Shown in pieces: positions 1 to 64,000 of a stretch of DNA of 64,000 nucleotides. This stretch comes from Flaviaesturariibacter aridisoli (lineage in GTDB: Bacteria > Bacteroidota > Bacteroidia > Chitinophagales > Chitinophagaceae), in contig NZ_SKFH01000005.1 in assembly GCF_004343705.1 (NCBI RefSeq), positions 1 to 64,000 on the forward strand, read 5' to 3'. The notes beneath the pieces are model-generated. The model did not search any database and was not told the origin of the DNA. It was given only the letters and a program-made list of their open reading frames with translations. How positions within the stretch are numbered: the stretch's first letter is position 1; the number at the start of each line of letters is the position of its first letter. The translations under genes and the position numbers were made by a program.

Positions 1-5
1 GAGAG

Positions 6-1330
6 TGTAAACTAAACTGTGTCAGGTTGAGACGATTTCTCATCTTTAAAACAGTTTATGAAAAAGGAAAAGAAGGATTTGTTGTCCGGCCTTGATCCGG
101 AAGTTCGCCAGCAGGCCCTGGATCAGTTTATGAGCGGGAAGGCGGTTTTTGGCAAGGAGGGCGCCCTGGGGCCTTTGCTGCAGCAGTTGCTGGAAGCTGC
201 CCTGGAAGGGGAACTCGCCGCGCATTTGAAGGAAGAACAGCCGTATTTAGAAGGGGAGGCGAACCGGCGCAACGGTTTTTCCCGTAAGCAGCTTCGAACC
301 GCCGCCGGCACTATCGAACTATCCACGCCCCGCGACCGCCTGGGTTCCTTTGAGCCGGACCTGGTCAAAAAGCGGCAAACCATTCTGGCCGATAACCTCG
401 AGGAAAAGATTCTGGGTTTGTACGGGCTGGGGATGTCGCTTCGGGATATCTCGCGGCATATCGAAGAGATGTACGGCACCGAGATCTCCCACACGGTCTT
501 ATCCGAGATCACCGACCGGGTGGTTCCTGCGGTGAAGGCCTGGCAGAGCCGGCCCCTGGACCCCGTCTATCCCATTATGTGGCTGGATGCCATGTACTAT
601 AAAGTGCGGGACGAGGAGTCCGGTAAGGTGGTGACGCGCTGCCTGTATAATATACTGGGCATCCTTCCCTCGGGCCACAAGGAGGTATTGGGCTGCTACG
701 TGAGCGGGTCGGAAGGAGCGCGCTTCTGGCTCTCGGTCCTTACAGACCTGAAGAGCCGCGGGGTAGAGGACGTGCTGATTGCCTGTATCGATAACCTGAG
801 CGGATTTGACGATGCCATCAGGACGGTGTATCCGTATTGCGACGTGCAGAGCTGCATCGTCCACCAGTTGCGCAACTCCGCCAAATATGTAGCTTCTAAA
901 GACCAGCGTGCTGTTCTAAAGGAGCTGAAGGCGGTGTATGGGGCCGTGAACCGAAGTGTTGGGGAGAGCGCCCTGGAAGCCTTTGCAGGCAAATGGACAA
1001 AGCAGTATCCGCTGGTGGTGAACTCGTGGCAGACCAACTGGGATAAGCTCTCCACCTTCTTCGATTACCCGGAGCACGTACGCCGGGTGATCTATACGAC
1101 CAACACCATCGAAGGCTATCACCGGCAATTGCGCAAGGTCACCAAAACAAAAGGAGCCTTCGTCAATGACATGGCGCTATTGAAGCTCATTTACCTGGCA
1201 CAGGAGCGCATCGCACGAAAATGGACCATGCCCCTGCCCAATTGGGCCCAAAGCGCACAACAACTCAAAATCATCTTCGGCGACCGAATGCCAATATCTT
1301 TATAACCCAACTGACACAGTTTAGCTGACA
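6..1330 (+). mobile_element. IS256-family insertion sequence, complete
   Basis: The element is bounded by 20-bp imperfect terminal inverted repeats at 6-25 and 1311-1330. They share the core CTAAACTGTGTCAG and differ at two of the six outer positions. One intact transposase gene fills the interior, so the element looks complete and possibly active. Only five bases precede the left end, and they do not match the bases after the right end, so a target-site duplication cannot be shown. The right end stops six bases before the first unit of a 21-bp repeat array, which suggests insertion at or inside that array. Confidence 0.85.
58..1305 (+). CDS. IS256 family transposase (Transposase_mut)
   Basis: This 415-residue DDE transposase mobilises the surrounding insertion sequence. 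The length is normal for the family. The catalytic residues are visible: D177 in WLDAMYYKV, D245 in IACIDNLSGF, and E352 in TNTIEGYHRQLRK. The family C-x2-H signature is C266/H269 in SCIVHQLRN. The N-terminal 100 residues are the usual helical DNA-binding part, with ALGPLLQQLLEAALEGE as the dimer/DNA-binding helix. The start at 58 lies 33 bases inside the left inverted repeat and the stop lies 5 bases before the right one, as in typical IS256 elements. There is no frameshift or internal stop. Family assignment is secure; activity is inferred. Confidence 0.95.
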   Translation: MKKEKKDLLSGLDPEVRQQALDQFMSGKAVFGKEGALGPLLQQLLEAALEGELAAHLKEEQPYLEGEANRRNGFSRKQLRTAAGTIELSTPRDRLGSFEPDLVKKRQTILADNLEEKILGLYGLGMSLRDISRHIEEMYGTEISHTVLSEITDRVVPAVKAWQSRPLDPVYPIMWLDAMYYKVRDEESGKVVTRCLYNILGILPSGHKEVLGCYVSGSEGARFWLSVLTDLKSRGVEDVLIACIDNLSGFDDAIRTVYPYCDVQSCIVHQLRNSAKYVASKDQRAVLKELKAVYGAVNRSVGESALEAFAGKWTKQYPLVVNSWQTNWDKLSTFFDYPEHVRRVIYTTNTIEGYHRQLRKVTKTKGAFVNDMALLKLIYLAQERIARKWTMPLPNWAQSAQQLKIIFGDRMPISL

Positions 1331-1336
1331 TTACCG

Positions 1337-1984
1337 TTTCCAGCTGAAGCGAAGTGTTTCCAACTGAAGGCGAAGTCTTTCCAATAGCCGGCAAAGTCTT
1401 TCCGGTCTGGTCAAAATGTTTCCAGCCATTGACGAAGTGTTTCCAATCAAAGTCAAAGTGTCTCCAACGGTCGGCGCGGTATTTCCAACCAAAAGCTAAC
1501 TGTTTCCAATGGGCGGAAAGTCTCTCCTGTCAATGACCAAGTGTTTCCAGCGGTTTACAAAGTCTTTCCCGGTTCCGTCAAAGTATATTCCGGTTCTTCC
1601 CAAATGTATTCCGACGCTGACGAAACATATTCCGATGCTGACAAAGTGTATTCCGACGCCGGCGAAGTGTATTCCGGTCGCGACAATGTGTATTCCGGTG
1701 CCGACGAAGTCTATTCCGGCCCTGCCGAATGAAATTCCGGCAGCCCTCACTGCCATTCCGGAGCCGACACACGCCTTTCCGGCAGGCGAAACTGCCATTC
1801 CGGCGCCGACACAACGGTTTCCGGAGTTGACACAGTCGTTTCCGGAGTTGATACAGTCGTTTCCGAAGCTGACCCAGTCGTTTCCGATGCTGACTCTGTC
1901 GTTTCCGGAGGCGACAGAGTCTATTCCGAGGCAAGCGAATCGTATTCCGATGCTGACAAAGTAAATTCTGGCGGTGTTATATGA
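1337..1984. repeat. Array A: about 31 degenerate 21-bp repeats
   Basis: Read by hand, this stretch divides into about 31 consecutive units. All are 21 bp except units 1, 4 and 9, which are 20 bp. Each unit opens with TTTCC or TATTCCG, often has GAC near the middle, and ends in AAGTG, AAGTC or a variant. The remaining half is variable. The first units read TTTCCAA; the middle ones (1586-1732) read TATTCCG; the last ones (1817-1921) read GTTTCCG with CAGTC ends, so neighbours resemble each other most. Because 21 is seven codons, long frames stay open on both strands and would encode heptapeptide repeats. The 20-bp units shift frame, so coding is unlikely. No function is known to me. Confidence 0.9.
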
Positions 1985-2061
1985 CATTTCGGCAAAAGGT
2001 GCCTCGACAATGCCCCGGTAGACGTCTGAATGCCATCCGGAAAATGATTTCGACCTGTACC

Positions 2062-2160
2062 GCCGCGTAGCGGCATCCTTTTTTTTGCCTCGGGCTTCAG
2101 CCCGAGGGGCTGGAGCCGGGTGCCCAACGGGCACAGATCCCGTTCGCAGGCGAACGGGAT
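2062..2160. repeat. Cluster of four palindromes after array A, first with a T-run
   Basis: Four hairpins follow one another. 2062-2074 is GCCGC-GTA-GCGGC and is followed by eight T (2079-2086), so it could act as a weak rightward intrinsic terminator for any transcript of array A. 2088-2107 has 9-bp arms (CCTCGGGCT). 2120-2134 is GTGCCC-AAC-GGGCAC. 2137-2160 has 10-bp arms (ATCCCGTTCG). They resemble in style the hairpins around the transposase at 42779-43237. The rest of the gap (2161-2395) holds a C-rich stretch of CCTAAACC-type short repeats at about 2288-2335 and no gene that I can support. Confidence 0.75.
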
Positions 2161-2395
2161 GACGGCGCCTGAAGGAAGGTGTTTGATGGGCCCCGCAAGG
2201 CCCCCGGCACCATTTCCGGCAACTGGGCGGCGGAGCCCCGACGACTTTCCCGCCCATTTACCGGCATCGGCACTGCTCCCCGGCCCCCAACCCCTAAACC
2301 TTCAAACCTCCTAAACCCCCTAAACCCCCCTTTTGCCGAATGCGCCCATCCCTTCCCGTGGTCCTTTCGTATTTTTAATATAGATACCTGTGCCG

Positions 2396-5300
2396 ATGAA
2401 CCGCCTGACCCGCTGCCTCCTTTCCTTTTTATTGCTCACCGCTGCCGTCCCCGCCGGGGCCCAGGGTCGCCCCCTGCTGCTCAAAACCGGCCCGCAGGCC
2501 GTGCCCGCCCTCAGCGCCGCGCTGGTGGATTCCTTCAACCGGACCCTGCCCCGCGTGGGTGGACGGGCGCAGCTGGTGCTTCAGTTTGACCGCATTCCCA
2601 CCGACGCGGAACGCAAATGGCTGCTCGGCGGCGGCGTGGAGCTCCTCCAATATGTGCCCGAAGGCGCCTATACGGCGCAGGTGCGCCTGCCGTTGAGCGA
2701 AAACCTGCTGGCACAGGGCGGCGTACGCGGCATCTGGGCGCTCCGCGCCGAGCAGAAGATGGACCCGCTGCTGGGAAGCGGGACGGTACCCGCCTGGGCC
2801 GTGAAAGTAACCGGCACCGTCAACGTGCTGGTACGCATCCCCGACGCAACGCCCGTGGCCGGCGCCCTCGCCGAGCTGCAAACGCGCGGCTTTTTCATAA
2901 CGAACCGCGACTGGCTTACCTGGCGTATCGTGGGCCTTCAGGTGGCGGTAGCCCGCCTCCGCGAGCTGGCGCTCCTTCCCATCGTAGACTACGTGCAGGC
3001 CGAGCAGCCGGTGCAGGGACTGAATTTCAACAACCGCTCCGGTGCCCGCGCCAACGTCCTCAACGCGCCGCTGGCGCAGGGCGGCCGCGCCCTCAACGGT
3101 GAGGGCCTCGTGCTCGGCATCGGCGACGACGCCGATGTGCAATCGCACCCCGACTTCACCGGCCGCCTCATCGACCGCTCGGTGCTTACCCAGACCAGCC
3201 ACGGCTACCACACTACCGGCACCCTTGCCGGCGCCGGCATCGTAAACGAGCTGTACCGCGGCATGGTGCCCAAGGCCACCATCGTGTCGTCGTTCTACTC
3301 GGGCATCCTCTCCAACGCCGCCACTTACCACCAGGACTACGGCATGGTGCTCACCAACAACTCTTACGGCAACATCGCCGAGTGTTCGTACATGGGCCTT
3401 TACGACATCTACGCGCAGGCCCTCGACCAGCAGGCCTTCGACCTGCCCGAGCTGACCCACGTGTTTGCCGCCGGCAACAGCGGCGCCTCCACCTGTGCGC
3501 CCTTTCCGCAGCGCTACCACACCGTGTACGGCGGCTACCAGAGCGCCAAGAACGTGGTTACCGTCGGCGCCACCAGCGACTCGGGCCTCGTGTCTTCCTT
3601 CAGCAGCCGCGGCCCCGTGCGCGACGGCCGCGTCAAGCCCGAAGTGGTGACGCAGGGTGCCGCCGTGATCTCCACCGTAGCCGGCAACACCTACGGCTCC
3701 AACCAGGGCACCAGCATGTCGGCGCCGGCCGTCACCGGCGGAATGGGGCTGCTCATTCAACGCTACCGCCAGCTGCACAGCGGCGCCAACCCGAAGGGCG
3801 CGCTGATCAAAGCCGTGCTCTGCAACGGCTCCACCGACAAAGGCACCGACGGCCCCGACTACAACTACGGTTACGGGTTCATGAACCTGCTGCGCAGCGT
3901 GGATATGCTCGAAAACAATCACTACCTCGCGGCCAACGTGGCGGCTTCGGCCACGGCCACCCATTCGATCGCCGTACCCGCCAACAGCGCGCAACTGAAG
4001 GTGCTGCTTTACTGGCACGACCCCGCGGCCTCGCTCATTGCCTCCAAAACACTTGTCAACGACCTCGACCTCGAAGTGGTCAACCTGTCCAACAACACGG
4101 TGCTCCCTTTTCGTCTTGATACGTCCATGGGCAGCCTCGGCAGCGCCGCCCTGACCGGTGCCGATCACCTCAACAACCTCGAACAAGTAGTGATCGACGC
4201 GCCGCCCGCCGGCAACTACACCGTTCGGGTGAAAGGCACCGCCATCACGCAGGGCGGCAGCCAGGACTACTACCTCGTTTGGGATGCGCTGCCCGTTTCG
4301 CTGCAGCTGACCAACCCCGTGGGCGGCGAAGGCTGGGCACCCGGCGACATCGTTAAACTGAACTGGGAGGCCTACGGAAACCCGTCGGCGACCTTTACGC
4401 TGGAATACAGCACCGACAACGGCGCCAGCTGGAACGGGATTGCCAGCGGCCTCGACGGCGCACGCCGCATCTATACCTGGACCGTGCCCCCGGTAGCTAC
4501 GGGTGCCGCTAAAGTGCGCATCACCCAATCGGGCACCGGCCTGAGCAGCAGCAGCAATGCCTTCGTGATCGCCACGCTGCCCGTGCTGACGATGGCCGCC
4601 ACGGCAAGCCAGTGCGAGGGCTACATCAACTGCAGCTGGACGCCGGTCAGCGGCGCCACCGATTACGAGCTGATGATGCTTCGCGGCGATGAAATGGTTT
4701 CGATGGGAACCACCGCGGCCAACAGCTATGTGATCAGCGGCCTCAGTGCCGACACAACCTACTGGGTGGCCGTGCGTCCGCGCATCGGCGGGCAGCCCGG
4801 GCGCCGCTCGGTGGCCCTGTCGCGCCAGCCCAACAACGGCTCCTGCAGCGGCAGCTTTTCCGACGGCGACCTGAAGCTGAATGCCGTCACCGGCCCGGTC
4901 AACGGGCGCCTCAATACGAGCAGTGCCCTCAGCGCCGTCAGCACGCTGTCGGTGCAGGTAAAGAACCTCGACGACGCGGCCATCACCGGCTTTGCGATGA
5001 AATACAGCGTCAATGGCGGTGCGTGGGTGAGCGAGGCCGTGGCCGCCAGCATCAACGCCGGCGCTACGTATAACTACAACTTCACCAACAAGATCAACCT
5101 CAGCGCCGCGGGCTCGTACAGCATCCGCGCAGTGGTGAAGAACAACGGCACCGATCCGGTGGCCGCCAACGACACGCTGACGGTGGTGATCAAGCAACTC
5201 GCCAACCCCGTGCTCACGCTGCCCTTTACCGACGACCTCGAAGGCATGGCCAACGTGAGCTATCGCTTCGACCAGGTGGGCATCGAGGGCGACGATCACT

Positions 5301-7735
5301 TCGACTTCCAGCGCAACTCGGGCTATGCGCGCCTGCGCACCTGGGTCAACAGCGGTTTCGCCCACTCGGGCACCCGCGCCGTAACGCTCGACATGGATCG
5401 CTTCAACGGCAGCAACAGCACGAACTACCTGGTCGGCACCTTCAACCTTTCCGCCTACGATACCGCTACCAGCGACCTGCGCCTCGGCTTCGCCTTTCGT
5501 AACCACGGCGAGGACCTGAATGCGGCCAACAAAGTGTGGGTACGCGGCAACGACGGCGCCACCTGGGTGGAAGTATACGACCTCGGCGCCAACGGCGGCG
5601 ACGCCGGCACCGAAACCGTGGTGAACGGTGTGGAGGTGGGACGCCTGCTGCGGGCCGCCGGCCAAAACTTCAGTTCGAGCTTCCAGGTACGCTGGGGCCA
5701 GTACGGCACCTACCCCGCGGTGGACCTCTACGGGGGCAGCGGCTATACTTTCGACGACATCCGCCTCTACGAAGCGGTGAACGACGTGCAGCTGCTCAGC
5801 ATCCTGGCGCCTGTGGCCAATGCCTGTGGCCTTACCAATGCGAGTACCATCAGCGCCCGCATCCGCAACAGCTCGTATGGAACGCTCAGCAACATCCCCC
5901 TGCGCTACCGCATCGACGGCGGCGCCTGGGTGAGTGAAACTTATCCCTCCCTCGCTGCCAACGCCAGCGCCGACTTCTCTTTCGCCACCGGCGCCGATCT
6001 TTCGGCACCCGGCGCCCATACCGTGCAGGTGCTGGCCGACATGGGTGGCGACAACGTGCACGAAAACGATACGCTGTCGCTGTCGCTGGTGAACGCGCCG
6101 GTGTACAGCACCTTTCCTTACCTCCAAAACTTCGAGAGCAGCAGCGGCAACTGGTACAGCGGCGGCAAGAATTCTTCGTGGGAATGGGGCACGCCGCAGT
6201 CGGCGAAGATCGCCCGTGCCGCCTCGGGTGTGAAGGCCTGGAAAACGCGCCTCGGCGGCAACTACAACGACCGCGAGGAATCCTGCCTCTACTCGCCCTG
6301 CTTCAACCTGTCCGGGCTCAGCAACCCGACCCTCAGCTTCAGCCTCGTGCTGGATCTCGAAGACTGCGGCAGCACCGTTTGCGATGCGGCCTGGGTCGAG
6401 TACTCGCTCGACGGCGCCACCTGGACCAAACTCGGTACCGCGCTGACCGGTACCAACTGGTACAACAAAACGTCGGCAAACGTATGGAGCCGCCAGAATT
6501 ACACCGTGTGGCGCGTGGCCTCCGCATCGCTGCCCGTGGGCGCTTCGGCCCTTCGCCTGCGCTTCGCCATGAGCTCGGACGAGTCGACGAGCCGTGAAGG
6601 CATCGCCATCGACGACGTACACATCTTCGACAACCTGGGCATCTACACCGGGCCCACACCCGGTACGCCGGCCACCCAACCCGTGTCGGGCAGCAATTGG
6701 ATTCACTTCACCGAAGGGGGAAAGCTCCTGGCCTCCATCAACCCGCAGGGGCAGGATCTCGGCAGCACCGCCGTGCAGGCCTACTTCGACACCAGCGTGT
6801 CGCACTACACCAGCAACCAGTATTACCTCGGGCGCAGCCTCAGCATCAAGCCCGCCACGCGGGTGCTGGCCGACTCGGTTACCGTGCGTCTTTATTTCAG
6901 CGAGCGCGAGTCGAACTTGCTGATCAGCGCCACGGGTTGCGCGGGCTGCGCCAAACCCAGCACCGCTTTCGACCTCGGTGTGTCGAAATACACCGACGCC
7001 GACCTTTCGCACGAAGACGGGAGCCTCGCCAACAACACGGGCGGCAGCTGGAAATTCTATGGATCGGCAGCGCGCACGATCGTGCCTTACGACGGTGGTT
7101 ATTATGCCGAATTCAAGGTGAAGGATTTTTCGGAGTTCTGGTTCAACTCGGGCGGCATCCAGGGCGCGCCGCTGCCCGTGCGCTTCCTCTCCTTTACCGC
7201 CCGCCGCAACGGTGCCGCCGTCCGCCTGGACTGGGACGTGGCGCTGGAAGAGAACGTAGCGCGCTACGAAGTGGAAGTGGCGGAAGGCGAAGATGCCCTG
7301 CGCCGTGGCCAGTACCGCCTGCTGGGCAGCGTGGACCCGCTGGGCACCGCCACCGGCAGCCGCCGCTACAGCTACCTCGACGACCGCCCGGGCAAGAGCG
7401 GCACCTGCTACTATCGCCTCCGCGTGCGCAATGCCGACGGCTCCTGGCAATTCTCGGCCATCCGCCCGGTGTTGTTCAGCGAGCAATACGAATGGAATGT
7501 ATACCCGAATCCGTCCGCCGGTGTCCTTCACCTGAACTTCCACGCCGCCGACGGCAGCACGCTGCGCCTCCGCCTCTACGACGGGCAGGGCCGCCTGCTC
7601 CGCGACTGGAGCCGCGTTGCTTCGGGCTTCGTGGAAAAGGAAACGATCGACCTCGATGGCTTCGCTGCGGGTGTATACCTGCTGCAGGCCGATGGACCGG
7701 AAGGCGTGCGTTCGTTCCGCCTTTACAAACGCTAG
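2396..7735 (+). CDS. Secreted S8 (subtilisin-like) serine peptidase with T9SS sorting domain
   Basis: The protein is about 1779 residues and predicted to be exported. A signal peptide (MNRLTRCLLSFLLLTAAV) is followed by a pro-region of about 210 residues, then a subtilisin domain at roughly 220-505. Triad candidates are D244/D245 in GIGDDADVQ, H269 in HGYHTTGTLAG and S440 in GTSMSAP. The oxyanion Asn lies in AAGNSG. A jelly-roll, P-domain-like segment follows, then fibronectin/CARDB-like modules and two MAM-like cleaved-adhesin-type modules. The last 80 residues are a type A T9SS sorting domain (YPNPSAGVLHLNF to FRLYKR), so the protein should cross the outer membrane by the system that PorX (17347) regulates. 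I chose the ATG at 2396; a GTG two codons upstream is possible. A minus-strand frame open across the whole gene is a composition shadow. Confidence 0.92.
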   Translation: MNRLTRCLLSFLLLTAAVPAGAQGRPLLLKTGPQAVPALSAALVDSFNRTLPRVGGRAQLVLQFDRIPTDAERKWLLGGGVELLQYVPEGAYTAQVRLPLSENLLAQGGVRGIWALRAEQKMDPLLGSGTVPAWAVKVTGTVNVLVRIPDATPVAGALAELQTRGFFITNRDWLTWRIVGLQVAVARLRELALLPIVDYVQAEQPVQGLNFNNRSGARANVLNAPLAQGGRALNGEGLVLGIGDDADVQSHPDFTGRLIDRSVLTQTSHGYHTTGTLAGAGIVNELYRGMVPKATIVSSFYSGILSNAATYHQDYGMVLTNNSYGNIAECSYMGLYDIYAQALDQQAFDLPELTHVFAAGNSGASTCAPFPQRYHTVYGGYQSAKNVVTVGATSDSGLVSSFSSRGPVRDGRVKPEVVTQGAAVISTVAGNTYGSNQGTSMSAPAVTGGMGLLIQRYRQLHSGANPKGALIKAVLCNGSTDKGTDGPDYNYGYGFMNLLRSVDMLENNHYLAANVAASATATHSIAVPANSAQLKVLLYWHDPAASLIASKTLVNDLDLEVVNLSNNTVLPFRLDTSMGSLGSAALTGADHLNNLEQVVIDAPPAGNYTVRVKGTAITQGGSQDYYLVWDALPVSLQLTNPVGGEGWAPGDIVKLNWEAYGNPSATFTLEYSTDNGASWNGIASGLDGARRIYTWTVPPVATGAAKVRITQSGTGLSSSSNAFVIATLPVLTMAATASQCEGYINCSWTPVSGATDYELMMLRGDEMVSMGTTAANSYVISGLSADTTYWVAVRPRIGGQPGRRSVALSRQPNNGSCSGSFSDGDLKLNAVTGPVNGRLNTSSALSAVSTLSVQVKNLDDAAITGFAMKYSVNGGAWVSEAVAASINAGATYNYNFTNKINLSAAGSYSIRAVVKNNGTDPVAANDTLTVVIKQLANPVLTLPFTDDLEGMANVSYRFDQVGIEGDDHFDFQRNSGYARLRTWVNSGFAHSGTRAVTLDMDRFNGSNSTNYLVGTFNLSAYDTATSDLRLGFAFRNHGEDLNAANKVWVRGNDGATWVEVYDLGANGGDAGTETVVNGVEVGRLLRAAGQNFSSSFQVRWGQYGTYPAVDLYGGSGYTFDDIRLYEAVNDVQLLSILAPVANACGLTNASTISARIRNSSYGTLSNIPLRYRIDGGAWVSETYPSLAANASADFSFATGADLSAPGAHTVQVLADMGGDNVHENDTLSLSLVNAPVYSTFPYLQNFESSSGNWYSGGKNSSWEWGTPQSAKIARAASGVKAWKTRLGGNYNDREESCLYSPCFNLSGLSNPTLSFSLVLDLEDCGSTVCDAAWVEYSLDGATWTKLGTALTGTNWYNKTSANVWSRQNYTVWRVASASLPVGASALRLRFAMSSDESTSREGIAIDDVHIFDNLGIYTGPTPGTPATQPVSGSNWIHFTEGGKLLASINPQGQDLGSTAVQAYFDTSVSHYTSNQYYLGRSLSIKPATRVLADSVTVRLYFSERESNLLISATGCAGCAKPSTAFDLGVSKYTDADLSHEDGSLANNTGGSWKFYGSAARTIVPYDGGYYAEFKVKDFSEFWFNSGGIQGAPLPVRFLSFTARRNGAAVRLDWDVALEENVARYEVEVAEGEDALRRGQYRLLGSVDPLGTATGSRRYSYLDDRPGKSGTCYYRLRVRNADGSWQFSAIRPVLFSEQYEWNVYPNPSAGVLHLNFHAADGSTLRLRLYDGQGRLLRDWSRVASGFVEKETIDLDGFAAGVYLLQADGPEGVRSFRLYKR

Positions 7736-7768
7736 GCTGCTATGCACGAGAAACGTATCAAAAACGAA

Positions 7769-7799
7769 AAAGGTGCTCCGTGTGGAGCACCTTTTGTAT
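7769..7799. terminator. Intrinsic terminator, bidirectional
   Basis: Arms of 11 bp (AAAGGTGCTCC) enclose the loop GTGT. A-rich sequence lies before the hairpin and TTTTG after it. It sits 33 bases past the protease stop codon and faces the small minus-strand gene at 7893, so it may serve both. Confidence 0.85.
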
Positions 7800-7892
7800 G
7801 CGATCAGGTCTTGAATGCGTCGTTGATGGCAGCGGCGTCAAGTGCCTCTTACCCATTTACTAATCAACCAATAGACCGATTAACCTGCTTTC

Positions 7893-8096
7893 TTACCAGC
7901 CTTGCTTGGCAACGCCGGCTTTGATGGCGGCGAGCGCCTTTTCTTCGTTGCAGAGGGTCGTGAGCTTATTGCCCTTACCGTCGTGTCCCTGCACCATATA
8001 GGCGCCTTTCGCGGTTTTCGTTACTACGGCGTCCTGGATGGGAACGTTCTTTTCTTTGGTTTTGACATTGTACGCGGTGAGATTTACGTCAGCCAT
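7893..8096 (-). CDS. Small conserved hypothetical protein, 67 aa
   Basis: The 67-residue protein begins MADVNLTAYNVKTKEK. It has no signal peptide or membrane segment, is rich in Lys and Ala, and is probably cytoplasmic. Its sequence pattern (strands followed by a helical GNKLTTLCNEEKALAAI stretch) reads like a genuine compact fold rather than a shadow. It stands alone between two convergent or tandem genes with its own spacer on each side. I recall similar short proteins in Chitinophagaceae genomes but cannot name a domain. Function is unknown. A single Cys lies near residue 49. Confidence 0.65.
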   Translation of the reverse strand: MADVNLTAYNVKTKEKNVPIQDAVVTKTAKGAYMVQGHDGKGNKLTTLCNEEKALAAIKAGVAKQGW

Positions 8097-8174
8097 ATGG
8101 TCGGGTTTTAATGTTTAGTAAGAATTAAATCTACGGCATTCCCGCAAAACAGGCGCCAAAATATTTTGTCCGGC

Positions 8175-9179
8175 TCAGCCGTGGTGGCTGGCCAGCGCTG
8201 CTTCGATGGCCGTCAGCTCTTCGGCACTGAAACCGGGGCGGTGGAGGCAGCGAACCGAATCGAGCACCTGCTCGGGGCGGCTGGCCCCGATGATGACCGA
8301 CGTCACGCGCGGGTCTTTGAGCACCCAGGCGAGGGCCATCTGCGCCAGCGACTGGCCGCGGGCCGCGGCAACGGCCTGCAGGGCGTGCACTTTGGCCAGC
8401 ATTGCCGGCCCGATGGCGCCGGGCTCGAGGGCGCCGTTGCCGCGGCCGGAGGCGGCCCGCGAGTCGGAGGGGATGCCCTGCAGGTACTTGTCCGTCAGCA
8501 GGCCCTGCGCCAGCGAGGAGAAGGTCACGCAGCCAATGCCTTCGCGGCCCAGTACGTCGAGGAGGCCGCCTTCCACCCAGCGGTCGAGCATCGAGTAGCG
8601 GGGCTGGTGCAGCAGCAGGGGCGTGCCCAGGCTGCGGAGCAGGGCGGCGGCGCGCTCCGTTTCTTCGGCGGAATAGGACGATAGGCCCACGTACAGCGCC
8701 TTGCCCTGCCGTACTATTTGATCCAGCGCGGTCATGGATTCCTCGAGCGGTGTGTCCGGGTCGGGGCGGTGGTGGTAAAAGATGTCTACGTAATCGAGGC
8801 CCATTCGCTTGAGGCTCTGGTCGAGGGAGGCCACGAGGTATTTTTTGGAGCCGAGGTCGCCGTAGGGGCCGGGCCACATGGGGTAGCCGGCCTTGGTGGA
8901 GATGATCAGCTCGTCGCGGTAGGGGAGCAGGTCCTGCTTCAGGATCTTCCCGAAGGTGACCTCCGCGCCGCCCGGCGGCGGGCCGTAATTATTGGCCAGG
9001 TCGAAATGGGTGATGCCCGAGTCGAAGGCGGTATGCACGATGCTGCGGCAGCGGTCGATGTCGTCGTGGACGCCGAAGTTGTGCCAGAGCCCGAGCGAGA
9101 GGGCCGGAAGCTTCAGTCCGCTGCGGCCGCAGCGGCGGTATTCCATGCTGGAGTAACGGCCGGGAGAAGGGGAATACAA
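8175..9179 (-). CDS. yghZ: Aldo/keto reductase, L-glyceraldehyde 3-phosphate reductase type
   Basis: This 334-residue (alpha/beta)8 NADPH-dependent reductase belongs to the YghZ/Gpr branch (AKR14). That branch reduces L-glyceraldehyde 3-phosphate and methylglyoxal-like aldehydes in the cytoplasm. Branch signatures are LSLGLWHNFG, LANNYGPPPG, STKAGYPMWPGPYG and LKRMGLDYVDIFYHHRPD. The catalytic tetrad is D60, Y65, K96 and H137. The C-terminal cofactor loop VTSVIIGASRPEQV is present. I kept the first Met because E. coli YghZ has a similar N-terminal extension before its MQYRYCG; here the same point is MEYRRCGRSGLKLP. A 9-10-bp tandem tract lies directly upstream. The exact substrate is inferred from the family. 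Confidence 0.9.
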   Translation of the reverse strand: MYSPSPGRYSSMEYRRCGRSGLKLPALSLGLWHNFGVHDDIDRCRSIVHTAFDSGITHFDLANNYGPPPGGAEVTFGKILKQDLLPYRDELIISTKAGYPMWPGPYGDLGSKKYLVASLDQSLKRMGLDYVDIFYHHRPDPDTPLEESMTALDQIVRQGKALYVGLSSYSAEETERAAALLRSLGTPLLLHQPRYSMLDRWVEGGLLDVLGREGIGCVTFSSLAQGLLTDKYLQGIPSDSRAASGRGNGALEPGAIGPAMLAKVHALQAVAAARGQSLAQMALAWVLKDPRVTSVIIGASRPEQVLDSVRCLHRPGFSAEELTAIEAALASHHG

Positions 9180-9180
9180 G

Positions 9181-9261
9181 GTTTTGAGGGTTTTGGAGGT
9201 TTTGAAAGGTTTTGAAAGTTAGTCTCTGAAATCAGACATCAGGCATCCAACATCAGAAATC
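9181..9261. repeat. Short tandem tracts: 9-10-bp GGTTTTGAA type, then 7-bp ATCAGAC type
   Basis: 9181-9220 carries four to five degenerate copies of GGTTTTGAA/GGTTTTGAG. 9231-9261 then carries ATCAGAC, ATCAGGC, ATCCAAC, ATCAGAA and ATC in register with a 7-bp period. The second tract runs into the stop codon of the gene at 9261. A matching GGTTTTGAA tract lies at the other end of that gene (10493-10533) in the same orientation. Confidence 0.8.
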
Positions 9262-10460
9262 TATTCCGGTTTATAATCAAACGGCAGCATCCGGGCCATC
9301 TTTTCATTCCAGGCCCACCAGCCGTTCGAGAACAGGTCCATCGGATTGTAGTGGTAGCCGGTGGATTCCACCACGACGGGGTGCCCGCTGAGGAGGCACA
9401 GCTCGGACTGCATGGCGTAGTTGCCGTTGCGCACGGTGCGCTGGTAGGCGTCGGGCGTTTTGGCGCGGTCGTAGTTCACGCTGATATAATTGGTGAAGTC
9501 GAGCACGGCGGTGGCGCTGTCGGCGGCGTAGGCGAGGTTGTCGCCGGCGAGGCGGTGGCCGTCCACCAGCGTCAGCACGGGCTCGCGGCCCAGTTGCGGC
9601 TGGTAGGCACGGAGCGTGTCGTCGGGCTCGTCGCTGCGAAGCATGGTGCCGTTGTTGAGCACGATGAGGCGGCCCTGTTCCAACTGCTCGGTCTTCGCGA
9701 TGCGCGCGATGTCGGGAATCTTGCGCAGGGCATAGATGATGAAGCCTTCCTCTGCCAGCCGGTTGCGGTACAGCGCCCGCATGAAGTGCATCATCGAGCC
9801 GTAGTAGGCGGCACGGCGGGCGGCGGCCCACTTGCGCGCGCGGCCGGCGCCGCCCTCCAGTTCCTGGTACAATGGAAAGCCGTAAAACGATACTACGCGG
9901 CTGCCGTAGTTGTAGGTGAAGTCTTCCAGCTGGTAGGTAATGCGGTAGCCGAGCGCCTTGTTCTCAATCACCAGCGGCTCGCGGGCCACGGCGGTGAGTT
10001 GGTTGGTCACGCGGTTGAGGCGGAAGCGGAGCGTTTCCTTGTTGCGGATGACGCAGCGCCTCGCTTCATCGGAAGTGCCCATGAAATTCTCCAGGAAGAA
10101 CTGTCCCCACTTTTTCCAGCCGTCCTTTTCATAGGGCTGCACCACGATGCCGGCCAGCTCTTTGGCCTTTGGCTTCAGGCGCACCGTGAGGCGCTCCGGC
10201 AGCTCGGCCACCGTAAAAGAATGACTGTAGGTTTCGTAGTCCACGGCGCTCACCACGAGGTCGTATTTGCCGGCGGGAAAGGCCAGCTCGAACTCACCGC
10301 GGCTGTTGGCTACGGTGCCGGTGGAGGTGTTGCTCAAAAACACCGAAGCGCCGGGCAGCGGCGCGCCGCCATTGGCGTCGAGCACCACGCCCCGCAGGGG
10401 TTTCTGGGCAAAAGCGGGAACGGAAAGGAGGAGCAGTACGGACAGGAAGAGGCGAAGCAT
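9261..10460 (-). CDS. Carboxypeptidase-like regulatory domain protein, exported
   Basis: This is a 399-residue exported protein. I chose the Met at 10460 because it opens a clear signal peptide (MLRLFLSVLLLLSVPAFAQ); a longer frame upstream only translates the tandem repeat tract. Residues about 20-105 form a CarboxypepD_reg-like beta-sandwich (KPLRGVVLDANGGAPLPGA, then GKYDLVVSAVDYE). The remaining roughly 290 residues match the common Bacteroidota companion region (KKWGQFFLENFMGTS, FYGFPLYQEL, GYHYNPMDLFSNGWWAW), whose function is not established. It is probably periplasmic or outer-membrane associated. There is no C-terminal sorting domain and no beta-barrel is obvious. Confidence 0.85.
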   Translation of the reverse strand: MLRLFLSVLLLLSVPAFAQKPLRGVVLDANGGAPLPGASVFLSNTSTGTVANSRGEFELAFPAGKYDLVVSAVDYETYSHSFTVAELPERLTVRLKPKAKELAGIVVQPYEKDGWKKWGQFFLENFMGTSDEARRCVIRNKETLRFRLNRVTNQLTAVAREPLVIENKALGYRITYQLEDFTYNYGSRVVSFYGFPLYQELEGGAGRARKWAAARRAAYYGSMMHFMRALYRNRLAEEGFIIYALRKIPDIARIAKTEQLEQGRLIVLNNGTMLRSDEPDDTLRAYQPQLGREPVLTLVDGHRLAGDNLAYAADSATAVLDFTNYISVNYDRAKTPDAYQRTVRNGNYAMQSELCLLSGHPVVVESTGYHYNPMDLFSNGWWAWNEKMARMLPFDYKPE

Positions 10461-10492
10461 GACCGAAGGTACTTCGAAGAAAGGTTTAGAAT

Positions 10493-10533
10493 GGTTTTGG
10501 GGGTTTTGAAGGTTTTGAAGGTTTTGAAGGTTG
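10493..10533. repeat. Tandem GGTTTTGAA tract (9-bp period)
   Basis: There are four to five direct copies of a 9-bp unit just upstream of the gene that starts at 10460, within its likely promoter or leader region. The same unit occurs in the same orientation beyond that gene's 3' end (9181-9220). Confidence 0.85.
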
Positions 10534-10573
10534 AGCATGCGGAGGACGGCGCAGGGAAGCTGCGCTCGCAATG

Positions 10574-10602
10574 ACAAAAGCCTCGCATAGCGAGGCTTTT
10601 GT
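10574..10602 (-). terminator. Intrinsic terminator of gyrB
   Basis: A near-perfect palindrome has arms ACAAAAGCCTCGC and a 3-nt loop ATA. It is T-rich on both strands and lies 37 bases past the gyrB stop codon. Confidence 0.85.
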
Positions 10603-10638
10603 CCGATTATCTGCGTTATCCGCGTGATCTGCGTGCGG

Positions 10639-12633
<1,995 letters not shown>

Positions 12634-12677
12634 TTATTGGGGATTAGGTCCTTCGGAATGGCTCCGGCGGGATGGAG

Positions 12678-12708
12678 CAAATGTACCGAAAAAGGCCGGG
12701 TTTAACAA
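12678..12708 (-). promoter_or_regulatory. Bacteroidota-type promoter of gyrB
   Basis: On the minus strand, TTG (12708-12706) and TACATTTG (12685-12678) are separated by 20 bp. This matches the TTG/TAnnTTTG consensus with its usual 19-23 bp spacing. The gyrB ATG follows 44 bases downstream of the -7 box. Confidence 0.8.
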
Positions 12709-12820
12709 GGCGGAAAGCGTTAAAAAACAGGCGGTTTGGGGAGGTCTGCTGCCGGGTGGAGGATGTCTGATTGGAGCCCGGGAAGCGCCGCTTCCGGGCA
12801 TAGATTGCCCTTGGGAGGAG

Positions 12821-13069
12821 GAAGTTTCTTCTTTCCGGGGAAACGGAGCCCGTTTGGGAAGAAAAGTTTCTTGCGAACGGAGAAACATTGCCTCCGGCCG
12901 GAGCAATATTTCTCCAGGGAAAGAAAAGTTTCTTCGTTCCGATGAAAAGTTGCCTGCCGGGAGGGAAAAGTTTCTCCTTTTTGGAGAAAAGTTTCTCTCT
13001 GTAGAGAAAAATTGCGCTCCAGGGAGCAAAGTTTCTCCCCGGAAGGCAAATTTTCTCCCGTGGGAAGGC
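12821..13069. repeat. Array B: 12 degenerate repeats of about 21 bp
   Basis: Twelve units of 20-22 bp follow one another, most opening with AAAAGTTTCT or AAANATTGC. Many units contain a small dyad in the variable half, such as CTCC...GGAG, CTCT...AGAG or GCTCC...GGAGC. Unit sizes of 20, 21 and 22 bp break any reading frame, although the minus strand would give RNFS-type heptapeptides. The array lies in the divergent spacer between gyrB and the response regulator at 13261, upstream of the gyrB promoter. The period equals that of arrays A and C but the unit sequence is different. Confidence 0.85.
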
Positions 13070-13099
13070 GAATCCGGCGGCAGCTCCCGCTGTTCCGAC

Positions 13100-13116
13100 C
13101 CGCCGCGTAGCGGCGG
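13100..13116. repeat. Hairpin CCGCCGC-GTA-GCGGCGG
   Basis: This palindrome has 7-bp arms and loop GTA and lies 30 bases beyond array B. The same core (GCCGC-GTA-GCGGC) follows array A at 2062-2074. No T-run follows it here. The rest of the spacer up to 13260 shows GC-rich short inverted repeats but no gene. Confidence 0.7.
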
Positions 13117-13260
13117 CGCTTTATTGCACCGGGGGCTCAGTACGGGGGGCGTCTAAAATCGGCGCGTAAGCGTTTCCGCCCCCTCGGGGTAAGCGCTTCC
13201 GCTCAGAACGGGCCTTTGTGTACCCGGTACGCGGCATGTTAATTGCAGCGGTCTGGGCGT

Positions 13261-13686
13261 ATGAAGTGTATGTTCCCCGCTGGCCAGCGGTATGTCGCCT
13301 ACGTTGAAGATGATGCGGAAGACGTAGAGTTGTTCGAAGAAGTGGCCACGGCTGCCGGACTTGTGGTGCAATCCTTCCCCGATGGGGAAGCGTTGCTGCA
13401 ATGCCTGGGCGAACAAGCGACGACGCTGCCCTGCCTCATCCTGCTGGACCTGAAGAATCCCGTGCGTTCGGGACCGGAAACCTATGCCTGCCTGCAGGCC
13501 GATACCCGCTTCCGCGCCATCCCGGTTAAATACTTTTCCTCCTCCTGGGAGCTGATGGAACGCGAGCAAAAGCAAAGCCCCGACGTAGAGCTGATCACCA
13601 AACCCGACGTGTACAGCGACTGGCTCAGCCTTGTTACCCGCCTGGCCGACTTCTGCCGCGCCGCCGACGCCCCCAGCCTTCCCTGA
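13261..13686 (+). CDS. Single-domain response regulator (REC), atypical
   Basis: The protein is about 141 residues and consists only of a receiver domain. It has the acidic pair in VAYVEDDAED, the phospho-acceptor Asp in LILLDLKNP, and the switch Lys in ELITKP. The loop after the acceptor reads LKNPVRSG rather than the usual NMPxMDG, so it is a divergent receiver. There is no output domain, so it should act by protein-protein contact, like CheY or Rcp-type regulators. I chose the ATG at 13261; a TTG at 13243 would add six unconvincing residues. A second, more canonical receiver follows 89 bases downstream. No histidine kinase is adjacent. Confidence 0.8.
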   Translation: MKCMFPAGQRYVAYVEDDAEDVELFEEVATAAGLVVQSFPDGEALLQCLGEQATTLPCLILLDLKNPVRSGPETYACLQADTRFRAIPVKYFSSSWELMEREQKQSPDVELITKPDVYSDWLSLVTRLADFCRAADAPSLP

Positions 13687-13775
13687 GCCCATCCGCATTC
13701 GACCGGCAACACCGGGCTTTCGGCGATGCTGGCCGCTCTTTAACAATCGATAAGTCGACCTTTGTCGTCGACCTT

Positions 13776-14210
13776 ATGAAAGTACACGACACCCATTCCC
13801 ACACCATCCTGTATATGGACGACGACCAGGATGACCTGCAGCTGCTGCGCGAGGCCCTCGGCCGCGTAGATGCGCAGTTCAACCTGCTCCATGCCTCCGA
13901 CGGCGTCGCCGGCCTCGAGCTCCTGCGCCGCCTCAGCGTGCAGGGCGAGCTGCCCTGCCTCGTGGTGCTGGACATCAATATGCCCCGGATGGACGGGCGC
14001 CGCGCCTTCCAGGCCCTCCGCCAGGATCCCGCCCTCGCCCACCTGCCGGTGGTCATCTTCAGTACCTCCAACTCCGAGCTCGACAAGCTTTTCTTCCGCG
14101 GCAAAAACGTCGAATACATCACCAAGCCCATTCACTTCGACTCCCTCGTGGCCATCGCGGAGCGGATGCTGGAGCATTGTGAAGCGCATGCGGTGCAGCC
14201 GCAGCGCTGA
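13776..14210 (+). CDS. Single-domain response regulator (REC)
   Basis: This 144-residue CheY-like receiver protein has acidic residues in LYMDDDQDD, the acceptor Asp in LVVLDINMPRMDG, a conserved Ser/Thr in VVIFSTSNS and Lys in YITKPIHF. All key residues are present. It belongs to the stand-alone response-regulator group common in Bacteroidota, often partnered with hybrid or phytochrome-like kinases encoded elsewhere. It probably forms a unit with the receiver gene just upstream. The stop codon lies at the edge of a 7-bp tandem tract, and an intrinsic terminator follows at 14246. Confidence 0.9.
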   Translation: MKVHDTHSHTILYMDDDQDDLQLLREALGRVDAQFNLLHASDGVAGLELLRRLSVQGELPCLVVLDINMPRMDGRRAFQALRQDPALAHLPVVIFSTSNSELDKLFFRGKNVEYITKPIHFDSLVAIAERMLEHCEAHAVQPQR

Positions 14211-14238
14211 TTTCAGATTTCAGATCTCGGATTTCAGA
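14211..14238. repeat. Heptamer tract TTTCAGA (4 copies), left arm of an inverted pair
   Basis: The tract reads TTTCAGA, TTTCAGA, TCTCGGA, TTTCAGA with a strict 7-bp period. Its inverted counterpart is at 14770-14790, so the pair brackets the four-helix-bundle gene. Confidence 0.85.
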
Positions 14239-14245
14239 TTTTTTG

Positions 14246-14271
14246 GCCGGTGGGATTACCACCGGCTTTTT
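14246..14271 (+). terminator. Intrinsic terminator after the response regulator
   Basis: Arms GCCGGTGG and CCACCGGC enclose a 5-nt loop and are followed by five T. It lies 36 bases past the stop of the receiver gene at 13776-14210. Confidence 0.85.
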
Positions 14272-14346
14272 CTGTTTAAAAAAGCGATGAAAACTGTTTG
14301 TTCTCCTTTGCCGGAACTAAAGGTTGCCTGGAGCTTTGTCTAAAAA

Positions 14347-14769
14347 ATGAACCGCGAGCTACTGGAAAAAAGAACGAACCAATTTCATGTGGACGTGCTC
14401 CGGCTTTGCAAGGAGTTGCCAAAAGATGCGGCCGGTTTTGAAACGGGCAAGCAGGTAATCCGGTCTGCCGGCTCGGTAGGAGCTAACTACCGGGCTTCAC
14501 GGCGTTCCAAGTCGGACAAAGACTTTCTGTATAAGATGGAGGTCGTACTGGAAGAAGCAGACGAATCGCATTATTGGCTCGGGGTGATTGGCGATTCGCA
14601 AATGATCATCGGCGCGGGGGTGCTCCGGCTGACCGGCGAAGCCAATGAGCTGACGGCCATTTTCGCGGCCGTATGTAAAACGACGAAAGCGAAACTCAAT
14701 GCGGCGAAAAAGACAAAAAAAGAGGAACGAAAAAGTCGTTCCTCAAGGTCGCAAGATCCCGAATCCTAA
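14347..14769 (+). CDS. Four-helix-bundle protein (TIGR02436 / 23S rRNA IVS-type)
   Basis: This 140-residue protein belongs to the four-helix-bundle family related to ORFs in 23S rRNA intervening sequences. Typical family blocks are VDVLRLCKELPK, IRSAGSVGANYRAS and FLYKMEVVLEEADESHYWL. The family's molecular role is not established. The 3' end is odd: the last roughly 20 residues (Lys/Arg/Ser-rich) are encoded by the lpxD terminator hairpin and by the edge of a heptamer tract. The stop overlaps the lpxD stop by four bases on the opposite strand. The gene sits between inverted heptamer tracts, like a small cassette. The body of the protein is well supported; the tail may be read-through sequence. 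Confidence 0.88.
   Translation: MNRELLEKRTNQFHVDVLRLCKELPKDAAGFETGKQVIRSAGSVGANYRASRRSKSDKDFLYKMEVVLEEADESHYWLGVIGDSQMIIGAGVLRLTGEANELTAIFAAVCKTTKAKLNAAKKTKKEERKSRSSRSQDPES
14715..14744 (-). terminator. Intrinsic terminator of lpxD, inside the convergent gene
   Basis: On the minus strand, arms of 9 bp (GAGGAACGA/TCGTTCCTC) with a 5-nt loop are followed by seven T. It lies 22 bases past the lpxD stop and is embedded in the last codons of the four-helix-bundle gene on the plus strand. Confidence 0.85.
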
Positions 14770-15833
14770 ATCTGAGATCTGAGATCTGAAATTTTTTCCG
14801 CTGTCAGTTGCTTCACGATCTTCTCCAGCTCATAAATCCTTTTCTCCAGCTCGGGGAGGTTGCGGAACACGGCCTGCGAGCGGAGGGCGCTGGTGTAATC
14901 GGCGGCGGGAGAGCCGGTGACGGAGGAGAAGGCTTCCTTGAGCGATTTGGAAACGCCGCTCTGGGCATTGATGCGCGAGCCGTCGGCGATCTGGATGTGG
15001 CCCACGAGGCCGGCCTGTCCGCCGATCATGACGTTGGCGCCGATCTTGGTGGAGCCCGATACGCCGGCCTGCGCCGCGATGACGGTGCTGTTGCCGATCT
15101 CCACGTTGTGGGCGATCTGGATCAGGTTGTCGAGCTTGGCGCCGGCGCGGATGACCGTGGAGCCCATGGTAGCGCGGTCGATGGTGGTGTTGGCACCCAC
15201 TTCCACGTTGTCTTCGATCACCACGTTGCCGATCTGCGGTACTTTCTTGAAGGAGCCGTCGGCCTGGGGCGCGAAGCCGAAGCCGTCGCCGCCCACCACC
15301 GTGCCGGCGTGGATGGTTACGTTGTTGCCCAGCACGCAGTCGTGGTACACCTTCACCCCCGGGTGGAGGAGGCAGTTGTCGCCGATGGTGACGTTGTCGC
15401 CGATAAAGGTGCCCGGGAAGACCTTGGTGCCGGCCCCCAGCTTCACGTTGTTGCCGATATAGGAGAACGCGCCCACGAAGACGTCGGCGCCGATTTTAGC
15501 GGATTCGGAGATGTAGCTCGGTTGCTGGATGCCCTTCATCTGCTGGGTGGCCATTTCCTGGTATTTGCTCAGGAGTTGCGCGAAGGCGCTGTAGGCGTCG
15601 GGCACGCGGATGAGAGTGGGCGTGACGGTCTGCCGCAGTTCGTAGTGCTCGTTGATGATGGCGATGGTGGCGCCCGTGGAGTAGAGGAAATCCTCGTATT
15701 TCGGGTTGGCCAGGAAGGTCAGCTGCCCCTCGGTAGCTTCTTCGATCTTTCCGAACGACGACACGGTCGCATCGGCATTCCCCTCAATTTTCCCGTTGAG
15801 CAATAGAGAGATCTGGGCGGCTGTAAACTGCAT
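14766..15833 (-). CDS. lpxD: UDP-3-O-acylglucosamine N-acyltransferase
   Basis: This 355-residue LpxD transfers a 3-hydroxyacyl chain from ACP to UDP-3-O-acylglucosamine in lipid A synthesis in the cytoplasm. Residues 1-100 form the uridine-binding domain. Residues 105-295 form the left-handed parallel beta-helix of hexapeptide repeats (KIGADVFVGAFSYIG onward). GGDGFGFAP is the LpxD signature. The catalytic His lies in QIAHNVEIG. A C-terminal helix follows (LPELEKRIYELEKIVKQL). The last eight residues (ISDLRSQI) are encoded by the heptamer tract at 14770-14790, so the repeat has become coding. No other lpx gene is beside it, unlike many Bacteroidota that cluster lpxD-lpxC-lpxA. Confidence 0.96.
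   Translation of the reverse strand: MQFTAAQISLLLNGKIEGNADATVSSFGKIEEATEGQLTFLANPKYEDFLYSTGATIAIINEHYELRQTVTPTLIRVPDAYSAFAQLLSKYQEMATQQMKGIQQPSYISESAKIGADVFVGAFSYIGNNVKLGAGTKVFPGTFIGDNVTIGDNCLLHPGVKVYHDCVLGNNVTIHAGTVVGGDGFGFAPQADGSFKKVPQIGNVVIEDNVEVGANTTIDRATMGSTVIRAGAKLDNLIQIAHNVEIGNSTVIAAQAGVSGSTKIGANVMIGGQAGLVGHIQIADGSRINAQSGVSKSLKEAFSSVTGSPAADYTSALRSQAVFRNLPELEKRIYELEKIVKQLTAEKISDLRSQI
14770..14790. repeat. Heptamer tract ATCTGAG (3 copies), right arm of an inverted pair
   Basis: The tract reads ATCTGAG, ATCTGAG, ATCTGAA. It is the reverse-complement type of the tract at 14211-14238. It lies within the last codons of lpxD. Confidence 0.85.
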
Positions 15834-15837
15834 GTTT

Positions 15838-15940
15838 TAAAAGTAAAAAGTAAAAAGACAAAATTCAAAAAAAAGAATCGTGGGCGCTGCCGGTCGGGCC
15901 GGTCGAAAGCTTTGGACTTTGGACTTTTGAATTTTGCGTC
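15838..15940. repeat. Inverted pair of 7-bp tracts between lpxD and the HD gene
   Basis: The left side has AAAAGTAAAAAGTAAAAAGAC, whose 7-bp period is AAAAAGT, followed by CAAAATTCAAAA. The right side has CTTTGGACTTTGGAC followed by TTTTGAATTTTG. The 12-bp CAAAATTCAAAA is a perfect inverted match. The middle holds a GC-rich CGGTCGGGCCGGTCG stretch. Confidence 0.75.
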
Positions 15941-15962
15941 TTCGGCAAGCTCAGACGAGAGC

Positions 15963-17177
15963 TTAACGGAGGTAGCAAAGGTAATACTTTTTGACAGGGG
16001 CCGCGAGCTGGTGGTGGATCAGGGCGTTGTCTACGGAGGCGATATCGGTCACCGTTCCGTCTTTGAAAAGCACGCGGATGCGTTCATCGTAGGGGTTGTA
16101 GGTCGTGTTCTGGGCTTCGCCCGTAAACACGAAGTAGGCGGCTTCCGTCTCGGAAATCCCCAGCCGGTCCGCTACTTCGCGGCGTAACCCCTGCACGTAC
16201 TCGGCGGCAAAGGGCTCGCCCTGGAAACGCACTTTCAGCAGCTTGCGCTCCACCAGTCCCTTGCACAATCTTGACAAAACTTTATCGAAGTGGCCGCACC
16301 AGTTCTTGATCGAGCAGAGCACGTCGGTGTCGTCCAGCTGGGCGAAGCGCTCCAGGTGCCGGATGAAGTTTCCATCGGGCTGGTGCTCCTTGAGAAAGAA
16401 GTCGAGGTTGTTGGAAACGGCGTTGAGCTCGATCCCGGCGGCAATGAGCTCGCCGGCCCTCTCGATGATCCGTACCAGCATCTTCTCGGCCGCCACCACC
16501 GCCTTGTGGAGGTACACCTGCCAGTACATGAGGCGGCGCGCCACCAGGAACTTCTCCACCGAAAAGATGGCTTTCTCCTCGATCAGCAACTCGCCCTCAT
16601 GCACGGTGAGCATCTTCAGGATGCGGTCGTAGCCGATGACGCCTTCCGACACACCGGTGAAAAACGAGTCGCGCGTGAGGTAGTCCATGCGGTCCACGTC
16701 GAGCTGCCCCGACACGAGCTGGTGCAGGAATTGCTTCGGGTAGTCGCCGCGGAAGATGGCCATGGCCGTGGCCAGGCGTCCGCCGAACTGTTCGTTGAGC
16801 AGCTGGAGGATCAGGTCGGAGATCTCTTCGTGGTGCACTCCTTTGATCAGCTTGCGCTCGAGGGCGTGCGAGTAGGGGCCGTGGCCGATGTCGTGCAGCA
16901 GGATGGCGATCTTGGCGCCCTGCTCTTCGTTGGTAGTGATGTCGACGCCCTTGTTGCGCAGCTCGGCGAGCGCGAGCCCCATCAGGTGGTAGGCGCCCAG
17001 CGAGTGGTGCAGGCGCGTGTGCACGGCGCCGGGATATACCAGCGATGCGAAGGCCATCTGGTGGATGCGTCGCAGGCGCTGGTAGTAGGGGTGGGAAATG
17101 ATGTCGAAGACCAGGGGATCATCCACGGTTATGAATCCGTATACCGGGTCGTTGATGATCTTGCGGACATAGGGCAT
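15963..17177 (-). CDS. HD-domain phosphohydrolase (COG1078, SAMHD1/dGTPase-like)
   Basis: This 404-residue metal-dependent HD hydrolase is from the COG1078 branch, related to dNTP triphosphohydrolases. The metal ligands are visible: His in the HTRLHHSLGA stretch (about residue 53-58), H95-D96 in LLHDIGHGPYSH, and a later Asp in DVDRMDYLTRD. The opening RKIINDPVYGFITVDD is characteristic of this group. Substrate is unproven; dNTP or another nucleotide triphosphate is the family expectation. A TAnnTTTG box (TACTTTTG) sits 21-28 bases upstream of the start. It is flanked on both sides by inverted heptamer tracts. Confidence 0.9.
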   Translation of the reverse strand: MPYVRKIINDPVYGFITVDDPLVFDIISHPYYQRLRRIHQMAFASLVYPGAVHTRLHHSLGAYHLMGLALAELRNKGVDITTNEEQGAKIAILLHDIGHGPYSHALERKLIKGVHHEEISDLILQLLNEQFGGRLATAMAIFRGDYPKQFLHQLVSGQLDVDRMDYLTRDSFFTGVSEGVIGYDRILKMLTVHEGELLIEEKAIFSVEKFLVARRLMYWQVYLHKAVVAAEKMLVRIIERAGELIAAGIELNAVSNNLDFFLKEHQPDGNFIRHLERFAQLDDTDVLCSIKNWCGHFDKVLSRLCKGLVERKLLKVRFQGEPFAAEYVQGLRREVADRLGISETEAAYFVFTGEAQNTTYNPYDERIRVLFKDGTVTDIASVDNALIHHQLAAPVKKYYLCYLR

Positions 17178-17197
17178 GCAGGGAAACGTTAAGAAGG

Positions 17198-17205
17198 CAA
17201 AAGTA
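17198..17205 (-). promoter_or_regulatory. Candidate -7 box (TACTTTTG) of the HD hydrolase gene
   Basis: The box matches TAnnTTTG and lies 21 bases upstream of the ATG on the minus strand. No TTG was found at 19-23 bp, so only half of the consensus is present. Confidence 0.5.
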
Positions 17206-17230
17206 GGGTGGCGAAGGGCTACATTTGAAA

Positions 17231-17312
17231 AACGTGAGGCGTGAAGCGTGAACCGTGAACTGTGAACCTTTTTTCCGCATAGATCCTCACGCCAGACGCC
17301 TCACGCCTCTCG
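17231..17312. repeat. Inverted pair of GTGAAGC/GCCTCAC heptamer tracts upstream of porX
   Basis: The left arm (17231-17268) has about five copies of the GTGAANC type. The right arm (17285-17312) has the CTCACGC type. The two can pair as a long imperfect stem across a T-rich centre, 35 bases before the porX ATG. Confidence 0.8.
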
Positions 17313-17346
17313 ATTCTGAAAAGCACAATTACAACGGAAATTCAAC

Positions 17347-18903
17347 ATGGCATTAGCAAAGATTTTATGGGTGGACGACGAGATTGAAAGCCTGCAATCG
17401 CAGAAAAAGTTCCTGGAGAACAAGGGCTACGACGTGCAGACGCTGACGAACGGCTTCGACGCGATCGATTATATCAAGGAGAATTTCGTGGACGTGGTGC
17501 TGATGGACGAGAGCATGCCCGGCCTTACCGGCCTCGAAACCCTCGCCAAGATCAAGGAGCACAACGACCAGATACCGGTGGTGCTGATCACCAAAAATGA
17601 AACGGAGAACCTGATGGACGAAGCCATCGGCTCGCAGATCTCCGACTACCTGATCAAGCCGGTCAACCCCAACCAGGTGTGGCTGTCGCTGAAAAAGATC
17701 ATCGACAACCGCCGCCTCGTGGCCGAGCGCACCACCACGGCCTACCAGCAGCAGTTTCGCAACCTGTTCATGGCGCTGAACTCCAACCCCGACTTCAACG
17801 AGTGGATGGGGATTTACAAGGAGCTGGTGCGCTGGGAGCTGAGCCTGCAGCAGAGCGATTCGCCCGAGATGCAGGAAGTGCTGCAGTCGCAGAAAAGCGA
17901 GGCCAATACCGAGTTCTTTAAGTTCGTATCCCGTAATTATACGGACTGGCTGTCGCCCAAAGCGAAGACCCGCCCGGTGCTGTCGCATACATTGATGAAA
18001 GACAAGGTGCTGCCGCAGCTGCAGAAGGGCACGCCGCTCTTCTTCCTGCTGGTAGACAACCTGCGCTACGACCAATGGCGCGCCATCCAGCCGATCTTCG
18101 CCGAAAGCTTCCGCATCGTGGAGGAAGATACCTTTTACAGCATCCTCCCCACGGCCACGCACTACGCCCGCAACGCCATCTTCGCCGGCTCGCTGCCCAT
18201 CGACATCGAGCGCAAGTACCCGCAATTGTGGAAGAACGACGAGGAAGAAGGCGGCAAGAACATGGCCGAGGAAGAATTCCTGCGCGGGCAGCTCAAGGCC
18301 GCCGGCAAGGGCGACCTCAAGGTTTCCTACACCAAGGTGCTGAACAACCAGGCGGGCCTCGAGCTCGTGCAGAACATGCACAACCTGCTGCACAACGACC
18401 TCAACGTGATCGTATACAACTTCGTGGATATGCTGTCGCATGCCCGCACAGAAATGGAGGTGCTGAAAGAGCTCGCCGGCGACGAGCAGAGCTACCGCTC
18501 GGTAACGGCCTCCTGGTTCCTGCACTCACCGCTGCACCAGGCGCTCAAGAAGATCGCCGACAAAGGCATCCGCATCGTGCTGGCCACCGACCACGGCTCC
18601 GTGCGCGTGAAAACACCGGTGAAGGTGATCGGCGACAAGCAAACGACCACCAACCTGCGCTACAAGCACGGTCGCAACCTCAATTACGACCCCAAGGAAG
18701 TGCTCGCTTTCCGCGACCCGAAGGAGGCCGGGCTGCCGTCGCCAACCATCAACTCGAGCTACATCTTCGCCGGCGAAGACGTGTTCCTGTGCTACCCGAA
18801 CAACTACAACCACTACGTGAACTACTACCGCAATACCTTCCAGCACGGCGGCGTAAGCATGGAGGAGATGATCGTGCCGGTCATACAGATGGTCAGCAAG
18901 TAA
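17347..18903 (+). CDS. porX: T9SS response regulator PorX (REC-PglZ)
   Basis: This 518-residue regulator controls type IX secretion in Bacteroidota. Residues 1-120 form a receiver domain (LWVDDE, acceptor D54 in VVLMDESMPG, Lys in YLIKPVNP). A helical bundle links it to a C-terminal PglZ domain of the alkaline phosphatase superfamily. Metal and nucleophile candidates are D237 (LLVDNLRYD), T269/T271 (PTATHYARN), D361/H365 (FVDMLSHA), D415-H416 (ATDHGS) and a late His in QHGGVS. All the residues expected of an active PglZ phosphatase/phosphodiesterase appear present. The partner kinase PorY and the por structural genes are not in the window, but three T9SS cargo genes are. An inverted heptamer pair lies in the leader. 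Confidence 0.95.
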   Translation: MALAKILWVDDEIESLQSQKKFLENKGYDVQTLTNGFDAIDYIKENFVDVVLMDESMPGLTGLETLAKIKEHNDQIPVVLITKNETENLMDEAIGSQISDYLIKPVNPNQVWLSLKKIIDNRRLVAERTTTAYQQQFRNLFMALNSNPDFNEWMGIYKELVRWELSLQQSDSPEMQEVLQSQKSEANTEFFKFVSRNYTDWLSPKAKTRPVLSHTLMKDKVLPQLQKGTPLFFLLVDNLRYDQWRAIQPIFAESFRIVEEDTFYSILPTATHYARNAIFAGSLPIDIERKYPQLWKNDEEEGGKNMAEEEFLRGQLKAAGKGDLKVSYTKVLNNQAGLELVQNMHNLLHNDLNVIVYNFVDMLSHARTEMEVLKELAGDEQSYRSVTASWFLHSPLHQALKKIADKGIRIVLATDHGSVRVKTPVKVIGDKQTTTNLRYKHGRNLNYDPKEVLAFRDPKEAGLPSPTINSSYIFAGEDVFLCYPNNYNHYVNYYRNTFQHGGVSMEEMIVPVIQMVSK

Positions 18904-18904
18904 A

Positions 18905-18946
18905 GTTGGGAAGTGGGAAGTCGGAAGTGGGAAGTCGGAAGTGAAA
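18905..18946. repeat. Heptamer tract AGTGGGA/AGTCGGA (about 6 copies)
   Basis: AGTGGGA and AGTCGGA alternate with a 7-bp period, directly after the porX stop. No inverted partner lies in this spacer. The same AAGTCGG motif recurs as an inverted pair at 31339-31455. Confidence 0.85.
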
Positions 18947-18967
18947 ACGGTTTAGAAAGGTTTAGCG

Positions 18968-19021
18968 CTTCGACTGCGCCCAGCGTGACAATGTACTTTG
19001 TCATCCCGAGCGTAGTCGAGG
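18968..19021. repeat. Palindromic element, 24-bp arms
   Basis: The left arm (18968-18991) starts CTTCGACTGCG and ends GTGACAA. The right arm (18998-19021) is TTGTCAT... to ...GTCGAGG. The loop is 6 nt and the arms differ at a few positions. The pattern of a CTTCGACTGCG arm, GTGACAA, and a CCTCGACTACG arm is a dispersed element I recall from many Bacteroidota intergenic regions. Confidence 0.8.
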
Positions 19022-19054
19022 GACCAATTAACCAATAGACCAATAAACCAATAA
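19021..19054. repeat. ACCAATA tandem tract (8-bp period) before the 122-aa gene
   Basis: About four copies of GACCAATA/AACCAATA end 15 bases before the ATG at 19069. A shorter similar tract occurs at about 7861-7885. Confidence 0.75.
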
Positions 19055-19068
19055 ACTATTTTCGCCTC

Positions 19069-19437
19069 ATGAAGTACACGCAGACCACCCTCGACAAGAT
19101 CGAAGGCGTCGCCGAAGAGGCGGGCTACATCGTGCGCTACGAGCGCGGCTCCTTCCAGAGCGGCTTTTGCATTTTGGAAGACCGCAAGGTGGTGGTGCTG
19201 AACAAATTCCTGCCGCTGGAAGGCCGCATCAACACCATGATCGACCTCATTCCGCAGCTCCGCGTGGACGCTGAGGCCCTCACAGCCGAGAGCAAGAAAT
19301 GGTTCTCCGAGATCATGGGCCGCTACCGCGCGGCGCAGGAGGAACTGAACTTCAAGGCGGATTCTGAAGGTTCTGGCGGCACTCAGGCGGAAGAAGATTC
19401 TGAAGCAAAAGAAGGGTCGGAACCGCAAAGTGAATAA
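19069..19437 (+). CDS. Conserved hypothetical protein, 122 aa
   Basis: This is a small cytoplasmic-looking protein. Residues 1-98 look folded (TTLDKIEGVAEEAGYIVRYE, GSFQSGFCILEDRKVVVLNKF, GRINTMIDLIPQLRVD). The last 24 residues are Glu/Ser/Gly-rich and probably disordered. I recall close relatives as uncharacterised proteins in Bacteroidota, but no catalytic motif is evident. It lies between porX and an MBL-fold hydrolase on the same strand and ends with its own intrinsic terminator. Function is unknown. Confidence 0.82.
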   Translation: MKYTQTTLDKIEGVAEEAGYIVRYERGSFQSGFCILEDRKVVVLNKFLPLEGRINTMIDLIPQLRVDAEALTAESKKWFSEIMGRYRAAQEELNFKADSEGSGGTQAEEDSEAKEGSEPQSE

Positions 19438-19459
19438 GAAAAAAAGTGGTTACGCAAAG

Positions 19460-19489
19460 AAAACGGCTGCGCATTGCGTAGCCGTTTTT
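19460..19489. terminator. Intrinsic terminator
   Basis: Arms of 13 bp (AAAACGGCTGCGC with one mismatch) enclose the loop ATT and are followed by T. It lies 22 bases past the stop of the 122-aa gene. Confidence 0.85.
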
Positions 19490-19563
19490 ATGAACGCTTC
19501 GCGAAACCCTTGTTCTCTTTTTTTCTTCGCGGTTAAAATACTTATTCAACTTAATTTGCCTTC

Positions 19564-20337
19564 ATGACGCCGCAGCTCAAATTCACCTTTCTCGGCACCG
19601 GTACTTCCTCGGGCGTGCCGATGATCGCCTGTGACTGCCGCGTCTGCACCTCGCCCGACTCGCGCGACAAGCGCCTGCGCAGCGCCCTGCTGGTGCAGTC
19701 GGCCACAACGACGCTGGTGGTGGACACGGGGCCCGACTTCCGCTTCCAGATGCTCCGCGCCGGTGTGAAGAGCCTCGACGCTGTGCTGTTTACCCACCCC
19801 CACAAAGACCATATCGCCGGCCTCGACGACGTGCGGGCCTTCAACTTTTTTACGGGCCACCAGATGCCGCTCTACGCAAATGGCATGACTCAGGAAGCCC
19901 TCATCCGGGAGTTCGCCTATGCCTTTGCCGACAACAAATACCCGGGCGTGCCCAACCTAGAACTGAACACGATCGATACGGAGCCCTTTACAGTGGGCGA
20001 CATTCCCGCATTGCCGGTGCAGGTATGGCACCTCAAAATGCCCGTGCTCGGCTTCCGCTTCGGCAACTTCACCTACATCACCGACGCCAACCGCATCGAC
20101 GAAACAGAGAAAAACAAGATCCGCGGCTCCGAAGTGCTGGTGGTCAACGCCCTGCGCCGCGAGCCCCATATTTCGCACTACAACCTCGCTGAGGCCATCG
20201 CCCTCACCCGCGAGCTCGGCGTGCCGCGGGCCTATTTCACCCACATCTCCCACCAGCTCGGGCGCCACGAAGAGATCGAATCCGAGCTGCCGGAGGGGAT
20301 CCACCTGGCTTATGACGGGTTGGAAGTGATGGGGTAA
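19564..20337 (+). CDS. MBL-fold metallo-hydrolase, PhnP-like
   Basis: This 257-residue metallo-beta-lactamase-fold hydrolase has the motif FLGTGTSSGVP at the start, as in PhnP/RNase Z-like phosphodiesterases. A CDCRVC cysteine pair sits in the N-terminal region where PhnP binds an extra zinc. The HxHxDH motif is THPHKDHIAGLDD. Later ligands include the Asp in YITDANRI and the His in YFTHISHQLGRHE. The likely activity is cleavage of a cyclic phosphate or other phosphodiester in the cytoplasm. No phn genes are nearby, so a phosphonate role is not supported by context. The start is 25 bases after a near-consensus AT-rich TAATTTG box. Confidence 0.9.
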   Translation: MTPQLKFTFLGTGTSSGVPMIACDCRVCTSPDSRDKRLRSALLVQSATTTLVVDTGPDFRFQMLRAGVKSLDAVLFTHPHKDHIAGLDDVRAFNFFTGHQMPLYANGMTQEALIREFAYAFADNKYPGVPNLELNTIDTEPFTVGDIPALPVQVWHLKMPVLGFRFGNFTYITDANRIDETEKNKIRGSEVLVVNALRREPHISHYNLAEAIALTRELGVPRAYFTHISHQLGRHEEIESELPEGIHLAYDGLEVMG

Positions 20338-20669
20338 TGGGGTAGCGGGGTCGATTGCGTGCAGGTTCCGAAGAGCGCCGCAGGCGGAATGCTATTTTTC
20401 AGGGTGTTGCGCACGCGGCGCCCTTTCTTTCTTTAAGACCGTAAGCCGTTATCCCGGCGCTTGCGGCGGGATCTCGCTCCCGGTATTTCCGGGTGAAGGG
20501 AAAAACCATTTGGAATCGCTTCCGGTATTCGCGGAGATCGCCGGCGCCAGCAACGACAAACGCCCACCTTCGGCGAGCCGCCGGCGGGCAGCGCCAAACT
20601 ACGGGCTACAAACCCCAAACTCCCAAACTCCCAACCGTTATCTTCGCGGCGCATACAACGATTGCCTTT
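20338..20669. other. Gene-free spacer with imperfect palindromes
   Basis: These 332 bases contain a short inverted repeat at 20451-20472 (ATCCCG...CGGGAT) and a GC-rich segment around 20566-20600 containing CACCTTCGGCGAGCC. Short AACTCCCAAACTCCCAA direct repeats come near 20615-20637. An open frame runs through from 20493 into the acyl-CoA dehydrogenase, but its translation is not protein-like. No separate gene is supported. Confidence 0.6.
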
Positions 20670-21809
20670 ATGAATTTTCAACCATCCGAGATTACCCAGC
20701 AGGTGGCGCAGACCGCCCGCGACTTTGCCCTTCAAAACATCAAATCCCGCGTCATGGAGTGGGACGAGAGCCAGGAGTTCCCCGTAGAGATCTTCAAGCA
20801 GCTTGGCCAGTTGGGCATGATGGGTGTGCTGGTGCCCGAACAATACGGCGGCGCCGGCCTCTCTTACTTTGAATACCAGGCCGTGATCGTGGAGATCGCC
20901 AAGGTGTGCGGCTCCATCGGCCTCAGCGTGGCGGCGCACAATTCACTTTGCACCGGCCATATTATGTATTTCGGCAACGAGGAGCAGAAGCGCCGCTGGC
21001 TGCCGAAGCTCGCCACCGCCGAATGGATCGGCGCCTGGGGCCTTACCGAGCCCAACACCGGTTCCGATGCAGGCAACATGAAGACCACCGCCGTGCGCGA
21101 CGGCGACAACTGGGTGCTCAACGGCACCAAGAACTGGATCACCCACGGCCGCAGCGGCGACGTGGCCGTAGTGGTTTGCCGTACCGGCGAACCCCGCGCC
21201 AAGAACAATGCTACCGCTTTCGTGGTGGAACGCGGAACCCCCGGCTTCAGCGGGGGCAAAAAAGAAAACAAGCTCGGCATGCGCGCCTCCGAGACCGCCG
21301 AGATGATCTTCGAGAACTGCGTTATTTCCGACGCCAACCGCCTCGGCGAAGTGGGCGACGGCTTCAAGCAGGCCATGAAAATCCTCGACGGCGGCCGCAT
21401 CTCGATCGCGGCCCTCTCGCTGGGCATCGCTAAGGGTGCGTACGAAGCTGCCCTGCAATACTCGCAGGAACGCCACCAGTTCGACAAGCCGATCTCGTCT
21501 TTCCAGGGTATTGCCTTCAAGCTGGCCGACATGGCTACCGAGATCGCCGCTTCCGAGCTGCTCATCCTGCAGGCCTGCGACCTGAAAGAAAAAGGGCTGC
21601 CCATGACCAAGGAAGCCGCCATGGCCAAATACTACGCCTCCGAAGTAGCGGTGAAGGTGGCCAACGACGCCGTGCAGGTGTTCGGCGGCTATGGCTATAC
21701 CAAGGACTTCCCCGTAGAAAAACACTACCGCGACGCCAAGCTGTGCACCATCGGTGAAGGCACCAGCGAGATCCAGAAGCTGGTGATCTCCCGCGAGGTG
21801 TTGAAATAA
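20670..21809 (+). CDS. Acyl-CoA dehydrogenase (short-chain type)
   Basis: This 379-residue FAD flavoenzyme oxidises acyl-CoA to enoyl-CoA in beta-oxidation or branched-chain catabolism. I set the start at 20670 (MNFQPSEITQQ), which gives the normal family length; the open frame reaches further upstream but encodes only low-complexity sequence. The FAD/substrate segment WGLTEPNTGSDAG is present. The catalytic Glu lies in CTIGEGTSEIQ near the C-terminus, the position used by short- and medium-chain enzymes. VFGGYGYTKDFPVEKHYRDA is also typical. It stands alone with its own terminator, so the chain-length preference cannot be told. Confidence 0.93.
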   Translation: MNFQPSEITQQVAQTARDFALQNIKSRVMEWDESQEFPVEIFKQLGQLGMMGVLVPEQYGGAGLSYFEYQAVIVEIAKVCGSIGLSVAAHNSLCTGHIMYFGNEEQKRRWLPKLATAEWIGAWGLTEPNTGSDAGNMKTTAVRDGDNWVLNGTKNWITHGRSGDVAVVVCRTGEPRAKNNATAFVVERGTPGFSGGKKENKLGMRASETAEMIFENCVISDANRLGEVGDGFKQAMKILDGGRISIAALSLGIAKGAYEAALQYSQERHQFDKPISSFQGIAFKLADMATEIAASELLILQACDLKEKGLPMTKEAAMAKYYASEVAVKVANDAVQVFGGYGYTKDFPVEKHYRDAKLCTIGEGTSEIQKLVISREVLK

Positions 21810-21853
21810 CGACGGACCAACCGGACCCACGCCTCCCTGGAGGAAGGGGAACA

Positions 21854-21888
21854 AAAAGCCCGGATCGCAACGCGATCCGGGCTTTTCA
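21854..21888. terminator. Intrinsic terminator (AGCCCGGATCGC stem)
   Basis: Perfect arms of 15 bp starting AAAAGCCCGGATCGC enclose the loop AAC and are T-rich on both strands. It lies 45 bases past the acyl-CoA dehydrogenase stop. A nearly identical stem ends the gene at 29412 (30630-30660). Confidence 0.9.
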
Positions 21889-21985
21889 TTTTTAGGAAGC
21901 CTTTTCACTTTGCGTCGTTGCGCCTTTGCGGGAACGGCGCACCCGCGCGCCACCGGAAATCACTATTTTGGCTAAAACTCCAGCC

Positions 21986-23212
21986 ATGTTCCGCTCCCTA
22001 AACCTCCTGCTCGGCTTCCTCGTCATCGGCATTTCCGTATCCGCGCAACTCAACGCTGTTTCGCGCGCCCGCGTGCAAACGACCACCGCCACCTTACAAG
22101 GCTATGTGCGCAACCGCACCGCCGTTGCCACGCCACAGGACTATGAATTTTCGGAGACCGCCACTGGTCCCTTCCGGCCCATTGGGCGCGGTAACCTGCT
22201 GCGTGTGGAGCTCGAAGACAGCACCGTATTAGAGCAGCATGTTGTGCGGATGGCGATCCTGCCGGTACCCGCATCGCAGCGCCAGAAAAGCGATTATAAG
22301 CCCGAGGTATACGTTGAAGGGCCAGTGTTGCTGGAGTTGCTGGTGGAAGGAACTCCGGCGCTCTACGGTTATACCGACTCGTTCCAGGTAGCGCACTTTT
22401 TTTACCGCAGCGACAGCGGCCTGCTGGAGCCGATCGTATACGAGCCCTATGAGGACGTCAACGACCGCGGTCAGTTTGGCTACCGCAACGACCTGGAGCG
22501 CCTTGGCATCCAGGCCGGCTGTGGCGACGGCGAGCGCAGCGGCGTGCGCTATGTGGCTTACGAAACCCACGATATGATCCGCTTCTTCGAGCAGCTCAAC
22601 GCCTGCGGGGGGCGCACGGCGCGCGTGGTGGGCCGCCTCAACCGCAGGCGCCACGTTGTGCGCGCCGGCCTGCTGGCCGCTGGGATGCGGAGCAGCTACT
22701 ACCAGACTTTCCCGGGCGGGGGCGCCGACCACGTGCATTCGAGCGGCATCATCGTAGGCGGCTGGGCCGACTTCTTCCCCCGCCGCCAGAACAGCAACCT
22801 GATGCTGGGCATTGCCGCCTCGATGAACGTCGCCGGCGGCAACAACGGCGACGGCTCCAAAGTATTGCGGATACCCTTTGCCAGCGTTTCCTACAAGGAG
22901 TTTTCGTTCGACCTCGTGGCCCGGCGCCTGTTTGGTGCCAGCCGCGCACGCTTCTTCGCCGAGGGCGGGCTGGCGTTCAGCATCGTTACGGGCGGCGTGG
23001 CCCACTTCATTGTCGAATCGCCGACGCCCAACGCCCCCTGGGAGGAATCCAGCTACGGCATGGGCGGCACGCGCACCGAAGCAGTGCTGGGCGGGGGCGT
23101 GTATTTTTCGCTCGGCTCGCTGCACCTGCGCTACCACCAGCCGCTCGTTGGCGCCTATTCATTCCAGAGCAGGAGTGTCAGCCTCACGGCGCGGCTGGCG
23201 CTCATACGCTGA
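21986..23212 (+). CDS. Exported protein of unrecognised family, first of a tandem paralogous pair
   Basis: The protein has 408 residues, taking the Met at 21986 that opens a signal peptide (MFRSLNLLLGFLVIGISVSA). Residues about 30-210 form a beta-rich N-terminal domain with the blocks TPQDYEFSETATGPFRPIG, LLELLVEG, HFFYRSDSGLLEPIVYEPY and FFEQLNAC. Two Cys in the second half of this domain could form a disulfide. The last roughly 190 residues alternate Gly/aromatic strands (GIIVGGWADFF, LHLRYHQPLVGAYSF), as in an outer-membrane beta-barrel. The gene at 23300 shares the same layout and motifs. I recognise no named domain; the likely place is the outer membrane with a periplasmic N-domain. Function is unknown. 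Confidence 0.85.
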   Translation: MFRSLNLLLGFLVIGISVSAQLNAVSRARVQTTTATLQGYVRNRTAVATPQDYEFSETATGPFRPIGRGNLLRVELEDSTVLEQHVVRMAILPVPASQRQKSDYKPEVYVEGPVLLELLVEGTPALYGYTDSFQVAHFFYRSDSGLLEPIVYEPYEDVNDRGQFGYRNDLERLGIQAGCGDGERSGVRYVAYETHDMIRFFEQLNACGGRTARVVGRLNRRRHVVRAGLLAAGMRSSYYQTFPGGGADHVHSSGIIVGGWADFFPRRQNSNLMLGIAASMNVAGGNNGDGSKVLRIPFASVSYKEFSFDLVARRLFGASRARFFAEGGLAFSIVTGGVAHFIVESPTPNAPWEESSYGMGGTRTEAVLGGGVYFSLGSLHLRYHQPLVGAYSFQSRSVSLTARLALIR

Positions 23213-23299
23213 TCGTATAAATACAGGTACAGTTCATACAGGTGACCCGCGGCGGCATGCCTGCATTCCGTATATTGCTTTCCACCAAAAACCGAACGT

Positions 23300-24553
23300 A
23301 TGAGAAGGATCATCACCCTTTGTTGCCTCCTGTTGCTGCTGCGCGCCGGCGCACAGGAAAAACCGCGGGCCGCAAGGATTTTTATCGGGAACACGGAGCA
23401 AGTAGGCTATGTACAGGTTCCCCCGTCGAAAGGCACGCCGCAGGAACTGTTGTTTTCCGAAACCGAAGACGGCTCGTTCCGACCGCTGGGCGCCGAGGTG
23501 ATCACCCGCGCGGAGCTCGCCGGCGGACCTGTTTATGAGCGATTCTCGGTGGAGGTGCCCGTGCTGTCGAAAGCGCCCGGGGCCCGCGTCGCTTCGGATT
23601 ACACCCGCGCCTTTCCGGCGCATACGCTGCTGCTGGAGCGCCTGGTAGACGGCGGTCACCAGCTCTACCAGTTTGTAGATGCCTATGGCTATGTTCACTT
23701 CTATTTCCGCCCGAGGAACGGGACGCTGAAATCCCTGACCTATACGCCGTACACCGAAAACGGGCAGACCGCGGGTGTTACGGCCTACCAGGGTGAGCTC
23801 GCTGCGCTGGCCCGCGACCTGAAGTGCAGCGATTGGCTGGCCGGCACTACGGCCCACACGCCGTACGAAGCCCTCGAGCTGAGCCAGTTTTTCAGCAACA
23901 TCAACGCCTGCAAGCCCGAAGCGGTGCTGCGCGACCCCTCCGACTACAGCATGCAGCTCCGGGTGGGTCCCGCGATCGGGTTCCTGCAATCCGACATCAG
24001 CCTGCGCGCGCTGGATTATCACCGCCTGCCGGGACTTAGTGAAGGCTCCATCGGCACCGTCAAAGGCCCGGTGTTCGGGGCTTTCCTGGAGCTGGCGCCG
24101 CTGCGCCGCCTCCGCCACATGACCTTCGGTCTCAACATGCTCGTGGCGCCGATGCACCAGACGGTGAACCTGCCCTATACCGATACGTCGCGGCACCTGA
24201 CGGTTACTACCGCCAGCATCAGCTACACCAACATCCTTGCCGACATCAGTGTGCGTTATGCTTTCGGCTCGGGCAGCTTTCAGCCCTTTGTGGAAGGGGG
24301 CGCGTTCCTGCGCATGACGCTGTCGGGGTCGGGGTCTTACCAGTGGTATTTTTCCGACAAGCAGGTGCCTTCGGAGCCGCTGTTCGGCCCCCACGCGGTG
24401 GATGCCGGAATGCTGGGTGGCTTAGGCCTTCAATGCTACCGGGCCTCGCTGCACCTTCGGTATGCAAAGCCGGTTACCAGCGAGCCGTTCGCAACGATGC
24501 TGAGCGTGGTGCTGAAGGTGAACCTGAGCCCGCGGATCGGTACGAAGCCCTGA
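23300..24553 (+). CDS. Exported protein of unrecognised family, second of a tandem paralogous pair
   Basis: The protein has 417 residues and a signal peptide (MRRIITLCCLLLLLRAGAQ). It parallels the upstream protein block by block: TPQELLFSETEDGSFRPLG, LLLERLVDGGHQLYQF, HFYFRPRNGTLKSLTYTPY and QFFSNINAC. Hand comparison suggests roughly a quarter identity in the N-terminal domain. The C-terminal part again looks like a beta-barrel (YTNILADISVRYAFGSGSF, ASLHLRYAKPV). The spacing to the first gene is 87 bases with no terminator, so they are probably co-transcribed. The stop lies one base from the stop of the convergent exporter gene. No function can be assigned. Confidence 0.85.
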   Translation: MRRIITLCCLLLLLRAGAQEKPRAARIFIGNTEQVGYVQVPPSKGTPQELLFSETEDGSFRPLGAEVITRAELAGGPVYERFSVEVPVLSKAPGARVASDYTRAFPAHTLLLERLVDGGHQLYQFVDAYGYVHFYFRPRNGTLKSLTYTPYTENGQTAGVTAYQGELAALARDLKCSDWLAGTTAHTPYEALELSQFFSNINACKPEAVLRDPSDYSMQLRVGPAIGFLQSDISLRALDYHRLPGLSEGSIGTVKGPVFGAFLELAPLRRLRHMTFGLNMLVAPMHQTVNLPYTDTSRHLTVTTASISYTNILADISVRYAFGSGSFQPFVEGGAFLRMTLSGSGSYQWYFSDKQVPSEPLFGPHAVDAGMLGGLGLQCYRASLHLRYAKPVTSEPFATMLSVVLKVNLSPRIGTKP

Positions 24554-24554
24554 C

Positions 24555-26360
<1,806 letters not shown>

Positions 26361-26393
26361 GAGCGGAGCCGCGAAGTTAAGCCCATCCCCCGA

Positions 26394-26453
26394 CCCCTTC
26401 CCGAGGGGAAGGGGAGAAATTCGCCGGAAAGTTTCCCCTCCCTTTGGGAGGGG
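26394..26453. repeat. Dispersed GC-rich palindromes in the exporter/rbfA spacer
   Basis: Two hairpins are present: 26394-26414 (CCCCTTCCC-GAG-GGGAAGGGG) and 26435-26453 (CCCCTCCC-TTT-GGGAGGGG), followed by a GGGGTGAGGGGTGGG run. This CCCTTTGGGAGGGGTGAGGGG type is a dispersed element I recall from many Bacteroidota genomes. Confidence 0.8.
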
Positions 26454-26475
26454 TGAGGGGTGGGCTGTATTTTTG
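26444..26475 (+). promoter_or_regulatory. Promoter of rbfA with its -33 box inside a dispersed repeat
   Basis: TTG (26444-26446) and TATTTTTG (26468-26475) are spaced by 21 bp and fit the Bacteroidota consensus. The TTG lies at the loop of the hairpin at 26435-26453. The rbfA ATG follows 21 bases after the -7 box. Confidence 0.8.
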
Positions 26476-26496
26476 CCCCTTACAAAGCACACAATT

Positions 26497-26907
26497 ATGC
26501 AGGAAGGTAAGCGTCAGAAGCAGGTGGCCGGGCTCATCCAGGAAGAAGTGAACGACATTTTCCGCCGCCTCGGCATGGCCATGATGGACGGCGGCATGGT
26601 GTCGGTGTCGGGCGTTAAGATCACCCCCGACCTGCTGGAAGCCCGTATTTACCTGAGCTTTTTCCAGGTGGCCGACCCTAAGGCGACGCACAAGAAGATC
26701 AACGAGCGCGCCTGGGAAGTAAAACGCGAGCTGGCCGCCCGCATCAAAACGCAGGTGCGCCGCATGCCCGAACTCCGCTTCTTCTACGACGATACCCTCG
26801 ACCATGTGTTCAAAATGGAAAACCTGTTCGACCAGATTAAGAAGGAAGACGAGGCCCGGGGCAAAGAGGAAGAAGGTGGCGAAGACGCAAAGCCGGGCAT
26901 TGAATAA
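26497..26907 (+). CDS. rbfA: Ribosome-binding factor A
   Basis: This 136-residue KH-fold factor is needed for late 30S subunit maturation and 16S rRNA 5'-end processing. Family blocks are RQKQVAGLIQEEVNDIFRR, VSVSGVKITPDLLEARIY and MPELRFFYDDTLDHVFKME. The acidic tail (EEEGGEDAKPGIE) is extra. I chose the ATG at 26497, 21 bases after a strong promoter. Translation of the frame further upstream only reads through the dispersed repeat. The last codons and stop lie in a heptamer tract (ATTGAATAA). The LolC/E-like permease downstream is in the same direction, separated by an inverted repeat pair. Confidence 0.95.
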   Translation: MQEGKRQKQVAGLIQEEVNDIFRRLGMAMMDGGMVSVSGVKITPDLLEARIYLSFFQVADPKATHKKINERAWEVKRELAARIKTQVRRMPELRFFYDDTLDHVFKMENLFDQIKKEDEARGKEEEGGEDAKPGIE

Positions 26908-27005
26908 TCATTAATAACTATTGAATATTGAATAGGGGAGCAGTCCCGTTGCACTCGTGTTTTCGGTTATTCAATAGCTATTATTCAATAAATATTATTC
27001 AATAA
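26899..27005. repeat. Inverted ATTGAAT/ATTCAAT heptamer tracts
   Basis: The left arm (26899-26936) carries ATTGAAT-type units. The right arm (26969-27005) carries ATTCAAT-type units with 7-bp register. They fill the spacer between the rbfA stop and the ATG at 27006, touching both. Confidence 0.8.
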
Positions 27006-28229
27006 ATGAATTTCCTCTTCGCCTGGCGCTACTTCAAGGCTCCGAAATCCACCAACGCCATCAACATCATCTCCTGGATCTCGATCCTGGCCATCGGTGT
27101 CGGCGCGGCGGCGCTCATCCTCGTGCTGAGCGTGTTCAATGGCTTTGAAGACCTGGTGAAGTCGCTGTATTCCTCTTTTTACCCCGACCTGCGTGTGGGC
27201 GCGGCCCACGGCAAGCAGATCACGCTCAGCGAAGCGCAGCTGGCGCGGATCCGCGCCGTCAACGGGGTAGCCTGGAGCGCGGGAACGCTCGAGGAGAAAG
27301 CCCTGCTGCAGAACGGCGACAACCAGTCCATCATTTACCTCAAGGGCGTCGACGACAATTACCGCCGCGTATCGGGTGTGCCCGGTCACATCCTGCGGGG
27401 CAACTTCGAGGTGGGTACGGCCGACGAGCCGCTGCTGGTGCTCGGCGCCGGTGTGGAAAACGCCGTGGGCGTGCAAAGCGATCGCAACCTGGCGCCCCTG
27501 CTGGTGCACCTGCCGCGCTCCGGTGCCGCCGACCTCAGCAACCCCCTCAACTCCATCAGTGCCGACACCGTCAACACTTCCGGCGCCTTTCTCATCCAGC
27601 AGGACTTTGACAATAAATACGTACTCACCAACCTGGGCTTCGTGCAGCGGATGATGGACCTTCCCGCCGACCGCCTCACGTTCCTGGAGATCGCCCTGAA
27701 GCCCGGTGCGGAGCCGGAAGCCGTGCAGGAACAGCTGCAGCAGATGCTCGGTAAGAACTACCTGGTGCAAACGCGCTACGAGCAAAACGCTTCGCTGTAT
27801 GCCGTTATGCGCGCTGAAAAGTGGGTGATTTACGCGATCCTGTCGCTCATCCTGGTGGTGGCGGCCTTCAACATGATCGGCTCGCTCACGATGCTGGTGC
27901 TGGAGAAAAAGGCCGACATCCAGGTGCTGCAGGCCCTGGGCTCCGACAGCCGCCGCATCCAGGCGATCTTTTTGAACGAAGGCCTGCTCCTGGCCCTTAT
28001 CGGGGGCGGCTCCGGCATTCTCCTGGCCTTCCTGCTCGCCCTGGCGCAGCTCAAATACAAGCTCATCCCGCTCACCGGCGGCTCGTTTCTCATCGATTAT
28101 TTCCCCGTCAAGCTCAACCCCTGGGACTTCCTGCTGGTGGCCGTCACCATCCTGGTGATCGCCCTCGTGGCCTCCTGGATCCCGGCCCGAAAGGCGGCGA
28201 AGCAGCAGTTTGCCATACGGGAAGGGTAG
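27006..28229 (+). CDS. FtsX-like ABC permease, LolC/LolE type
   Basis: This 407-residue inner-membrane permease has a first helix (NAINIISWISILAIGVGAAALILVLSVFNGFE), a periplasmic MacB-PCD-like domain at about 50-265, and then three helices at about 270-400 that form the FtsX domain (AAFNMIGSLTMLVLEKKADIQVL, SGILLAFLLALAQL, FLLVAVTILVIALVASWIP). This layout matches the lipoprotein-releasing LolC/E family, which extracts lipoproteins with the ATPase LolD. No lolD is in the window. In Bacteroidota this permease often follows rbfA. Lipoprotein release is inferred from the family. Confidence 0.88.
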   Translation: MNFLFAWRYFKAPKSTNAINIISWISILAIGVGAAALILVLSVFNGFEDLVKSLYSSFYPDLRVGAAHGKQITLSEAQLARIRAVNGVAWSAGTLEEKALLQNGDNQSIIYLKGVDDNYRRVSGVPGHILRGNFEVGTADEPLLVLGAGVENAVGVQSDRNLAPLLVHLPRSGAADLSNPLNSISADTVNTSGAFLIQQDFDNKYVLTNLGFVQRMMDLPADRLTFLEIALKPGAEPEAVQEQLQQMLGKNYLVQTRYEQNASLYAVMRAEKWVIYAILSLILVVAAFNMIGSLTMLVLEKKADIQVLQALGSDSRRIQAIFLNEGLLLALIGGGSGILLAFLLALAQLKYKLIPLTGGSFLIDYFPVKLNPWDFLLVAVTILVIALVASWIPARKAAKQQFAIREG

Positions 28230-28231
28230 GA

Positions 28232-28336
28232 GCGTGAGCCGTGAGCGCTGAAGCCGGAAACAAAGAACGGATGCCACTGGCATCCGTTCTTTGTTGTTTT
28301 ACGGTAATGCGAGCTCACGGCTCACGGCTCACGATC
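28232..28336. repeat. Inverted GTGAGCC/GGCTCAC heptamer tracts around a terminator
   Basis: The left arm 28232-28255 (GCGTGAGCCGTGAGCGC) and right arm 28311-28336 (CTCACGGCTCACGGCTCACG) flank the terminator at 28259-28295. The right arm overlaps the last two bases of the transketolase subunit stop. Confidence 0.85.
28259..28299. terminator. Bidirectional terminator between convergent genes
   Basis: Perfect 17-bp arms (AACAAAGAACGGATGCC) enclose the loop ACT and are followed by GTTTT on the plus strand. It separates the LolC/E-like permease from the transketolase subunit. Confidence 0.9.
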
Positions 28337-29171
28337 AATAGTCTCCCATCGTTTCCGGCAGCTGCGCCAGCGCCTTTTCCAGCTGTTCGTTGGAAGGGGC
28401 CACGCCGTGCCAGTTGTGGTCGTTTTCCATGAAGTCGACACCGGAGCCCATGATCGTGTGCATGATGATGGCGATGGGCTTGCCTTTGCCTACCATCGAG
28501 CGGGCTTCGTCGAGCACCTGCACCACTTCTTCCATCTTGTTGCCGTTCATTTCGAGGGTATACCAGCCGAAAGCATCGAACTTCTGGCGGATGTTGCCGA
28601 GGTCGTTCACCTGGTAGGTGGGGCCGTCGATCTGCTGGCCGTTCCAGTCCACGGTCACGATGAGGTTGTCGACGTTGTGGTTGGGGGCGAACATGATGGC
28701 CTCCCAGTTCTGGCCTTCCTGCAGCTCACCGTCGCCGTGAAGCGAGTACACCACGTGCTGGTCGTTGTTGAGTTTCTTGGCGAGGGCGGCGCCGATAGCC
28801 ACGCTCATGCCCTGGCCGAGGGAGCCGGAGGCGATGCGCACGCCGGGAAGGCCTTCGTGGGTGGTGGGGTGGCCCTGGAGGCGCGAGTCGAGCTTGCGGA
28901 AGGTGGCCATCTCCGCCACGGGGAAGTAGCCCGAGCGGGCCAGCACCGAATAGAATACCGGGGAGATGTGGCCGTTGGAGAGAAAGAACACGTCCTGCTC
29001 GCGGGCATCCATGTCGAAGGATTCCGGCTGGTGCTTCATGGTATGGAAATACAGGGCAGTCAGGAAATCGGCGCAGCCGAGCGAGCCGCCGGGGTGGCCG
29101 CTGTTGGCGGCGTGGACCATACGGAGGATGTCGCGGCGTACCTGGCTGGCGATTTCGTGTAATTCTGGCAT
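28335..29171 (-). CDS. Transketolase, N-terminal (ThDP pyrophosphate-binding) subunit
   Basis: The 278-residue protein corresponds to the first half of transketolase, the pentose-phosphate enzyme. The Met at 29171 (MPELHEIASQVRRDILRM) gives the family start. Visible blocks are HAANSGHPGGSLGCADFL, SLGQGMSVAIGAAL and the ThDP-binding GDGELQEGQNWEA with VDWNGQQIDG. The pyrimidine-binding and C-terminal halves are absent. In split transketolases a second gene supplies them, usually adjacent. Here the downstream side ends in a terminator and the upstream neighbour is divergent, so the partner must be elsewhere. The protein itself is full-length for a split subunit. Confidence 0.92.
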   Translation of the reverse strand: MPELHEIASQVRRDILRMVHAANSGHPGGSLGCADFLTALYFHTMKHQPESFDMDAREQDVFFLSNGHISPVFYSVLARSGYFPVAEMATFRKLDSRLQGHPTTHEGLPGVRIASGSLGQGMSVAIGAALAKKLNNDQHVVYSLHGDGELQEGQNWEAIMFAPNHNVDNLIVTVDWNGQQIDGPTYQVNDLGNIRQKFDAFGWYTLEMNGNKMEEVVQVLDEARSMVGKGKPIAIIMHTIMGSGVDFMENDHNWHGVAPSNEQLEKALAQLPETMGDY

Positions 29172-29411
29172 AATTTTTAGTTGATTGTTAACCTTTTGCG
29201 GGCAATTCAGCCTGATCGCTGTGGCTGCAAATGTGCAACCTTTTTCAATTCCATATCTTATAGTAAACACTAATTTAATAGGTTAAATGACGTAGTTTGG
29301 TTACTTTCGCTGCGTAATTGAGCCTTGGATCCGATTTCCTGTGAAGAGCTGTGGCTGAGAGCGTGTACCCTGGACCCATGTAAATACTTTAACCCCCCAA
29401 CCACACACTGT

Positions 29412-30548
29412 ATGCTCAATGTGTTATTGACTGCTTCTGTGGCCTTCGTGCTGACGTTTCTCGCTGTTCCGGTGATCATCCGGATCGCTGAACTCAAGAA
29501 GCTGTACGATGTTCCGGATGCCCGCAAACTGCACACGAAACCAATTGCTTCCCTCGGCGGTGTCGGTATCTTCATCGGCTTCTTCCTGGCAGCCCTCCTT
29601 ACCGTGGACCTCAAAGCCTCACCGGAGTTTCAATATTTCTTCGCGGCCGCAACCGTGATCTTTTTCCTGGGCATCAAGGACGATATCCTCATCCTCAGCG
29701 CTACCAAGAAGTTTATCGGGCAGGTGGGCGCCGCGGCGATCATCATCCACCTCTGCGGGGTGCGCATCACCAGCATGCACGGCTTCCTGGGTCTCTGGGA
29801 GTTGCCGCTGGCCTTTAGCCTCTCCCTGACCTACCTGACGATCATCCTGATTATCAATGCCTTCAACCTCATCGACGGGGTCGACGGGCTGGCCGCTACG
29901 CTGAGCCTGCTCACGATGTGCGTGTTCGGAGCTTACTTCGCCTTCTCCGGGCTTGACGCCTACGCCTCCCTTTCCTTCGCGATGGCCGGTGCCCTGATGG
30001 CCTTCCTCATCTTCAACTACAACCCCGCCAAGATCTTCATGGGCGACTCCGGTTCGCTGATGCTGGGGCTGGTGAACTCTTTCCTGGTGATCAAGTTCAT
30101 CCAGGTGGCCGACGACCCGGCGATGAAGTACCCGATCCCCTCCTCGGTGGCCGTGGCCTTCGCGATCCTGGTAGTTCCCCTGACCGATACGCTGCGCGTA
30201 TTTTCGATCCGCATCCTCAACGGTCGCTCGCCCTTTTCGCCCGACCGCAACCACATCCATCACCTTCTGCTCGACCGCGGGCTGAACCACAAATACGTGA
30301 CCTTCGCCTGCCTCCTGCTCAACATGGGCTTTATCAGCATTGCTTACTTCGGCCGCACCCTCGGCCCGAACTACCTTATGCTGATCATCTCCACGGTGTC
30401 GGTGAGCCTGCTCGGCCTGCTCATCTACAGCCGCCCCAGGCCGGCCCTCGCCAAAGACCCGCTGCCGAAGAACGGTTTTGACGGCCACCTGCCGCAGGTG
30501 ACCAAGGTAGTGCCGATCTCGACGGAACAAGCCGTGGCGGAGAATTAG
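29412..30548 (+). CDS. Undecaprenyl-phosphate GlcNAc-1-phosphate transferase, WecA/TagO-like
   Basis: This 378-residue polytopic inner-membrane enzyme of glycosyltransferase family 4 (MraY superfamily) has ten or eleven predicted helices. It would start lipid-linked polysaccharide synthesis by moving a sugar phosphate from a UDP-sugar to undecaprenyl phosphate. Motifs in order are DVPDARKLHTKPIASLGG, the acidic GIKDDIL, NAFNLIDGVDGLAA, NYNPAKIFMGDSGSL, and DRNHIHHLLLDRG near the C-terminus. The His-rich motif is of the WecA rather than MraY type. I chose the Met at 29412; the longer frame lacks a plausible start. No O-antigen cluster is beside it. Confidence 0.9.
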   Translation: MLNVLLTASVAFVLTFLAVPVIIRIAELKKLYDVPDARKLHTKPIASLGGVGIFIGFFLAALLTVDLKASPEFQYFFAAATVIFFLGIKDDILILSATKKFIGQVGAAAIIIHLCGVRITSMHGFLGLWELPLAFSLSLTYLTIILIINAFNLIDGVDGLAATLSLLTMCVFGAYFAFSGLDAYASLSFAMAGALMAFLIFNYNPAKIFMGDSGSLMLGLVNSFLVIKFIQVADDPAMKYPIPSSVAVAFAILVVPLTDTLRVFSIRILNGRSPFSPDRNHIHHLLLDRGLNHKYVTFACLLLNMGFISIAYFGRTLGPNYLMLIISTVSVSLLGLLIYSRPRPALAKDPLPKNGFDGHLPQVTKVVPISTEQAVAEN

Positions 30549-30629
30549 GACCGGCCCCTGCCCTCAACGGGGGCACCCGGCGGAAGATTCCATTTACCGG
30601 TCGCTTCCTTTCAACTATCACGACATTCA

Positions 30630-30665
30630 AAAGCCCGGAACGCTTCGCGATCCGGGCTTTCTTTT
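30630..30665 (+). terminator. Intrinsic terminator (AGCCCGGATCGC-type stem)
   Basis: Arms of 14 bp with one mismatch (AAAGCCCGGAACGC/GCGATCCGGGCTTT) enclose the loop TTC and are followed by CTTTT. The stem is almost the same as that at 21854-21886. Confidence 0.85.
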
Positions 30666-30708
30666 CAACCCTAAACAAGTTCCCGGCAAATAAAGTTTGT
30701 CCGATCTA

Positions 30709-30749
30709 AGTGCCCCTTTAGGGGGACAGGGGGCTTTTCGTTAGTTTTG
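30709..30749 (+). promoter_or_regulatory. frr upstream region: GC palindrome plus -7 box
   Basis: TAGTTTTG at 30742-30749 matches TAnnTTTG and lies 22 bases before the frr ATG. Just upstream is a dispersed-type palindrome (CCCCTTTAGGGGG, about 30712-30725) and a GGGGGC run. No TTG occurs at the right spacing, so only the -7 half is supported. Confidence 0.55.
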
Positions 30750-30771
30750 CTGCACTAAATCATTCACTTAT

Positions 30772-31335
30772 ATGTCAGAAGAAGTGTCGTTGACCCTCGA
30801 GATGGCCGAAGATTCGATGCGCAAGGCCATCGGTCACCTGGAGTCGGAGCTGGGCAAGATCCGCGCCGGCAAAGCCAATCCGCAGATCCTGGAAGGCATC
30901 ATGGTGGACTATTACGGCGCGCCGACTCCCCTGAGCCAGGTGGGCAACGTAAGCGTGGCCGATGCCCGTACCCTGACCATCCAGCCCTGGGAACGGAACA
31001 TGCTGCAGCCCATCGAGCGGGCCATCATCAACTCCAACATCGGCCTCAACCCGCAAAACGACGGCATCATCATCCGCCTGTTCCTGCCACCGCTCACTGA
31101 AGAGCGCCGCCGCGAGCTGGTGAAGCGCTGCCAGGGTGAGGGCGAGCACTGTCGCGTGGCGATCCGCAACATCCGCCGCGATGCCATCGAGCAGATCAAG
31201 AAGGCCCAGAAAAATGGCCTCTCCGAAGACGCCGCCAAGGACTACGAAGCCGAAGCCCAGGAAATGACCAACCGCTATATCACCCTCGTGGAGAAGCACC
31301 TGGAGGCGAAAGAGAAGGAGATCATGGTGGTTTAA
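30772..31335 (+). CDS. frr: Ribosome recycling factor
   Basis: This 187-residue two-domain factor splits the post-termination ribosome together with EF-G. Family features are KAIGHLESELGKIRAGKANP, the domain II segment VDYYGAPTPLSQVGNVS, and IRLFLPPLTEERRRELVKRC with IRNIRRDAIEQIKK in the long helical domain. It is full length. pyrH, which often precedes frr, is not present; frr has its own upstream region and a terminator downstream. Confidence 0.97.
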   Translation: MSEEVSLTLEMAEDSMRKAIGHLESELGKIRAGKANPQILEGIMVDYYGAPTPLSQVGNVSVADARTLTIQPWERNMLQPIERAIINSNIGLNPQNDGIIIRLFLPPLTEERRRELVKRCQGEGEHCRVAIRNIRRDAIEQIKKAQKNGLSEDAAKDYEAEAQEMTNRYITLVEKHLEAKEKEIMVV

Positions 31336-31338
31336 GAA

Positions 31339-31455
31339 AGTTTATAAGTCGGACCTGGGAAGTCGGAATTAGTCGGCTTCCCCCAAAATACAAGAGCCCC
31401 TTCGCGAAGGGGCTTTCCTTTGCTTCTGACTTCCGACTTCCCAGCTCCGACTTGC
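31339..31455. repeat. Inverted AAGTCGG/CCGACTT heptamer tracts around a terminator
   Basis: The left arm (31344-31374) has AAGTCGG, ACCTGGG, AAGTCGG and AATTAGT units. The right arm (31424-31453) has CTTCTGA, CTTCCGA, CTTCCCA and GCTCCGA units. CTGGGAAGTCGGAA and TTCCGACTTCCCAG are a perfect 14-bp inverted match. The tracts run from the frr stop to the stop of the convergent transporter gene. Confidence 0.85.
31395..31418. terminator. Terminator between frr and the DMT transporter
   Basis: A perfect 20-bp palindrome (AGCCCCTTCG and its complement) is followed by TTCCTTT on the plus strand and preceded by A-rich sequence. It lies between convergent genes and inside an inverted heptamer pair. 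Confidence 0.75.
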
Positions 31456-32325
31456 TTACTTCTTGTTGACGAGGTACACCCCGGCGAGGATGACGGCCAG
31501 GCAGCCGCCCTGCACCAGCGTAAAGCCCTCGCCGTCGAGCAGGCCCCAGCCGATGGCCACGATGGGAATGGCATAGGTAACGAGCGATGCGAAAAGCGCC
31601 CCGGCCCGCTTGATGAGCAGGTAGAAGAGGGCCGTGGCGATAGCGCTGCCCACGATGCCGAGCAGCACCGAAGCGCCGATGCTGAGGAGGGCGCCTTCAT
31701 CGTAGCGCAGCATTGAAAAGACCTCCTGCTGCCCTACCACGATCGCTGCCGGTATGGCCATCAGGCTCAGCGAAACAGTGGCCATCGCGATCGGGTCGAG
31801 GCCGCGCAGGTAGCGGTTCACGATGTTGACGTTGATGCCGTACATCAGCGTAGCCAGCAGCACCAGGGCCGCATAACCGAAATTGGATGCATTGAAGCCG
31901 CTGTACAGGCTCAGGAGCACGAGGCCGATAAAGCCGATGAGCACGCCGGCTACCTGTCGCCTCCCGAGCTTCATCCCGAAAAACAGCAGGCCGACCACGA
32001 TCACGAACAGCGGTGTGAGCGAGTTGAGAATGCCTTCGAGCGAAGAATCGATCCGGTCGATGGCAGCGGCGAAAAGAAAGGCGGGGAACAGGTTGCCGAG
32101 CAGGCCCGACAGCAGCAGCAGGGGGATGCGCGCCCGTGGAATGCGCCGCGCCTGGAAGAGCGCAAAGGGCAGGAACACCACGCCCGCCGACAGGATGCGC
32201 AGGGATCCGATCTGCAGGCCGTTGAGGTGGGTGCGGCCTACCTTCATCAGAATAAAGGACGAACCCCAGATGAGGGCGAGCAAAATAAACAGCCCCCAAT
32301 TGATCCATTTATCGCGTGGCGTCAT
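31456..32325 (-). CDS. DMT-superfamily (EamA) transporter
   Basis: This 289-residue membrane protein has ten predicted helices in two EamA repeats (GLFILLALIWGSSFILMKVG and GASVLLGIVGSAIATALFYLLIKR). It is a drug/metabolite transporter of unknown substrate in the inner membrane. I used the ATG at 32325; the frame extends three codons to a TTG. The GLLDGEGFTLVQGGCLAVILAGVYLVNKK end is typical of the family. It is convergent with frr and divergent from the DUF3078 gene. Confidence 0.88.
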   Translation of the reverse strand: MTPRDKWINWGLFILLALIWGSSFILMKVGRTHLNGLQIGSLRILSAGVVFLPFALFQARRIPRARIPLLLLSGLLGNLFPAFLFAAAIDRIDSSLEGILNSLTPLFVIVVGLLFFGMKLGRRQVAGVLIGFIGLVLLSLYSGFNASNFGYAALVLLATLMYGINVNIVNRYLRGLDPIAMATVSLSLMAIPAAIVVGQQEVFSMLRYDEGALLSIGASVLLGIVGSAIATALFYLLIKRAGALFASLVTYAIPIVAIGWGLLDGEGFTLVQGGCLAVILAGVYLVNKK

Positions 32326-32383
32326 GGGCTGCAAATGTGCGGTGCATTTGTCCTACGCGGTGCGGTATGTAATAAAATTCTCC

Positions 32384-32391
32384 TATTTTTG
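32384..32391 (+). promoter_or_regulatory. Candidate -7 box (TATTTTTG) of the DUF3078 gene
   Basis: The box matches TAnnTTTG 41 bases before the ATG at 32433. No TTG is found at 19-23 bp upstream, so the call rests on the -7 element alone. Confidence 0.5.
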
Positions 32392-32432
32392 GCTCATCCG
32401 CCCGGCGGAACTGCTTAAAACCTGACTGAATT

Positions 32433-33404
32433 ATGAGAAGAAGCCTCCTGATCGCCGGCGCGCTCTGCCTGGCTATCGTTTCTGTTGCCCAGAAAGCGCC
32501 GAAGAAACAAAACACGAAGTGGCGCAAAGGTGCCGTTCTGAGCATCGTGGGCGCACAAACGGGAAGCCGCAACTATGTCAACGCTCCCGAGAAATACTCC
32601 CTCACCGGTGTTGCTTCGCTTTATCTCTATGCCAACAAAGGCTGGGGCAAAAGCGGCTGGGATACTTCCAAATACGAATCCCGCCATACCTGGAACTCGA
32701 TGGCCGAACTGTCGTACGGCCTGTCCAACGTGCAGTCGACCGGCATCCGCAAGGTAGACGACAAGCTCGAACTCTATACCCGCTACACCGGGCACATCAA
32801 CCGTCGCATGGGCTTCGGCATCAGCGGCGACCTGCGCACGCAGTTCAGCAACGGCTACGATTATTCCGAAGCGCCGCGCCGCCGCGTGTCGGGCTTCTTC
32901 GCACCGGCCTACCTCACCTTCCACGCCGGCCTGCACCTGACGCCCGCCAAGAACCTGTTCTTCGCCGCAGGCCCCTTCGCCCGCTGGGTGATCGTGAGCA
33001 ACTCGCCCTACAGCTTTACCTACCAGGGCGGTGTGAAGCCCGACGGCGGAACCGAGCAGACCCTCGCTTCGCGCTACGCCGTTGACCCGGTGAAAACCAG
33101 CCGCTTCGAAACCGGCGCCATGCTGAGCCTCGGCTACCAGCGCAAGCTGATGAAGAACGTGTACTACCGCGGCCGCGCTGATTGGTCGTGGGACTTCAAC
33201 GCCAAGCGTATCGGCCGCGAAACGAACTACATGGACGTGTACTTTACCAACAACATCAGCCTCCACGTCAACAAGTGGCTGAAGGTGATCTACAACTACG
33301 ACCTCATTTACGACGGCAACCTGCGCGTGTTCGGCGACAACAAGAACGACGACGCGGCACAGATGCGCTCGATCCTCGGCGTAGGCGTGGGCGTCGGCTT
33401 CTAA
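32433..33404 (+). CDS. DUF3078 domain outer-membrane protein
   Basis: The 323-residue exported protein has a signal peptide (MRRSLLIAGALCLAIVSVAQ) and a beta-strand-rich body ending in VGVGVGF. The DUF3078 blocks are ASLYLYANKGWGKSGWDTSK, NSMAELSYGLSNVQS and RKVDDKLELYTRYTG. The alternating aromatic pattern and C-terminal Phe suggest an outer-membrane beta-barrel. DUF3078 proteins are common in Bacteroidota and their role is unknown. The gene ends with a clear intrinsic terminator. Confidence 0.88.
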   Translation: MRRSLLIAGALCLAIVSVAQKAPKKQNTKWRKGAVLSIVGAQTGSRNYVNAPEKYSLTGVASLYLYANKGWGKSGWDTSKYESRHTWNSMAELSYGLSNVQSTGIRKVDDKLELYTRYTGHINRRMGFGISGDLRTQFSNGYDYSEAPRRRVSGFFAPAYLTFHAGLHLTPAKNLFFAAGPFARWVIVSNSPYSFTYQGGVKPDGGTEQTLASRYAVDPVKTSRFETGAMLSLGYQRKLMKNVYYRGRADWSWDFNAKRIGRETNYMDVYFTNNISLHVNKWLKVIYNYDLIYDGNLRVFGDNKNDDAAQMRSILGVGVGVGF

Positions 33405-33429
33405 GCGAATAATAACCTATCTTTACGGC

Positions 33430-33459
33430 ATCCCGTGGCACGAAAGCCACGGGATTTTC
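33430..33459 (+). terminator. Intrinsic terminator after the DUF3078 gene
   Basis: Arms of 10 bp (ATCCCGTGGC) enclose the loop ACGAAA and are followed by TTTTCGTTT. The scpA start lies just 15 bases further on. Confidence 0.85.
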
Positions 33460-33473
33460 GTTTCTTTAAGCAC

Positions 33474-34265
33474 ATGGCCATCCACAACATCAACTATAAG
33501 ATCAAGCTCCCCCAGTTCGAAGGTCCCTTCGACCTGCTGCTCTTCTTTATCGAGCGCGACGAGCTGGACATCTACAACATTCCTATCAACAGCATCATCA
33601 AGGACTTCCTGACCTATATCCATTCGCAGGAAACCCTCAACATCGAGCTGTCGAGCGAATTCATCCTGTTCATCTCCACGCTCATGCGCATCAAGGCCAA
33701 GATGCTGCTGCCGCGCAAGGAAGTGGACGCCTCCGGCAACGAGATCGATCCGCGCCAGGAGCTGGTGGACAAACTGCTGGAATACAAAAAGTACAAGCAG
33801 GCCGCCGCCGAACTGGCCGAGCAGGAAGCCGATCGCATGCTGATGGTAAAGCGCGGCAACATCCAGCGCGAGCTGTCGGCCATCGGCGAGGAAGCCAGCG
33901 AAGGCACCGAGGTGCAGACCATTACGCTGTTCAAGCTGATGAAAGCCTTTGAAAAGGTGATGCAGCGCCTGCACGCGCAGAACAACAAACCGGTGCATAC
34001 GGTGGTCCAGTATAACTACAGTATGGAGTCCACCAAGACCAACATGATCTCCCTGGCCCAGGGTCGCCGCACGCTCTCCTTCGAAGGCGTATTCGAGCAG
34101 GCCGAAAACCGCGTGCACGCCATTTTCCTCTTCCTGTCGATGCTGGAGCTGGTGCAGCAGAAGTTCCTCCGCATCATCATCGGCGACGGCCGCAACAACT
34201 TCCTGGTGGAATATAACGAAACCGAAGAAGGCCTCACCGACGAGGAGCACATGCACCTGCTTTGA
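33474..34265 (+). CDS. scpA: Segregation and condensation protein A
   Basis: The 263-residue kleisin subunit bridges the SMC heads with ScpB in chromosome condensation. The N-terminal part has the ScpA opening YKIKLPQFEGPFDLLLFFIERDE, then ELSSEFILFISTLMRIKAKMLLP, a coiled/variable middle, and a C-terminal winged-helix-like region (FLSMLELVQQKFLRI). The Met at 33474 was chosen because the longer frame passes through the terminator hairpin. No scpB or smc is adjacent. The start lies so close to the terminator that its promoter must overlap the end of the preceding gene or the hairpin. Confidence 0.93.
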   Translation: MAIHNINYKIKLPQFEGPFDLLLFFIERDELDIYNIPINSIIKDFLTYIHSQETLNIELSSEFILFISTLMRIKAKMLLPRKEVDASGNEIDPRQELVDKLLEYKKYKQAAAELAEQEADRMLMVKRGNIQRELSAIGEEASEGTEVQTITLFKLMKAFEKVMQRLHAQNNKPVHTVVQYNYSMESTKTNMISLAQGRRTLSFEGVFEQAENRVHAIFLFLSMLELVQQKFLRIIIGDGRNNFLVEYNETEEGLTDEEHMHLL

Positions 34266-34315
34266 GATGTCGGATGTCTGAAGTCTGATGTCTGATGTAG
34301 GCTGTCGGGTGTTGG
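34265..34315. repeat. Heptamer tract GATGTCT (about 6 copies)
   Basis: GATGTCG, GATGTCT, GAAGTCT, GATGTCT, GATGTAG and GCTGTCG run in register. They fill the spacer between the convergent scpA and DUF6265-type genes. Only one orientation is present. Confidence 0.85.
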
Positions 34316-34324
34316 CGGTGCCGG

Positions 34325-34825
34325 TCAGCGGAGGCGCTTCATGCGGAACGTAAAGCGCTGGTACCCCTGGTCGGTGTGCCCGGCAATTTCCGCGACCGCA
34401 GCATCCGCGCCGGCCGGCGTATAGCGGATGCGTTGGGGAAAGTCGTGGCGGTCGTTGATGAACGTCGTGATGCCGCCACTGTCCGAGCCCGGAAACACCA
34501 CTGCTTTCCCCTCATTCTGCCCGGGTACCGTCGCTGCGAACTCCAGGTGTCCGCCGTGTTCTTCCAGGCGCATCCGCTCGGAGAAGCTGGAGTCGGCGCC
34601 GGTATACTTCCAGCTGGTAGCCACCAGCACCGAATCGTTTTCGCGCGTCCACGACTCGATGGTCGTGTCGGGCGGAAGCGTGCCTGAGGGCGGCACACTG
34701 ATCACCTGCCAGCGCCCTTCGAGCCAGGCCAGCTTTTCGATCTGGGGGAAGTGCTTTCGGGGCGGTTCTGTGCAGGCGGCAACCAGGAGGGGGAGTAGCA
34801 ATACGGAGTAACGCATCGGGCTCAT
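34325..34825 (-). CDS. Lipoprotein, DUF6265-like
   Basis: The 166-residue protein has a lipoprotein signal peptide: MRYSVLLLPLLVAAC, lipobox LVAAC. Mature blocks WLEGRWQVIS, ESWTRENDSVLVATSW and INDRHDFPQRIRY match what I recall of DUF6265 proteins. These are lipocalin/calycin-like small beta-barrels of unknown role. The ATG at 34825 overlaps the stop of the L,D-transpeptidase gene (ATGA), which points to translational coupling. An inner ATG at 34816 would give a tighter signal peptide. It is probably an envelope lipoprotein working with, or merely co-expressed with, the transpeptidase. Confidence 0.82.
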   Translation of the reverse strand: MSPMRYSVLLLPLLVAACTEPPRKHFPQIEKLAWLEGRWQVISVPPSGTLPPDTTIESWTRENDSVLVATSWKYTGADSSFSERMRLEEHGGHLEFAATVPGQNEGKAVVFPGSDSGGITTFINDRHDFPQRIRYTPAGADAAVAEIAGHTDQGYQRFTFRMKRLR

Positions 34826-35490
34826 TTGTAAATCCAGAGTAAAATAGGTTTTTTCTCGCGGCGGATGTAGGTCGTGGCCGTGTCGAGGAATGGGTAGGAG
34901 ACCATCGGGCAGCCGAGGCTGTTGCAGATGTTGACCGGGTACCGCTCCTCGTCGGGCACGCAGTCGTAGGCGTGGAGCACCACGTAGCGGCGGAAGGCGT
35001 TGCTGTTGCCCGGGTCGAGGCCATAGAGCTTGAAGGCCGTGCCGAAGCGGCCCCGGTAGGCGTAGCCGACCTTGTAGCGGCCCAGGGAAGTGCAGCCGCA
35101 GCCGGGCTCGTTGCCAAAGGCGGCGTCGGCAAGGCCGTCGGTGTTGCAGCTGCCGTGTGCCACCAGCCCTGCCGAAAGTATGCTGTCGGCCCGCAGGTCG
35201 TAAATGAAAAAGCGGCGCCGGCCGCTGTGCCGGCTCATGTCTACCAGGAAGGCTATGCGGGTGGAGAGGCCGTGGGCGGCCGCATACACCTGCCCGCTGA
35301 GGCCCTGCGCATGGAGGCGGGCCCGGAGGGCCGAACGTTCAGGGGCAGATTCCGCCGGCCTGGGCGGGGCCGCAGGAATAGCGGTAGCTGGTTCAGGCAA
35401 CGCCGCCGCGCCGGACTTCCGGCCGCGCAGGTAAAGGGCGGCCGCCGTCAGCGCCAGCAACAGGCAGCAAGCGGTCAGGGTTTTGGCCAT
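34822..35490 (-). CDS. Murein L,D-transpeptidase catalytic-domain family protein (YkuD_2 type)
   Basis: The 222-residue protein has an N-terminal hydrophobic anchor (LTACCLLLALTAAALYL), a Pro/Ala-rich linker at about 25-50, and a catalytic domain. The domain shows FLVDMSRHSGRRRFFIYDL, HGSCNTDG, the His in VVLHAYDCVPDE and the nucleophile motif CNSLGCPMVS with the active Cys. This is the family of L,D-transpeptidase-like proteins (COG, YkuD_2) that cross-link or trim peptidoglycan in the periplasm. I chose the Met at 35490. The gene is the first of a two-gene unit overlapping the lipoprotein by four bases, and divergent from the gene at 35575. Confidence 0.88.
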   Translation of the reverse strand: MAKTLTACCLLLALTAAALYLRGRKSGAAALPEPATAIPAAPPRPAESAPERSALRARLHAQGLSGQVYAAAHGLSTRIAFLVDMSRHSGRRRFFIYDLRADSILSAGLVAHGSCNTDGLADAAFGNEPGCGCTSLGRYKVGYAYRGRFGTAFKLYGLDPGNSNAFRRYVVLHAYDCVPDEERYPVNICNSLGCPMVSYPFLDTATTYIRREKKPILLWIYK

Positions 35491-35574
35491 AGCCCTGAGA
35501 TGCGGAGGGTTCCGTTTTCCATAAAGACCGCAGCTTTGGGGCTTTTGGGCTATCTTAGTTGAACCAACTATTCT

Positions 35575-37080
35575 ATGAATCGCCTGTTGCTGTTGCTTTT
35601 TTTCGGGGTCGCCTGCGGGTCGGCCGCCCGGGCCCAATGGACGGGGCGTCGCGAGAACCTCGGCCCCGCGGTCAACGACGCGGCGCAGCAGGTGCTGCCC
35701 GTCTTCAGCAGCAGTGGCGATACCCTCTTTTTCAGTGAAACCGGCGCGGACGGCCTCTTCGAGATCCGCTACAGTACGCGCACGCCGCAAAGCTCCTGGA
35801 GCCCGAAGCGGCGCCCCGCCTTCCTGCTGCCTTCCACCCGCGGCGACAAGTATGTTTACCCCACGCTACCCGGTGGCCCCTACCTTGTTAACGGGCACTT
35901 CAACTACGGCCTGCAAAGCCGCCTGCAGGGCAACGGGCTAGCCTTTGCGTATGCCGGCAAGGACGGGACGCAGTTTCGCTCCCTGCCGTTTACCGGGATC
36001 GACACCATGCTGAACAGCCGCTATACGTCCGCCTGCTTTGTGCCGCGGGCGCGGCTGCTGCTGCTGTCGGTACGGCGCGCGGGCAATGAAGACCTTTTCG
36101 TGTGCACCGCGCTCAACCCGCTGGAGCCCGACCCGGGCCTCCTGCAATGGGGCGCCCCGCAGAAATTGAACATCAACACACCTTTCGCCGAATCGGCGCC
36201 CTGGCTGGCGCCCGACGGTACGCTTTATTTCGCATCGGACCGCCCCGGCGGCCTCGGCGGCTTCGACATCTGGAGTGCCGTGCGCAGCGGCGCCGGCTGG
36301 ACCGAATGGAACCTTCCGAAGAACCTGGGGGCACCGGTCAACAGCAGCGGGCAGGAGCGGTCCTTCACCATCGATCCGTGGACGGGCGAGGCCTGCTTCG
36401 TGTCCGACTCCGGCACGCTTGGCGGAAGCGATATCTTCCACCTCCGGCCCGATACGACCCGAAAGCCGCCGGTGGTAACGCCGGTGCCCGTGCCGGTGGC
36501 CGACACTGCCGACAACGACCTGCGCGAGCCCCGCTACAAACCGAACAACATTGTATTTCTACTGGACCTGTCCAATTCAATGAAGATCGCGCGCCGCATG
36601 GCGCTGTTGAAGGCGGCCATGCGGCCCCTCATCCGTGTGCTGCGTCCCGTAGACCGCGTGTCGCTCTACCGCTTCGGCGACCATACGGAGCGGCTGTACG
36701 ACGCGCCGGCGCTCAGCGATCCGAAGAAGCTCCAGCACATCGTCGACTCGCTGCGGGTGCAGGGCGAGGCCACCAACGGCTCCGTGGCCATCAAGCAAGG
36801 CTACGCCGAGGCGCTGCGCAAGCTGCTCCCCGCCGGCAACAACCAGATCTTCCTCGTCACCGACGGCGACTTCCCCGTCTTTTCGGATGTAGAGCGCACC
36901 ATCCTGCAAACCCTAAACGTGCAGCTCACGGTGGTGATGATCGATGAAAGCCCCGAAGGCCAGCGCCTGCTGGCCAAATTCCGTCGCTACCCGAATGTGC
37001 AGATCGTAACACTTACGGACGTGCAAAAGGACGCGGAGGCGTTGCTCCGGAGCGTGCAGGGGAACGCGCGCGCGCGATGA
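35575..37080 (+). CDS. Exported PD40 beta-propeller / VWA-domain protein
   Basis: The 501-residue protein has a signal peptide (MNRLLLLLFFGVACGSAARA). Residues about 25-310 carry WD40-like/PD40 beta-propeller repeats (VLPVFSSSGDTLFFSETG, APDGTLYFASDRPGGLGGFDIW, ACFVSDSGTLGGSDIFH). A Pro/Val linker follows, then a von Willebrand A domain at about 320-500 with the MIDAS motif DLSNSM, a Thr in the GEATNGS region, and LVTDGDF. The propeller half resembles those found in PorE/OmpA-type T9SS components, but no OmpA domain is present. It is probably periplasmic and mediates protein contacts; the actual role is unknown. Confidence 0.87.
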   Translation: MNRLLLLLFFGVACGSAARAQWTGRRENLGPAVNDAAQQVLPVFSSSGDTLFFSETGADGLFEIRYSTRTPQSSWSPKRRPAFLLPSTRGDKYVYPTLPGGPYLVNGHFNYGLQSRLQGNGLAFAYAGKDGTQFRSLPFTGIDTMLNSRYTSACFVPRARLLLLSVRRAGNEDLFVCTALNPLEPDPGLLQWGAPQKLNINTPFAESAPWLAPDGTLYFASDRPGGLGGFDIWSAVRSGAGWTEWNLPKNLGAPVNSSGQERSFTIDPWTGEACFVSDSGTLGGSDIFHLRPDTTRKPPVVTPVPVPVADTADNDLREPRYKPNNIVFLLDLSNSMKIARRMALLKAAMRPLIRVLRPVDRVSLYRFGDHTERLYDAPALSDPKKLQHIVDSLRVQGEATNGSVAIKQGYAEALRKLLPAGNNQIFLVTDGDFPVFSDVERTILQTLNVQLTVVMIDESPEGQRLLAKFRRYPNVQIVTLTDVQKDAEALLRSVQGNARAR

Positions 37081-37081
37081 C

Positions 37082-37204
37082 CGTTTATAGTTTACAGTTT
37101 ATAGTTTACAGTTTACAGTTGCGCCCTGCACACTAATAGAACAGCGGCCCCGTAGAACGGGGCCGCTGTTAACTATAAACTACCTAAACTATAAACTATA
37201 AACT
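37082..37204. repeat. Inverted TTTATAG/CTATAAA heptamer tracts around a terminator
   Basis: The left arm (37083-37120) has GTTTATA, GTTTACA units in 7-bp register. The right arm (37171-37204) has ACTATAAACT units. They flank the terminator at 37140-37170 between the VWA gene and dxs. Confidence 0.85.
37140..37170. terminator. Terminator between convergent genes
   Basis: Perfect 14-bp arms (AACAGCGGCCCCGT) enclose the loop AGA. It lacks a long T-run, but the very stable stem lies 60 bases past the VWA gene and 44 past dxs. Confidence 0.7.
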
Positions 37205-37213
37205 TCCTGAAGC

Positions 37214-39151
37214 CTATTCTGTGGTCAGAATGATGTCATTGATCGAGATGCGCGATAATTCCCGAATCGCTTCCGCGATGGCAGGGGCGTCGTAGCCGCA
37301 TTCCTTGTGCAGCTCTTTCAGCGTGCCGTGTTCGACCACGCGGTCGGGGATGCCGAGGATGCGCACGTCGTTCTTGTAGCCGTGCTGCTGCATGAACTCG
37401 AGCACCGCGGAGCCGAAGCCGCCGACGACCGTGCCGTCTTCGACGGTGATGATCTTGCCGTAGGTGGAGAGGGCTTCGTGGAGCAGTGCTTCGTCGATGG
37501 GTTTGGCGAAGCGCATATCGTAGTGGGCGGGCGTGATTCCTTCGCCCTGGAGCTCGCGGATGGCGGCGGCGGCGAAGTTGCCGGGGTGGCCGAAGGAGAG
37601 AATGGCCACGTCCTTGCCGGTGCGCAGGCGACGGCCCTTCCCGATGGTCAGCTCCTCGAGGGGCTTTCTCCACTCGGGCATCGTGCCTTCACCACGGGGG
37701 TAACGGATCACGAAGGGCAGCTGCGTCGATTCCAGCTGCGCGGTGTACATCAGGTTGCGCAGCTCCTGCTCGTTCATCGGGGCGGAGATGATCATGTTGG
37801 GAATGCAGCGGAAATACGGGATGTCGTAGGCGCCGTGGTGCGTAGGACCGTCTTCGCCTACAAGGCCGGCGCGGTCGAGGCAGAAGATCACGGGAAGCTT
37901 CTGGATGGCCACGTCGTGCACCACCTGGTCGAAGGCGCGCTGCATGAAGGAGGAGTAGATGTTGCAGAATACTTTCAGTCCCGCCGTGGCCATGCCGGCC
38001 GACAGCGTTACGGCGTGTTGCTCGCAAATGCCGACGTCGAAGGCGCGCTGCGGCATGGCTTCCATCATAAACTTGAGCGAAGAGCCCGAGGGCATAGCGG
38101 GCGTGACGCCCATTACCTTGTCGTTTTGCTCCGCCAGCTCGATGATGGTATGACCGAACACGTCCTGGTACTTGGGCGGTTGCGGCAGCTCGAATTTCTT
38201 TTTATAGATCTCACCGGTGATCTTGTCGAACAGGCCCGGGGCGTGCCACTTGGTCTGGTCTTTCTCGGCCAGTGCGTAACCCTTGCCTTTCACGGTAAGG
38301 ATGTGGAGGATCTTGGGACCGGGGATCTTGCGCAGGTCGCTCAGCGTGTCTACCAGCTTGGTGATGTTGTGGCCGTCGATGGGGCCGAAGTAGCGGAGGT
38401 TGAGGGCCTCGAAGAGGTTGGAGCTCTTGTTGACCATGCCCTTGACGGAGGCTTCCAGCTTGGAGGCCATGTCGCGGGTAAAACGTTTGCCGATCGGCAT
38501 TTTACCCAGCAGGTTCCAGACCTCGTCGCGCACTTTGTTGTAGGCGGGGGAGGTGGAGATGTCGGTGAGGTATTCTTTGAGCGCGCCCACGTTGGGGTCG
38601 ATGCTCATGCAGTTGTCGTTGAGGATGATGAGCACGTCGGAGTCGGCCACGCCGGCGTGGTTCATGGCTTCGAAGGCCATGCCCGCGGTCATGGAGCCGT
38701 CGCCGATGACGGCCACCGACTTGCGGTCGGTTTCCCCCTTGTACTTAGCAGCCATGGCCATGCCCAGCGCCGCCGATATGGAGGTGGAGGAGTGGCCCAC
38801 GCCGAAGGTGTCGTATTCCGATTCGCTGCGCTTGGGGAAGCCGCTTAGGCCACCGTATTTGCGGTTGCTTTCGAAGTTGTCGCGGCGGCCGGTGAGGATC
38901 TTATGGCCGTACGCCTGGTGGCCTACGTCCCACACAAGCTGGTCGTAGGGCGTGTGGTACACGTAGTGCAGGGCTACCGACAGCTCCACCACGCCGAGGG
39001 AGGCGGCAAAGTGGCCGCCGTGGACGGAAACGACGTCGATGATGTACTGGCGCAGCTCATCGCAAACCTGGTGCAGTTGCTCCTTCTGGAGCTTCTTGAG
39101 GTCGTCGGGGTTGTCGATGTGCTGGAGCAGTGGGCCGGGCGTGATCTGCAT
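37214..39151 (-). CDS. dxs: 1-deoxy-D-xylulose-5-phosphate synthase
   Basis: This 645-residue ThDP enzyme condenses pyruvate and glyceraldehyde 3-phosphate, the first step of the MEP isoprenoid pathway. The N-terminal domain shows GGHFAASLGVVELSVALHYV, the His of YDQLVWDVGHQAYGHKIL, GHSSTSISAALGMA and the ThDP motif GDGSMTAGMAFEAMNHAG with NDNCMSIDPNVG. The central pyrimidine domain has DVGICEQHAVTLSAGMA and LDRAGLVGEDGPTHHGAYD. The C-terminal domain is intact. It is full length and stands alone; its product would feed quinones and polyprenyl lipids such as those used by the GGGP synthase at 53043. Confidence 0.97.
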   Translation of the reverse strand: MQITPGPLLQHIDNPDDLKKLQKEQLHQVCDELRQYIIDVVSVHGGHFAASLGVVELSVALHYVYHTPYDQLVWDVGHQAYGHKILTGRRDNFESNRKYGGLSGFPKRSESEYDTFGVGHSSTSISAALGMAMAAKYKGETDRKSVAVIGDGSMTAGMAFEAMNHAGVADSDVLIILNDNCMSIDPNVGALKEYLTDISTSPAYNKVRDEVWNLLGKMPIGKRFTRDMASKLEASVKGMVNKSSNLFEALNLRYFGPIDGHNITKLVDTLSDLRKIPGPKILHILTVKGKGYALAEKDQTKWHAPGLFDKITGEIYKKKFELPQPPKYQDVFGHTIIELAEQNDKVMGVTPAMPSGSSLKFMMEAMPQRAFDVGICEQHAVTLSAGMATAGLKVFCNIYSSFMQRAFDQVVHDVAIQKLPVIFCLDRAGLVGEDGPTHHGAYDIPYFRCIPNMIISAPMNEQELRNLMYTAQLESTQLPFVIRYPRGEGTMPEWRKPLEELTIGKGRRLRTGKDVAILSFGHPGNFAAAAIRELQGEGITPAHYDMRFAKPIDEALLHEALSTYGKIITVEDGTVVGGFGSAVLEFMQQHGYKNDVRILGIPDRVVEHGTLKELHKECGYDAPAIAEAIRELSRISINDIILTTE

Positions 39152-39191
39152 GTGTACGATTTTGGCTCCCCGGAAGCGGTGGGGAACGGTA

Positions 39192-39199
39192 CAAAAATA
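39192..39199 (-). promoter_or_regulatory. Candidate -7 box (TATTTTTG) of dxs
   Basis: On the minus strand the box lies 40 bases before the dxs ATG. CTG rather than TTG occurs near the -33 position. The dispersed repeat block at 39261-39419 lies immediately upstream. Confidence 0.55.
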
Positions 39200-39260
39200 A
39201 CCGAAAGCACCCGAAGCGGGGCGCTTTTCAGAACCTTAACACTCCCGATGCAATTAAGTT

Positions 39261-39419
39261 GCCCGCCTTCGCTTTCGGCCCGCTTCGGGGGCGAAAGCTT
39301 CGGCGGGCGGTGCCCGGTTACGTCAGGGCTTCGGGGGCGAAAGCTTCGGCAGGCGGTGCCCGGTTACGCCAAGGCGTCGGGGGCGAAAGCGTAGGCGGGC
39401 GGTGCCGACTCCGTTCTCC
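39261..39419. repeat. 46-bp tandem repeat (about 3 copies) with GCGAAAGCTTCGGCGGGC palindrome
   Basis: Units at 39282-39327, 39328-39373 and 39374-39419 are each 46 bp. The first two are nearly identical; the third diverges at its end. Each contains a GCGAAAGCTTCGGCGGGC-like palindrome. An inverted fragment (GCCCGCCTTCGCTTTCGGCC) lies at 39261-39280. The 13-bp core AAAGCTTCGGCGG also occurs inside nrdJ at 57279-57291. Confidence 0.85.
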
Positions 39420-39434
39420 GCCAGCAGCTGTTGC

Positions 39435-40115
39435 TCAGTGCCCCGCCTTCAGCCGCCGCACTTCTTGCAGCGTCAGCGGCACATAGGTAATGCCCATGCG
39501 GGCTGCGTTTTCTTCAACGGTGAGCGTGAAGCCGGCCTTGCGGCGGCGCTCGTTGATGCTGGCCGGGTCGCGCACCGGCCACACGATCATTCGGAAGGCT
39601 TTCTTGCCCGAGCTGCTGTCCAGGTATTCGAAACCGTGTCCCTGCGTGCCCCATTCCTGTTCCTTGCCGGCATACATCAGAGAGCGGTCGAGCATCATGG
39701 CGTAAAGGCGGAAGGGTAATTCGTTCTTGTCAGCGGCTGCTTTGAGCAGTGGGAGGTAGGTGTCGATCTTAGGGGAGTGCTGGATCACGTAAAAGGCGGC
39801 CTCGTTGGCCGGCGAATCGACCAGCGTGCGGCCGGGGTAACCATAGCGGGCGATGATCGCTTCGATCCGCTGCAGGTTGGCGGAGTCGATCCGGGACTGG
39901 CGCTGCCACAGGGCGAAGTCCAGCTGTTCTGTGGTCGTTTGGTACACGCGGGCCAGCGAGTCGGCCGGCGCCCCCTTGGCGCCCATCAGGGCGCGGTAAT
40001 ACTGGTCGGTGCGATAAATGCTGTCCAGCTCGCGGCGGAGGGATTCGTTACGGGCGGTCTGGGCAAAGCTGCCAGTGGCGGCGAGCAGGGCCAGCAAAAA
40101 CAAGTATCGGCGCAT
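39435..40115 (-). CDS. Exported DUF6624-like protein
   Basis: This is a 226-residue protein with a signal peptide (MRRYLFLLALLAATGSFAQ), using the Met at 40115. Blocks IEAIIARYGYPGRTLVD, NEAAFYVIQHSPKIDTYLPLL and ALMYAGKEQEWGTQ-like RSLMYAGKEQEWGTQG match the family I know as DUF6624, of unknown function. It is probably periplasmic and mostly helical. Its upstream spacer holds array C; its downstream spacer holds the 46-bp repeats. Confidence 0.82.
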   Translation of the reverse strand: MRRYLFLLALLAATGSFAQTARNESLRRELDSIYRTDQYYRALMGAKGAPADSLARVYQTTTEQLDFALWQRQSRIDSANLQRIEAIIARYGYPGRTLVDSPANEAAFYVIQHSPKIDTYLPLLKAAADKNELPFRLYAMMLDRSLMYAGKEQEWGTQGHGFEYLDSSSGKKAFRMIVWPVRDPASINERRRKAGFTLTVEENAARMGITYVPLTLQEVRRLKAGH

Positions 40116-40258
40116 AAAGGGAATTGTACCGGTAAGTTCGGGAGTTTGCGGCAATGCCGGACGGCCTGGCGCAATTTATAGCCACAGCGGCCGGGAACGG
40201 CATTCTTACTGCTGCAAGCTCCATCCGGAACCCCGTCATTGTGTCATTGTTCGTGGCC

Positions 40259-40532
40259 TTCGACGCACCGTCAACGAGTTTCGACGGAAGGTATCCCGCC
40301 CTCCGACGCCCGGTACGTGCTCAATGACGCGTCGTACGTGCCCAATGACGCGTCGTACGGGCTCAATGACGCAACGTACGCGGCCCATGACGCCCTGTAC
40401 CCGGTTAATGACGCACGGTACGGAGCCGCCGACGCTGCGTCCGTTGCCTTCGACGCCCTGTATCTGGTCAATGACGCCCTGTACGACCGCTCCGACGCTA
40501 TGTCAGAACGGCCCGACGCCCTGTATTCCCCT
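40259..40532. repeat. Array C: 13 degenerate 21-bp repeats with GACGC and GTAC cores
   Basis: Thirteen units, twelve of 21 bp and one of 22, open with AATGACGC, TTCGACGC or a variant. Most carry GTAC or GTAT eight bases further on; the other half varies. Units at 40323-40364 are nearly identical; later ones diverge. On the plus strand the frame would give DAxYxxN heptapeptides, but there is no start signal and the 22-bp unit shifts frame. It lies in the 630-base spacer between two minus-strand genes. The remainder (40533-40747) contains a perfect palindrome GTCCCGCGCGGGAC near 40613 and other GC-rich dyads but no gene. Confidence 0.88.
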
Positions 40533-40747
40533 TTAAAAAGGCTCCGCGTGGCACTTGGAAAGCGTTTTCCCGTCAAAATGACCTGAACCGGGGGGAGAAG
40601 AGCTGTTGCCCGTCCCGCGCGGGACTTCATCGGGGCGGCGAGCGGCATGCGGGACGCACTCGTGGCGCGCCAGGGCTTGGTGGCGTGCACGTCGGCGGGG
40701 CGAAGAGTCCGCCTCGTGCCTCTACGGATTAATTTCAGACAGCTTGT

Positions 40748-41404
40748 TCAGAACTTGTAGTTCACCCCGATGATCAGGTGGGCGGCATTGTTCTTCAGCG
40801 GCGGGTAACCGGCGCCGGAGGCAGGCTTGCTGATGTTGGTGAGGCCCAGCTGGTCGCGGATTTCGATGGTGAAGCCGAAGCGCTTGTGGAGCGGAAGCTC
40901 CACGCCGAGGCCGCCCATCACGCCGAAGTCGGTGTGCTCGTAGAGGCGCTTGGTGTCGGTGGCTTCATGGCCGTCGTAGGTATCGTGGGCACTGAGCAGG
41001 AAGCCCACGTAGGGACCGGCGACGGCGTACAAGCGCTTGCTGGGGCCGAAGGAAACTCCCGCCAGCAGGGGCACGTTGAGGTAGGGGAGGTTGGTATAGG
41101 CCTGGTAGGTGCCGTTGGGTACGCCATTGGGATCCGTAAAGGTGACGGAGTTGCGTTGCTTCGCGCCGTTGAGGCTGAAGCCGGCGCCGGTGCGCAGAAA
41201 CCAGCGGTCGTTGAGCGCCCAGGAGGCGTAGATGCCCTGGTAGGTGCTGGGGCGCGCGGTGACCAGGTCGTTGTAGGCGGAAGATCCGCGCAGCGAGGCG
41301 ACGCCGAAACCGGTTTCGAGGCCGACCTTCAGGCGGCCGGTCTGGGCAAAGGTGCCGGCGAACAGCAGCAGGCAGCCCAGGAGCAGGAACGATGTTTTCC
41401 TCAT
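40748..41404 (-). CDS. Outer-membrane beta-barrel protein (PorT-family type)
   Basis: The 218-residue protein has a signal peptide (MRKTSFLLLGCLLLFAGTFAQ) followed by eight or so amphipathic strands (GRLKVGLETGFGVASLRG, YLNVPLLAGVSFG, LYAVAGPYVGFLLS, DFGVMGGLGVEL) and a C-terminal strand ending VNYKF. This is the small Bacteroidota OMP_b-brl_2 class, often labelled PorT family. It is not evidence for the T9SS PorT protein itself. It is probably a porin-like or structural protein in the outer membrane. Array C lies beyond its 3' end. Confidence 0.85.
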   Translation of the reverse strand: MRKTSFLLLGCLLLFAGTFAQTGRLKVGLETGFGVASLRGSSAYNDLVTARPSTYQGIYASWALNDRWFLRTGAGFSLNGAKQRNSVTFTDPNGVPNGTYQAYTNLPYLNVPLLAGVSFGPSKRLYAVAGPYVGFLLSAHDTYDGHEATDTKRLYEHTDFGVMGGLGVELPLHKRFGFTIEIRDQLGLTNISKPASGAGYPPLKNNAAHLIIGVNYKF

Positions 41405-41500
41405 TGAGATTTTTTTCCCGGACAGGACAGCGGCAAGAGGCCGGTAGCTGCAACGGGGCCGGCCATTTAGGTTATCCTTAACAGCGAGGAGCGCCCGTTC

Positions 41501-42442
41501 TTAGTGCTCCTTCCCGTTCACGTAGGTGGTTGTTTCGCGGAGGCTGCCGTCTTCGTGATACAGCTTCACGGTGCCGTTGCCGCCCTTCAGGGTGCCGGCG
41601 TCGCGGCGCTTGCCCTGCGCGTCCCAGTTGCCCAGGATGTTCCAGTGAAGGCCGTTGCGGTATTCCTCTTCGATCCAGAGCTGGCCGTTGGGGTAGAAGT
41701 AGCGGCGGATGCCGTGAAACTGCCCGTTGACGAGCGTCACTTCTTCCATCGGCTTGCCGCTGTCGTACCAGCGCCGGCCGGTGCCGTTGGGCACGCCGTT
41801 GCGCAGCGGCGTTTCCTGCTCGGGGGCGCCATTGGGGTGGAAGGTGCGCACCCGCACGAGGTCGCCGTCGCGGTATTCCGATTCGCGGGCCGGCTTGCCG
41901 TCGGGGTTGAGGTCGCGCCGGACGTAGTGCGCCCGGCCGCCGAAGTATTCGGTTTCGGACATCACCAATTTTCCGTCGATCCAGTAGCTGCGGCCGACGC
42001 CGTCGAGGCTGTCGTTGCGCATCGTCTGGGTTTCCACCAGCGTGCCCTTCAGGTTGTAGGTGCGGTATTGGCCGTTCAGTTTATCGCCCGCGAATTCCTG
42101 TTCCCAGATCTTGAAGCGCTTGCTGTGGTCGGCGCTGTCGATGAGCGAGAAGGTGAATACGCCCTCGCGCTTGTTGTTCCGCATCGTGCCGTCCACCTGC
42201 ACGAGGGCCTGGCGGGCGCCCCCGCGGATATGAGTGCTGTTGTCGTCGTCGACGTCCCAGATATCGGGCGCCAGCTCGAGGTAGGTGCGGACGGGGCCGT
42301 CGGTGGCGCGCAGGCGCGGGAAGGCGAGGCTGTCGTAGCGGCGCACGAAGTGCTTCGGCGTATAGCGTGGCGGGGCCTTCTGGGCACCGGCGGCGGTGGC
42401 GGTCAGCAGGGCCAGGGCAAGGAGCAGGCGTTGGGGGGACAT
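41501..42442 (-). CDS. Exported MORN-repeat-variant protein
   Basis: The 313-residue protein has a signal peptide (MSPQRLLLALALLTATAAGA). From about residue 110 onward it has MORN-variant repeats of about 22 residues: GDKLNGQYRTYNLKG, YRDGDLVRVRTFHPNGAPEQE, LVNGQFHGIRRYFYPNGQLWIEE, GGNGTVKLYHEDGSLRETTTY. Such proteins in Bacteroidota are often called YwqK-type antitoxins by homology, but no toxin gene is adjacent, so I do not infer that. It is probably periplasmic or surface exposed, with an elongated beta-structure. Function is unknown. Confidence 0.85.
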   Translation of the reverse strand: MSPQRLLLALALLTATAAGAQKAPPRYTPKHFVRRYDSLAFPRLRATDGPVRTYLELAPDIWDVDDDNSTHIRGGARQALVQVDGTMRNNKREGVFTFSLIDSADHSKRFKIWEQEFAGDKLNGQYRTYNLKGTLVETQTMRNDSLDGVGRSYWIDGKLVMSETEYFGGRAHYVRRDLNPDGKPARESEYRDGDLVRVRTFHPNGAPEQETPLRNGVPNGTGRRWYDSGKPMEEVTLVNGQFHGIRRYFYPNGQLWIEEEYRNGLHWNILGNWDAQGKRRDAGTLKGGNGTVKLYHEDGSLRETTTYVNGKEH

Positions 42443-42472
42443 ATGCGTTGGCTATGCCGGCAAAGGTGCGCG

Positions 42473-42515
42473 ATTCCTACTGCTTCACAAAGCGCGTCCG
42501 CAGCAGGGTGCCGGT
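42473..42515 (-). pseudogene. Relic 3' end of a T9SS sorting-domain gene
   Basis: On the minus strand this encodes GTLLRTRFVKQ followed by a stop, the same ending as the sorting-domain gene at 43789 (GTVLRTRFVKQ). The 33 bases at 42473-42505 are identical to 43785-43817. Upstream of the relic the sequence becomes unrelated GC-rich hairpin DNA, so only the tail of a gene remains. Confidence 0.75.
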
Positions 42516-42578
42516 TTGCACGCCGGTGTGCGAAATGGGCGCGTATCGCCTGGCGGGCTTTGGGATGCTTGTTGAATA

Positions 42579-42663
42579 CACCTCGAAGAGGTGCGCTTCC
42601 GGTAGCCCCGGGTGCAACCCGGGGTGCGTTGGAGTGTGGCGACCAGGCGCTCGGAAGGAGCGC
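42579..42663. repeat. Hairpin cluster left of the Y1 transposase
   Basis: There are three palindromes: 42579-42593 (CACCTC-GAA-GAGGTG), 42606-42624 (CCCCGGGT-GCA-ACCCGGGG) and 42647-42663 (GCGCTC-GGAAG-GAGCGC). They match in style the larger cluster at 43311-43721. Confidence 0.85.
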
Positions 42664-42778
42664 GCTTCCGGTTGACCGCCGCGGGATGGTGAAATCGACA
42701 GGCAGACACGAGAAAAATAACCCGGTTCCCTGTTGAAAAACACATGGCTCCGCCAGTTGCAAAAGGCAGTTTTGCCGG

Positions 42779-43237
42779 ATGTCTACCTATACCCAAATTC
42801 ACCTGCAGCTAGTTTTTGGCGTCAAATACCGCCGCGCCTTGATCGGCGCCGCCTGGAAAGAGGAGTTGCATGGCTACCAGATCAAGTTGATCGAGAACCG
42901 TCGGCACAAACTGCTGGCTATTAATTCGATGCCCGATCACCAGCACCTGCTGATTGGCTACCGCCCATCCGATCCTTTACCTGACCTGTTGCGTACGCTC
43001 AAAAGCGACAGCAGCGCCTGGGTCAATCAAAGGGGATTCCTCGAGCATCGCTTTGCCTGGCAGGAAGGCTACGCTGCGTTCAGCTATGAACGAAGCGCCA
43101 TCCCGGTCGTTGCGGCCTATATCCAAAATCAGGAAGAGCACCATCGGAAGATGGGTTTTCACAACGAGGTGCAGGGAATGCTGCAGGACGCCGGGGTGAG
43201 CTGGCAGCCCGAATATTTCTGGCCGCCGCTACAGTAG
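42779..43237 (+). CDS. Y1 (HUH) transposase, IS200/IS605-like or RAYT
   Basis: This 152-residue single-strand transposase has the opening YTQIHLQLVFGVKYR, the HUH-position motif MPDHQHLLIG (H54, H56) and the nucleophile segment AAYIQNQEEHH with Y114 and Q118. The motif reads HQH, with a polar Gln where a hydrophobic residue is usual. It is full length for the short Bacteroidota group. It is flanked on both sides by clusters of palindromes rather than by IS200-type ends, which suggests a REP-associated tyrosine transposase (RAYT) serving those palindromes. No tnpB is present. Activity cannot be judged from sequence. Confidence 0.88.
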   Translation: MSTYTQIHLQLVFGVKYRRALIGAAWKEELHGYQIKLIENRRHKLLAINSMPDHQHLLIGYRPSDPLPDLLRTLKSDSSAWVNQRGFLEHRFAWQEGYAAFSYERSAIPVVAAYIQNQEEHHRKMGFHNEVQGMLQDAGVSWQPEYFWPPLQ

Positions 43238-43310
43238 GGAGTGGTACTGCTACGGAAGGTCAACCGGAAGCGCGACCCTTCGGGGCGCCGCTCTTGTCTC
43301 CTGCGCCAAA

Positions 43311-43721
43311 CCCCGGGTTGTACCCGGGGCTACCAGGAGGCCGCTCCTTCGGAGCGGTACTGCTTCTGCACCATAGCCCACGTTGCAACGCCGGGTGACA
43401 GGGCACCTCTTCGAGGTGCCGGGAACTGCTTACCCGACTGCGACCCCGGGTTTCACCCGGGGTTACCGACAGGGCACCCCTGCGGGGTGCGGCGGCCCGC
43501 CACCGTAAATAGTTCCCGGGTGAAACCCGGAAGCCTGTTTCGCTTCAATGAGAGGTGTCGTTATCCCGCCCTTTCGACAAAAGCAGGCTGTGCGTCAGCG
43601 CGATTCAAAGGAGATTCTCCGGTTGCTAATATGCGCGCCCGGAACGGGCGCCCTGTTGGTAGCCCCGGGTGAAACCCGGGGAAACAGGAGCCCGGGTTTC
43701 AAAGGCGCCCCGAAGGGGCGC
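43311..43721. repeat. Cluster of nine short-loop hairpins right of the Y1 transposase
   Basis: Palindromes at 43311-43329, 43341-43357, 43402-43420, 43444-43462, 43474-43490, 43516-43530, 43635-43651, 43663-43681 and 43705-43721 each have 6-8-bp arms around a 3-nt loop (TGT, TTC, TTC, TTC, TGC, GAA, GAA, GAA, GAA). Arm sequences fall into two classes: CCCCGGGT/ACCCGGGG, and variable GCGCC- or GGCACC-type. The two classes tend to alternate. No gene is supported in 43238-43788. Confidence 0.88.
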
Positions 43722-43788
43722 TCTGTCGGTTGTCTCCGCAAATGAAGACGGGATGGCTGCAAGCGCAACCGGCTGCCTTTCGCCATTC

Positions 43789-44382
43789 CTACTGCTTCAC
43801 AAAGCGCGTCCGCAGCACCGTGCCGCCGGCGTCGACCTGCAGCTGGTACACCGCGGGGGCGAGGGCCTGCACGTCTACCGGCCACTCGTTGAGGCCGCTG
43901 TGGGCGCTGACCGTGCCGGACTGCGCCGTGCGGCCGTCGGGAGCGATGAGGGCATAGCGCGCGGTGCCCTCGGTGGCGCTCTTATAGCGGATGCGCAGGC
44001 GGTCGGTGGCGGGGTTGGGGTAGGTCTGCAGCGTCAGCTCCTCGTTGCCGGTAAACACGACCCGGGAGTATTCGGGGCGGCCCGTGCTGGCCGTCAGGCG
44101 GAGGCGGAAGTGGCGTGCGGCGCCGCGACGCACCGACGTGCGGTAACGGAGCGGTGCATCCGGGCCCACGTTCCAGTGCTGCTCGCTGCGGAAAGTGCGG
44201 CCGTCCTCGCTGCTCTCCAGGTCGATGGCCGCGAGTTCCTCGATAGAGGTCGTGCCGCAGGAGGCAGAGGGCCAGGGCATGTATTCGTTGATCACCACCC
44301 TGCCGTAGGACTGGGTGTTCCCGGCCGTCGTCGCCAGGAGGCAGAGCACCCCCAGCAGAATTTGAATGGTACGGGTTCTCAT
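43789..44382 (-). CDS. Small exported protein with T9SS type A sorting domain
   Basis: The 197-residue protein uses the Met at 44382, which opens a signal peptide (MRTRTIQILLGVLCLLATTA). The mature part of about 90 residues contains a short beta-rich segment (FRSEQHWNVGPDAPLRYRTS, RHFRLRLTASTG) like the tail of a surface-protein module. The last roughly 80 residues are a T9SS sorting domain (YPNPATDRLRIRY to VLRTRFVKQ). It is unusually short for a T9SS cargo and has no recognisable catalytic domain. Its last 11 codons are duplicated as a relic at 42473. Confidence 0.85.
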   Translation of the reverse strand: MRTRTIQILLGVLCLLATTAGNTQSYGRVVINEYMPWPSASCGTTSIEELAAIDLESSEDGRTFRSEQHWNVGPDAPLRYRTSVRRGAARHFRLRLTASTGRPEYSRVVFTGNEELTLQTYPNPATDRLRIRYKSATEGTARYALIAPDGRTAQSGTVSAHSGLNEWPVDVQALAPAVYQLQVDAGGTVLRTRFVKQ

Positions 44383-44658
44383 AAGGTCGGTGTTTGGTGA
44401 GGCGGTCTCTACGAAATTACTCATAGGGGCCGCGGTATTGCAGGGTTTGGGGTATTATCATGGCAAATTGCGGTGTTCCCCTTAGGAGAAATACGATGAA
44501 GGGCTAAGGGGCTATTAGAAAACCCTAATCCCGCCTCGGTGCTTACCCCCGGTAGCCAGGCGGCCGCCCGGGAGGGCTCCGCTCCACTCAGGCGCCTTCG
44601 GGGCCGTTCCTACAAATAACCTATACGTAGCAGACTGAAATTGTAGATTTGTCGTCCT
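44383..44658. promoter_or_regulatory. Spacer with a -7 box (TAGATTTG, 44644-44651) for the sensor kinase
   Basis: This divergent spacer between the T9SS gene and the LytS-type kinase is mostly unremarkable. TAGATTTG ends 7 bases before the kinase ATG at 44659. In this promoter class transcription starts about 7 bases after the box, so the mRNA would be leaderless or nearly so. No TTG is found at the right distance. Confidence 0.5.
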
Positions 44659-45753
44659 ATGATTCTTGGCAAGTTTTCGCGGTATTGGATCCTGCAGGGG
44701 GCCGGATGGGGGAGCTTTGCCCTGATCAACACCTTTTTTGCCTATTCCTTCGGCACGCTGCAAAACTGGCAGGCAACCGAGACCTTCTTCGGGCGTCTCA
44801 GCATCTACCTGGCCGTGGGCCTGCTGGCCACCATGACGATGCGCTTTGCCATCCTCCGCCTCAACGTATTGCAAAAGCCGGTGGAGCAACAGGCCGCGCA
44901 GTTCCTGCTGATGACGGTCTGCTTTTCCTTCCTGGCTTCCTTCACCTACATGCAAAGCCTCAATGGGCTCGGCCTGCTCAGCCAGAAGGAACTGTATTAC
45001 CTTAAAAAGAACGTCTTCCTGCTCATCCTCGATGGCGCCTTCGGCTACTTCTGGCTCTTCTTCATCTGGAACCTGATCTACTTCATGTTCCACTACGTGT
45101 CGAAAAGCCGCAAGCAGCAGATGGAAACCCTCCAGCTCGAAACGCTGGTGAAGGAGCTCGAGCTGAAGACCATCAAGGCCCATATCAATCCGCACTTCAT
45201 CTTCAACGCCCTCAACAGCATCCGGGCCCTCATCGACGAGAACCCGGCGCGCGCCCGCACTGCCGTGACCGAGCTGAGCAACATTCTCCGCTCGAGCCTG
45301 AAGGCCGAAAAGGGCGAGACGGTGCCGTTGAACGACGAGCTGCAGATCGTGAAAGACTACCTCGCACTGGAGCATATCCGCTTCGAAGACCGCCTGCAGG
45401 TGCAATACGAGGTGGATGCCGAAACGCTTAAGTACGAGATCCCGCCGATGATGCTGCAAACGCTGGTGGAGAACGCCATCAAGCACGGCATCTCCAAGCA
45501 GATCCGCGGCGGCCTCGTGCGCATCGCCTCGGGGCGCTCCGAAGGTTTTTACGCGCTGACGGTGCAGAACACCGGCCACCTCAATGGCGGCGCCGAAGGC
45601 GGGGGCGGCTTTGGCCTCTCCAGCACCCAGGACCGCCTGTCGCTGCTCTACGGCGAGCGCGCCCGCTTCCAGATCTGCCAACTCACCGACGACCTCGTTG
45701 AAGCACGGGTGGAGATCCCGGTGGACAAACCGTTGAATCAGTTGACCGGTTAA
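44659..45753 (+). CDS. LytS-family sensor histidine kinase
   Basis: The 364-residue membrane kinase has five or so helices in residues 1-155, then a short coiled linker (YVSKSRKQQMETLQLETLVKELELK). The His_kinase domain (PF06580) carries the phospho-acceptor His in KAHINPHFIFNALNSIRALI. The ATPase part shows LQTLVENAIKHGISKQ and GGGGFGLSSTQDRLSLLYG. There is no separate periplasmic sensor domain. It is paired with the LytTR regulator 101 bases downstream. The last codons (KPLNQLTG) run into a short tandem tract. The stimulus is unknown. Confidence 0.93.
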   Translation: MILGKFSRYWILQGAGWGSFALINTFFAYSFGTLQNWQATETFFGRLSIYLAVGLLATMTMRFAILRLNVLQKPVEQQAAQFLLMTVCFSFLASFTYMQSLNGLGLLSQKELYYLKKNVFLLILDGAFGYFWLFFIWNLIYFMFHYVSKSRKQQMETLQLETLVKELELKTIKAHINPHFIFNALNSIRALIDENPARARTAVTELSNILRSSLKAEKGETVPLNDELQIVKDYLALEHIRFEDRLQVQYEVDAETLKYEIPPMMLQTLVENAIKHGISKQIRGGLVRIASGRSEGFYALTVQNTGHLNGGAEGGGGFGLSSTQDRLSLLYGERARFQICQLTDDLVEARVEIPVDKPLNQLTG

Positions 45754-45816
45754 CGGGTTGATGAAGAAAACAGAATAACGAAGTGGACCCGTAGGAATCA
45801 CGGATCGCCCAGGAAC

Positions 45817-45846
45817 GACAAACCACAAACAACAAACCACAAACTT
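45817..45846. repeat. CAAACCA/CAAACAA heptamer tract
   Basis: ACAAACCACAAACAACAAAC and continuing bases keep a 7-bp period and end 8 bases before the LytTR regulator ATG. A related inverted pair lies at 61380-61471. Confidence 0.75.
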
Positions 45847-45854
45847 TTACTCTT

Positions 45855-46589
45855 ATGCGTGCAATCATCATCGACGACGAGCGCCTGGCGCGGACGGAGC
45901 TGCGGAAGCTGCTCCAGGAATTTCCCGAGATCGAAGTAGTGGACGAGGCCGGCAATGTGGACGAAGGCCTGGCCAAGATCGAGGCGCACAACCCCGACCT
46001 CATCTTCCTCGACATCCAGATGCCCGGCAAGACCGGCTTCGACCTGCTGGCCGAACTGGACCGTGCCCCCGAAGTTATTTTCACCACCGCTTACGACGAC
46101 TACGCCCTGAAGGCCTTCGAGGTCAACGCGCTCGACTACCTGCTGAAGCCCGTAGAGCCGAAGCGCCTTTCGGACGCCATCCAGAAGCTGCACGGCGGCG
46201 AGAGCGGAAACGGCAGCCTGCACGTAGCGGCAGGCGAAGGACCCCGCGGCCTGCTTACCGAGCAGGACCAGGTGTTCGTGAAAGACGGCGACCGCTGCTG
46301 GTTTGTGCGCCTCGGCGACATCCGCCTTTTTGAAAGCGTGGGCAACTACGCCAAGGTGTTCTTCGGCGGCAACAAGCCCCTCATCCTGAAGTCGCTCAAT
46401 GCGCTCGAGGAGCGCCTCGACGAGAAGGTGTTCTTCCGCGCCAACCGCAAGCACATCGTCAACCTGCGCCTTATCGACAAAATCGAGCCCTACTTCAACG
46501 GCGGCCTGCTGCTGGAGCTGAAAGGCGGCGAGAAGATCGAAGTGAGCCGCCGGCAGACGGTCAAGTTCAAAGAAATGATGTCGCTGTAG
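45855..46589 (+). CDS. LytTR-family response regulator
   Basis: The 244-residue regulator has receiver domain 1-120 with the acidic DDE cluster at 7-9 (IIIDDERLAR), acceptor D53 (LIFLDIQMPGKTG) and Lys in YLLKPVEPKR. The LytTR DNA-binding domain spans 145-244 (DRCWFVRLGDIRLFESVGNYAKVFF, FFRANRKHIVNLRLIDKI, GEKIEVSRRQTVKFKEMM). It forms a two-component pair with the upstream kinase. LytTR proteins bind direct repeats upstream of targets. The downstream M28 peptidase, 111 bases away, is a candidate neighbour target but that is inference. Confidence 0.95.
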   Translation: MRAIIIDDERLARTELRKLLQEFPEIEVVDEAGNVDEGLAKIEAHNPDLIFLDIQMPGKTGFDLLAELDRAPEVIFTTAYDDYALKAFEVNALDYLLKPVEPKRLSDAIQKLHGGESGNGSLHVAAGEGPRGLLTEQDQVFVKDGDRCWFVRLGDIRLFESVGNYAKVFFGGNKPLILKSLNALEERLDEKVFFRANRKHIVNLRLIDKIEPYFNGGLLLELKGGEKIEVSRRQTVKFKEMMSL

Positions 46590-46700
46590 GCGTGAGCGGT
46601 CAGCCGTGAAGCGTGAATCGTGCATGCCTTCGGAGTCGCTGTCGAAACAGATGGCCCTTTCCTGGTTTATCAGTAGCAACAACCAACACTTTTACTTCTT

Positions 46701-47984
46701 ATGATCAAACAACTCTCTGTAGCAACCGCCTTGTTTTTGACGGTTGCCTGTTCGGCCCAGCAAGGGCTTATCCCGGTCGCCGAAGCCACGCGCCTGGAAA
46801 ATTACCTCGCCTCCAACGAGCTCGCCGGCCGCAAGCCCGGAACCCCTGGGTCTGAGAAAGCTGCCGCCTTCATTGCCGAAGAAATGCGCAAGGCCGGCCT
46901 GAGGCCCTTGCCCGGCGCCTCGGGCTTCCTGCAGGAGTTCTCGGTGCTCCGCCCGAAGATGACGCTGCTCAAAGCCGAAATGGCCGGCACCGAAGCCGAC
47001 TCCAAAAGCTTCATCGTCGTTACCACGAAAAAAGAATTCAAGCTGACGGAGAAGTCCGGTTTTGCGGTGAAGCACATCACGCCTGCCGACGCGGCCAACC
47101 AGCGCGCTTTTTTCAACAGCGCCATCAAGCTGGCAGCGGCCACCACGCCCACGATCGTGCTGGTGGATACTTCGTTTTCATCCAGCTTCGGCCGCCTCAC
47201 CGGGCTGAAGCGCTCGTTGTTCAGCAATGCCGCCGATATTGTATTTATACTGGGCGACAAGCTGCCCGATACCTATTCCATCAAAGCCGAGCACAACTTC
47301 GAGGAGCTGAAGCTCGCCAACGTAGTAGGCATACTCCCGGGCAAGGGCCGCGCGGCCGAGCAGGTGATCTTTTCCGGCCACTACGACCACCTTGGTATCG
47401 GCAAGCCCGTTGATGGCGACTCGGTTTACAACGGCGCCAACGACGATGCCTCGGGCATCACGTCGATGCTCCTGCTGGCGCAGCATTTTGCGAAGCAGCA
47501 GAACAACGAGCGCACCCTGCTTTTCGCGGCCTTCACGGCCGAAGAGAGCGGCGGCTTCGGCGCCACCTACTTCTCGCGCCAGCTCGACCCCGCCAAGGTG
47601 ATGGCCATGTTCAACATCGAGATGGTGGGCACTGAATCGAAGTGGGGCAAGAACTCCGCCTACATCACCGGCTTTGAAAAAAGCAGCATGGGTGCGCTGC
47701 TGCAGTCCGCGCTCAAAGGCTCGGGCTTCGACTTCTATCCCGATCCCTACCCGCAGCAGCAACTGTTCTACCGCTCCGACAACGCCACCCTGGCGCGCCT
47801 CGGTGTGCCCGCGCACACACTGTCCACCTCCAAGATGGACGTGGAGCCGCACTACCACAAGCCCTCCGATGAAGTGGGCACGCTCGATCTCGACAACCTG
47901 GCACGCGTAACCGAAGCCATTGCCAAGAGCGCCGCCACCATCATCAGCGGCAAGGAAACACCGAGCCGCGTGACCGGGGAATAG
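46701..47984 (+). CDS. M28-family metallopeptidase, exported
   Basis: The 427-residue zinc aminopeptidase has a signal peptide (MIKQLSVATALFLTVACSAQ), whose Cys could also act as a lipobox. An N-terminal helical/PA-like region precedes the M28 domain at about 220-420. Zinc ligands are visible: SGHYDHLG (His, Asp), NGANDDASG (bridging Asp), AEESGG (Glu pair), an Asp/Glu in NIEMVG and the final His in EPHYHKPSDE. It is likely periplasmic and removes N-terminal residues from peptides. It ends with a good terminator at 48011. Confidence 0.92.
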   Translation: MIKQLSVATALFLTVACSAQQGLIPVAEATRLENYLASNELAGRKPGTPGSEKAAAFIAEEMRKAGLRPLPGASGFLQEFSVLRPKMTLLKAEMAGTEADSKSFIVVTTKKEFKLTEKSGFAVKHITPADAANQRAFFNSAIKLAAATTPTIVLVDTSFSSSFGRLTGLKRSLFSNAADIVFILGDKLPDTYSIKAEHNFEELKLANVVGILPGKGRAAEQVIFSGHYDHLGIGKPVDGDSVYNGANDDASGITSMLLLAQHFAKQQNNERTLLFAAFTAEESGGFGATYFSRQLDPAKVMAMFNIEMVGTESKWGKNSAYITGFEKSSMGALLQSALKGSGFDFYPDPYPQQQLFYRSDNATLARLGVPAHTLSTSKMDVEPHYHKPSDEVGTLDLDNLARVTEAIAKSAATIISGKETPSRVTGE

Positions 47985-48010
47985 GCCACGGTTATCCAGC
48001 AGAATTTGTC

Positions 48011-48037
48011 AGGCCCCGCCATCGGCGGGGCCTTTTT
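48011..48037 (+). terminator. Intrinsic terminator after the M28 peptidase
   Basis: Arms AGGCCCCGCC/GGCGGGGCCT enclose the loop ATC and are followed by five T. The following 298 bases to 48335 contain no gene, repeat or consensus promoter that I can recognise. The giant gene at 48336 probably has its promoter there. Confidence 0.9.
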
Positions 48038-48335
48038 ATGGACTCCCGGTAATGTGTACCCTAAGTGCCGTATTTCTACTATAAATTGCGCAGGTTAGAG
48101 AATTCTAATGTGGTTCGTTTTGCGAGCCGGTCCTTTTCGACTCTATTTGTCTTGTCTACCATCCTGCGACAAATCAAGCCCCCATCCTTTGAAGTTCCGG
48201 AGTCGTTCCTGACGGCTCACTGACCTGTGTTCCCCACCTCATTTTCCATGTATGGATCTTCCTTTCCGTGCCTTCGGCAGTGGAGCGGGACGCCCTTGCG
48301 ACCTGTGATCGGCACCAGTTAAAACTAAACTCCTT

Positions 48336-51300
48336 ATGAGCATCCCTCGAAACAGCAAGTCCAGGACTTTCCTGGCCGGCCTCGCCGTTTTATGCCTGCA
48401 GGTTGCCGGCATATCCGGTGCCTCCGCGCAGAGTTCCTACCCACAATTTACCGACACCGGGCACCCGGCCGCCGACTCCGCCGCGTACAACGCGGCGCTG
48501 GACCAGTACGACCAGCAAAAGGCTTCCGCCGCTGCCCTGCAGCGCACCCGCCCGGTGCTCCAGGCGCCGCACGACGCCTCCCGCCCGTCCGCGGGTGCAC
48601 GCCAAACAGCGGCGCAAAGCTGCCTCATTCCCCGCGATGCCAGCTGGACGCGGCTGGCCATCGGCGACGACAACTCCAGTGGCGTCATCCCGCTCGGTTT
48701 CACCTTCAACCTGTATGGCGTGGCCTACAACTCGGTGTTTGTGAACAACAACGGCAACCTCACCTTCACCAGCGCCTACAGCAGCTTCAGCTCCACCGGC
48801 TTTCCCTTTGCCGGCATGCCGATGGTTGCGCCCTTCTGGGCTGATGTGGACACCCGCGGCAACTCGCCCGCTGGTTGCGGTGGCGGCGTTTACTACAAGA
48901 ACTTCGGCACCCGATTCGTGGTGACCTGGGAAGCCGTTGGTTATTACAGTGGCCAATGCGATAAAAAGAACACCTTCCAGGTGGTGATCAGCGATGGTGC
49001 CGACCCCGTAGTTGGATTGGGCCAGAACGTCAAGTTCAACTACGGCGACATGAACTGGACCACCGGCTCCGCTTCGGGCGGTTCGGCTGGGTTTGGCGGC
49101 ACGCCCGCTACTGCCGGCGTGAACAAGGGCACCGGTGGCAACTTCATTCAGACCGGGCGCTTCGGCTTCGCCGGCACCACCTATGATGGTGGCGGTGGCG
49201 CTACCGACGGCGTCGACTATCTCGACTACGAGTGCTACTCCTTCAACGTCAGCAATGCGGACAACATTCCACCTTCGTTCTCCGGCCTGCCGAATGGGAA
49301 CACGCTGACGCTGGGTTGTGGGGAGACGACTACGCTCACGGTGTCGGCCCTCGGCCCCGAAGTCAACCAGTTTGTGACCAACAGTGTCGACCTTAATGGC
49401 CTCTGTGGCGCCACGGCGTCGGTCAGCGGCGGCCAGGCAGCCGGTGCCCAGTCCACGGCGACGGTGCAGATCACTGCTTCTTCCTGCAACATTGGTACGC
49501 ATACCATCGAATTCAGCGCCTCCGACAACGGAACGCCGTCCCGTACTTCTACGGTAACCGTGACCGTGATCGTAACCGGTCCGGAAATGCCCGTCATCAA
49601 CGGCGCGTCAGAAACCTGCCCGGCCGGAACCGTAACGCTCACGGCTTCGGGCGGCTCTGCCTATCGCTGGAATTCCGGCGACAGCAGCGCTTCCATCAAC
49701 GTACATCCCGGTACCTATTCGGTGCAGAGCATTGCCGGTGGCTGCGCTTCGGCGCCCGCATCGTTCGTGGTAGCCTCAGCGGACCATTCGGCCCCCGTTC
49801 CGGTGCAGGCTTCCCTGCCCTTGCTCAACGGCGAGTGCTCGGTAACGGCCACCGCCCCCCAGGCGACCGACGACTGCAGCGGCCTCATCAGCGCTACCAC
49901 CAACGATCCGCTGAGCTACACCGCCCAGGGCACCTACACCATTCACTGGTCGTATGCCGATGCTGCGGGTAACAGCACGCAGCAGGAGCAGACCGTGATC
50001 GTGAAAGACAACACGCCGCCGGTGATCGCCTGTGCATTCAATGTGACGGTGAATGCAGCCGCCAACAGCTGCGGTGCCGTGGTGAACTACAACGCGCCTT
50101 CCGCTACCGACAACTGCGGCAGCGGCAGCCTGCCGACTTCCATCCCGGGTTATACTTACAAGGGAATCTTCGGCGGTCATGCCTATTTCCTGTCGAACAG
50201 CGTGACCACGCCCGAAGATGCGCACGCCCGTGCCATCGCGCTCGGCGGCCACCTCGTAACGATCAGCAACGCACAGGAAAATGCTTTCGTTTCGGCCATG
50301 AACCCGGCCTTCATCTGGATCGGGCATACCGACCGCGCCGTGGAAGGCGACTTCCGCTGGGTGACCAGCGAGCCGGTGACTTATACCAACTGGAACGGCG
50401 GCGAACCCAACAATGCCGGCGGCAATGAAGACTGGGCCGTCATCAACTGGGGACCCAACGGTACCTGGAACGACTGGTATTATTATGAGAACGCCCTCTT
50501 CGTGGTGGAATTCGAAGGCGGTAATATTCCTACGCATCTCGTCTCCGGCCTCGGCAGCGGTGCTACCTTCCCGATCGGTACGACCACGGAAACCTGGGAA
50601 GCCGTGGACGCCGGCGGCAACCGGGCTGTTTGCTCCTTTACCGTAACGGTGGTGGATGCGCAGGCGCCGACTGTCGTGTGCCCCGCCAACCGCAGCATCA
50701 ACCTGCAGTCCAACTGCACGGTCGCGATGCCCGACTACCGCAGCCTGCTGCAGGCTTCCGACAACTGCAACGGCGCCCTGAACATCGTGCAGTCGCCGGC
50801 CCCCGGCACGCTCCTCAGCGGAACGGGTGCCCTGTTCGTGAACTTCACCGTACGCGACGCGGCCAACAACAGCGCCTTCTGCAGCTTCCGCCTGACGAAG
50901 CGCGACGTAACGCGCCCGGTGCTCCACCTGCCGGCCAACGTCACGGTAACAGCGCCCTCCGGCTCCTGCAGCATCCCGGCTTCGGCCGTTGCGCTGGGAG
51001 AGGCCACGGCTACCGACACCTGCTCGATGGCCACCGTCACCCGCAACCCGCTGCCGGACCAGTTCCCCGTGGGCAGCACCCCCGTGTATTACACCGCGGT
51101 GGATGCCTCGGGCAACGGCACGCAAGGTGTGCAGATCGTGACGGTGCTGAGCATGGACGCACCCGTGCTGGCAAACACACCCGCGATCACGACCTCCAAT
51201 GACGCCGGCACCTGCGGTGCCCGCGTGGCTGTAGCCACTCCGAAGGCCGCGGCCTTCTGCGCCAACAACGAATGCCGCAGCGAGAAGATGGACGGCTTCA

Positions 51301-52958
51301 GCGCCGGTGACATCAGCGGACAGTCGCCCTACTTCACCCCCTGGCCCGGCGGCTTCGGCGGCACGGTGTCTTCGAACTATGCCTTCAGCGCACCCAACAG
51401 CATGCGCCTCGCCAACGACCAGGACCAACTGTACCTGCTGGGCGACAAGACCTCCGGCAAGTGGGAGCTCACCTGGAAAATGTATGTGCCCGAGGGCCGC
51501 TTCGCGTATTTCAATTCGCAGAAGTTTGCCGGCAGCATCGGTACGGAGTTCGGCCATGAAGTACGCTTCTTTGCCAACGGCACCGGCTCGGCCCGCACGC
51601 CGGCCGCTACCACCACCTTCAGCTTCCCGCACGGGCAGTGGTTCGACGTTCGGCACGCTTACGACCTTGATGCCAACACCGCCACGCTGTACATCAACGG
51701 CAGCGCAGTGCAGACCTGGACGCTTTCCGACCGCATCGGCGCGGTGAACGGTCCGGGCACGAAGCAACTCGGCGCCATCGACTTCTACGCCGGCAACAAC
51801 CCCGACGACCTGGCGGCGCCCGAGTATTACATCGACGACATCCGCTTCTGCGGCAGCAACGATGCCAGCGTCAGCGGTTCCCGCAGCGACGCCGCCGCGC
51901 TTTCCGCCCCGTACCCGGTAGGCACTACGACCATCACCTGGACGGCCACCGGCAGCAACGGCCAGCAGGCCAGCGCCACGCAAGCCATCACGGTACAGGA
52001 TAGGGAAGTCCCGGTGGTAACGGCCCCCGTCGTTTCTTCGGTGTACTGCCATGCTTCCTCCTATAATGTGCCGGCAGCGACGTTCAGCGACAACTGCGGC
52101 ATCGCTTCGGTGACCTACAGCATCAGCGGCGCCAGCACCCGCAACGGCAACGGAGCCGACGCCAGCGGTGCCTTCAACGTGGGTACGTCGACCATTACCT
52201 GGACCGTGACCGACGTGCATGGTAACAGCAGCACGGCTTCGGCCAACGTGCGGGTGAATGCACCAGTGAGCGGCTCGGTAGCCGACGTTTGGGCCGTTCG
52301 CCCCGGCGGCCAGCCCAACACGATCTACCAGGGTTATGGACCTGCTACGTTGACCCTTACCGTAACTCCGGCAGGTGGTACCGCACCCTACACGTACCAG
52401 TGGAGCAACGGTGCCACATCGGCATCCACGGCTGTAGGTGCCGGCACCTGGACGGTGGTCGTGCGCGATGCCTTCGGCTGCATCTCCGCCGTCATTACCA
52501 AAGTGATCGGCACGGTAGATGTGCGCTGTGGCAACAAGATGGACAAAGTGCTGGTTTGCCACAACACGGGCTCGGGCTCCAACCCCTGGGTGCAGGTATG
52601 TGTAGCCCCGGCAGCGGTGGGTACGCAACTCGCCAACGGCGGCTATCTCGGCACCTGCGGCGGCAATGCCGTCACGCGGCAGCAGCCCCGCACGGAGCCG
52701 GCCATCGAGGCTGCGCTCAGCGCTTATCCCAACCCGAGCCGCGGCATCGTGCAACTGCGCGTAAGCGGCCTGCAGGGCAAGCTGCACATTGAGGTGCTGG
52801 ACAGCCGCGGCAGCCGCCTGCTGCAGCGCGACCAGAACATCAGCTACAAGAACGAAGACCTGACGCTCGACCTGCAAACGGCTGCGGCCGGTCTCTACAC
52901 CGTTCGTGTCACCGATGGCACGACCGTACTGAGCACCCGCGTCGTGATCGCCCGTTGA
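48336..52958 (+). CDS. Giant HYR / C-type-lectin surface protein with T9SS sorting domain
   Basis: The protein has 1540 residues. The signal peptide is about 1-32. A nidogen-like beta-sandwich spans about 95-310 (VIPLGFTFNLYGVAYNSVFV, APFWADVD). HYR-type repeats follow with paired Cys (TDDCSGLISATTNDP, VVDAQAPTVVCPAN). A C-type lectin fold lies at about 604-728 (AHARAIALGGHLVTISNAQE, WIGHTDR, EPNN, NEDWAVIN). A LamG/concanavalin-like module lies at about 983-1175, then more HYR/Ig modules. The last roughly 80 residues are a T9SS sorting domain (YPNPSRGIVQLRV to STRVVIAR). It is a probable adhesin or carbohydrate-binding surface protein. A long open minus-strand frame inside it is a composition shadow. 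Confidence 0.92.
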   Translation: MSIPRNSKSRTFLAGLAVLCLQVAGISGASAQSSYPQFTDTGHPAADSAAYNAALDQYDQQKASAAALQRTRPVLQAPHDASRPSAGARQTAAQSCLIPRDASWTRLAIGDDNSSGVIPLGFTFNLYGVAYNSVFVNNNGNLTFTSAYSSFSSTGFPFAGMPMVAPFWADVDTRGNSPAGCGGGVYYKNFGTRFVVTWEAVGYYSGQCDKKNTFQVVISDGADPVVGLGQNVKFNYGDMNWTTGSASGGSAGFGGTPATAGVNKGTGGNFIQTGRFGFAGTTYDGGGGATDGVDYLDYECYSFNVSNADNIPPSFSGLPNGNTLTLGCGETTTLTVSALGPEVNQFVTNSVDLNGLCGATASVSGGQAAGAQSTATVQITASSCNIGTHTIEFSASDNGTPSRTSTVTVTVIVTGPEMPVINGASETCPAGTVTLTASGGSAYRWNSGDSSASINVHPGTYSVQSIAGGCASAPASFVVASADHSAPVPVQASLPLLNGECSVTATAPQATDDCSGLISATTNDPLSYTAQGTYTIHWSYADAAGNSTQQEQTVIVKDNTPPVIACAFNVTVNAAANSCGAVVNYNAPSATDNCGSGSLPTSIPGYTYKGIFGGHAYFLSNSVTTPEDAHARAIALGGHLVTISNAQENAFVSAMNPAFIWIGHTDRAVEGDFRWVTSEPVTYTNWNGGEPNNAGGNEDWAVINWGPNGTWNDWYYYENALFVVEFEGGNIPTHLVSGLGSGATFPIGTTTETWEAVDAGGNRAVCSFTVTVVDAQAPTVVCPANRSINLQSNCTVAMPDYRSLLQASDNCNGALNIVQSPAPGTLLSGTGALFVNFTVRDAANNSAFCSFRLTKRDVTRPVLHLPANVTVTAPSGSCSIPASAVALGEATATDTCSMATVTRNPLPDQFPVGSTPVYYTAVDASGNGTQGVQIVTVLSMDAPVLANTPAITTSNDAGTCGARVAVATPKAAAFCANNECRSEKMDGFSAGDISGQSPYFTPWPGGFGGTVSSNYAFSAPNSMRLANDQDQLYLLGDKTSGKWELTWKMYVPEGRFAYFNSQKFAGSIGTEFGHEVRFFANGTGSARTPAATTTFSFPHGQWFDVRHAYDLDANTATLYINGSAVQTWTLSDRIGAVNGPGTKQLGAIDFYAGNNPDDLAAPEYYIDDIRFCGSNDASVSGSRSDAAALSAPYPVGTTTITWTATGSNGQQASATQAITVQDREVPVVTAPVVSSVYCHASSYNVPAATFSDNCGIASVTYSISGASTRNGNGADASGAFNVGTSTITWTVTDVHGNSSTASANVRVNAPVSGSVADVWAVRPGGQPNTIYQGYGPATLTLTVTPAGGTAPYTYQWSNGATSASTAVGAGTWTVVVRDAFGCISAVITKVIGTVDVRCGNKMDKVLVCHNTGSGSNPWVQVCVAPAAVGTQLANGGYLGTCGGNAVTRQQPRTEPAIEAALSAYPNPSRGIVQLRVSGLQGKLHIEVLDSRGSRLLQRDQNISYKNEDLTLDLQTAAAGLYTVRVTDGTTVLSTRVVIAR

Positions 52959-52977
52959 TCCTTTTGGTTCAGTAAGT

Positions 52978-53010
52978 AAAAGAGCCCCTCGCAAGAGGGG
53001 CTCTTTTTTT
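52978..53010. terminator. Intrinsic terminator between convergent genes
   Basis: Perfect 13-bp arms (AAAAGAGCCCCTC) enclose the loop GCAA and are followed by a T7 run. It serves the giant surface-protein gene and may also serve the GGGP synthase gene. Confidence 0.92.
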
Positions 53011-53042
53011 ATTGTCCGTCGCCGCCTACCGGCAACTACAAA

Positions 53043-53798
53043 TTATAAACTGGTTACCCCGCCATGCACCGCCGCGGCGATCTCTTCGAGCAGCGCCGGG
53101 TCTTTTTCGATGGCGTTGCCGACGACCACGACGTCGGCGCCGGCCTGGCAGGCCGCCCAGGCGGCTTCACCCGTTCGGATGCCGCCGCCGACGATGAGGG
53201 GTACGTCGATATGCTGCGCCACGGCACCGATCATCTCGGCGCTCACGGGCCGGCGGGCCCCCGAGCCGGCATCGATGTAAATGAGCTTCAGGCCCAGCAT
53301 TTCGCCCGCGAGGGCGGTGCAGAGGGCGATGTCGGCCTTGTCGTGGGGGATGGGCGCCGCGTTGGAGATGTAGGAAACAGTGGTGGGTGCGCCGCCGTCG
53401 ACCACCATGTAGCCGGTGGGCATCAGCTCAAGGCCGCTCTTCTTTACGAAGGGCGCCGACAGCACATGCTGCCCGATGAGGAGCTCCGGGTTGCGTCCCG
53501 AGATGAGCGAAAGGTACAGGAGGGCGTCGGCGTGCCGGCTCAGCTGCGAGGGGGCGCCGGGGAAAAGCACCACCGGTTTGGCCGTCAGCGCCTTGATGGC
53601 GAGCACGCATTCGTCGAGGCCGTCGCTGATGACCAACGAGCCGCCCACGAAGTAGTAGTCCACGCCGGCCGCCTCGGCGCGCGGCACGAGCTCCTGGAGC
53701 AGGGCAGGCGTAACCTTGTCCGGGTCGATCAGGAGGGCGAATGACTTCGCGCCCCGGATCTTCTTTTCCTGTAACGATTGATAAACAAGGCCCTGCAT
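53043..53798 (-). CDS. Geranylgeranylglyceryl/heptaprenylglyceryl phosphate synthase
   Basis: This 251-residue TIM-barrel prenyltransferase (PcrB/GGGPS family) joins sn-glycerol-1-phosphate to a polyprenyl diphosphate. Family blocks are FALLIDPDKVTPALL, VDYYFVGGSLV, VVLFPGAPSQLS, ALLYLSLISGRNPELLIG, GYMVVDGGAPTTVSYISN, YIDAGSGARRPVS and IVGGGIRTGEAA. This enzyme makes archaeal-type ether lipid precursors, but members also occur in Bacteroidota, where the final lipid is uncertain. Chain length cannot be told here. A glycerol-1-phosphate dehydrogenase gene is not in the window. Confidence 0.93.
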   Translation of the reverse strand: MQGLVYQSLQEKKIRGAKSFALLIDPDKVTPALLQELVPRAEAAGVDYYFVGGSLVISDGLDECVLAIKALTAKPVVLFPGAPSQLSRHADALLYLSLISGRNPELLIGQHVLSAPFVKKSGLELMPTGYMVVDGGAPTTVSYISNAAPIPHDKADIALCTALAGEMLGLKLIYIDAGSGARRPVSAEMIGAVAQHIDVPLIVGGGIRTGEAAWAACQAGADVVVVGNAIEKDPALLEEIAAAVHGGVTSL

Positions 53799-54158
53799 CC
53801 GAATGTATTAGCTGCAAAAATGCGAAAAGTTTTGCAATGCCTGTGCCATGGGAATTTCGGCTACAGAATGGGGTGGCCGGGGAGTGGGGTAACGGCCGGG
53901 CTTTGCCGGTTTCCCGCTTTAAAACCGAAATGACCAGGCCCAAATTTATTTATGCCAGCAAATGTGGATTTCGCGTGAAAAAATCGCAGGAAGCAACAGG
54001 GACGGGCGCTCCCTAATTTGTCAACAGTTATCCACCGGGATGTGCATATTTCCGGCTCTCTTTTTTCGCCCTGTACAGATACTTTCGTCGTCCGACCGCT
54101 TGGTAACGAGCGGCGGCAGGACAAACTTCTAATCCACCACAATAAATCTTCTTTAGCC
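53799..54158. other. Divergent spacer upstream of nrdJ
   Basis: These 360 bases separate the GGGP synthase and nrdJ starts. A GTTATCCACC string at 54025-54034 is one mismatch from a DnaA box (TTATCCACA). I see no cobalamin-riboswitch B12 box, no clear NrdR box pair and no other gene. The open frame that enters from 54018 is not protein-like before the nrdJ Met. Confidence 0.55.
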
Positions 54159-57100
54159 ATGGGCAATGCTAAAAAACCTGCGAAGGGCCTGACCTTTACG
54201 CGCAAATTCACCCGGGATGACGTTCCCGTTTTCGACCTGTTCGAGTACGACTACCGCACGTCCGTGATCCGCAACCCCTCGGGGGAAGTGGTGTTCGAAA
54301 TGAACAACGTGGAAGTGCCCAGGGGCTGGAGCCAGATCGCCACCGATATCCTGGCCCAGAAGTATTTCCGCAAGGCCGGCGTGCCCCAGGCCGACGGCAG
54401 CACGGGCCGCGAAACTTCCGCGAAGCAGGTTGCCCACCGCCTTGCCAACTGCTGGCGCGTATGGGGCGAGAAGTACGGTTATTTCGCCTCCACGCAGGAC
54501 GCCCAGGTGTTTTACGAGGAGCTCGTTTATTCCATCCTCGCCCAGATGTGCGTGCCCAACTCGCCGCAGTGGTTCAACACGGGGCTTTACGAGAGCTACG
54601 GCATCACCGGCAAGCCCCAAGGGCACTACTACGTGGATGCCCGCGACGGCCAGCTGAAAGAATCGACCTCCGCCTACGAGCGTCCCCAGCCCCATGCCTG
54701 CTTTATTCTGTCCGTGGAGGATGATCTCGTGGGCGACAACGGCATCATGGACCTCTGGGTGCGTGAAGCCCGCATCTTCAAATACGGCTCGGGCGTAGGC
54801 ACCAACTACTCCAACCTCCGCGCCGAAGGCGAGAAGCTTTCCGGCGGCGGCACCTCCTCGGGGCTCATGTCGTTCCTCAAGATCGGCGACCGCGCGGCCG
54901 GCGCCATCAAGAGCGGCGGCACCACGCGCCGCGCCGCCAAGATGGTGTGCCTCGACCTCGATCACCCCGAGATCGAGCTGTTCGTAAACTGGAAGGTGGA
55001 AGAAGAAAAGAAAGTGGCCGCCCTCATCCAGGCCGGCTATCCCTCCGACTACGAAGGCGAAGCCTACCGCACCGTGAGCGGGCAAAACTCCAACAACTCC
55101 GTGCGCATCCCCAACTCCTTCTTCGAGAAGCTGGAGAAAGGTGAAGACTGGGAGCTGACCGCCCGCACCGATGGCCGCGTGATGAAGAAAGTGCCCGCCC
55201 GCGAGCTCTGGAACACCATCGCCTACGCCGCCTGGCGCTGCGCCGACCCCGGCACGCAATACAATACCACCATCAACGAGTGGCACACCTGCCCCGAGGG
55301 TGGCGAGATCCGCGCTTCGAACCCCTGCTCGGAGTACATGTTCCTCGACAACACGGCCTGTAACCTTGCCTCGGCCAACCTGATGAAGTTCTACGATTCT
55401 GCGACGAACCATTTCGACGTGGAAGGCTACGAATACAACTGCCGCCTGTGGACGGTGGTGCTCGAAGTATCGGTGCTGATGGCGCAGTTCCCCTCCAAGG
55501 AAGTGGCCCAGCTATCCTACGACTACCGCACCCTCGGCCTCGGCTACGCCAACCTCGGCACCCTGCTGATGGTGAGCGGCATTCCCTACGACAGCGAAAA
55601 GGCCCGCGCCATCGCCGGCGCCATCAGCGCCATCATGACGGGTGTGGCCTATAAGACCTCGGCCGAAATGGCCGCTGTGCTCGGCGCCTTCCCCCGCTAT
55701 GAAGAGAACAAAAAGCATATGCTCCGCGTGATGCGCAACCACCGCGCCGCCGCTTTCGACGCCGCCGAATACGAAGGCCTCTCCGTGAAGCCGCAGGGCC
55801 TCAAGGCGCAGTTCACGCCCGACTACCTGTTGAAGGCCGCCTGCAAGGCCTGGAACGACGCCCTCGAGCTCGGCGAGCAGCACGGCTACCGCAATGCCCA
55901 GACGACGGTGATCGCCCCCACGGGCACCATCGGCCTCGTGATGGATTGCGACACCACCGGCGTGGAGCCCGACTTCGCCCTCGTGAAGTTCAAGAAGCTC
56001 TCCGGCGGCGGTTATTTCAAGATCATCAACCAGAGCGTACCCACGGCCCTGAAAAACATGGGCTATTCCGAAAAGGAAATGGACGCGATCATCAAATACG
56101 CCGTGGGCAGCGGCACCTTTGCCGGCGCCCCGGGCATCAACCACCAGACGCTGTCGGAAAAAGGGTTTATTGCAGCCGAAATCGAAAAGCTGGACAAGGC
56201 CGTGAAGAGCGCTTTCGAGATCGGCTTTGTGTTCAACGTATACAACCTCGGCGAAGAGTGCCTGCAGCGCCTCGGCTTCACCCCCGAGCAGTACTTCAAC
56301 TTCGAGTGGAGCCTGCTGGAAGCCCTCGGCTTCTCCGATGGCGAGATCGAAGCGGCCAACGACTTCGTTTGCGGCACGATGACGGTAGAAGGCGCGCCCT
56401 TCCTGAAGGAGGAGCACCTCCCCGTGTTCGACTGCGCCAACAAGTGCGGTAAGAAAGGCGAGCGCTACATCCACGCCCACGGCCACATCCGCATGATGGG
56501 CGCCGCGCAGCCCTTTATCTCGGGCGCCATCTCCAAAACGATCAACCTGCCCCACGAAGCGGTGGTAGACGAGATCGCCGACTCCTACATGCTCTCCTGG
56601 CAGCTCGGTCTGAAGGCCTGCGCCCTTTACCGCGACGGCTCGAAGATGTCGCAGCCGCTGTCGAACAAAAGCGATAAGAAATCCAAGGCTTCGGCGGAAG
56701 GAGAAAACTCAGAAGCCGAATTGCCCGCCGTTGCCGAAGAGGCCACCAACATCGTGGACATGAGCAAGCTCACCATCGATGAATTGCTGGAGGAAGTGCA
56801 GAAGCGCGTCCAGGCATCGCCCGACACGGCGCTGAAGCGCCAGCTGGCCTCCATCGTAGAGCGCCGCTCGCTGCCGGCGAAGCGCCGCGGTTTTACGCAG
56901 AAGGCGAAGATCAACGGGCAGACGATGTTCGTACGCACCGGTGAGTATGCCGACGGCACGCTGGGTGAGATCTTTATCGATATGGCCAAGGAAGGCGCCA
57001 CGATGCGCTCGATGCTTAACTGCTTTGCCGTAGCGGTATCCATCGGCCTGCAGTACGGTGTTCCGCTGGACGAATACGTGGAGAAGTTCGTTTTCACCAA

Positions 57101-57527
57101 GTTCGATCCCGCCGGTTTCGTGGAGCACCCGAACATCAAGAGCACCACGTCGATCGTCGACTTCATCTTCCGCCTCCTCGGCTACGAGTACCTCAACCGC
57201 ACCGACCTGGTGCACGTGCTCGACAAGCCCGAAGTGGAAAACACCGGCACCGAAAGCTGGGATGAACCCGCCTCCGCTAAAGCTTCGGCGGACAAGCCTG
57301 AACTCTCCTCGGTACGGGTGGTTGCTTCCACGCCCCAGGCGGCCAAGGCCGTCGCCCACAAGCAGCCGGTAGCCGTGAAGGCCTCTAACGGTCTCGGTGC
57401 GGTGAATGCAGCTGCCAAGAGCATGCAGAGCGACGCCCCGGCCTGTAACACCTGCGGTCACATCACCGTGCGCAGCGGCACCTGCTACAAGTGCCTTAAC
57501 TGCGGCAACAGCATGGGTTGCAGTTAA
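54159..57527 (+). CDS. nrdJ: Adenosylcobalamin-dependent ribonucleotide reductase (class II)
   Basis: The 1122-residue class II reductase reduces ribonucleotides to deoxyribonucleotides using a B12-derived thiyl radical, independent of oxygen. I chose the Met at 54159 (MGNAKKPAKGLTFTRKFTRDD). Visible blocks are ILAQMCVPNSPQWFNTGLYE, the redox Cys region in PHACFILSVEDD, FKYGSGVGTNYSNLR, the active-site NPCSEYMFLDNTACNLASAN and APTGTIGLVMDCDTTGVEP. A TSCPD-type domain follows (MRSMLNCFAVAVSIGL), then a C-terminal zinc-ribbon with CNTCGHITVRSG and CYKCLNCGNSMGC. A dispersed repeat of about 30 bases (57270-57300) is inserted in frame in the linker before the ribbon. Confidence 0.96.
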   Translation: MGNAKKPAKGLTFTRKFTRDDVPVFDLFEYDYRTSVIRNPSGEVVFEMNNVEVPRGWSQIATDILAQKYFRKAGVPQADGSTGRETSAKQVAHRLANCWRVWGEKYGYFASTQDAQVFYEELVYSILAQMCVPNSPQWFNTGLYESYGITGKPQGHYYVDARDGQLKESTSAYERPQPHACFILSVEDDLVGDNGIMDLWVREARIFKYGSGVGTNYSNLRAEGEKLSGGGTSSGLMSFLKIGDRAAGAIKSGGTTRRAAKMVCLDLDHPEIELFVNWKVEEEKKVAALIQAGYPSDYEGEAYRTVSGQNSNNSVRIPNSFFEKLEKGEDWELTARTDGRVMKKVPARELWNTIAYAAWRCADPGTQYNTTINEWHTCPEGGEIRASNPCSEYMFLDNTACNLASANLMKFYDSATNHFDVEGYEYNCRLWTVVLEVSVLMAQFPSKEVAQLSYDYRTLGLGYANLGTLLMVSGIPYDSEKARAIAGAISAIMTGVAYKTSAEMAAVLGAFPRYEENKKHMLRVMRNHRAAAFDAAEYEGLSVKPQGLKAQFTPDYLLKAACKAWNDALELGEQHGYRNAQTTVIAPTGTIGLVMDCDTTGVEPDFALVKFKKLSGGGYFKIINQSVPTALKNMGYSEKEMDAIIKYAVGSGTFAGAPGINHQTLSEKGFIAAEIEKLDKAVKSAFEIGFVFNVYNLGEECLQRLGFTPEQYFNFEWSLLEALGFSDGEIEAANDFVCGTMTVEGAPFLKEEHLPVFDCANKCGKKGERYIHAHGHIRMMGAAQPFISGAISKTINLPHEAVVDEIADSYMLSWQLGLKACALYRDGSKMSQPLSNKSDKKSKASAEGENSEAELPAVAEEATNIVDMSKLTIDELLEEVQKRVQASPDTALKRQLASIVERRSLPAKRRGFTQKAKINGQTMFVRTGEYADGTLGEIFIDMAKEGATMRSMLNCFAVAVSIGLQYGVPLDEYVEKFVFTKFDPAGFVEHPNIKSTTSIVDFIFRLLGYEYLNRTDLVHVLDKPEVENTGTESWDEPASAKASADKPELSSVRVVASTPQAAKAVAHKQPVAVKASNGLGAVNAAAKSMQSDAPACNTCGHITVRSGTCYKCLNCGNSMGCS
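57270..57300. repeat. Dispersed palindromic element inserted in frame in nrdJ
   Basis: The stretch contains GCCTCCGCTAAAGC and TTCGGCGGACAAGC, a palindrome-like element centred on AAGCTT. It encodes ASAKASADK in the flexible linker of NrdJ. The core AAAGCTTCGGCGG is shared with the 46-bp tandem repeats at 39282-39419. Confidence 0.8.
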
Positions 57528-57561
57528 GTGAACCGGTTGCTACGTTGACTAGTTAATAAGT

Positions 57562-57592
57562 AAAAGGCCCCGCCACTGGTGGGGCCTTTTCC
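57562..57592. terminator. Intrinsic terminator after nrdJ
   Basis: Arms of 13 bp (AAAAGGCCCCGCC, one G-T mismatch) enclose the loop ACT. It lies 35 bases past the nrdJ stop and is followed by CCTTTTCC-type sequence. Confidence 0.88.
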
Positions 57593-57684
57593 TGTCTCTT
57601 CGCGTACCACCTTCTTCTATTCTTTTCTTAGTGGTGAAAAACCTTTTCCCCTTCCCCGCCCGCCAAAGCTATAGCAGCGGCGGG

Positions 57685-60069
57685 CTACTTCTTCACTGGA
57701 GGCTGCTGCTGCCGCTGTACGAAGTCGCGGAGGTAACTGCACCGCTTGTAGGTATACTGGTAAAACTTCGTATCGCCGAAGTCCTTTACAAAGCCCGGGA
57801 ACATCGGGTTGTTGCGGAACTTCACTTCGAATTCGGCGTTCTGCCGCTCCCATTCCTCGTAACTGACGTTGCTCCAGGAGGGGCGGGGCAGGGCTTTTTG
57901 CGTGCACTTGGCCATCATGAAATAACAGGCCGCTTTGAAGTCGCGGTTGCGCGCCGCCTTGTACGCTTGTTCATAGTACCGGCGGGCCCGGTATACGCCG
58001 AAGAAATCGTTCTGCCAGGCGGTTTTATAGTCGCCCTCGTTCCAGTCGGCGCCGCTGCGGTCCCAACTGACGGCCATCCAGGCGTTGCCGTACTGGCTCA
58101 GGTTGTAATAGGCGGAGCCGAGGCGGTAATTCACCTGCGCGAGCGAGTCGGGGTCGGTGCTGCGTGCCGCCTTGTCGTGGAGCTCTTTCATCTTGCGGGC
58201 GAAGGTGAGCTTGGTATAGGCCTGTGCCAGCCGCTTCTCATACCGCTGCCGGTCGTTGAGGTAGTCGAAGAAAGGGTCTACGTTCACCGTTGTTTCGTTC
58301 CAGTCGGCATCATAAACGGAGCCCTGCATCTTCGGCAGCGAGTCGGCCCGCTGCAGCCATTCGATGGCCTGTGCGTACTTGCCTTCGCGCAGGTACGCCG
58401 TTCCCAGCGATTCGATCACATCGTTGCGGTTGAAGGTGGCCTTCTGCGCCAGGAAGCGCTCCCAGGGCGTTGCCGGCGCATCGACCAGCCGGTAGAGGCG
58501 TTCCGTTTCCCCGGCCGTCAGCTCGTTGTGCAGGTAGTCGGTGCCGTAGCTGCCCACGGCGAGGGCCAGGTTGGCGCGGGCCTTGTCGCCCTGCGCCGTA
58601 TAGCGTTTTACGAGGAGCTCGCTGAAAAAGTTGCGGAGGAAGGGGGCGTATTCTTCGTCGGTCTTCGCCATTGCGGTCAGCCATCGCACGGCGGGCAGGA
58701 GGGCCGCTTCTTCGCCTGCCGACAACTGTTTCGGCTCGTTGGCGGCGATAAGGAGGCGAAGCATTCTGACCTGGTCCTGCTGCTTGCCCGTAGGCTTCAG
58801 TGCTTCGGCCGCCGCGAGCTGGCTTCGGCTGGCATCGTACCGCTCGTCGAGCAGGTACATATAGCCGGCGCCGGCGGCGTAGTAGGCGCGCTGGCGCAGG
58901 GTGCTGTCGTTGCCCATGCCGGAGAGGATGCGGGCGAGGCTGGCGGCGCGGGCGCGGCCTTCTTCCCGCTGCTTGCGCAGCTCCGCGGGTGCGGGTTCAT
59001 CGCGGTAGCCGATATAGGTGCGGCCCATCAGGGGGGCCAGGTATTGCTCTTCCACCTTGCTGATCTCGCGCGAAGCCAGCAGTGGCAGCAGTGGCGATGC
59101 CGGGTCGAGGCGGTACACCTCCTGCAGGTTGCGTAGTGCCGGCGCTTCGCCATACATTCCGAAAAGCCCGGTGAGGGCGGCCTGCTCGCGCGCGTTGCGG
59201 CCCTGCGCCACGTAGGATGCACGCAGTGTGCTGTCGGCGTAGTGCGAGCTCCAAAGAAAGCCGAGGAAGTTGCCACGGCGGTTGTAGGCGGTGGCCGAAA
59301 AGGCTTTGCTGAAGGCATAGGCGGCTTCGCGGTTGCGGTTCAGCCGGAAGAGCGCACCGCCCTTGTACGACAGGGCCAGTGGCTGCACGGCGGCGCTGCC
59401 GTCCTGCGGAAAGCTTTTGTCGTAAAGGCGGATGCAGTCGTCGTAGCGGTTGGCGTAGAAGGCGGCTTTACAGGAGAGGAAGGCCCACTTGGGCTTCAGG
59501 AAGGGATCGGCGCTCACGGCGCCGGCCATGCTGGCGGCCTGCATCTGCCGAAAGAGCGCTGCGGAGTCGCGCGCGGGCGCCTCGTCCCAGGCCGAAGAGG
59601 CCCCCGACGTTAATCCCTCTACTTCCTTGGCGAGCTGCAGGTATTCCACGGCTTCGGTCTTGTGCATCCCCAGCAGCGCCGTAGCGGCACTGTTCTGCTG
59701 GTAGTCGGAGGGCAGGCGGCCTTTGGAGATTCCATCGCGGAGGGCGGACAGGCCGCCCCGCGTGGAGGTCATCACCAGTCCGGCCACATCGGCCCGCCTG
59801 GCGCCGCCGCAGTAGCGCTGCCATTCTTCCAATAGGGCGGCATTTACGCTTTCGCCGGTGCCGGCCGGGTCTTCGGAGTCGTAAAAGCTGCGCACCATCG
59901 TGTAATAGAAGGGGCGGTAGGAGGGGTCGGCGCCGGAGGCGGCACGGCTGAAGAAGGAGGTGAAATAGTCCTGCGGGTCTTCGTCACCGCCGGCGCAGCT
60001 AATGCCGTTTTGCGGCACGAGGCCGAGCAGCGCCGCGACGGAAGCGCTCAAAAACAGTTTCCAGTTCAT
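57685..60069 (-). CDS. Large exported tetratricopeptide-like protein of unknown function
   Basis: The protein has 794 residues, using the Met at 60069 (MNWKLFLSASVAALLGLVPQ), which gives a signal peptide ending before a single early Cys (GISCAGG) that could be a lipid-attachment site. The body is almost wholly helical, with many A/L/Y/W-rich pairs resembling TPR/SEL repeats (AYAFSKAFSATAYNRRGNFL, IESLGTAYLREGKYAQAIEWLQRADSL, YYNLSQYGNAWMA). WxYxxYF-type motifs near the N-terminus (EDPQDYFTSFF, YRPFYYTMVRSF) are distinctive. I recognise no named domain. It overlaps the preceding lipoprotein gene by 71 bases in another frame, so the two are surely co-transcribed. Confidence 0.83.
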   Translation of the reverse strand: MNWKLFLSASVAALLGLVPQNGISCAGGDEDPQDYFTSFFSRAASGADPSYRPFYYTMVRSFYDSEDPAGTGESVNAALLEEWQRYCGGARRADVAGLVMTSTRGGLSALRDGISKGRLPSDYQQNSAATALLGMHKTEAVEYLQLAKEVEGLTSGASSAWDEAPARDSAALFRQMQAASMAGAVSADPFLKPKWAFLSCKAAFYANRYDDCIRLYDKSFPQDGSAAVQPLALSYKGGALFRLNRNREAAYAFSKAFSATAYNRRGNFLGFLWSSHYADSTLRASYVAQGRNAREQAALTGLFGMYGEAPALRNLQEVYRLDPASPLLPLLASREISKVEEQYLAPLMGRTYIGYRDEPAPAELRKQREEGRARAASLARILSGMGNDSTLRQRAYYAAGAGYMYLLDERYDASRSQLAAAEALKPTGKQQDQVRMLRLLIAANEPKQLSAGEEAALLPAVRWLTAMAKTDEEYAPFLRNFFSELLVKRYTAQGDKARANLALAVGSYGTDYLHNELTAGETERLYRLVDAPATPWERFLAQKATFNRNDVIESLGTAYLREGKYAQAIEWLQRADSLPKMQGSVYDADWNETTVNVDPFFDYLNDRQRYEKRLAQAYTKLTFARKMKELHDKAARSTDPDSLAQVNYRLGSAYYNLSQYGNAWMAVSWDRSGADWNEGDYKTAWQNDFFGVYRARRYYEQAYKAARNRDFKAACYFMMAKCTQKALPRPSWSNVSYEEWERQNAEFEVKFRNNPMFPGFVKDFGDTKFYQYTYKRCSYLRDFVQRQQQPPVKK

Positions 60070-61030
60070 GGAGTTGGTACCCCGCGAGATTGTGCTCGTC
60101 GAGATCGAATAAAAGTACACGAACATCGGCAGACGGCAAGTGGCGCGACAGGGTGCCGGCGGCATCGGCGAGGGCTTCGGCCGGGCTCGTTTCGTGGCGC
60201 AGCCAGTCGCCGCGGCGGAAGGCGTAGCCTTCGATCATCGTGTCGGTTGCGAAGGGGAAGCGCCCCGGCCCCTGCAGCGCCGGACTTTCGAGGTGGTGCA
60301 CGAGGCCCTGGTAGTGGTTGGCCGAAAACCATACGTACCAATCAAAGAGCGGCAGGGCGGCATCGAGGGGCAGCGGGTAGCGGTCGGCGCTCGCGATGTA
60401 TTTATCGAGTTCTTCGTTGTCGAGGATAGAGTTGGTGGCGCCGGGGTCGCGGAGGTTGCCCATGTTGTAGGCCATCAGCAGGCCGCGGTCGGCGGGCGGG
60501 ATGCCGGCGGAGGCGGCGTATTTGAGCTGGTGCAGGCGCACCGTTACCGAGAGTGTTTTGCCGCGGGCAAAGGGCTGCGCGCGGAGGCGGCGGAGGAAGT
60601 GGAAGTAGCGGTCGCGGGTGGCCGCGCTCCAGTCGCAATCGATCTGCCACTCCCGGCTCAGGCGAACCCCGCGGGTAAGCGTTTCGGAGAGACGGGCCGT
60701 GCGGGCGGCGAGGGAGTCGAGGGATGTGGAGTCGCCGCTGCGCAACGCTTCCTGGGTGATGAAGACAACGGGTGTGATGGTACGCCCGGTGGGGGACTGC
60801 TTCCAGCTGATCTTGCCCCGTGGTTCCACCGCACCGGTAGCTTCGTCGATGCCCACGTCGAAGAGGCGCACGTACAGGTTGTTGATGCGCAGGGAATCCA
60901 GCGCCGCTTTCTCCCGGGCCGTCGGGTTGTAGACGGTCTTCCAGTAATAAAACGAGCGCTGCACGGTGCGCTCCGTCTTTTGACAGGCGAGCAGCAAAGG
61001 GCAGAGAAGAATGAAAAGAAGGTAGCGCAA
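59999..61030 (-). CDS. Lipoprotein of unknown function, probable TTG start
   Basis: The protein has 343 residues if started at the TTG at 61030, which gives a textbook lipoprotein signal (LRYLLFILLCPLLLAC, lipobox LLAC). The frame is open to an ATG at 61120, but that ATG lies inside the terminator hairpin of the upstream gene, so I reject it. Mature blocks are VQRSFYYWKTVYNPT, LRINNLYVRLFDVGID, LSREWQIDCDWSAATRDRYFHFLRRL, LLMAYNMGNLRDP and the C-terminal VRVLLFDLDEHNLAGY. The WQIDCDWS...LMAYNMGN pattern suggests a TIM-barrel, glycoside-hydrolase-like fold, but I cannot name the family. It is paired with the 794-residue gene. Confidence 0.78.
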   Translation of the reverse strand: MRYLLFILLCPLLLACQKTERTVQRSFYYWKTVYNPTAREKAALDSLRINNLYVRLFDVGIDEATGAVEPRGKISWKQSPTGRTITPVVFITQEALRSGDSTSLDSLAARTARLSETLTRGVRLSREWQIDCDWSAATRDRYFHFLRRLRAQPFARGKTLSVTVRLHQLKYAASAGIPPADRGLLMAYNMGNLRDPGATNSILDNEELDKYIASADRYPLPLDAALPLFDWYVWFSANHYQGLVHHLESPALQGPGRFPFATDTMIEGYAFRRGDWLRHETSPAEALADAAGTLSRHLPSADVRVLLFDLDEHNLAGYQLHELETVFERFRRGAARPRAAKRH

Positions 61031-61094
61031 GTGAAAAAAGCGATTTGAACCGCGAAGAAAAGAAGAGAATAAGCGTTTCGCGAAGAAGAAATAA

Positions 61095-61123
61095 AAAATG
61101 GCTATGCATCGCATAGCCATTTT
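61095..61123 (-). terminator. Intrinsic terminator of the 64-aa gene
   Basis: Perfect 13-bp arms (AAAATGGCTATGC) enclose the loop ATC, with a T-rich tail on the minus strand. It lies 55 bases past the stop of the small gene at 61178. Confidence 0.88.
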
Positions 61124-61177
61124 CTTAGCGTAACCACTTCGTTACTTATTTTCTTAGCGGTTCCGAAACTTGTTTTC

Positions 61178-61372
61178 TTATTTGCCCTTGCCCAGCATGT
61201 TTTCCACCATGCCTTGCATCATGGGAAACTGCTCTACGAGGTAGTCTTTCATTGTTTCAAGCACCTTGGCCGCCTGTTCGTCGTTGAGGCCGGCTTTTTC
61301 TTTCAGTCGCGCCGTGATTTCCGTAACGTGGCCTTGCATGTCGCCGCCACCACCGAGCATAGATCCAAACAT
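61178..61372 (-). CDS. Small helical hypothetical protein, 64 aa
   Basis: The protein opens with MFGSMLGGGGDMQGHV and is otherwise helical (ITARLKEKAGLNDEQAAKVLETMKDYLVEQFPMMQGMVENML). It is Met- and Gly-rich with an amphipathic pattern, no signal peptide and no Cys. Similar short proteins occur beside unrelated genes in Chitinophagaceae, as far as I recall; no function is known. It lies between clpX and its own terminator, separated from clpX by an inverted heptamer pair. Confidence 0.78.
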   Translation of the reverse strand: MFGSMLGGGGDMQGHVTEITARLKEKAGLNDEQAAKVLETMKDYLVEQFPMMQGMVENMLGKGK

Positions 61373-61379
61373 AAAATCA

Positions 61380-61471
61380 GTTTGTAGTTTGTTGTTTGTG
61401 GTTTGTCGTTGCGAATGTAGTTCGTGGTCGGCCTGCAGAAAACTACAAACTACAAACCACCAACTACAAAC
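61380..61471. repeat. Inverted GTTTGTA/TACAAAC heptamer tracts
   Basis: The left arm (61380-61409) has GTTTGTA, GTTTGTT, GTTTGTG units. The right arm (61441-61471) has ACTACAAACTACAAACCACC. Together they fill the spacer between the 64-aa gene start and the clpX stop. Confidence 0.85.
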
Positions 61472-61475
61472 GTCG

Positions 61476-62717
61476 CTACGCGACTTTCAGCAGGCTCATC
61501 TTGCTCTTGTCGAATTTGCGCTTGGCATATTCCAGGTCGAGGGTGAAGAACTTTTCCGAAGAGGAGGGGAGTTCAAACATCGCGTCGGTGAGGATGCTTT
61601 CGCAGATGGAGCGCAGACCGCGGGCGCCGAGCTTGAATTCCACGGCTTTTTCCACCATGAAGTCGAGCACGTCGTTTTCGAGCTGCAGCTTGATGCCTTC
61701 GAGCTCGAAGAGGCGGATGTATTGCTTGATGAGGGCGTTCTTGGGTTCCACCAGGATGGCGCGCAGCGTGGAGGCGTCCAGCGGGTCGAGGTGGGTCACT
61801 ACGGGCAGGCGGCCCAGCAGCTCGGGGATGAGGCCGAAGGCTTTCAGGTCCTGCGCATTCACGTAGCGGAGCAGGTTCTTCTTCATGTTCTCCTGCAGGT
61901 CCTTGTCCACGTTGAAGCCGATGGTGTTGGTCTGCACGCGGCGGCCGATGATCTTGTCGATGCCGTCGAAGGCGCCGCCGCAGATGAAGAGTATGTTCTG
62001 GGTATTGATCTTAATGAGTTTCTGCTCGGGGTGCTTGCGGCCGCCCTGCGGGGGCACGAGCACGTCGGTGCCTTCGAGGAGCTTCAGCATGCCCTGCTGC
62101 ACGCCCTCGCCCGACACGTCGCGGGTGATGGAAGGGTTGTCGCCTTTGCGCGCGATCTTGTCGATCTCGTCGATATAGACGATGCCCCGCTCGGCGGCGG
62201 CCACGTCGTAGTTGCACACCTGCAGCAGGCGGGTGAGGATGGATTCCACGTCTTCGCCCACATAGCCGGCTTCGGTGAACACCGTGGCGTCTACGATGGC
62301 GAAGGGTACGTTGAGCAGCTTGGCGATGGTTTTCGCCAGCAGGGTTTTGCCGGTGCCGGTTTCGCCCACCATGACGATGTTGCTTTTTTCGATCTCGATT
62401 TCGGTGCCGGGCTCGGCTTTGTACTGGAGGCGCTTGTAGTGGTTGTATACGGCCACCGAGAGCACCTTTTTGGCCTCGTCCTGGCCGATGATGTATTCGT
62501 CGAGGAATTTCTTGATCTCGAGGGGCTTTTTCACCGTCAGCTTGAAGGCTGCGGATCCGGCGCCTTTGTCGTCGCGCACGAGCAGCTCCTGGTCGATGAT
62601 CTCCCGGGCATGCTCCACGCAGTTTTCACAGATATGTCCCTCCTGGCCGGCGATGAGGATCTTCACCTCGTCGCGGCTCCGGCCGCAGAAAGAGCAATGC
62701 AATATGTTTTTCGCCAT
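61476..62717 (-). CDS. clpX: ATP-dependent Clp protease ATP-binding subunit ClpX
   Basis: This 413-residue AAA+ unfoldase feeds substrates to ClpP. The N-terminal zinc-binding domain has the four Cys in CSFCGRSRDEV and HICENC. Walker A is GETGTGKTLLAKTIA, Walker B is IVYIDEIDKIARK, and the pore/sensor segments include DVSGEGVQQGMLKLLEG and the ARG finger region LGARGLRSICESIL. The IGF-type loop that docks ClpP would lie near FICGGAFDGIDKIIGRR. It is full length. It has its own promoter (62777-62810), and a terminator stands between it and the upstream clpP. Confidence 0.97.
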   Translation of the reverse strand: MAKNILHCSFCGRSRDEVKILIAGQEGHICENCVEHAREIIDQELLVRDDKGAGSAAFKLTVKKPLEIKKFLDEYIIGQDEAKKVLSVAVYNHYKRLQYKAEPGTEIEIEKSNIVMVGETGTGKTLLAKTIAKLLNVPFAIVDATVFTEAGYVGEDVESILTRLLQVCNYDVAAAERGIVYIDEIDKIARKGDNPSITRDVSGEGVQQGMLKLLEGTDVLVPPQGGRKHPEQKLIKINTQNILFICGGAFDGIDKIIGRRVQTNTIGFNVDKDLQENMKKNLLRYVNAQDLKAFGLIPELLGRLPVVTHLDPLDASTLRAILVEPKNALIKQYIRLFELEGIKLQLENDVLDFMVEKAVEFKLGARGLRSICESILTDAMFELPSSSEKFFTLDLEYAKRKFDKSKMSLLKVA

Positions 62718-62776
62718 AGGATGTTTTCTGATTAGTTAGAGTGCTTTCCCGCTCAGTTGGCTGCACGGACAGCGGG

Positions 62777-62810
62777 CAAAGTTAGAAAAAACCCAGCCCG
62801 GGCGCGTCAA
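62777..62810 (-). promoter_or_regulatory. Bacteroidota-type promoter of clpX
   Basis: On the minus strand TTG (62810-62808) and TAACTTTG (62784-62777) are spaced by 23 bp. The clpX ATG lies 59 bases downstream of the -7 box. The rest of the spacer up to 62959 shows nothing else that I can recognise. Confidence 0.78.
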
Positions 62811-62959
62811 TTGGGATGAATTGGGAGGATTTTAGGTCAAAAGCCGGTGTTTCAATCGTTTAACGCCGATTCACCACCATTTGTTACGTCGTTTATCACT
62901 AGGGAACGGGCATGCAGGGGCCGGAACGCAGTACGTTGATCGCGGGGGGTAACGCCGAT

Positions 62960-62988
62960 AAAAAAGCCATCGCTGTAGCGATGGCTTT
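62960..62988 (-). terminator. Intrinsic terminator after clpP
   Basis: Arms of 11 bp (AAAGCCATCGC) enclose the loop TGTA, with a six-T run on the minus strand. It lies 27 bases past the clpP stop, so clpX is a separate transcription unit. Confidence 0.88.
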
Positions 62989-63014
62989 AATCTATTCGTC
63001 TTTGATCGGCGCGC

Positions 63015-63680
63015 TTACGACAGTTTGTCGCTGATCTTGTCTACGATGCCATACTGCAGGGCGGCTTCGGCGTCCATCCAGTAGTCGCGCTCGAAGTCTT
63101 TGCGGATGCGCTCGACCGTTTGGCCGGTGTTTTCGGCGAGGATCTTGGCGCCCATTTCCTTGGTGCGGAGGATCTGCTCGGCATGGATCTCCATGTCGGC
63201 GCTCACGGCCTGAATGTGGCCGCCGAGCGAGGGCTGGTGAATCATCACTTCGCCGTGGGGGAAGATGAAGCGCCGGCCTTTGGCGCCGCCGCTGAGCAGG
63301 ATGGAACCCATCGAGGCCGCGAGGCCCATACAAATGGTGCTTACCGGGCTTTTGATCATCCGCATCATATCGTAGATGACCATGCCGCTGGTAACGGAGC
63401 CGCCGGGCGAGGAGATGTAGAACTTGATCTCTTCACCGGGCTGGGCGAAGTCGAGCAGGAGCAGCTTCGTAGTGATGTCTTTGGCGCTCTTGTCGTCCAC
63501 CACGCCCCAAAGGTAGATGGAGCGTGTTTCGTAAAAATGCTGCTCCATGCGCTTGTAGAGCATGCGGGTATCGGTCTCTGCGCGTTCTTCTTTTTCCTCT
63601 TCCTGCTCCGGCTCTTCGGGGTTGGGCTGGGGGCTCATGATGTGAAAGCGGCGGTTGTATAAAAGTTCGTTGCGTTCCAT
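63015..63680 (-). CDS. clpP: ClpP-family serine protease, with acidic N-terminal extension
   Basis: The 221-residue Clp proteolytic subunit has its catalytic Ser in GLAASMGSIL, His in EVMIHQPSLG and Asp in DFERDYWMD, so the triad is complete. The oxyanion segment ISSPGGSVTSG is normal. The N-terminus carries an extra roughly 25 residues that are very acidic (PNPEEPEQEEEKEERAE), where typical ClpP has a short axial loop. A Met at 63638 would shorten it by 14 residues. The length exceeds the usual 195-205. A second clpP (partial, 63788 onward) precedes it on the same strand, so the organism has at least two ClpP subunits. Confidence 0.93.
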   Translation of the reverse strand: MERNELLYNRRFHIMSPQPNPEEPEQEEEKEERAETDTRMLYKRMEQHFYETRSIYLWGVVDDKSAKDITTKLLLLDFAQPGEEIKFYISSPGGSVTSGMVIYDMMRMIKSPVSTICMGLAASMGSILLSGGAKGRRFIFPHGEVMIHQPSLGGHIQAVSADMEIHAEQILRTKEMGAKILAENTGQTVERIRKDFERDYWMDAEAALQYGIVDKISDKLS

Positions 63681-63723
63681 TTGTGGATTGATTTATAGGT
63701 TGATTGCCTGAATTTTCGTGCGG

Positions 63724-63787
63724 CGTCAGCCGTCAGCCGTGAATAGGCTCCAGGGGGCGCTCACGGTTCACGGCTCACGGTTCACGC
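63724..63787. repeat. Inverted GTCAGCC/TCACGGT heptamer tracts between the clpP genes
   Basis: The left arm (63724-63743) has GTCAGCC, GTCAGCC, GTGAA. The right arm (63760-63787) has CTCACGG, TTCACGG, CTCACGG, TTCACGC in exact 7-bp register, ending at the stop codon of the next gene. Confidence 0.85.
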
Positions 63788-64000
63788 TTAAGCCTTTTCT
63801 TTCTTCTCTTTCTTGGGGTTGACCAGCAGCACTTCATCCACGAGGCCGTATTCTTTCGCTTCGGTGGCGGTCATCCAGTAGTCGCGGGTGAGGTCTTCTT
63901 CCACGCGCTCCACGCTCTGGTTGGAGTGGTGGCTGTAGATCTCGTACAGCTCGCGCTTCAGCTTTTTGATCTGGCCCACGGTGATCTCGATGTCGGTAGC
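63788..64000 (-). CDS. clpP: ClpP-family serine protease, 3' part only (cut by window edge)
   Basis: The frame is open from the stop at 63788 through the window end. It encodes ATDIEITVGQIKKLKREL, then the C-terminal part of ClpP (LYEIYSHHSNQSVERVEEDL, TRDYWMTATEAKEYGLVDEVL). The catalytic Asp region EEDLTRDYWM is present. Ser and His lie outside the window. A Lys-rich end (PKKEKKEKA) follows. It is the upstream member of the clpP-clpP pair. It reads as canonical ClpP, more so than the acidic-tailed one at 63015. Confidence 0.9.
   Translation of the reverse strand, partial: ATDIEITVGQIKKLKRELYEIYSHHSNQSVERVEEDLTRDYWMTATEAKEYGLVDEVLLVNPKKEKKEKA

Follow-up and report, generated by a model that had tools for sequence, protein, structure and literature searches.

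Intergenic tandem arrays that share a two-helical-turn step and differ in sequence in a genome in or near Flaviaesturariibacter

Non-coding tandem arrays in the genome studied here advance in steps of two helical turns, or in a double step of ∼42 bp, and their sequence differs freely from one array to the next. The arrays keep register while ∼30% of their bases change, and a subset of them is dyad-symmetric more often than chance. We tentatively read these fast-turnover arrays, at a probability of about 0.42, as held to two turns because proteins bind them in a phased row along one helical face. The window, by which we mean the whole 64,000-nucleotide stretch that was analyzed, contains three such arrays (A, B, and C) and lies in a genome, G000, that comprises 84 contigs and 4.37 Mb. 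The GyrB encoded there shares 94% identity with the protein of Flaviaesturariibacter flavus 17J68-12, and the genome belongs to or near Flaviaesturariibacter (Chitinophagaceae). Below, C-numbers are contigs of G000, L-numbers are sampled stretches of DNA, and other G-numbers are related genomes; G010, a relative of the same genus, and G016 are the two closest relatives compared.

Arrays A, B, and C in the window

The features that bear on the three arrays are as follows.

1-1336, + strand: insertion sequence (IS) of the IS256/Mutator family, which cuts the left edge of array A (Pfam Transposase_mut, 6e-100)
58-1305, + strand: transposase gene of this IS (Pfam Transposase_mut, 6e-100)
1337-1984, no strand: array A, between the IS and a + strand subtilase gene (start ∼2390)
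1337-1586, no strand: first block of array A, 12 units, mainly of TTCCAa...AAAGTGT type; limits by eye from the unit list
1587-1733, no strand: second block of array A, 7 units of ATTCCGaygCtGACGAAgTgT type; block read by eye from the unit list
1818-1922, no strand: third block of array A, 5 units of TTTCCGgagTTGACACAGTCG type; limits by eye from the unit list
2062-2074, + strand: terminator-like hairpin GCCGCGTAGCGGC with a T-run, downstream of array A; weak, as the window has 4 such sites and 2.7 are expected by chance
2390-7735, + strand: subtilase gene with a Por secretion tail, to the right of array A
10639-12633, − strand: gyrB, beside array B
12821-13069, no strand: array B, 20/21-bp units of GGAGAAAAGTTTCTCC type, strongly dyad-symmetric, upstream of gyrB; limits taken from the initial annotation
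39435-40154, − strand: DUF6624 gene, flanking array C
40259-40532, no strand: array C, 21-bp units GACGCnCnGTACGnGCnCAAT, between the DUF6624 gene and an OMP beta-barrel gene
40748-41404, − strand: OMP beta-barrel gene, flanking array C

A cyclic profile fit divides array A (1337-1984) into 31 units, 26 of 21 bp, four of 20 bp, and one of 22 bp, with the consensus tTtCcG..g.yGaCaaAGTsT, which confirms the ∼31 units of 20-21 bp read in the initial annotation. The self-identity of the array is 0.61 at lag 21, 0.58 at lag 42, and 0.53 at lag 63, and its mean over lags 1-70 is 0.25. The 22-bp unit lies at 1755-1776 and the unit directly after it has 20 bp, so that phase is regained. The similarity of units drops with distance, from 0.63 for neighbors to 0.51 at eight units, which indicates that local copying did occur and was followed by drift; the earlier description of the array as unlike ordinary slippage is thus only half right. 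The second block aligns to an array on contig C61 over 183 bp at 73%, free of gaps. Dyad symmetry is not significant in array A (z 0.68), and a 300-base piece folds no better than its column-permuted copies (z +0.42 and +0.64). No plasmid or phage record resembles array A at E 1e-5. For array A itself, the two-turn step, local copying, the relative on C61, and the insertion of the IS (see below) are what is established.

In array C, lag 21 leads with an identity of 0.61, and there is neither dyad symmetry (z 0.17) nor an excess of folding. The periodicity of array B is weaker and mixed (0.47 at lag 21, 0.48 at lag 62), and its dyad symmetry is the clearest of all, with z 7.3 and fold z of -8.5 and -8.9. 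The claim that A, B, and C have one period and different unit sequences is borne out, with the reservation just given for lag 21 in B.

Three further observations concern the surroundings of these arrays. Two antiparallel, overlapping ORFs of 1781 and 1772 aa occupy 2390-7747; the one on the plus strand is the subtilase with the Por secretion tail, and the one on the minus strand has no Pfam match. A 46-bp tandem repeat at 39282-39406 (2.7 copies, 91%), just upstream of a DXP-synthase gene, is outside the 21-bp class. A 54-bp periodicity at 14890-15478 runs within the − strand gene 14766-15833, and the syntenic place in G010 and in G016 has the same.

A preferred period and the structure of the units

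An autocorrelation survey covered 1.25 Mb, or 29%, of G000, and lags of 21, 22, 41-43, 63, or 83-85 (periods of 21n ± 1) were counted as the 21-bp class. Twenty-eight of the 39 non-coding periodic loci, two of which overlap as entries on L046, are in this class, where ∼6 are expected if lags 10-90 are equally likely. Among the loci called coding, 15 of 75 have class lags; the remainder have other lags, nearly all multiples of three. A set of 0.85 Mb of real sequence gives 49 periodic loci with 24 in class, coding loci included, and a codon-block shuffle of the same 0.85 Mb gives four, two of them in class. These counts and the contrast with the shuffle lead us to conclude that 21 bp is a preferred period in G000. 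The initial annotation had predicted that arrays of one period, with units that vary from locus to locus, occur across the genome, had proposed that unit length is independent of sequence, and had stated that the absence of a genome-wide preference for 21 bp would speak against its proposal; the preference is present, and both the prediction and the independence of unit length are supported in the 29% of the genome that was read.

Extrapolated from the 28 arrays in 29% of the genome, perhaps a hundred such non-coding satellite-like arrays exist in G000. Arrays make up ∼0.7% of the sampled sequence and 5% of the sampled intergenic DNA. We note that the G000 sample is not random: C61 and parts of C3, C4, C14, C17, C28, and C29 were picked from sequence matches, of which only that of C61 is strong. 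The gene model is a crude codon log-odds caller, which may label arrays as coding (L037:14323 and L042:6259 are non-coding by eye and absent from the non-coding list) and coding repeats as non-coding (L032:8333, L165:14039, L170:7708); it failed on low-GC relatives, with coding fractions of 0.0-0.04 in G003, G006, G015, and G019+G020. The neighboring genes of the 28 arrays are oriented −+ in 10 cases, −− in 9, +− in 5, and ++ in 4, and gaps of at least 300 bp number 42, 49, 36, and 49, respectively, so no clear preference for gene orientation is seen in this comparison.

At a stricter threshold, with coding loci included, 26 of 44 loci in the 1.25 Mb of G000 are in class. In G010 (300 kb) all 8 are, in G016 (255 kb) 2 of 6, and in G011 (100 kb) the single locus; a further 862 kb, drawn from eight more genomes of the genus and two of the family, has 6 loci, none of them in class. 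The signal in G016 is weak, given these 2 of 6 loci and the resemblance of L195 to another repeat; of its seven non-coding periodic loci, three are in class, one of them clear (L146). Another class-lag locus of G016, L145:12069 (0.47), is some 2 kb upstream of gyrB and distinct from the B site. Around gyrB in other Bacteroidota, 4 of 14 periodic loci are in class (79 loci scanned), and the class is therefore not confined to the genus.

Forty-one arrays chosen for class lags were fitted (29 from G000, seven from G010, three from G016, and two from other Bacteroidota), some of which may be coding. The best period is 20.98 with a standard deviation of 0.28, a spread partly imposed by the choice for 21n lags; since the set was chosen in this way, the independent support for the period is the 28 of 39 non-coding loci in class. 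In 22 of the 41 arrays, units two apart beat neighbors by at least 0.10, such that the true repeat is ∼42 bp. In 12 of these 22, neighboring 21-mers are unrelated (0.24-0.33) and yet the repeat is 41-43 bp, so that mere descent from an ancestral 21-bp unit does not explain the quantum. The existence of periods of 41 and 43 means that the reading frame is not the constraint.

Dyad symmetry exceeds z 2, relative to column-permuted units, in 18-20 of the 41 arrays (20, 19, and 18 in three runs); in the rerun, the count was 18 of 41 as compared with 6 of 50 simulated arrays (12%; Mann-Whitney p 3e-4). The arrays also fold better than their column-permuted copies, with a mean z of -2.64 on each strand and 21 and 22 of the 41 below -2. 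Control intergenic stretches have mean z values of -0.76 and -0.93, with 7 and 16 of 48 below -2, so on one strand a third of the controls also pass. Equal folding on both strands fits symmetric DNA better than one RNA strand. Compensatory change within units was not shown, and the average went against it (mean z -0.46, 6 of 41 arrays at p<0.05), in a design that is confounded for 42-bp arrays. As a separate observation, a 42-bp array in the Bacteroidetes MAG RH-23may17-974 (L128:5079-5288) has strong hairpins whose stems vary between units and stay paired by eye; the automatic test did not bear this out. No 10.5-bp phasing of A/T, as expected for bending, is seen (second harmonic 0.110 vs 0.120 in simulated arrays), and the averaged profile of 39 arrays has no common AT-rich edge at the array ends. 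The word CCGGA occurs at least five times in 11 of the 32 arrays counted, nine of the 41 having been left out, and the other 21 are below that level; the maximum for any word in 20 permutations is 6. Its density in 26 arrays is four times that of the remaining intergenic DNA, in a test that left out the 12 arrays outside G000 and three more.

Families, turnover, and the insertion sequence

The arrays form small families at different places. Array A has its relative on C61, array B on C16 (where the match is on both strands) and weakly in G011, and array C on C42; L164 has relatives on C37, on C15, and at three places in G010. Units differ among arrays without being strictly unique to one locus, since each of A, B, and C is related to an array at another place in G000. 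At E 1e-4, sequence matches link no more than nine pairs of distinct, non-overlapping arrays in the set of 41. The flanks of the family pairs compared do not match at E 1e-4, and the same holds for the G011 and C16 arrays; C42, C37, and C15 were outside this comparison.

Arrays also appear and disappear from one species to the next within the genus. The B site has no array by scan in either G010 or G016, and its neighbors are the same in both; at the A site, neither has an array by scan, with synteny seen on the right side only. Near C, no array is found in G010 by scan, and G016 has a 21/42-bp array of other sequence ∼1 kb from the expected position of C. The site of L044 in G016 retains the neighboring gene and has no array in the ∼500 bp seen. 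That both relatives lack an array at A and B argues against a conserved function of these two positions. The initial annotation had regarded orthologous sites devoid of unit conservation as evidence against its proposal; in this check, the A and B sites of both relatives are arrayless by scan and the G016 array near C is unrelated. Elsewhere, L010:3808-4217 and L176:1138-1522 of G010 are period-41 arrays with no unit match, beside genes that are 33% identical and in flanks with 57% DNA identity; this is perhaps a candidate for a shared site whose array sequence was replaced.

Sixteen homologous array pairs, 24-36% different, have 43 gap openings per 1091 mismatches (0.039), and 195 non-array intergenic alignments made with the same settings have 894 per 7383 (0.121). 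Nine of the 11 gapped array pairs still span equal lengths on both sides. A gap rate of about one-third of the control suggests a constraint on spacing and not on sequence, and it is no more than suggestive, since a single family contributes ten of the 16 pairs and tandem repeats favor gapless alignment. Homologous arrays are in register at different places in two species in the cases of L164, L139, and L182.

The IS beside array A has eight left ends in G000, and several contigs break inside it. Three right ends were found, identical through 1336 (the last common base); the 8-bp target duplication places the end at 1335. The duplication GTTTCCAG is common, by eye, to the left flank on C44 and to the right flank beside array A, and this pairing implies that the IS was inserted into the start of an existing array A. 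The other sites are as follows.

C42/C64: duplication GCGGCTAC, at the edge of the relative of array C
C6/C44: duplication of 7/8 bases, within a 43-bp dyad array, identity 0.79
C39: one side seen; the flank is a 21-bp array with peaks at 21, 42, and 63
C54: one side seen; the flank starts with a hairpin and is not an array of the 21-bp class

Four of five IS sites abut 21/43-bp arrays, or three of four without array A, where the search began; the binomial values are post hoc. The array beside the right end on C6 (L218) has 43-bp units with two dyads each and an identity of 0.79. In G010, a transposase relative that is 48% identical adjoins a 21-bp array at one of the five sites seen (up to 9 hits, three sites one-sided), and in G008 the one site seen (2 transposase hits) is not at an array. 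The genome of G016 (92% complete) has no such transposase at E≤1e-60. The bias toward arrays is strong for the IS of G000 and weak elsewhere, and it is likely that this IS targets existing arrays.

Interpretation and comparison with known systems

If the arrays are rows of protein contacts, new units would arise when one, two, or three units at a time are duplicated in place, and arrays would occasionally be copied into new intergenic sites. Their sequence would then drift, and changes of length would be removed, since the array would present phased contacts on one face of the helix. The putative binder would most likely be a dimeric, oligomerizing DNA-binding protein with a loose sequence preference. 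We count the 28 of 39 loci in class, the arrays with a double step, the periods of 41 and 43, the low gap rate, the dyad excess, the folding on two strands, CCGGA, and the IS sites as evidence for this protein-contact reading, and the lack of dyad or fold excess in A and C, of compensation, and of A/T phasing, together with the empty sites in relatives, as evidence against it. Intergenic placement with no clear orientation bias and tolerated IS insertion favor a role in organizing the chromosome over the control of single genes. A bolder and unlikely form of the idea is a lineage-specific chromosome scaffold, in which an oligomerizing dimeric protein would sit on intergenic arrays, the two-turn spacing of half-sites and not the sequence would be constrained, unrelated arrays could replace one another at new sites without loss of function, and the IS256-family transposase would land on protein-coated or palindromic stretches.

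The strongest competitor, possible although we prefer the protein-contact reading, is neutral copying with a two-turn step, in which stretches of 21 or 42 bp are duplicated, one at a time, during replication or repair of a protein-wrapped or supercoiled template and the copies decay in a functionless array. It would account for the drop in unit similarity with distance in array A, for the absent or different arrays at the sites compared in relatives, for the unclear orientation preference, and for the tolerated IS insertions. It does not predict approximately 3-fold fewer gaps than in the control at ∼30% divergence, homologous arrays that stay in register at different places in two species, or the dyad excess. 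The present data do not separate these two readings firmly.

It is improbable that the arrays encode tandem hairpin RNAs that serve as a sponge or a processing substrate. Folding below z -2 in 21-22 of the 41 arrays fits this proposal, as does the transcription of the 52-nt satellites of Bacillus coagulans (PMC8625621, from the portion available), and the terminator-like hairpin after A, near chance, would also agree with it. However, a stable, strand-specific fold is not found, the mean z being the same on both strands, and A and C fold no better than control. No Rfam family is present in the window at the gathering threshold, and 900-2700 contains no promoter-like site in a scan for sigma-70 of the E. 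coli type only. The structured RNA proposed for A in the initial annotation is thus unsupported, while about half of the other arrays fold well, and on both strands.

An origin of the arrays from the IS256-family element beside A, as its product or a part of it, is not likely and indeed has very little probability. The four of five sites at arrays and the one of five for the relative in G010 would be in keeping with it, but eight copies are too few for the 28 arrays that 29% of the genome yielded, at least one clear array (L146) exists in G016, where a transposase of this kind is missing at E≤1e-60, and the paired 8-bp duplications are those of insertion into arrays that already existed. Coding heptad repeats of coiled-coil type (7 codons, 21 bp) are rejected for array A and have almost no probability as the explanation of the arrays: a unit of 21 bp is divisible by three, and array A is crossed by ORFs of 253, 151, and 118 aa, but these have no Pfam match, stops occur in every frame over 1337-1984 (4, 3, and 9 on +; 1, 7, and 3 on −), and steps of 20, 22, 41, and 43 bp break any frame.

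Bacterial satellites of constant length and free sequence have so far been described without a mechanism. The genus offers a workable case, with array-rich genomes (G000, G010) beside others that have none in the 20-180 kb sampled of each, hints that spacing is constrained and sequence is not, a subset with dyad symmetry, and an IS that finds arrays. Should selection be what imposes the constraint, a protein that coats DNA and recognizes helical phase instead of sequence would be implied; otherwise, the implication would be replication or repair that copies in two-turn steps.

Plasmid iterons are direct repeats of ∼20-22 bp with two-turn spacing that are bound on one face. They have one sequence per replicon and lie at the origin with a Rep gene, unlike the arrays here, which have many sequences at many sites. 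Array A is unlike them in its neighbors, which are a transposase and a subtilase with no Rep gene beside the array, and plasmid records gave no match. REPs are short palindromes of shared consensus, unlike the phased, free-sequence arrays here. Particular IS elements are drawn to these extragenic palindromes (Tobes and Pareja 2006, PMC1525189, as far as its available text goes), which makes REPs the nearest precedent for the targeting of arrays by the IS. Literature on 21-bp intergenic arrays in Bacteroidota or Chitinophagaceae, or on two-turn repeats, offered nothing to the point in the parts available (PMC6749651 included).

The initial annotation knew of no named system that fits, and this was wrong. 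The arrays of G000 match a kind already in print, the 20-21-nt tandem repeats that Subirana and Messeguer (2021, PMC8161180; we refer throughout to the available part of this paper) describe from Bacillus and other groups, with a constant size and a variable sequence. A genome has several families of these repeats, equal in length and unlike in sequence; the repeats are generally non-coding and mostly species-specific, contain a short characteristic sequence in most arrays, and are abundant in few lineages. Its authors point out that the unit equals two helical turns, and their guesses are a polymerizing nucleoid protein or small RNAs. The likeness extends to length (20-23 nt with little variation there; all 31 units of A at 20-22 bp here), to several families of equal length and different sequence (A, B, C, and others), and to non-coding character (stops in all six frames of A, periods of 41 and 43 elsewhere). 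For a short sequence common to most arrays, the candidate here is CCGGA, which reaches five occurrences in 11 of 32 arrays and stays below that level in the other 21. The same paper describes 52-nt Bacillus satellites that, like our arrays, have constant length, free sequence, partial conservation between strains, and short sequences together with their reverse in one repeat, and that differ from them in the length of 52. In that part of the paper, no word starting with Bacteroid is found, and a word search for palindrom-, dyad, hairpin, and symmetr- has no hits; the arrays here are from Bacteroidota and not from Bacillus, and the present analysis looked at their dyad symmetry, register under divergence, sites in different species, and targeting by an IS.
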